IMG/VR virus record: IMGVR_UViG_3300042549_009085
Span: 1 to 21,018 of that record
Reading direction: 5' to 3' (one strand)
Source of the DNA: a virus
Length of the DNA: 21,018 bases
The notes below the pieces were generated by a model. The model was not told the origin of the DNA and searched no databases. It worked only from the letters and a program-made list of their open reading frames with translations. The translations under genes and the position numbers were made by a program. Below, piece after piece: positions 1 through 21,018 of the stretch; position 1 is the stretch's first letter, and each line of letters begins with the position of its first letter.

Positions 1-1502
1 TTGGAACGCTTAGCTTTGTCAGTTGGGTAGAGGTTTAAATCAATGACGTTATCCAACATACGCATAGCGATAGGGATAATAACTTCAAACTCAGTAGGAT
101 TACACTCGGCAACATTAATTGACCCTAAGTTACAGACTGAACTCTCGGAATCTGAATTATTGAGGGCAATTTCGGTACATAAATTAGAACTATGAATTAC
201 CCCATCATGAGATTGTGGGTTACGTCTGTTCATTTCATCTTTAAAGGTAATCCAGGGCGCACCTGACTCGACTAGCGCAGTGATAATCTTCTTCCACAAG
301 TCGAATGCATCTACGGTACGAATCGCATCGCCACGCGCTTCTGCTGACTCATAAGCTAATTTAAAGTCATTCCCATATAACTCATGCAGATCGGCATTTT
401 TACTTGAACAGAAGAGTGACCATTGCTTTTTGTCACGCACTCGTTCCATAAACAGATCATTCACCCACAAAGCAGGAAACAATTCTCTCGCTCGTAGACG
501 CTCATCGCCATTAGGCTTCTTTAAATCCAAGAAGCGTTCAATATCACCATGCCAGGGTTCCAAGTAGACAGCAAAGCTACCGGCACGCTTGCCACCTTGA
601 TTGACGGCGACTGATGTATCGTTAAATGCTTTTAGGTAAGGAATAATCCCCGAAGAAACACCATTAGTTGACTTAATGTGACCGCCAGTTGGTCTAACAC
701 GAGTCCAATCTGCACCAATGCCCCCTGAAAATTTTGAGTACAAAGCGCACTCAGTGGTGGATGCAAAGATACCTTTTCCCAAATTAGAAGCTGTTTCATC
801 GTGTTCCCAGATAGAGTCGTTAACTGTCACCACATAACATGAACTCATTTGCGAATGCTTAGTGCCTGAGTTAAACAAGGTAGGGGTTGAGTTGACGAAT
901 TTAAAAGTAGACAGTAGGTCATAGAACTTAATAGCCCACTCTGTGCGTGTTTCTAGTGTTTCATTTAAAGCAATACCCATCGCTACACGCATCCAAAAAT
1001 GCTGTGGCAATTCAATCAAGTCACCTATCAACTGATCATCAGTAGGTTCTGCTCTAATCAAATATCGATCATAGATTGTCTGCATTCCTAAATATTTGAA
1101 CTTCATATCTCTGGATTGATCAATAGCGGCATCAATCATGTCAAAATCAAAATCCAGCATGTCTCTGCTTAATCTATCTTCACTGATGGCTGTCACAACA
1201 TAGTCAAACATCGGTGGGTATTGAATACTGCCACCTGTTACTTCTTTGTAAATTTGTTGCAGTAGCAAGCGGGCTGCCGCGTACTCATAATCCATCTTAT
1301 CCTTATCAATCAGACTGGCGGCTGAGTTCATCAACGCCTTTTGAATTTGTTCAGATTTGATACCATCAAAGAATTGAATATGTGCGCCTGTTTCGATAGC
1401 CGATAGTGAAACGTCCAACCCTTCACATGCCCATGACACCGCTTTATGAATCTTTTCAATACTAATTGTTTCTTTATTTCCACTTCTTTTTACAATTTCC
1501 AT
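1..1502 (-). CDS. nrdA: Ribonucleoside-diphosphate reductase large subunit, class I (partial, C-terminus outside window)
   Basis: This is the catalytic subunit that reduces ribonucleotides to deoxyribonucleotides with the small subunit NrdB. About 500 residues are present; the gene runs off the left edge, so the C-terminal redox cysteines are not visible. I chose the ATG at 1502 because the protein then begins like E. coli NrdA, with a short ATP-cone (MEIVKRSGNKETISIEKIHK), and a GGGAA ribosome site lies just upstream. Active-site residues are intact by my translation: the redox pair C222 (SSC) and C457 (SVCNLGS), and N440-C442-E444 in SNLCTEI, close to E. coli numbering. GGIGADWTRVRPTGG and the QGGKRAGSFAVYLEPWH block are typical of class Ia/Ib enzymes. 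It is the last gene of the minus-strand series here and has its own candidate promoter. An NrdB partner probably lies beyond the edge, which is inference. Confidence 0.96.
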   Translation of the reverse strand, partial: MEIVKRSGNKETISIEKIHKAVSWACEGLDVSLSAIETGAHIQFFDGIKSEQIQKALMNSAASLIDKDKMDYEYAAARLLLQQIYKEVTGGSIQYPPMFDYVVTAISEDRLSRDMLDFDFDMIDAAIDQSRDMKFKYLGMQTIYDRYLIRAEPTDDQLIGDLIELPQHFWMRVAMGIALNETLETRTEWAIKFYDLLSTFKFVNSTPTLFNSGTKHSQMSSCYVVTVNDSIWEHDETASNLGKGIFASTTECALYSKFSGGIGADWTRVRPTGGHIKSTNGVSSGIIPYLKAFNDTSVAVNQGGKRAGSFAVYLEPWHGDIERFLDLKKPNGDERLRARELFPALWVNDLFMERVRDKKQWSLFCSSKNADLHELYGNDFKLAYESAEARGDAIRTVDAFDLWKKIITALVESGAPWITFKDEMNRRNPQSHDGVIHSSNLCTEIALNNSDSESSVCNLGSINVAECNPTEFEVIIPIAMRMLDNVIDLNLYPTDKAKRS

Positions 1503-1568
1503 TTTATTCCCATGTTTAATTCCAATTGGTGAACGATTATAAGTCAGTCACCAATTACTTACTATTTA
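1503..1568 (-). promoter_or_regulatory. Promoter/operator region of nrdA with GTAAGT-type site and TATAAT inside a dyad
   Basis: On the minus strand this gap reads GTAAGTAATTGGTGACTGAC followed directly by TTATAATCG. A perfect 9-bp inverted repeat, AATTGGTGA at 1524-1532 and TCACCAATT at 1548-1556, encloses the TATAAT box in a 15-nt loop. The outer GTAAGT half-site is at 1557-1562. There is no convincing TTGACA at 17 bp. The same GTAAGT-based signal recurs before other genes of the window. A promoter plus operator for nrdA is the inference; the repeats themselves are plain in the sequence. Confidence 0.6.
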
Positions 1569-2153
1569 TTAGGCAGCTATTTTGTCAAATTCTTTTCTAA
1601 ACATATCCGCCATCGCAATAGCAGTCTTAAATTGCTCTGTTTTCATGCCTGCATAGATGCAAGCTACGGCATCAGCCATGTGTTCATTATCCGCTGTAAG
1701 CACTTGTTTTCCTTTAAGTGTTCTCATTTTCCAATTCGCATCGGGGTGTTTCTCAGTTGCCCATACAATCATCTCCTGTTTAGTTGCAGTCTTTACCCCA
1801 AACCCTGCCAATTTAACTTCGGCAGGTGTCACTTCAATCATTGGCTTCTTAACGCTTGCCAATACTCCGACACAAATCCCATACGAAGCCATTGCTCTCG
1901 CAGATTGAGATCCAAAGGGCATTTCAACTGAAATAATCTGGCAATCAGCAATCGCTAACATCAGATTATCTTGCAGCCATCTTGCTCTTCTCAAGTCATC
2001 GCTATTTTTTCTGACCTGTTTCTTTGCAACAGCATCTGCTTTAGGTGGCTGTATTAACTGCAACTCGGTAATTACCACCTTGTTATCGTCAATCACCGCT
2101 TTGCAGATGCCAATATTGTTTAAACTAATGTCTATACCTACAATCTTAATCAT
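1569..2153 (-). CDS. ruvC: RuvC-like Holliday junction resolvase
   Basis: This is a 194-residue protein of the RuvC/RNase H fold, expected to cut four-way junctions or branched DNA during phage recombination and before packaging. The catalytic acidic residues can be seen: D8 in VGIDIS, E77 in IISVEMPFG, and the C-terminal pair H158/D161 in NEHMADAVA, the usual layout for RuvC. Its length is close to that of cellular RuvC (about 170 residues) with a short helical tail. The start at 2153 overlaps the stop of the preceding gene as TAATG, as also seen upstream at the sbcC junction; an in-frame ATG two codons earlier (2159) is possible. It ends the recombination operon, and a separate promoter region follows before nrdA. 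The fold assignment is confident; which junctions it cuts is not visible. Confidence 0.88.
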   Translation of the reverse strand: MIKIVGIDISLNNIGICKAVIDDNKVVITELQLIQPPKADAVAKKQVRKNSDDLRRARWLQDNLMLAIADCQIISVEMPFGSQSARAMASYGICVGVLASVKKPMIEVTPAEVKLAGFGVKTATKQEMIVWATEKHPDANWKMRTLKGKQVLTADNEHMADAVACIYAGMKTEQFKTAIAMADMFRKEFDKIAA

Positions 2154-2659
2154 TACCATGCTCCGTAACTTAATTTCCCTGCATATTTTGCAGCCTTTGC
2201 TTCTTTTATTTTTTCTTGCTCCAATTGATGTTGCGCTTTTTCCATTAAACTCTTTCTAACCTCAGCCTCTCTAATTAAAACTAAGCTTTCTTTTATCAAA
2301 TCCCCAAACAGATCAAAAATATGTTCCGCAAAGGGAGGCAACTCTAAGAACGCCATTTCTAATTTGATTTCAATTCTATCCGCTGTGCTGTTGGAAAATT
2401 TTGGCGAATGAAATATAAAGATGACATCGCCCTTTTTACCAATATAGAAACTTCTAAAATAAAACGGATCACCGCTATTGCACTTAACTGTTCTATATCC
2501 ATCTTTGTTCCCATCAAAGTAAGCCAATTGAAGCGCCTTGTATGACTTAAAGACGATATCGGTCTTGTTCTTTAATCGATAATCTCGAATGACCTTTTTA
2601 GCCTGTTCAGTATGCTCAGTTAAAAATGTTTTGAGAGCGCCTACTGTTGTAGTATCCAT
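2153..2659 (-). CDS. Unrecognised 168-aa protein between SbcC-like and RuvC-like genes
   Basis: I do not recognise this family. The first half looks like a mixed alpha/beta domain, with conserved-looking blocks around YFDGNKDGYRTVKCNSGDPF and KKGDVIFIFHSPKF. The C-terminal third is a long charged helix rich in Glu, Lys and Ala (residues about 125-160), likely a coiled coil. It has one Cys and no obvious metal or nucleotide motif, signal peptide or membrane segment. It overlaps the upstream sbcC-like stop as TAATG and its own stop overlaps the ruvC start the same way, so it is translationally coupled to both. Its place between the nuclease complex and the resolvase suggests an accessory recombination role, but that rests on context alone. 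Confidence 0.75.
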   Translation of the reverse strand: MDTTTVGALKTFLTEHTEQAKKVIRDYRLKNKTDIVFKSYKALQLAYFDGNKDGYRTVKCNSGDPFYFRSFYIGKKGDVIFIFHSPKFSNSTADRIEIKLEMAFLELPPFAEHIFDLFGDLIKESLVLIREAEVRKSLMEKAQHQLEQEKIKEAKAAKYAGKLSYGAW

Positions 2660-4584
2660 TATCTGTCCTCTATTGTTGAAACCCCACCTGAATTAGTCAC
2701 CGTAACTGACTGATCTATCCAAGCACCTAAGTCATTATGACTAATGACAATCACTGTACCTTTCTCTCGACCTCTTTTGTCTAAGATAGTCATTAAACGC
2801 TCTAACCCTGATACATCAAGGGCATCATCAATTTCGTCATACAGTTGAAACTCAATTGGCTTAGTAGCACGACTAGCGACCAAATCTTGTAAAGCCATTG
2901 AAGTGGATAGACGCACTTTGCGTTTCTCCCCACCAGACAATCCTGCAAAGTTCTCACTGCCATTTCTCTTAGCTACTGCAATGCCAAACTTCTCTCGCAA
3001 ATCACCCTTAGCTGTTTTGTTAAGTGTTGACCACGATGCGGTAATATTGCCATCAGTCAATGTCCCTAAATACTCAGCCGTACGTTCATTGAGAAATGGC
3101 GTGACGGTATCAAGTATGTGCGCCCTTACCCCTGTTCTGCTAAACACTTCAATAGCCTGTAGAGATACATTGCATTTCTCCATCAGCAAAAATAACTCAG
3201 CGGTGATTGACTTATTTTTAACTTTAAGGCTGTCAATCTCACCCGATCTGTTCTTTACCATTGCTGTAAAAGGGTTCTCTCTTTCTTGCTCTTGTTCGAT
3301 GCTTAATATTAACGCATCAATCTCGGCATTCACTTCTTTATGCTTTAACTCCCTCTTGTTCGACTCACTAACCTGAGCATTTAAATTGCTGTGACGCTTC
3401 AATAATTCGCTAACATCTGTCAGCGTATCAATAAAAGTTTTTTGCTCTGTCAGTGCGATATTTAGAAGCTCTTTTGCTTTCTCCTCATGCTCTTTGCATG
3501 TCTTTAAATTTAATAAACTCAATCTTAACTTGCTCTTTGCGTTTGCCATTGCGTGAATCAAATCCTCACCGCAATACTCTTTTCCACACTCAGTGCATTC
3601 CGTACCAAGAAGCTCGTCAAATTTTTCTAACCCAAGCTTTAAATCTCTAGCGGTTCTATTTGCAATTCTGCTTTCTGTTTCAGTAACAGCAATTCGCGAT
3701 TCCGCACTTTTCACATTACCAGCGTGAACTTTTAGATTTTCCTTTTCAGCAGGGTTATCGATTTTTGCAATTAATAAAGCCATCTCCTTAATAAGCTCTT
3801 CTCTTAATTCCGGATGAGAACTTGGCAATTTATCTTTAAATTCCTCTTTGACCCCTAAAGCGATCGTCTTATCTCGTATGTTCCCAGAGCGAACCACTTC
3901 ATGCTTTGCTTCCATGTCTGTCAATGTGCGTAGCTCTTCCTCATTTGAAGACAATAATGCTTTGTTTAAGTCCAACTGTGAGGACTTTGCATCAGCCTCC
4001 ACCTGCATCATTTTGTTTTTAAATAATGCCACTTCGTGAGCGGCTTGAAGTCGTTCAATACCTGCCGCTTCTTCGACAATCATCTTTAATTGCTTATCAG
4101 TCATTGCAGGTAAATCGGGCATCATTTCTTGACCTGAATAGACGGCAGCAATGAACACTTCATAACTACAGCCGACAATTCTATCTACCACGCCTTGTGT
4201 GAGCTTAGTTGTACCTTTGTCTAACTCAAGAGCTAAGCCGCCTTCTTGCCATAACCATACGGTTAAGTCATTTTGCCTAACTGAATGCTTTCTATACCGT
4301 GATATGCCGTATTCTTTATCACCATCTTGAACAATGACGCTCACACAACAATCTTTGCCTATTGTGTTATTGACGACACTATCACCTGATACACCTCTAG
4401 CTGTTTCGCCAAATAGACACCAACTGATCGCATCAACGATACTGCTTTTACCCGCCCCATTGCTATTGGCAGATGAATCATCTTCATTCTCACCTTGTAC
4501 TAACAATAAACCTCTGTTATCAAGATTAATCTTAGCTTCGCCAATAATGAGAAAATTCGATATGGTTAGTGACTTAATCTTCAT
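2659..4584 (-). CDS. sbcC: SbcC/Rad50-like ATPase (T4 gp46 type)
   Basis: This 641-residue SMC-like ATPase pairs with the SbcD-like nuclease just upstream to process double-strand ends. Visible elements in order are the N-terminal KIKSLTISNF strand, a Walker A ending NGAGKSS (42-48) with an unusually long insert after GEN, the Q-loop region AVYSGQEMMPDLP, a long charged coiled-coil arm, a zinc-hook-like CTECG (C330 and C333, with C338 nearby), the ABC signature LSGGEKRK (about 548), Walker B/D-loop LYDEIDDALD (about 580) and a switch histidine in VISHND. It is much shorter than E. coli SbcC and matches phage gp46-sized proteins. The start overlaps the SbcD-like stop by 4 bases (ATGA), so the two are coupled. 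It should supply 3' single strands to the RecA, SSB and UvsY-like proteins encoded upstream in the transcription order. Confidence 0.94.
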   Translation of the reverse strand: MKIKSLTISNFLIIGEAKINLDNRGLLLVQGENEDDSSANSNGAGKSSIVDAISWCLFGETARGVSGDSVVNNTIGKDCCVSVIVQDGDKEYGISRYRKHSVRQNDLTVWLWQEGGLALELDKGTTKLTQGVVDRIVGCSYEVFIAAVYSGQEMMPDLPAMTDKQLKMIVEEAAGIERLQAAHEVALFKNKMMQVEADAKSSQLDLNKALLSSNEEELRTLTDMEAKHEVVRSGNIRDKTIALGVKEEFKDKLPSSHPELREELIKEMALLIAKIDNPAEKENLKVHAGNVKSAESRIAVTETESRIANRTARDLKLGLEKFDELLGTECTECGKEYCGEDLIHAMANAKSKLRLSLLNLKTCKEHEEKAKELLNIALTEQKTFIDTLTDVSELLKRHSNLNAQVSESNKRELKHKEVNAEIDALILSIEQEQERENPFTAMVKNRSGEIDSLKVKNKSITAELFLLMEKCNVSLQAIEVFSRTGVRAHILDTVTPFLNERTAEYLGTLTDGNITASWSTLNKTAKGDLREKFGIAVAKRNGSENFAGLSGGEKRKVRLSTSMALQDLVASRATKPIEFQLYDEIDDALDVSGLERLMTILDKRGREKGTVIVISHNDLGAWIDQSVTVTNSGGVSTIEDR

Positions 4585-5633
4585 GCAATCTCCTCTACTT
4601 CATTTAATATCTCAGCACACAATTCTGATACGGCAGTGTCATAACCTTTTAGGCTTATAAAATGCGCTATTGATTGCTCTAGGCTACGCACATCGCTGGA
4701 TGTAATCTTGCCAGTACGTTCGGTAATCGCTGAATCTTTAATCTGATTAATGATAATACCTTTAGCCCCCCACGCCTCAAACTGAGTTCTGAGTTCGCTA
4801 ACTTCTGAGTCCTTGCTGACATTGATACGGCAGCGTACATAGTTACCATCAATTAATAATTCCGCTTCATCGAAGTTATCAGCATTAATATCGACAAACT
4901 TTGGAGCATGTGAGGCGTTCCAAATCACTTTGTCATCAAATACGGACAATGAACCCGCTTTACTGCCAATATCTGAGAAGGTTTGATGTGTTGTTGCGCC
5001 TATCGAGTAGACACCGCCAGTAAACTCTTTGTGATTATGATAGTGTCCAGAGAACACTCGTTTAAAGCCCAAGTCAGCTAAGTAACTGGCAGTTAACCCA
5101 TGCTCAGGTAGTCCGTAGATAACGTCATCAACAGGGGCATGAATAATTAAATCATAATCTGATTTCTTACCTACAAAGGTATCTAATGTCTCAATTTCTT
5201 CCTTCAATGCCTTAACATCGGCAAACCAGGGAATAAATACTATCTTCACATCGCAATTGACGGCTGACTGACTGTACACTTTTGTACCTGCACACAGTTC
5301 TAATGCCGTAATTGAACTGTTTAGTCGGGATGAATCCTTTGATTCAAGATCGTGATTGCCTGTCAGCATAAACGTCTCCCAACCTGCTAAGCTTAATTCT
5401 TTAAATAAATCGAGTACGGGGTTTAAAACACTGGTTTGTACTGAACCGCGTTTGTGAAATACATCGCCTGCAATGACTAAACGTGGTGTGCCACCTTTTG
5501 ATATATGCACATTGGTAGCGCGTTTGATTTCATCGATGGTAATTTGCAGACGACTGTTAATGCCGTCTGCCGTTGTGGTTGAGAATGATGTCCAAGCATG
5601 AAAGTGGACATCAGAAATTAGCAAATAACTCAT
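4581..5633 (-). CDS. sbcD: SbcD/Mre11-like nuclease subunit (T4 gp47 type)
   Basis: This metallophosphoesterase is the nuclease partner of the SbcC-like ATPase. The phosphoesterase motifs appear in order: DVHFH near the N-terminus (residues 8-12), AGDVFHKRG (about 55-63), LTGNHDLES (about 90-98), a central HAPVDD, and SGHYHNH (about 195-201), together supplying the two-metal Asp/His/Asn ligands. The length of 350 residues is usual for gp47/SbcD. I prefer the ATG at 5633 over an in-frame TTG at 5645, because the protein then begins MSYLLISDVHFH as the family does and the ATG lies 1 base beyond the stop of the small membrane gene. Translation of SbcC is coupled through the ATGA at 4581-4584. 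Confidence 0.94.
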   Translation of the reverse strand: MSYLLISDVHFHAWTSFSTTTADGINSRLQITIDEIKRATNVHISKGGTPRLVIAGDVFHKRGSVQTSVLNPVLDLFKELSLAGWETFMLTGNHDLESKDSSRLNSSITALELCAGTKVYSQSAVNCDVKIVFIPWFADVKALKEEIETLDTFVGKKSDYDLIIHAPVDDVIYGLPEHGLTASYLADLGFKRVFSGHYHNHKEFTGGVYSIGATTHQTFSDIGSKAGSLSVFDDKVIWNASHAPKFVDINADNFDEAELLIDGNYVRCRINVSKDSEVSELRTQFEAWGAKGIIINQIKDSAITERTGKITSSDVRSLEQSIAHFISLKGYDTAVSELCAEILNEVEEIA

Positions 5634-5634
5634 A

Positions 5635-5784
5635 TTATTTTCCAAAGAAATAATTATAAATCTTCCTCTTTTCTAGCCAAAGTTGTATTAAACATATCAC
5701 TACAGCGTAGGTTGGAAGAACGATAACAACTACAAACACCTTCATACACAGCAAGAAGGCATCTACCAATAACTCGGCTATCAT
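5635..5784 (-). CDS. Small 49-aa hydrophobic membrane protein
   Basis: This short ORF fills the gap between the SbcD-like gene and the 61-aa gene. It starts with an ATG whose last bases form the stop of the preceding gene (ATGA at 5781-5784) and ends 1 base before the sbcD ATG, strong signs that it is real. The protein MIAELLVDAFLLCMKVFVVV... is almost wholly hydrophobic from residue 4 to about 38, long enough for one long or two short membrane segments, followed by a basic tail (LEKRK). No lipobox or signal cleavage site is evident. It lies two genes after a SleB-type wall hydrolase, so a holin-like or spanin-like role is possible, but no family was recognised. Confidence 0.7.
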   Translation of the reverse strand: MIAELLVDAFLLCMKVFVVVIVLPTYAVVICLIQLWLEKRKIYNYFFGK

Positions 5785-5966
5785 GTTGTTTCAACATAGC
5801 AAAGTTGTTCGGGCAATCTTAAAAAGTAAGTCTTACCGACCTCGACTCTTACCTTTTCATTATTTGTAAAGCTTAAAACTTTGCCTAGTTGAATAGCCGT
5901 CTTGCCATTAAATGCAATGACAACGGTATCGCCCTGTTTAATCTCTTTTCCTACAATATCTTTCAT
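5781..5966 (-). CDS. Small 61-aa protein, possible SH3-like beta-barrel
   Basis: The likely product begins MKDIVGKEIKQGDTVVIAF and continues as alternating beta-type stretches (GKVLSFTNNEKVRVEV, then YFLRLPEQLCYVE). The pattern, with an early QGDTV turn, resembles small SH3/KOW-like phage proteins, though I cannot name the family. I chose the ATG at 5966 because it has a GAGAG ribosome site 4 bases upstream and follows the hydrolase stop by 7 bases; the longer version from a TTG at 5996 would overlap the hydrolase. Its stop overlaps the membrane-protein start. No catalytic motif was seen. Confidence 0.7.
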   Translation of the reverse strand: MKDIVGKEIKQGDTVVIAFNGKTAIQLGKVLSFTNNEKVRVEVGKTYFLRLPEQLCYVETT

Positions 5967-5973
5967 GCTTCTC

Positions 5974-6369
5974 TCAGTAGTAAATTTGATTGCCAATGCG
6001 CTTAGGCTTGATACTGGTTACATATCGAATACCCATTCGCCTCTCGTTAAAATACATTGCTCCATGTGTAATATCCCGTCTTCTACTTATGACCTTTGAA
6101 GCGACATCTAACGATTCATCCCAAGCTTTCTTATCAGAAACATTTTTCAATGCTCTTCTAGCCATTACTGATAAATCATTGGATCGTCTTATGTCATTCA
6201 CCCAAGAAAATTGGTTTCTATCGAACACGGCAGCACATATCTTTTTTCCTTCATAGTCTTCAGATCGGTTCATGACTACATGCGCTACATAATGCTGACC
6301 CATACTTGGTTCGCCTCTGCTTTCAAAATAAACAGTTAACGCTAAGCAGGTTGCAGCCAGCGAAATCAT
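5974..6369 (-). CDS. SleB-like cell wall hydrolase
   Basis: This 131-residue protein matches the cell wall hydrolase SleB (Hydrolase_2) pattern: LALTVYFESRGEPSMGQ with the catalytic Glu at the start, a HVVMNR block, ICAAVFDRNQFSW in the middle and THGAMYFN near the end. Such enzymes cut peptidoglycan as transglycosylases or amidases. There is no separate signal peptide; the hydrophobic N-terminus is part of the domain, so export would need another protein. The ATG at 6369 has GAGG 6 bases upstream. It is the first gene after a promoter-like dyad and heads the series running through the small membrane protein to SbcCD and RuvC. A lysis enzyme in a recombination operon is unusual; an endolysin role is likely but unproven. 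Confidence 0.85.
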   Translation of the reverse strand: MISLAATCLALTVYFESRGEPSMGQHYVAHVVMNRSEDYEGKKICAAVFDRNQFSWVNDIRRSNDLSVMARRALKNVSDKKAWDESLDVASKVISRRRDITHGAMYFNERRMGIRYVTSIKPKRIGNQIYY

Positions 6370-6399
6370 CTTTTGCCTCGTTTCATAATTTTCTCTCTT

Positions 6400-6448
6400 A
6401 GTTATTAAGCTTGTATTATAACACTTAATAACTCACTACTTACTTACC
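6400..6448 (-). promoter_or_regulatory. Promoter/operator upstream of the SleB-like operon
   Basis: On the minus strand the site reads GTAAGTAGTGAGTTAT (6428-6443) and then GTTATAATAC. A perfect 10-bp inverted repeat, AGTTATTAAG at 6400-6409 and CTTAATAACT at 6424-6433, places TATAAT in a 14-nt loop. GTAAGT sits 17 bp before TATAAT but is a poor -35. An additional GTAA extends the site in direct-repeat fashion (GTAAGTAAGTAGTGA), as also before the exonuclease gene. It would drive hydrolase through ruvC. Confidence 0.6.
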
Positions 6449-6459
6449 TTGTCGGCTAT

Positions 6460-6837
6460 TTACACACGCTCAAGTTCGTCCGACTTTCGCTCAATGAAGC
6501 TCAACACAGACAATCTAACCTGCATAGCGCGATCGCCCTTGTCAAAATTTTTAATACCTTTTTCAAAAAAATCACTGATATTGGTGATAAATTTATCCTT
6601 CGATTGCGTAAAACTAACGGCAATTGCTCTCACCCCTATCGCTCTTGCCTCTTCTAGTGTTTTAAGATCGACTGATATGGTATTAGTTAATTGATGAATA
6701 CCTGTTCGTCTATTCTTCTTAATAGCCTTGTACATAACTTCCCCTGTTATGACATTCTGAAGATAGTGTCCGTACAAACCAACAGTACCGTAATTATTCT
6801 CTACTAACAGCCATATGTTTTTCTTTTTCGTTGCCAT
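6460..6837 (-). CDS. Unrecognised 125-aa basic protein
   Basis: No family was recognised. The protein is rich in Lys and Arg with a hydrophobic strand near the start (IWLLVENNYG), a GYVMYK-like middle and a helical second half (LEEARAIGVRAIAVSF, then FFEKGIKNFDKGDRA). It ends in charged residues (ERKSDELERV). The ATG at 6837 has a GGAGA ribosome site 7 bases upstream, inside the end of the previous gene, so the 44-bp overlap with the ASCH-like gene is probably genuine. No metal, nucleotide or membrane motif is visible. It is followed by the promoter region of the hydrolase operon and so closes the replication transcript. Confidence 0.7.
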   Translation of the reverse strand: MATKKKNIWLLVENNYGTVGLYGHYLQNVITGEVMYKAIKKNRRTGIHQLTNTISVDLKTLEEARAIGVRAIAVSFTQSKDKFITNISDFFEKGIKNFDKGDRAMQVRLSVLSFIERKSDELERV

Positions 6838-7315
6838 CTAACATCTCCAAATAAATAACCGATACATCATCGGAACTATTGTAAATCATTGACCCTGATG
6901 AGTTTTTTAATCTCTTCAGCATTGTTTCAGCTATATTATCAACTATCTCAAGGGCAAGCATACTGTGATTGAACAGCCCATGTAATTCAGCCATTCGCTG
7001 TTTGTTCCCGAAATGAACTTCGGTAACATAAGCATGCCCTACTACTGTGTATGTCTTGGTATTAAAAATAGCGACTAACGAACCTTTTTGCAGACGCTTT
7101 GCCCATGCTGTTCCACATCTAAAAGTATTAAAACGAGGGAAATCAAAACCCATTAATGGCGCTTTGAAATTTAATCGTGGAGTAAAGTCAGCACATTGCA
7201 TAGCGGCAAAGTTTGAACATACAGGGTGATCACAACGATCGCAAAGTACCCGTTTAGTTGCTGTATAGGTGTTATCACTGAGCGTGACATCTCGGTATGA
7301 GAGTTGAGTTTGCAT
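6794..7315 (-). CDS. ASCH-like protein with N-terminal Cys cluster
   Basis: This 173-residue protein starts at an ATG with a strong AGGAGG site 4 bases upstream. Residues about 25-41 hold four cysteines (CDRCDHPVC and MQCADF), a likely zinc or iron-sulfur site. The middle, FRCGTAWAKRLQKGSLVAIF followed by GHAYVTEVHFG, fits the ASCH pattern of RNA- or nucleotide-binding domains (T-x-R-x-G-x-x-W-A-x-x-L-x-x-G-D/S). The C-terminal third is a helix and a polar tail. It lies after recA and overlaps the 125-aa gene. The ASCH call rests on motif resemblance read by eye, so it is tentative; the target is unknown. Confidence 0.6.
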   Translation of the reverse strand: MQTQLSYRDVTLSDNTYTATKRVLCDRCDHPVCSNFAAMQCADFTPRLNFKAPLMGFDFPRFNTFRCGTAWAKRLQKGSLVAIFNTKTYTVVGHAYVTEVHFGNKQRMAELHGLFNHSMLALEIVDNIAETMLKRLKNSSGSMIYNSSDDVSVIYLEMLDGNEKEKHMAVSRE

Positions 7316-7350
7316 ATAACCTCCTGAGTTATACGCAATACTCTAGTCAT
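7316..7350 (-). promoter_or_regulatory. Promoter-like box and hairpin around the ASCH-like gene ribosome site
   Basis: The minus strand reads GAGTATTGCGTATAACTC and then AGGAGGTTAT before the ATG. TATAAC is one base from the -10 consensus and the GCGTATAA context matches that before the UvsY-like gene. TATAAC and GTTATA form 6-bp arms around TCAGGAG, so the ribosome site lies partly in a potential hairpin loop, which might tune translation. Confidence 0.35.
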
Positions 7351-7365
7351 AAATGGTAAAACGCG

Positions 7366-8376
7366 CTACAAAGTTTTAGCTAAATCTACCAAACGCTGAT
7401 ACTCACCCGCTTCTCTTACCTTATCCGCCAACTGCTTCTTGTAAAGCTTTGCACCATCCCATAGATAGCGAGCGCCATCTTTTTCGATAGCACCCTTTTC
7501 AGCAAGATAATCTACTAAGCTCAAGATGGTATCAAAAGATGCCATGCCTAACTCGTCAAACGATAAACGCAAGGTACAAGTCTTAAAAGGTGCTGTCATC
7601 TTGGACTTGATACAACTGATCTTAATATCCTGACCAATCATTTCTTTGTCCTTACCTTTCTCTTCCATCACTCTTGCTCTGGATAAAGCGAGTCGTGCGG
7701 TTGAGTAGAACTCCATTGCTTTACCACCTGGCGTTCCTACTTTGCTACCGAACATCACCCCGATCTTTTCTCTAGTTTGATTCAGATAGACAAAAGTGGC
7801 ATCAAAATCTGCCGCATGTTGCGCTTGTGATTTTAAAGTAGTTGAGGTCACTCTCGATAAAGCTGAGGTGTCATTCATAGTCAGTTCATCAATCTCTTTG
7901 CCGTCCGATGATTTAGGGATAGCGGCTGCAATTGAGTCAAAGACAGCAATGATCGGTGCATCAGGTGAAATTACTTTTGACTTACGAATCAACTGAGCGG
8001 CTTTAGTTGCGGTGATATTACCCTCTTCCCATGTTCGGGGTCGTGAGTAAATCCAATAGGGTCTATCTGTTAACAAACCCATCTGCTTTGCCATTTCAAC
8101 ATCAAATGAGCGTTCCCAATCGATGAAGATAGCTACACCACCCATTCGTTGAGCATTGATCATCCACTGTGTTGCCAAAGCTGTCTTGCCTGTTGATGAA
8201 TCACCAAACATCTCAAGCATACGACCAAAGGGCAAGCCTCCATCATACCTTCCTGATATTATTTTATTAAGTGGTGGATACCCCGTATCTATATATTTTG
8301 TCACACCTTGTGCTTCAGCATTTTCACCGATTGACTTATCTAATGCCGCCATTAGTTCTGCTATTGCTACGCTCAT
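7366..8376 (-). CDS. recA: RecA-type recombinase
   Basis: This 336-residue strand-exchange ATPase is close to bacterial RecA, slightly shorter and lacking much of the acidic C-terminal tail. Walker A is GDSSTGKT (58-65); the catalytic Glu is E88 in FIDWERSFD; Walker B is IIAVFDS (142-148); the L2/sensor region is LNQTREKIGVMFG (198-210), followed by GTPGGKAMEFY. The ATG at 8376 has an AGGAGA site 7 bases upstream and overlaps the exonuclease stop as ATGA; an upstream in-frame start at 8412 lacks this support. It should load on single strands made by the SbcCD-like nuclease, assisted by the UvsY-like protein against the SSB. T4-like phages usually carry UvsX here, so a RecA closer to the bacterial form is notable. 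Confidence 0.95.
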   Translation of the reverse strand: MSVAIAELMAALDKSIGENAEAQGVTKYIDTGYPPLNKIISGRYDGGLPFGRMLEMFGDSSTGKTALATQWMINAQRMGGVAIFIDWERSFDVEMAKQMGLLTDRPYWIYSRPRTWEEGNITATKAAQLIRKSKVISPDAPIIAVFDSIAAAIPKSSDGKEIDELTMNDTSALSRVTSTTLKSQAQHAADFDATFVYLNQTREKIGVMFGSKVGTPGGKAMEFYSTARLALSRARVMEEKGKDKEMIGQDIKISCIKSKMTAPFKTCTLRLSFDELGMASFDTILSLVDYLAEKGAIEKDGARYLWDGAKLYKKQLADKVREAGEYQRLVDLAKTL

Positions 8377-9317
8377 GCGCTTTCTCCTAACTGTTGAAAA
8401 GGGGCTATCCATGAATCTAACTGCGTTAGAATGGAGTGAAACAATCGATCATGACAAAAGTCAATAAAGGCACTCTTGTTGAAAGTTGTTGATCCGCCCT
8501 CTAACTTGAGCGTTGATTTGTGCGGTGTGTAGTTGTCCAGCTTCATTAATTTCATGTTACGCACAAAGGCATCTTGTGCAGGTAACATCTTGCCAAACTT
8601 TACAGAATCAAAAGGTGACTCGTTATCAGCGAATCGTCGATGTGGTTTAGGCATCGTTGATCTGTCATGCTCAATACTTAAAAAGCTATCGACCGACTCA
8701 TAGCGTTCCATCAGTTCAGTAGCCCATTTTTCACCAATACCCCCTACCCCAGGAATATTGTCTGAAGAATCACCCATGAGGCATTTTGCTTCAACGAACT
8801 GATTTGAGTTTTTATAGCCTGTTACATCTTTGAAGTTGGCTGCATTAACATAGCCGTTTGTACGATGATCTAACCAATCAACATTGGCTGTGACCAGTTG
8901 TTGCCAATCTTTGTCACCTGTAATCAGCGTGATGTGATTGCCGTTAGCATCTAATTTTCTTGAAATATAGCCCGCCAAGTCATCCGCTTCAGCATCTTTA
9001 TCTAGCACTTGTTGAACACCTAAATGCGTCAACGCTACTCTAATCTGCTTTTGTTGTAGGTGATAACTCGCTGTTTCAGCAATTTTCTGTGGATTATCGG
9101 CTCTAGTACCCTTATAAAGAGGGAATAGATCGTAACGCCATTGCGCTCGTCCATCCCAAAGTACAACGGGCTTTGCATTAGGGTAGGTTTTTAATAAAGC
9201 TTGAATAGTGCGAAGTGTTCCGTAAATAGCTTGAACCTCTTCATCACCAATTGTTAGTTTTGTAGAACAATGTGATGCTCTACCAATGCTATTACCATCG
9301 ATTAATAAATATTTCAT
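8373..9317 (-). CDS. 5'-3' exonuclease / flap endonuclease (Pol I N-terminal type)
   Basis: This 314-residue FEN-family nuclease removes 5' flaps and RNA primers. Motifs in order are LLIDGNS (4-10), the LWDGRAQWRYDLFPLYKGTR helical-arch entry (53-72), the metal cluster DKDAEADDLAG (107-116), LITGDKDWQQLV (131-142) and the helix-hairpin-helix block GDSSDNIPGVGGIGEKWA (182-199). All the expected acidic ligands are present. The C-terminal 100 residues are variable. The ATG at 9317 has a GGAG site 6 bases upstream. It lies between SSB and RecA and overlaps RecA by 4 bases. It matches stand-alone phage enzymes such as those of T5 and T7 rather than a polymerase-fused form, fitting a Pol III-type replicase that has no nuclease of this kind. 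Confidence 0.94.
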   Translation of the reverse strand: MKYLLIDGNSIGRASHCSTKLTIGDEEVQAIYGTLRTIQALLKTYPNAKPVVLWDGRAQWRYDLFPLYKGTRADNPQKIAETASYHLQQKQIRVALTHLGVQQVLDKDAEADDLAGYISRKLDANGNHITLITGDKDWQQLVTANVDWLDHRTNGYVNAANFKDVTGYKNSNQFVEAKCLMGDSSDNIPGVGGIGEKWATELMERYESVDSFLSIEHDRSTMPKPHRRFADNESPFDSVKFGKMLPAQDAFVRNMKLMKLDNYTPHKSTLKLEGGSTTFNKSAFIDFCHDRLFHSILTQLDSWIAPFQQLGESA

Positions 9318-9334
9318 AAGTCTCCAAAGTAAAA

Positions 9335-9354
9335 TGGGGGCTGTTACACCCCCA
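9335..9354 (-). terminator. G/C hairpin between ssb and exonuclease genes, possible weak terminator
   Basis: TGGGGG (9335-9340) and CCCCCA (9349-9354) form a perfect 6-bp stem with an 8-nt loop, followed on the minus strand by TTTTACTTT. It looks like a weak intrinsic terminator or attenuator, with an interrupted U-run, and lies immediately after the GTAAGT-type site. It could lower exonuclease and RecA expression relative to SSB; that is inference. Confidence 0.5.
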
Positions 9355-9357
9355 AAG

Positions 9358-9373
9358 ATAGGTCACTACTTAC
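9358..9373 (-). promoter_or_regulatory. GTAAGT-type operator at the ssb/exonuclease junction
   Basis: The minus strand reads GTAAGTAGTGACCTAT, 13 of 16 bases like the perfect dyad GTAAGTAGTGACTTAC at 10832. A further GTAA precedes it, giving GTAAGTAAGTAGTGAC as in the copy before the hydrolase. It lies just past the ssb stop and before the hairpin. There is no clear TATAAT; TATCTT at its edge is a weak candidate. Confidence 0.5.
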
Positions 9374-9376
9374 TTA

Positions 9377-10219
9377 CTAATCATCCAGCTCATCAAGCAT
9401 AAGATTCAGCTCATCATCGGAGAGCTTTTCTGATTTGACATAGGATGACGTACTTTCAATCACATCAGGCGAAGCGTGATAAGGTACGTCATCATCGTCA
9501 AATTCAATATCTTTAGATGATACTAAGGGTAATGCTTTGGCGACATTACCAACAGCTTGTTGTACTGCATTTGAGGCTTTCAAGAGTGCCAACTCTTGCT
9601 CTTGAGCAACGAACTGATCAAGGTTATTAAGTTTAGCCAGTACCGACTGACTCACCGCAACGCTACCCTTCAAAGCAGGTTGAACACCATATTCGGTACC
9701 CAAGCCTGTGCCTGATCGTGTAATGATAATATCAACACCGTTTTCCATATCGGTGACGATGTTAAAGTCCTCATTATCAGCATCGGCATTTTGTTGAATG
9801 ATATCAATCACCTTGTCAAAAGTGGTGGGTGATAATTCAAGAATGACAGGTGTAGATTTATCTTTATCGATCTCCAAAGCATTCAAAAGAATGCGACTTG
9901 AAGCAAAGCAATCCTTTATCAATTTTTTAGAAGCATCATCTTTCGCTGTATGAAAGCCATCTCTTAAACCGTCACAGATTATGCAAGGTTTATTGAATGT
10001 CTTTTCAACACAGACATAGACGATAGGTTTTACATCAGGGGAAGTTCTGATGAAATGCTGACCAAAGTCATGATAAAACTGAGAATCAGCACCTCTCCAC
10101 GAAGGGAGAATTCTAAAACGAGTGCTTCCCATGCTAGGTTTTACTGTTTGAGTACGTTTGCCTGATGACTCGGCGATTTGAGATTTTTTGAGTGCCATCA
10201 ATTCTTTTAAAGTTGCCAT
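9377..10219 (-). CDS. ssb: Single-stranded DNA-binding protein (T4 gp32-like)
   Basis: This 280-residue protein resembles gp32-type SSBs. It has a basic N-terminus (MATLKELMALKKSQ), then RFRILPSW and HDFGQHFI, a metal site with C70, C79 and C82 (VCVEKTFNKPCIIC) and probably H50 or H55, an OB-fold core, and a strongly acidic C-terminal tail (SDDELNLMLDELDD) of the kind that recruits partner proteins. It coats single strands at replication forks and recombination intermediates. The ATG at 10219 has an AGGA site 7 bases upstream. It lies directly after the UvsY-like gene and before the exonuclease, a common phage arrangement. The call is well supported by the metal-binding block and acidic tail. 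Confidence 0.9.
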   Translation of the reverse strand: MATLKELMALKKSQIAESSGKRTQTVKPSMGSTRFRILPSWRGADSQFYHDFGQHFIRTSPDVKPIVYVCVEKTFNKPCIICDGLRDGFHTAKDDASKKLIKDCFASSRILLNALEIDKDKSTPVILELSPTTFDKVIDIIQQNADADNEDFNIVTDMENGVDIIITRSGTGLGTEYGVQPALKGSVAVSQSVLAKLNNLDQFVAQEQELALLKASNAVQQAVGNVAKALPLVSSKDIEFDDDDVPYHASPDVIESTSSYVKSEKLSDDELNLMLDELDD

Positions 10220-10253
10220 TTTGTTTTCCTATTTTATTTAGTTTTCAAAGTTT

Positions 10254-10271
10254 TAAGTCATCCGTGACTTA
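10254..10271. promoter_or_regulatory. Perfect palindrome TAAGTCA-N4-TGACTTA before ssb
   Basis: A 7-bp perfect inverted repeat (10254-10260 and 10265-10271) with a 4-bp spacer lies between the UvsY-like stop and the ssb start. Its halves share the GTGACTTA/TAAGTCAC core with the other sites, but the TAAGT half-sites are spaced by 8 rather than 4 bases. A dimeric regulator site is the likely reading. No strong -10 box was seen; TAAAAT further down is a weak one. Confidence 0.5.
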
Positions 10272-10288
10272 TGTATCATCCTAATTCT

Positions 10289-10771
10289 TTAGCGAACAAG
10301 ACTCTCTCTTCTTGCCCTCAATTCATCCTGTGAACTTTCGTTCACTCGCATTGACCCTGCTTTCATTTCGTCTCTGCGTGTTAAACCTATTTGCATCAGC
10401 ATGTCTTTACGCTGTTTGAAAGCGTCTAGTATGTCACGCAACATTTGGTGTGTTGCTTTAGCATCGTTAAAAGCCAATACAGATTTAATGTATTTTTCAT
10501 TTCGGGCAATAGACTGTTCAATCGCCTTTTCAGTGATTTTTGTACAGTTGAAAATCGCTTCATCACGGCACTCTTTATCAAGTTCAGCTTCAATGGTATT
10601 GATTCTGAGTTTAAAGTTGTCCATCTTCTTAGATGCCAATCTGGACTGTTCTGCATAGTAAGCAAATAAGCTTGCTTGCTCAACATAGGCGACATCTAAA
10701 TTCTCTGGTGAGAACTCAACATCATTCAGCATTTGGGTCGAAAAACCCTCTTCAGCTATGGTTAGTTTCAT
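10289..10771 (-). CDS. UvsY-like recombination mediator (tentative)
   Basis: This 160-residue, mostly helical protein lies directly before ssb. Its C-terminal part, DILDAFKQRKDMLMQIG followed by TRRDEMKAG, resembles the end of T4 UvsY (LDAIKSRGFAIKHI...RAFEAGK) as I remember it. The N-terminal half has the Tyr/Ser/Lys-rich helix pattern (YVEQASLFAYYAEQSRLASK) also found in UvsY. UvsY helps load the recombinase on SSB-coated DNA, and this gene sits among SSB and RecA genes. The ATG at 10771 has only a weak AGAG ribosome site 7 bases upstream. The resemblance was judged by eye; without a profile search it is a tentative call, but the protein is surely real given its tight fit in the series. Confidence 0.6.
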   Translation of the reverse strand: MKLTIAEEGFSTQMLNDVEFSPENLDVAYVEQASLFAYYAEQSRLASKKMDNFKLRINTIEAELDKECRDEAIFNCTKITEKAIEQSIARNEKYIKSVLAFNDAKATHQMLRDILDAFKQRKDMLMQIGLTRRDEMKAGSMRVNESSQDELRARRESLVR

Positions 10772-10791
10772 ATTTTTTCTCTATTTGTTGT

Positions 10792-10847
10792 TTGAGTGTT
10801 AATTATACGCTCAATATTACGGAATAGTTTGGTAAGTAGTGACTTAC
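10792..10847 (-). promoter_or_regulatory. Promoter/operator upstream of the UvsY-like, ssb, exonuclease, recA series
   Basis: A perfect operator dyad GTAAGTAGTGACTTAC occupies 10832-10847. Downstream on the minus strand, GCGTATAATTAAC carries an exact TATAAT, and 8-bp arms (TTGAGCGT and ACACTCAA, 10792-10799 and 10807-10814, one G-T mismatch) enclose it. So the operator lies just upstream of a -10 box, as in the copies before nrdA and the hydrolase. No good -35 was seen. Confidence 0.6.
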
Positions 10848-10849
10848 TT

Positions 10850-13800
10850 TTATTCGACCATTTCATACACTTTTCTGAAAACATCGTCCATCATTGCTTG
10901 CGCTTCTTCTCTGAAAAAACACATCTGTGGATTTATACCAAAAACGATATTTGCATCCAGTTCTTTGTTGTAGATAACTCTGCCACATAGTTCTGACCAA
11001 CTGCCCTTAACGTCAGGGTAGAAATGTCGAATAGTCGCACCGCCCATTGCAACGATCACAGCAGGGTTAACAAGCTTAATCTCTTCATCAATAAACTTTG
11101 TACACGATAGAAGAACTTCATTGGGGAACGTCTTGATTTCTTTAGGCTTTTGTACTTTAACCAAAGTCGTAAAGTAACCATTAGTCTTCTTTATGTTCGC
11201 CTCTTTCATTGCCCCCAGCATGTAGCGACAACCCTCCCCTTTCAGTGACTTACCCTCTAATGCTTCAGTTGAGTTAGGACTATCAGTGATCACCATAAAC
11301 TTCACTTTGTTACCCGCTATTGGTAGACAATGCTTCTCATCTTTCATCAAGCACGCCTCACAAGCACGAATACCTCGTATCAATGCACTCGCTTGAGGGG
11401 CAATATCACTGAGCTTGGTATAGCGATCGGCTTTCACATATTCACAGACCAATCCAGGCAATAGCTCAATCTGATCTTTGAGTCGATCAGGGTGTCTTAC
11501 GGGTAGAGTGCCTGCTTCAATGTTAGCAAAGCTACCGACCAGATCCAGAATGTTCATATGCTTACTGGTGCAGTTTCTACGTCTAACATTGGCTAATAGG
11601 TTTGCTCTACTTTTAAATTTTCCACCGACTGTTGCTCTAGCCTCTAAGATAGCTAACGCTGTCTTCTCTGACAAACCTTTAAGCTTGTTGAAAGGAGCAA
11701 CTAGATGAATCTCATCAGGCTCATGTCTGAACTCAAAGCGATTGGTTGAGATATTGATATCAGGTGGTACAACATAGACATTGTATTTTTGGGCATCAAA
11801 TAATGCAGCCTGAAGCTGATCTTCTTTATCAACGGTCGTCAGCATGGCTGCAAAGTATTCGGCTGAGTAATGCGTCTTTAAATACATCGACCAATAAGAG
11901 ATAACTGAATAAACGACCGAATGCGATCTATTGAAACCATAGCCAGCAAACTTATCAATCTTGTCAAATAGCTCCCCTGCTTTAGCTTCATTCATATCAG
12001 AATATTTAACACAGCCACTGACGAACTTATCACGCTGTTTCTCCATCTCATCACGTTGCTTTTTGCCCATGATCTTACGAAGCTTGTCAGCATCAGCCAT
12101 TGTATAACCTGCCAAATCTCTTGCGATCTGCATGACGGACTCTTGGTAGATAAAAACACCCCCAGTTGCTTGCAGTGCATGTTTCATCTTAGGGTGATCA
12201 TACTCAGGGTCTTCAATGCCTTGCTTAACTTTGATGTAAGTATCCATCATGCCAGATTCCATTGGACCCGGACGATAGAGTGCAGTAGTTGCACAAATAT
12301 CCTCAAAGTTTAACATGCCACCTTTTGCAAGCTCTTTCAGCAAATGTCGCATACCGCCTGAGTTGAACTGAAAGATACCTATCGTTTTACCCAGTGAGAA
12401 ACCCTTCATCGTTTCATAATCATCAATGGGCAAACTGAGTAAATCAAGATCAATGGAGTGATTCTCTTTGATATAGTCCAATGCAATTCTGAGGGTATCA
12501 AGCGTTGATAGCCCCAAGATATCCATCTTTACCAAGCCCCAGCTTTCAACTGAGTTTCTATCCCAATTAACTAACGCTGTGCCTGATCGTGTTTCAACGA
12601 CCGCTCGATTGCTGATAGGTTCATCAGCGACAACAATACCAGCGGCATGTTTTCCTAACGAACGCATGACACCTTCAAGTCGAGTTGCGTGATGCCAGAT
12701 ATCAGGATAATTCACTTTAAATGATTCAATGGCGGGTACTGCAATAGCGGCTTCTGTCAGCGTGAACGATGCACCATTTTCTTTAGGTACATAGCGTGTT
12801 GCTGATAAATCCTCATTTGACAAGCCGTACACTCTGCCACAATCTCTCAATGCAGATGCGGAGGCTAATGTGCCATAGTTACTGATACCTGCAACACGAT
12901 CTGCACCGTATTTCTCAACTAGATAATCGATGATCTCGCCTCGTCTCGTAGACATAAAATCTAAATCGACATCAGGAAGATCAAGACGATCAGGGTTAAT
13001 GAATCGCTCAAACAGAAGATTAAAGCGGATAGGGTCAACATCGGTAATGCCCATCAGAAAAGACACTAGACTCCCTGCGGCTGAGCCTCGACCTGGACCG
13101 ACCATAATCGTTTTCTGCTTTGACCACTTTACTACGTCTTGTACTACCAAGAAGTAACGCTCGAAGCGCATCTTTCTTAATACCGATAGTTCGTAAGCTA
13201 AGCGTTCTTTGTAGAGCGGAATTAACTCATCAGGCGGCATATAACCCATGATAGGTTTTTTAATACGCTCCTTCCAACCCAGTGTAACCTGTCTAACAAT
13301 CTCAGACTGCTCATCTTCTGCCATTTTAGGCAGTGATACAGACATGGGCTTCCATTCGTATTGACAGCCATTAATCAACTCATCGATGCCGTTATATTCT
13401 ACTTCAAACTCCTGCATTTCTTGAGTCAACTGCTCAGGGCTTTTTGCGTAGAAGGATTTGTCATGCTGTTTGGGTCGCCATGAATCGCGTATGCGATTGT
13501 TGGAGATGATAACTGTCAATACATCTAACGTATCGGCATCGCTTTCAACATCATAGAGTAATGTATTAGTTAATAGCGTAAATGCCATCGAAGATTCTGC
13601 GATTTCAGACACTTTTTTGTTTAACGTAGTGCTGAATATAGAATTGTTATTAAATAGCTCTACAAAGCAATTTTGACGCTTGGTTTCGCTAAGTAATCTA
13701 TCAATCAATAACTCATAATTGTAGTCATCATCATGTAAGGCAAAAATGTTCTGTTGATCACCTGTTGAGATAATCAAATTGTCATTTTTCAAGATCACTA

Positions 13801-14200
13801 ATAGATCCTCAAAAGAGAGGCGGGCTTCGTAATAGAAGCGTTCTGGGCTACTGGCTAATGATAATAACTTCATTAGCTCAACCATACCTTGTTCATTCTT
13901 AACGTAGACTTTGGGGTACCATTCGGGTATGCGTTTAGGCAACTCGTTAGACGTTCTGGCAGGCTTTCTATAATCCAAATCTTTGACAATGCGAAGTCTG
14001 CATCCAATGATAGGTTTGATAGAGGCTTTTTTGCATTCACTAATGAACTCAGTCATGCCTGATATCGTCATGGTATCAACGAGAGCGACTGTATTAAAGC
14101 CGTCACGCTGTGCTATTTGTACAATCTTCTTTGGACTCAACATGCTTTCACCAATTGAAAAGTGACTGCGTGCGGAGTATAAATAAAGGGGCTTTATCAT
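10850..14200 (-). CDS. dnaE: DNA polymerase III alpha subunit with C-terminal uracil-DNA-glycosylase-like domain
   Basis: This 1116-residue protein is the likely phage replicase. The N-terminal PHP domain (about 1-70) is altered: SARSHFSIGES and LVDTMTISGM lack most metal-binding histidines, so it is probably inactive. The polymerase core carries GPGRGSAAGSL (about 365-375), catalytic D412 and D414 in PDVDLDF, and D560 in VKMDILGL, plus a helix-hairpin-helix block NKLKGLSEKTALAIL. After about residue 930 comes a domain like family 4 uracil-DNA glycosylases: C947-x2-C950, VITDSPNST, an IVAMGGATI strand and INPQMCFF (N1090). The usual motifs are changed (see findings). I chose ATG 14200, with an AGGA site 9 bases upstream and a protein beginning at the PHP strand, over 14248. 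No beta-clamp gene is in the window. Confidence 0.93.
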   Translation of the reverse strand: MIKPLYLYSARSHFSIGESMLSPKKIVQIAQRDGFNTVALVDTMTISGMTEFISECKKASIKPIIGCRLRIVKDLDYRKPARTSNELPKRIPEWYPKVYVKNEQGMVELMKLLSLASSPERFYYEARLSFEDLLVILKNDNLIISTGDQQNIFALHDDDYNYELLIDRLLSETKRQNCFVELFNNNSIFSTTLNKKVSEIAESSMAFTLLTNTLLYDVESDADTLDVLTVIISNNRIRDSWRPKQHDKSFYAKSPEQLTQEMQEFEVEYNGIDELINGCQYEWKPMSVSLPKMAEDEQSEIVRQVTLGWKERIKKPIMGYMPPDELIPLYKERLAYELSVLRKMRFERYFLVVQDVVKWSKQKTIMVGPGRGSAAGSLVSFLMGITDVDPIRFNLLFERFINPDRLDLPDVDLDFMSTRRGEIIDYLVEKYGADRVAGISNYGTLASASALRDCGRVYGLSNEDLSATRYVPKENGASFTLTEAAIAVPAIESFKVNYPDIWHHATRLEGVMRSLGKHAAGIVVADEPISNRAVVETRSGTALVNWDRNSVESWGLVKMDILGLSTLDTLRIALDYIKENHSIDLDLLSLPIDDYETMKGFSLGKTIGIFQFNSGGMRHLLKELAKGGMLNFEDICATTALYRPGPMESGMMDTYIKVKQGIEDPEYDHPKMKHALQATGGVFIYQESVMQIARDLAGYTMADADKLRKIMGKKQRDEMEKQRDKFVSGCVKYSDMNEAKAGELFDKIDKFAGYGFNRSHSVVYSVISYWSMYLKTHYSAEYFAAMLTTVDKEDQLQAALFDAQKYNVYVVPPDINISTNRFEFRHEPDEIHLVAPFNKLKGLSEKTALAILEARATVGGKFKSRANLLANVRRRNCTSKHMNILDLVGSFANIEAGTLPVRHPDRLKDQIELLPGLVCEYVKADRYTKLSDIAPQASALIRGIRACEACLMKDEKHCLPIAGNKVKFMVITDSPNSTEALEGKSLKGEGCRYMLGAMKEANIKKTNGYFTTLVKVQKPKEIKTFPNEVLLSCTKFIDEEIKLVNPAVIVAMGGATIRHFYPDVKGSWSELCGRVIYNKELDANIVFGINPQMCFFREEAQAMMDDVFRKVYEMVE

Positions 14201-14268
14201 TTGGTTGTGTCCTTTAATTTTATATAAGTAATTTTTGGTGCTAGTCATACCGCTTTATCGTTCTGTCA
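14201..14268 (-). promoter_or_regulatory. Leader of the polymerase gene with weak promoter-like boxes
   Basis: The minus strand has ATGACT, 16 bp, then TATATA (or 18 bp to TATAAA), and AAAGGAC before the ATG. A degenerate GTAAGT-family resemblance (CACCAAAAATTACTTA) is also present, like the nrdA leader. This is suggestive only. Confidence 0.3.
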
Positions 14269-14835
14269 TTAACCACCTCTTAGTTTTAAATCAATTGTTA
14301 ATACGCCCATCATCAAGAAACCATGAACGACAACATTCGCTTGTGCCAATGCTGTCTTATCACTCTGTCCTAGACTGATAAAGGCGCTTCTTAATTTTGC
14401 CCTACTTAAACTGCCTCTCATAATGAGACGACAGGTGACATCGAGAATAACAGGGGTGCTGTTTGCGAAGGGGTTAACTCCCGCCTTTAACAGCGTTCTC
14501 AAGTAACCACCAGTGATACCTTTTCTAAACAATGAAGCGACCAACTTTCTTGACTTAATAGGAAACGCTTCATTCTCTACAATGGACTTTTGATAGTCTG
14601 TTAGGGTTTCTCGCTTGCCAGATTGAGGGATGACGTTCGTTACTTTCCCCGCCATAACATCACGCTGATAATTCCTGCGTTCAAGTTTGGAGGTGTCAGT
14701 TTCAAGTCTTGCTTTAATCTTCTCGGTGTTTTCTTTGACTAACTCAAAGCAAGCAATGGCGAGACTGCACTTTTGGCAAATCTCGCTTTCGGCTTTGTTA
14801 CAAATCACCGATCCATAGCAACCAATTGTTGTCAT
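14269..14835 (-). CDS. Unrecognised 188-aa protein with N-terminal Cys cluster
   Basis: The first 30 residues hold C6, C12, C20, C23 and C29 (GCYGSVICNKAESEICQKC and then AIAC), the sort of cluster that binds an iron-sulfur cluster or zinc. The rest is helical, basic and Leu/Lys-rich, with no recognised catalytic motif; a helix-turn-helix-like stretch (FRKGITGGYLRTLLKAG, then LRSAFISLG) hints at nucleic-acid binding. It begins 9 bases after the CobS-like stop with a poor ribosome site, so translation is probably coupled to it, and it precedes the polymerase gene. No family was recognised, and I do not assign a function. Confidence 0.7.
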   Translation of the reverse strand: MTTIGCYGSVICNKAESEICQKCSLAIACFELVKENTEKIKARLETDTSKLERRNYQRDVMAGKVTNVIPQSGKRETLTDYQKSIVENEAFPIKSRKLVASLFRKGITGGYLRTLLKAGVNPFANSTPVILDVTCRLIMRGSLSRAKLRSAFISLGQSDKTALAQANVVVHGFLMMGVLTIDLKLRGG

Positions 14836-14844
14836 AATTACTGC

Positions 14845-16065
14845 TTAGTAAGCCGATTCATAACTGTCTGTGGATGCTTCTATCTCGTCTAACAAGGTAG
14901 CGCCATCTGCAAATACACGTTGAGCAATGCCTGTAGCAACTTCTCGATCAACTAAACCCATTCTGTTGATGAACGCTAACTCAACACCTCGCTTCCAACT
15001 ACCCTTTCTCAAGCCTAACTTGGCTGCAAATATCAATTCACGAGGACCGATGGTTGATGACATTTGCGATGAGGCAAAAGCATCTCGAATCTTGGTTGCA
15101 AATTCAACTAACAGTCGAGCATCATCCATTTCAATGTCGCCCTGTGCGGCTATCACAGCAGACTCTTGACGTTTAGGCATGTAACGAACATGATCAGTAA
15201 TACCAAAACGTGAGTAGTTGGCTGCATTACCCATGTTTGTTCCTGAATACAGCCCTGTTTCATCGCCTGAACCGTTAGTATTGCCTGTTGCGACAAATCT
15301 AAAGTTCTTATGCGGTTTGATTGTTCGCCATTCTGGTGGAGCTTCTTTAATCACCAGTGACTTACCTTCTAAAACAGGCTGATATACAGCAAGTATTGAG
15401 GCGTGAGCAAAGTCATACTCATCAGCATTGTAGACAAAGCCATATTTCATCGCTAAGGTCAGCGGACCAGGCTCGAAGTAAGTACCTGTTGAGTTCGCTA
15501 ATATTTGCCCGATGATATGAGACTCTTCAGTATTAGCGGTGTGCTGAACTCGCATATAGAGACGATTGGTACGCGCACAGACTTGTTCAAACATCGTAGA
15601 CTTGCCTGTACCCGCATGACCCCACAATAGAGTCGGAATATTCTCCTCAAGCCCCATCAAGACATTCTTTAACAGGTCGATCTGAAAGATATAGTTACTA
15701 TCAACATCAGGAATCAAGTCTTGATAATCACCTGTTCGACGAAACACATCGATCATGATTTCATTACCTGATGATGATAAGGCTGCTTTCGACTTGCGTA
15801 AGCCAAATGCTTTTGACATTGCTGTTTTCTCAGGGGCTAAATACCCTGCGATGCTTGACACTGAGGCAGTTGCTCCCGCCATGTGCGTTTTTACTAACTC
15901 CTCTTTTCTTTTCGCTATCTGCTCTTTGCCCCATTGCGATAATGTTTCCGCATGAGGGTAAGCATTCTGATAACGCTCTAATGTAAAATTAGGGTGCGAA
16001 TCTCGAAGATGGAGCTGAATACTGTGGGCTTGTTCGCCACATAATTCACAGGTTATTTTAGTCAT
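14845..16065 (-). CDS. cobS: CobS/MoxR-like AAA+ ATPase with N-terminal zinc finger
   Basis: This 406-residue AAA+ ATPase belongs to the CobS/MoxR group. The N-terminus carries a C2H2 zinc-finger-like motif, C6-x2-C9-x9-H19-x4-H24, in place of the plain CobS N-terminal region. Walker A is GHAGTGKST (149-157), Walker B is YNADEYD (D215, E216), sensor 1 is ATGNTN (259-264) and an Arg in SRFG (286) may be the finger. The CobT-like VWA gene lies just upstream in transcription order. Such pairs load metals or remodel proteins in bacteria; in phages the target is not known. AAGGA lies 7 bases before the ATG. The name reflects homology only; a cobalt-chelatase role is not implied, as no cobalamin genes are here. 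Confidence 0.88.
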   Translation of the reverse strand: MTKITCELCGEQAHSIQLHLRDSHPNFTLERYQNAYPHAETLSQWGKEQIAKRKEELVKTHMAGATASVSSIAGYLAPEKTAMSKAFGLRKSKAALSSSGNEIMIDVFRRTGDYQDLIPDVDSNYIFQIDLLKNVLMGLEENIPTLLWGHAGTGKSTMFEQVCARTNRLYMRVQHTANTEESHIIGQILANSTGTYFEPGPLTLAMKYGFVYNADEYDFAHASILAVYQPVLEGKSLVIKEAPPEWRTIKPHKNFRFVATGNTNGSGDETGLYSGTNMGNAANYSRFGITDHVRYMPKRQESAVIAAQGDIEMDDARLLVEFATKIRDAFASSQMSSTIGPRELIFAAKLGLRKGSWKRGVELAFINRMGLVDREVATGIAQRVFADGATLLDEIEASTDSYESAY

Positions 16066-16152
16066 TTGTTATCCTTTGCTTGCGCTTTGCTGTTTGAATT
16101 AAAGAGACTTATTGTATCAATTACATGTCGGTTAGTAAGTGGTGACTTACTA
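16066..16152 (-). promoter_or_regulatory. Operator dyad between cobT-like and cobS-like genes
   Basis: A dyad GTAAGTGGTGACTTAC (perfect arms, GGTG spacer) occupies 16135-16150, just past the cobT stop. On the minus strand a TACAAT box lies 17 bp after CTTACT, which could make a weak promoter overlapped by the operator. The leader also shares CAAACAGCAA with the cobT leader. Confidence 0.55.
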
Positions 16153-18192
16153 TTAAACAAGCAATGACCGCAACTCTTTAATGATCAGCGATGGCAATTC
16201 ACTGACGTTACTAATAACAAGGTTATTCTTATAAAAGTCCCTCACACTAACATCATCAATACCAATGCCGATGATGTTAATACCCATCTTCTCAATCTTA
16301 GCGATTGAGGTCTTTAAATCTTTATGAATCTCATGATGATTGCCATAAGCACAGGGGCAACCGTCTGACAGGACAATCATTTGCTTGGTACTCTCTTTAG
16401 TCATCCTCATCAAACGCTTTGCAGCCAACAACAAGCTCTCACCATCTACGTTATTTCGTAAAGGTAAACCGCTAGTATTGTTTATTCGACTACCCACTGC
16501 CATGCGTTGCTTTTGCAGGACACTGAAGCGTTCATCAAAGCCTTTGAAAATAGGTAGATGTAACGCCTCTCGTCTTGAGTAATGGTGCAGTGAACGTGTC
16601 TCACCTGATCGCGCATGTTCCTCATACATCACATCATCAGCTAGAGTGGTAAAGCCTATCACTTCATTGCTAATATCTAATCGGGTCAACACCTCGCACA
16701 AAGCGTAAGCACTTTCCATTGCTATGCGTATCTTCTGACCCGACATTGAACCTGAACAGTCAACAACTAATGACACTGCCACATCATTACTAACACCTAT
16801 CTCTCGCTGTCTAAAGACACGATCATCACCTGTCTTGAGACGATACAACGATCCGGCATTAATACGACCACTGCGTTTCCCTGGCAGGTTTCTGACCAGT
16901 GATTTAGACTTAATGATGCGCTCTAGGGTTTTCTGAAGAGGACCGGTGATTTCTCTAGCACTAGACTCTAACTTAACCACAATCGACTTAACTTTATCAC
17001 TATCCGCTCTGCTAATATCCAAGCGTTCAATTTTATCGTACTCGGTGCTATAGACTGAATACTCAGAGGTAGATAGATTGTCTTCAACTTCCTTAGCAAT
17101 CGCATCAGAGAGTGTTTTGGATATATCAGAAGTAGATGATTCAATGGCTGATTCAAGATCGAGTGTCATGCCAGTGTCAGACTTATCAAGCTCTTCATCC
17201 ATGCTACCTTCACCCTCAATCTCATCATCCGCATCAGTGGAGTCATCACTCTCTTCCTCAGATTCACCTGACTCACTGGGGTTAGCTTCATCGGACTCAC
17301 CTGATTCGGCATCATCAGATGCATCATTTGGCTCATCAGAGTCATCGTCCTCAGAATCATCAGGCTCTTTATCTGCTTCGTCAGGCTCATTTTCAGATGC
17401 GTCTAACTCGGAAATGTCTTCAGGAGCATCATGCGCTTCGGCGTCTGGATTAAGATCACCTTCTGCTTTCTCGAAAGACTCAGGAGGGTCAACATGATCA
17501 CCCTGCTCTTCTTCACTTTCCTCTTTTTGTTTACCTTTTTCTTTATTATCAGTCTTTGGTGACTTATCTTTCTTCAGTAGTTTACCAATTTCATGCGCTA
17601 AGTCAATGGCATCTTGTGTTGTCCTAACTAACGCAATTTTAGGGATAGCATCTGCTATCTGTTCCTGTAACTGAGTAATGTGTATCCATTTGTCTTTCAT
17701 ATAGTCTTGAAAGATATCTTGTCCTGACCAAGCTCTGACTGCGGGTGTAAATAAAGTCGTCAACATCTCCTTCTCATCGACTGCTTTAACGAACTCTGGT
17801 TGAATATACTTTTCAATAAAGAAAGTTGATACGCCATCTAAATTCGTTCTTGACCCTGCAAACTTAGCTCGCATACATTTCTCAATCCGACAATCTTCAA
17901 TAGCATTGTAAATTTGAAAAATGGCTTGATTGATAAAATGCTCTTTTTTAGAGATAGTGAAATCTGTAAAGAGGACATGTGCAACTTCATGATCTAAGAA
18001 ACCGTTGATAGCGAGTATCAAATCATCGGATGCATTATCAGGTATGTAGGGAATATTAATGCGCTTAGGGACGCCATCAGTTGACTCGACATAAGCATTT
18101 GTACCTGATTGTGTAACTTTAATACCTTTGCCAGAAAGCACTTTAGCAATGATAGTAATAGACTGTCGGATAACATCGACATTGTGTGACAT
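16153..18192 (-). CDS. cobT: CobT-like protein with VWA domain and long acidic linker
   Basis: This 679-residue protein is the VWA partner of the CobS-like ATPase. Residues 68-72 are HEVAH (LDHEVAHVLFTDF), an HExxH motif typical of zinc metallopeptidases, in a position where CobT relatives often have a similar His-rich stretch. Residues about 225-345 form a very acidic Asp/Glu/Ser linker, presumably disordered. The C-terminal domain has a VWA MIDAS: DCSGS (D478, S480, S482), a conserved Thr region (GFTTLADD) and an LSDGCP loop. VWA domains hold a metal ion through which they bind partner proteins. The ATG at 18192 has an AAGGGG site 7 bases upstream. Whether the HExxH is an active peptidase cannot be told from sequence. 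The gene is followed by the cobS operator. Confidence 0.88.
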   Translation of the reverse strand: MSHNVDVIRQSITIIAKVLSGKGIKVTQSGTNAYVESTDGVPKRINIPYIPDNASDDLILAINGFLDHEVAHVLFTDFTISKKEHFINQAIFQIYNAIEDCRIEKCMRAKFAGSRTNLDGVSTFFIEKYIQPEFVKAVDEKEMLTTLFTPAVRAWSGQDIFQDYMKDKWIHITQLQEQIADAIPKIALVRTTQDAIDLAHEIGKLLKKDKSPKTDNKEKGKQKEESEEEQGDHVDPPESFEKAEGDLNPDAEAHDAPEDISELDASENEPDEADKEPDDSEDDDSDEPNDASDDAESGESDEANPSESGESEEESDDSTDADDEIEGEGSMDEELDKSDTGMTLDLESAIESSTSDISKTLSDAIAKEVEDNLSTSEYSVYSTEYDKIERLDISRADSDKVKSIVVKLESSAREITGPLQKTLERIIKSKSLVRNLPGKRSGRINAGSLYRLKTGDDRVFRQREIGVSNDVAVSLVVDCSGSMSGQKIRIAMESAYALCEVLTRLDISNEVIGFTTLADDVMYEEHARSGETRSLHHYSRREALHLPIFKGFDERFSVLQKQRMAVGSRINNTSGLPLRNNVDGESLLLAAKRLMRMTKESTKQMIVLSDGCPCAYGNHHEIHKDLKTSIAKIEKMGINIIGIGIDDVSVRDFYKNNLVISNVSELPSLIIKELRSLLV

Positions 18193-18207
18193 AGTGAACC
18201 CCTTTAT

Positions 18208-18257
18208 CTGCTTGCTGTTTGTTGTTTAAGAACATGTATTATATACACAGCAAGCAG
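18208..18257 (-). promoter_or_regulatory. 50-bp dyad around a TATAAT box before the cobT-like gene
   Basis: CTGCTTGCTGT (18208-18218) and ACAGCAAGCAG (18247-18257) are a perfect 11-bp inverted repeat with a 28-nt spacer. On the minus strand the spacer contains TATATAATAC, an exact TATAAT. It is a probable promoter with flanking regulator sites, or an 11-bp hairpin in the leader RNA. The geometry equals the dyad at 18726-18775. Confidence 0.5.
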
Positions 18258-18268
18258 GGATAAGATGG

Positions 18269-18442
18269 TTACTTAATAATAAATAGATCATCTCCAAAGC
18301 TATCAACTATCAGCACTTCTTGTCCAGTGTTGTTACGATATTGGGTTAGAATCGCCCCCTCCATTACCAATGACTCAATTGGCATAAAACTTTCATCAAC
18401 AGATTCTTCCAGATCTTGTTTGTTGATTTTCAAATAGACCAT
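18269..18442 (-). CDS. Small 57-aa protein
   Basis: This short ORF, found by reading the sequence, starts MVYLKINKQDLEESVDESF and ends in VLIVDSFGDDLFIIK. It has an AAGG site 8 bases before the ATG, a compact acidic composition and strand-rich end, and fits exactly between the control region and the cobT leader. No family was recognised. Being the first minus-strand gene after the divergent control region, it may be an early product. The codon pattern looks protein-like (a full reading of 57 codons with balanced amino acids), but a real gene is inferred rather than proven. Confidence 0.5.
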   Translation of the reverse strand: MVYLKINKQDLEESVDESFMPIESLVMEGAILTQYRNNTGQEVLIVDSFGDDLFIIK

Positions 18443-18801
18443 CTTATTTACCTTGTAATTAATTAATAAGGAAGATACCTTACCAGTGACTTAATATACA
18501 TTAAATTTCACAACGGAATATATTTATTTGCGGTTTTTAAAGTAAAAATTTTGCTTTTAGGATAAATAAATGGAAGCGTAAACTGTGACATTTTGATAAC
18601 TAAAACATTCTATAGAGTAGGGTTATTGTGGATTGTTGTGCATTGTTGACAGCTTTTGTAGGGTTTTGCACCTTATAGAATCTTAACAAATAAACTTGCT
18701 TTATATATTTCAGGTGCTATTCTGTAATTTATCAGTAAGCAGTTACTTAGGTAAGTCACTTACAACTGATAAATTCTAATTATATTTCTTGGAGATTACA
18801 G
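18443..18801. promoter_or_regulatory. Divergent AT-rich control region (359 bp without a gene)
   Basis: The region separates the leftward 57-aa gene from the rightward regulator. It contains one half-site, AGTGACTTAA, at 18485-18494; on the minus strand TTTACT, 18 bp, TATATT as a possible leftward promoter; an 8-bp inverted repeat (ATTCTATA at 18607-18614 and TATAGAAT at 18674-18681); GTAGGGTT twice; and clustered ATTGTTG words around 18631-18648. Rightward, TTGCTT, 16 bp, TATTCT just before the regulator dyad may be its promoter. Clustered short repeats in AT-rich DNA could also mark a replication origin, but no known origin box was found. Confidence 0.45.
18726..18775. promoter_or_regulatory. 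50-bp nested operator dyad upstream of the HTH regulator
   Basis: AATTTATCAGT (18726-18736) and ACTGATAAATT (18765-18775) are perfect 11-bp arms. The inner ACTTA-GG-TAAGT (18745-18756) has the same dyad axis, between 18750 and 18751, and AGT/ACT flank it. Another overlapping GTAAGT-CA-CTTAC lies at 18751-18763. It sits between a possible promoter and the GTG start, as expected of an autoregulatory operator. Confidence 0.65.
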
Positions 18802-19200
18802 GTGAAGAATCAATTATTTCATGAGTACCTTAATGACGCCATTAATAGCTCTGGCATTAAGCAATCTGAAATGGCGGAAACAATGGGCTTTGACAAACCC
18901 AACATCATAACCATGTTCAAACAAGGCAAAACACGCGTCCCTTTACATAAGGTGGCTGAGTTTGCCAAAATATTAAAATTGGATGCAAAAGCATTATTAA
19001 AACGGGCAATGTTAGAATACTCACCGGAATTATTCCGTGTTGTTGAGCAAAACTTTGGTTCAGTCATTACCCAAAACGAACAGCATATCCTAAATGAAAT
19101 TAGGGCGCTGTCTGACAATTCAGATCCCTCAATATCTACTATATCAGATCGACAAGCAACTGAGGAATTCGTTAACAGACTGGTAAATAAGCACGGCTAA
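18802..19200 (+). CDS. XRE-type helix-turn-helix transcriptional regulator
   Basis: This 132-residue protein is the only plus-strand gene. Residues about 15-60 form an HTH of the Cro/CI-like XRE type: IKQSEMAETMGFDKPNIITM with the recognition helix near KPNIITMFKQG, then VPLHKVAEFAKILKLD. The C-terminal half is helical and charged and may mediate dimerisation. It starts at GTG 18802 with a GGAGA site 7 bases upstream. It is preceded by the nested dyad, which makes it the natural candidate to bind the GTAAGT-type sites across the window, although binding has not been shown. Its end overlaps the convergent next gene by 29 bases. It could be an early repressor or switch protein; a lysogeny role is not supported by any integration machinery here. 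Confidence 0.85.
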   Translation: MKNQLFHEYLNDAINSSGIKQSEMAETMGFDKPNIITMFKQGKTRVPLHKVAEFAKILKLDAKALLKRAMLEYSPELFRVVEQNFGSVITQNEQHILNEIRALSDNSDPSISTISDRQATEEFVNRLVNKHG

Positions 19201-19534
19201 ACTCAATAGGGATAGCACACTGGTAACGCTTAACAAAGCAATCCCAGCTAGACCAACCTATTGATGCATTGACCATTAATGGTAAAGCTAATAATGATTC
19301 AGCTTTACCATTAACAACTTCCCAAAAGATATACTCTGTCAAAGTAGAGGCTTCAAGCTTCGACAATATCAACTCAGCTCGCCAATTCAGCGTAACAGTA
19401 TCTGACCACTTCAGATGAATTACCTCTGTTATACTCATTTGAGTATAAACAGCAAAGGCAATTGCCAACTTTCGTGTTTGTGAAAAATGTGGAAATGACT
19501 TGAACATATCGTCCAATGATAATCGGTAAGACAT
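19172..19534 (-). CDS. Small 120-aa protein with faint tyrosine-recombinase resemblance
   Basis: The product begins MSYRLSLDDMFKSFP at an ATG with an AGGAGA site 5 bases upstream. Residues about 25-45, AIAFAVYTQMSITEVIHLKW, resemble the box I region of tyrosine recombinases (TGxRxSE-x-x-x-LxW-x-D), but the catalytic Arg position is Ser, so it is not an active recombinase. The rest, including a Trp pair in GWSSWDCFVKRY, is not recognised. It follows the ligase gene after 32 bases. It could be a DNA-binding remnant or an unrelated helical protein; the resemblance is weak. A perfect 14-bp inverted repeat lies inside it. Confidence 0.55.
   Translation of the reverse strand: MSYRLSLDDMFKSFPHFSQTRKLAIAFAVYTQMSITEVIHLKWSDTVTLNWRAELILSKLEASTLTEYIFWEVVNGKAESLLALPLMVNASIGWSSWDCFVKRYQCAIPIEFSRAYLPVC
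19276..19314. repeat. Perfect 14-bp inverted repeat inside a coding region
   Basis: TTAATGGTAAAGCT (19276-19289) and AGCTTTACCATTAA (19301-19314) pair perfectly around an 11-nt loop. It lies 76 bases past the regulator stop. No T-run follows on either strand, so it is not a standard intrinsic terminator, but it could stop or process the convergent regulator transcript. Confidence 0.7.
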
Positions 19535-19566
19535 TGTCTCTCCTGAATAAGAAGAGATATTATCAA

Positions 19567-20448
19567 TTAAAACCCGATTGTACGCCAGAATTTAAAAACA
19601 GGGTGTCTAGGCTTTTCTTTCACGCCAATATGAAAGGACTTATAAGTCAATGTCTTGCCGATAATGTTATCCCGATCTTGCCATATTTGATCACGCTGTA
19701 GGGCATCAAAACCTGTGCCGATATTGAACTCAATACCTGTCACTATATCTCTAACGACTAAAGCCCCCATTGTGTCAGCAGGTCGTTTGCCCTCTTGATG
19801 TGATGATCGCTTGCTTCTACCTAGTTCATTGACCGACTTCTCGTTCTCATTGTGCATCAGCTCTTCTATGCCGATCACGACCGCTTCAGAATCTACAAAG
19901 CGTTTAACCTTGCTTAAGATATTCTCTCTAGCCGTTGCTCTGCCGAACTTGTATTTCCCTGATAGACTACGAACCATCATACCTTCGTAACCCTGTTCAA
20001 GAAATGCACCTTCAAGATCGTCAAACTCCTGCTGATTGCTAATTAAAGTATGAGGAACTACTTTCATAATTTTCGATTGAATCCCCAATGTATTGAAATC
20101 TTTGTTAACGCAATCAATTCGCTGTTCAAAAGGTTGATCTGGGAATCTTATAGTATCAAATACATAAAAACAAAAGTCTTCAACCTTATCGTGTGACATA
20201 ACGACTGTTGTGGTATTTCCAAAACACTCTGGATCAGTTGGATCCCCGCAAATAATCTCCCCATCGAAATCATTAAACTTTGGGTCACTTAATATAGATT
20301 GAATGTGTTTATTGGGAATGGGTTTAAGTGTTCTACTTAAAGCAACACCATCTTTTATCACACAGCGAATGCCATCTAACTTAGGCGATGCTAGATAAGG
20401 GAAAGTGGGTGTTTCAAGTTTTGCCGATAACATCGGTTTAAAGGTCAT
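19567..20448 (-). CDS. ATP-dependent DNA ligase
   Basis: This 293-residue ligase seals nicks, for instance between Okazaki fragments. The nucleotidyltransferase motifs are visible: motif I SPKLDGIRC with nucleophile K23; motif III FDGEIICG (61-68); IIIa CFYVFDTIR (93-101); IV YEGMMVR (154-160); and V LSKVKRF (179-185). The C-terminal OB domain continues through the TMGALVVRD block to the end (FKFWRTIGF). It is short and single-chain like the phage T7 ligase type, without extra N-terminal domains. The ATG at 20448 has an AGGAG site 8 bases upstream that overlaps the stop of the upstream gene. It works with the exonuclease and polymerase further on. Confidence 0.93.
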   Translation of the reverse strand: MTFKPMLSAKLETPTFPYLASPKLDGIRCVIKDGVALSRTLKPIPNKHIQSILSDPKFNDFDGEIICGDPTDPECFGNTTTVVMSHDKVEDFCFYVFDTIRFPDQPFEQRIDCVNKDFNTLGIQSKIMKVVPHTLISNQQEFDDLEGAFLEQGYEGMMVRSLSGKYKFGRATARENILSKVKRFVDSEAVVIGIEELMHNENEKSVNELGRSKRSSHQEGKRPADTMGALVVRDIVTGIEFNIGTGFDALQRDQIWQDRDNIIGKTLTYKSFHIGVKEKPRHPVFKFWRTIGF

Positions 20449-20457
20449 AATAATCTC

Positions 20458-21012
20458 CTAAGCAATGGATAGTTCTAGTTGTTTTGCCTTATCAAGCAAT
20501 AGCTTTGCTCGTTTCGGGTTGGTTTTGATGATGGTCATAATCTCACGTTTAATTTTTACTATTTGTTCGGTCACGACTGACTTACTATTGGTCTTCTTTA
20601 CTTCATTGGAAATAACACTAGCAATGTCAAAGCTGCCTAAACTAAGCTCATCAGACTGCTTCTTGATAGGAGCAGTAGGTCGTCTAACGACAATAGGCTG
20701 TACTTCGCCCATTGAACGACCCACTTGATTCCAACCTCGCTGATAACTTTCTTCATCAATAGTGCTACTCATTTTTTCAGGTTTAGGCTTTGCATCAACA
20801 TAGTACAAAGCATGACCTGCTGTAATCTCTTCTTGGCGCATCACTAAGGCATTGCATTGCCCTCTGCTCATCGCAATTGCACAATTACTTAATGGGTCAC
20901 TGGCACTGATACGCCCTGCTTCATAAGCGTCGACAAGATACAGACAGCCGCCATACATTCTGCGTTGCTGTAGATCATCACACCAAAAACTGTGTCGATT
21001 TTGATTACCCAT
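20458..21012 (-). CDS. Unrecognised 184-aa protein with N-terminal Cys motif
   Basis: The N-terminal 55 residues hold four cysteines (C11, C23, C44, C53) in FWCDDLQQRRMYGGC and NCAIAMSRGQC, a possible metal or iron-sulfur site. The middle is Pro-rich and variable (KPKPEKMSS, VRRPTAPIKK), and the C-terminus is a basic helix (IVKIKREIMTIIKTNPKRAK). No catalytic motif was recognised. The ATG at 21012 is 6 bases from the window edge and the frame stays open to the edge, so the true start may be upstream. Its stop overlaps the ligase ribosome site. It is the third protein of the window with an N-terminal Cys cluster. Confidence 0.7.
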   Translation of the reverse strand: MGNQNRHSFWCDDLQQRRMYGGCLYLVDAYEAGRISASDPLSNCAIAMSRGQCNALVMRQEEITAGHALYYVDAKPKPEKMSSTIDEESYQRGWNQVGRSMGEVQPIVVRRPTAPIKKQSDELSLGSFDIASVISNEVKKTNSKSVVTEQIVKIKREIMTIIKTNPKRAKLLLDKAKQLELSIA

Positions 21013-21018
21013 CGACTT

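Follow-up and report, generated by a model that had tools for sequence, protein, structure and literature searches.

A family 4 uracil-DNA glycosylase-derived domain with a probably non-excising site at the C-terminus of a phage DnaE-type DNA polymerase

An unusual DnaE variant from strains of Yersinia pestis and Salmonella, in which an archaeal-type uracil-DNA glycosylase (UDG) domain stands in for the OB and C-terminal domains, was described by Timinskas et al. (PMC3919608); according to the excerpts of that paper used here, it is an extra polymerase of some Y. pestis and Salmonella enterica strains, and these excerpts contain no discussion of its catalytic or cluster residues. The polymerase encoded by the window, by which we mean the whole 21,018-nucleotide stretch of viral DNA analyzed (IMG/VR record IMGVR_UViG_3300042549_009085), has the same PHP-Pol3-(HhH)2 layout as the variant in those excerpts, followed by a PF03167 domain where the OB and C-terminal domains would be, and thus belongs to it. 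The DnaE-UDG fusion architecture has already been described and hence is not new. No discussion of the active-site state in DnaE fusions was found in the open-access literature, and the uracil site that, judging from its residues, is dead across the DnaE-UDG clade is a new detail. A further parallel, to phage SPO1, had been drawn in a preliminary sequence-only reading of this DNA and holds: SPO1 has a family-A polymerase with an N-terminal UDG-like domain.

The polymerase gene lies on the minus strand at 10850-14248 (stop codon at 10850-10852) and encodes a DnaE-type DNA polymerase III alpha subunit with a family 4 UDG (UDG4)-like domain, 1132 aa in length, for which Met17 is an alternative possible start; all features located by residue below are on the same strand. 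The elements expected of a C-family polymerase were all present: a PHP domain (residues 27-198, 13655-14170; Pfam PF02811, E = 8e-19), the DNA_pol3_alpha core recognized by Pfam (residues 320-579, 12512-13291), a finger domain (residues 582-748, 12005-12505; PF17657, E = 1.7e-53) and a Pfam helix-hairpin-helix match, HHH_6 (residues 824-910, 11519-11779). Both catalytic Asp motifs, PDVDLDF (residues 425-431, 12956-12976) and KMDILGL (residues 574-580, 12509-12529), are intact, and the polymerase should therefore be active. It is the replicative C-family enzyme of a phage that is related to the group of Rhizobium phage RHEph10, Pseudomonas phage nickie and the SSU5 phage-plasmids. An AlphaFold model of the full-length protein (pLDDT 87.9, pTM 0.80) matched solved DnaE-type polymerases, including E. 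coli Pol III alpha, and separately matched UDG4.

The match to the NCBIfam DnaE model ends at residue 911, which corresponds to profile position 885 of 1146; the typical C-terminal OB and tau-binding domains of DnaE were not found, and a UDG fold stands there instead. An ordinary DnaE tail was thereby ruled out as the identity of this region, and the domain is not one common to ordinary DnaE proteins. The sequence-only reading had placed a UDG4-like domain on the polymerase from about residue 930. The domain was borne out by Pfam, profile and model matches; its start was not, the domain proper spanning residues 955-1132 or thereabouts (10853-11386).

Evidence for the UDG fold came from several kinds of search. 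Pfam PF03167 matched residues 981-1092 above its gathering score (E = 2.9e-5 with the full protein and 1.7e-6 with the tail alone), and the same family was matched in all nine aligned relatives, at best with 8e-14. A profile built from the ten domains, searched against solved structures, recovered Sulfolobus UDG4 (4zbx, E = 1e-19), Thermotoga UDG4 (1vk2/1l9g, 2-3e-16) and Thermus UDG4 (1ui0, 3e-15), with UdgX weaker at about 1e-11, and a 65-sequence profile of the domain gave the same picture. The AlphaFold model of residues 913-1132 (pLDDT 89.9, pTM 0.86) found UDG4 as its best matches in the PDB (TM 0.69-0.86), together with UdgX, while family-5 UDG, TDG and MUG were weaker. With an HMM score above the gathering threshold and an alpha/beta UDG fold, the domain is a member of the PF03167 superfamily. 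Against the type-4 UDG models of NCBIfam the tail gave E-values of 9e-14 and 9.5e-12, and its 49 and 56 bits lie below the curated cut-offs for UDG4 (125 bits for TIGR00758 and 250 bits for NF040953). The agreement of Pfam, profile and model matches puts the similarity to UDG far beyond chance, which was ruled out as an explanation by the profile and fold searches. The tail is descended from a family 4 uracil-DNA glycosylase and stands in place of the DnaE OB and tau-binding domains. Among 1334 phage records matching the polymerase, only 33 covered at least 80% of the query, which likewise counts against an ordinary DnaE tail.

The sequence-only reading had listed a CxxC, a Cys within LLSCTKF and a C-terminal NPQ as marks of the family, and all three are present (C963-x2-C966, C1049 and, within GINPQ at residues 1104-1108, NPQ); it had also seen correctly that motif A reads ITDSPN for GEAPG and motif B NPQ for HP(S/A). 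In UdgX and family 4 enzymes uracil is contacted by two residues, the Asn N91 and the motif-B His H178 in UdgX numbering, and the motif-A Glu is also in the site (PMC10359453). HMMER alignments equated the motif-A Glu, the Asn and the motif-B His with E41, N80 and H155 of the Thermus enzyme. We take E41, F54, N80 and H155 to have their customary roles, F54 stacking on uracil; H155 has its customary number, and the other three are counted from the alignments. The equivalents of these four residues were E, F, N and H in 25 of 25 cellular UDG4s, all drawn from Pseudomonadota. In the window domain, by comparison, motif A is ITDSPN in place of GE(A/G)PG (residues 987-992, 11273-11290), the segment YFTTLVK (residues 1025-1031, 11156-11176) has T1028 at the uracil-reading Asn position, and motif B is GINPQ (10925-10939) with N1106 at the catalytic His position. 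The residues expected of a UDG4 enzyme, namely the catalytic Glu of GE(A/G)PG, the uracil Asn of TN[VAI] and the motif-B His of HPA, are thus all lacking.

These replacements extend across the clade. A first sample of 71 distinct fused domains had been fetched with patterns that covered two of the altered motifs; because the search thereby included the altered motifs, a second sample, partly overlapping with the first, was fetched with the polymerase-core patterns FERFINP and GL(V/I)KxDxLG only (83 loci, 75 distinct sequences). The motif-A Glu position, D989 in the window protein, was Asp in all domains of both samples (71/71 and 75/75). At the uracil-reading Asn position T, S, A or G was found and Asn never (0/71 and 0/75), and at the motif-B His position the 71 domains had N (64), S (6) or G (1), with His in 0/71 and 0/75. 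The F54 equivalent was mostly L or M among the 71, and the intercalation-loop Arg, present in 24 of the 25 cellular UDG4s, has given way to F, H or Y in almost every fused domain. Since the core-only patterns repeated the result, selection bias of the first search was ruled out. From these residues, the fused domain probably does not excise uracil, and their clade-wide loss suggests that it probably serves some other purpose within the replication machinery.

An active glycosylase acting on another substrate would use D989 and the motif-B Asn; in E. coli MUG this motif reads NPS, and in MUG-type enzymes generally motif B begins with an Asn. D989 and N1106 are indeed conserved in the pocket and could still be usable for chemistry. 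Nevertheless, the closest relatives by both sequence and fold are UDG4s, with MUG and TDG far weaker, the motif-B His, the uracil Asn and the intercalation-loop Arg are all gone, and base removal by a replicase would damage its own template. We consider this explanation highly improbable, and nothing was found in support of the changed-specificity enzyme that the sequence-only reading had suggested.

A comparable substitution was seen at the cluster site, where the UDG4 set of four [4Fe-4S] Cys is reduced to three in the window domain. The first two ligands are retained in C963-E-A-C966 (11351-11362) and the last in C1049 of LLSCTKF (11102-11104), while the third position (KCRP in UDG4) is occupied by V1032 (11153-11155) and was Cys in 0/71 and 0/75 fused domains. 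The proposed replacement ligand is H973 (11330-11332), which was His in 55/71 and 47/75 domains and was present whenever C963, C966 and C1049 were, giving the site pattern C-x2-C-x6-H...C. All four residues were complete in 53/71 and 47/75 domains, and the rest lacked essentially all of them, with few single-residue exceptions. On a polymerase-core tree each of the four ligand positions changed three times, always jointly, a number too small for significance. This co-conservation is most simply explained by a Cys3His metal site, which is probable. A clade-conserved His answers to the missing Cys and makes a rebuilt Cys3His site likelier than an incomplete cluster; the earlier observation of a missing Cys was right, and a site simply one ligand short is the less likely of the two readings.

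Loss of every canonical catalytic residue, together with loss of the metal site about three times, would also be expected if the glycosylase had decayed after fusion and were carried along as a structural tail. Against such a vestige, T1027, E1056 and D1098 did not vary in either sample and K1081 and G1104 hardly did, whereas these positions are not fixed in this way in cellular UDG4; these clade-specific residues and D989 were kept down to 25-30% sequence identity, and decay would not fix new residues. Furthermore, all 83 loci recovered with the polymerase-core patterns carried the UDG domain, with no loss in the sample. A vestige is accordingly a distinctly unlikely account. The fixation of new residues over such divergence argues that selection acts on the domain, which on this evidence is constrained rather than decaying, and the residues provide a clear list for functional testing.

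The strong fixation of D989, T1027 and N1106 suggests that the pocket is in use, as it would be in a non-cutting reader that binds a flipped base in the template (uracil, a deaminated base or a host or phage modified base) and stalls or signals to the polymerase; archaeal family-B polymerases offer an analogy for uracil-triggered stalling, and the polymerase of SPO1, a hydroxymethyluracil phage, likewise includes a UDG-like domain. On the other hand, the Asn that distinguishes uracil is T, S, A or G in every member and the stacking Phe is mostly gone, dUTPase and/or thymidylate synthase was encoded in 6/18 and 7/18 relatives' records, respectively, and no base-modification enzyme was recognized among the window proteins scanned. 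Those relatives with dUTPase or thymidylate synthase appear to exclude uracil. A phage with uracil-containing DNA was considered and rejected, given these enzymes in many relatives; the window itself, a 21-kb fragment, says little on this point. We regard such a reader as rather unlikely. The sequence-only reading had proposed an inactive reader of uracil or a modified base: the inactive site agrees with our results, and uracil reading is less likely than was implied, as the Asn was absent from 71/71 and 75/75 domains.

The explanation that we favor, with a probability of roughly 0.55, is that a non-excising, repurposed module that binds DNA or a partner replaced the OB and C-terminal domains, with the pocket remodelled and a Cys3His site in most members. 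A UDG4-derived domain would have taken the place of the OB and tau-binding domains, lost uracil excision and been retained as a binding module on the polymerase, where it would most likely contact single-stranded template, as the lost OB fold would have done, and/or a partner in the phage replisome. The former substrate pocket would have been remodelled around D989, T1027 and N1106, and the former [4Fe-4S] site would have become the Cys3His site (C963, C966, H973 and C1049) in most members. Against this reading, the domain carries a net charge of no more than about +2. A more specific proposal, that the glycosylase fold became a fixed replisome part which replaces the OB domain, is held by Cys3His and scans the template through D989, T1027 and N1106 without excision, is one that we put forward tentatively. 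Overall, the residues point to a non-catalytic replisome module as the most likely function, with a modified-base reader possible and an active glycosylase unlikely.

Just upstream of the UDG fold, and outside it, lies the candidate beta-clamp-binding peptide QIELL (residues 926-930, 11459-11473), which resembles a clamp-binding sequence and reads Q-x-x-L-[LM] in most relatives. In the excerpts of PMC3919608, the DnaE1 beta-clamp motif QL(S/D)LF has the same position and consensus as this QxxL(L/M) peptide, and that shared position suggests that the DnaE-UDG polymerase uses the beta clamp. The linker was better predicted in the full-length model (pLDDT 82-85) than in the absence of the polymerase core (66-73), and thus QIELL may pack on the core instead of acting as a free clamp peptide.

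Full-length relatives were found in phages of Rhizobium, Stenotrophomonas, Pseudomonas, Klebsiella, Escherichia and Salmonella, and the domain was also matched in IMG/VR contigs and in 898 plasmid records, mostly from enterobacteria and Acinetobacter, with a few from Cupriavidus, Paracoccus and others. At every viral locus examined the domain was part of the polymerase or, where the polymerase is split, of its C-terminal half, and each of 18 records of about 100-120 kb had it as the sole UDG-superfamily match. The C-family copies formed one group in the domain tree (support 87/93), in agreement and consistent with a single fusion event. Many plasmid records (among them H117-H123, H137, H144, H145, H154 and H168) label the match 'uracil-DNA glycosylase (family protein)'. 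With the active site lost, that label is probably misleading, and the polymerase genes in some of these records may be split or fragmentary.

The DnaE-UDG gene was split at some loci (L016:6241-10597, L024 to L028, L032:2814-7064 and L045:6620-10600) near window residues 748-755, within an insert of about 50 aa that is unsplit in SSU5-type proteins and absent from the window protein. At L016, L032 and L045 the polymerase halves are separated by an ORF that resembles a homing endonuclease of the HNH or a similar type. A DnaE split intein was considered for these genes and set aside, as no intein sequence was recognized by eye and the endonuclease-like ORF was found in some loci instead. The window also encodes a RuvC-like resolvase, SbcCD-like subunits, a UvsX/RecA-like protein, a 5'-3' exonuclease, an SSB-like protein, CobS/CobT-like proteins and a DNA ligase, in a gene order much like that of nickie, RHph_N1_15 and SSU5. 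Beside the polymerase, a 188-aa ORF (14269-14835) matched only phrog_3616, a family of unknown function, and ORFs of comparable length, whose start is cysteine-rich in a similar way, occupy this place at L002 and L003; its product is a possible candidate for a polymerase partner. The CobS/CobT-like pair (14845-18192), an AAA-ATPase and a VWA-type protein kept beside the polymerase across the phage group, is often annotated as cobaltochelatase, without evidence for that role.

Two unrelated polymerase families, A and C, thus include phage replicases with UDG-like domains, and because the C-family domains have been stripped of glycosylase residues yet remain fixed, their sequences point to a replication function for the UDG fold. 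The SPO1-type polymerases (SPO1 gp31, Serratia Opt-155, Pseudomonas Lebethron and others) likewise join a UDG4-like domain to a phage replicase, but theirs is N-terminal on a family-A enzyme, whereas the domain here is C-terminal on a C-family enzyme, which places the window protein outside that type. Several SPO1-type domains retain the four Cys and the HP motif, unlike the C-family domain. A point of resemblance is the motif A common to Opt-155 and Lebethron, GD(A/N)PN. The N-terminal domain of SPO1 gp31 (L096:3956-7615) is itself degenerate, with QENPF and no cluster Cys, and degenerate family-A domains (L096, L099 and L100) include those of Vibrio MAR10 (DPR for HPA) and Pseudomonas UF_RH6 (QSI). 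A common origin of the family-A and C-family domains was neither shown nor rejected (AU p = 0.36), the tree lacking resolution.

UdgX shares the UDG4-like fold (TM about 0.7-0.8), but its KRRIH R-loop with the nucleophilic His, its motif-B His and its GEQPG are absent from the aligned segment of the fused domain, which is thus not a UdgX. Among the cellular Pseudomonadota UDG4 homologues, 7 of 25 (L109, L110, L120, L123, L125, L128 and L131) formed a well-supported group with Phe and Trp for two cluster Cys; they retain GEAPG, the Asn and the motif-B HP, and are apparently UDG4s that lack the canonical [4Fe-4S] ligand set. With the family 4 enzymes of Thermus (1ui0), Thermotoga (1l9g/1vk2) and Sulfolobus (4zbx), the fused domain agrees in fold and motif order and in having C-x2-C and the last cluster Cys, and differs from them in the change of the motif-A Glu to Asp, of the Asn to T/S/A/G and of the motif-B His to Asn, as well as in lacking the third cluster Cys and the intercalation-loop Arg. 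The SSU5-type phage-plasmid polymerases (L005, L010 and L095) are about 35% identical to the window protein over 98% of its length; they are without the CCHC site, which the window protein has.
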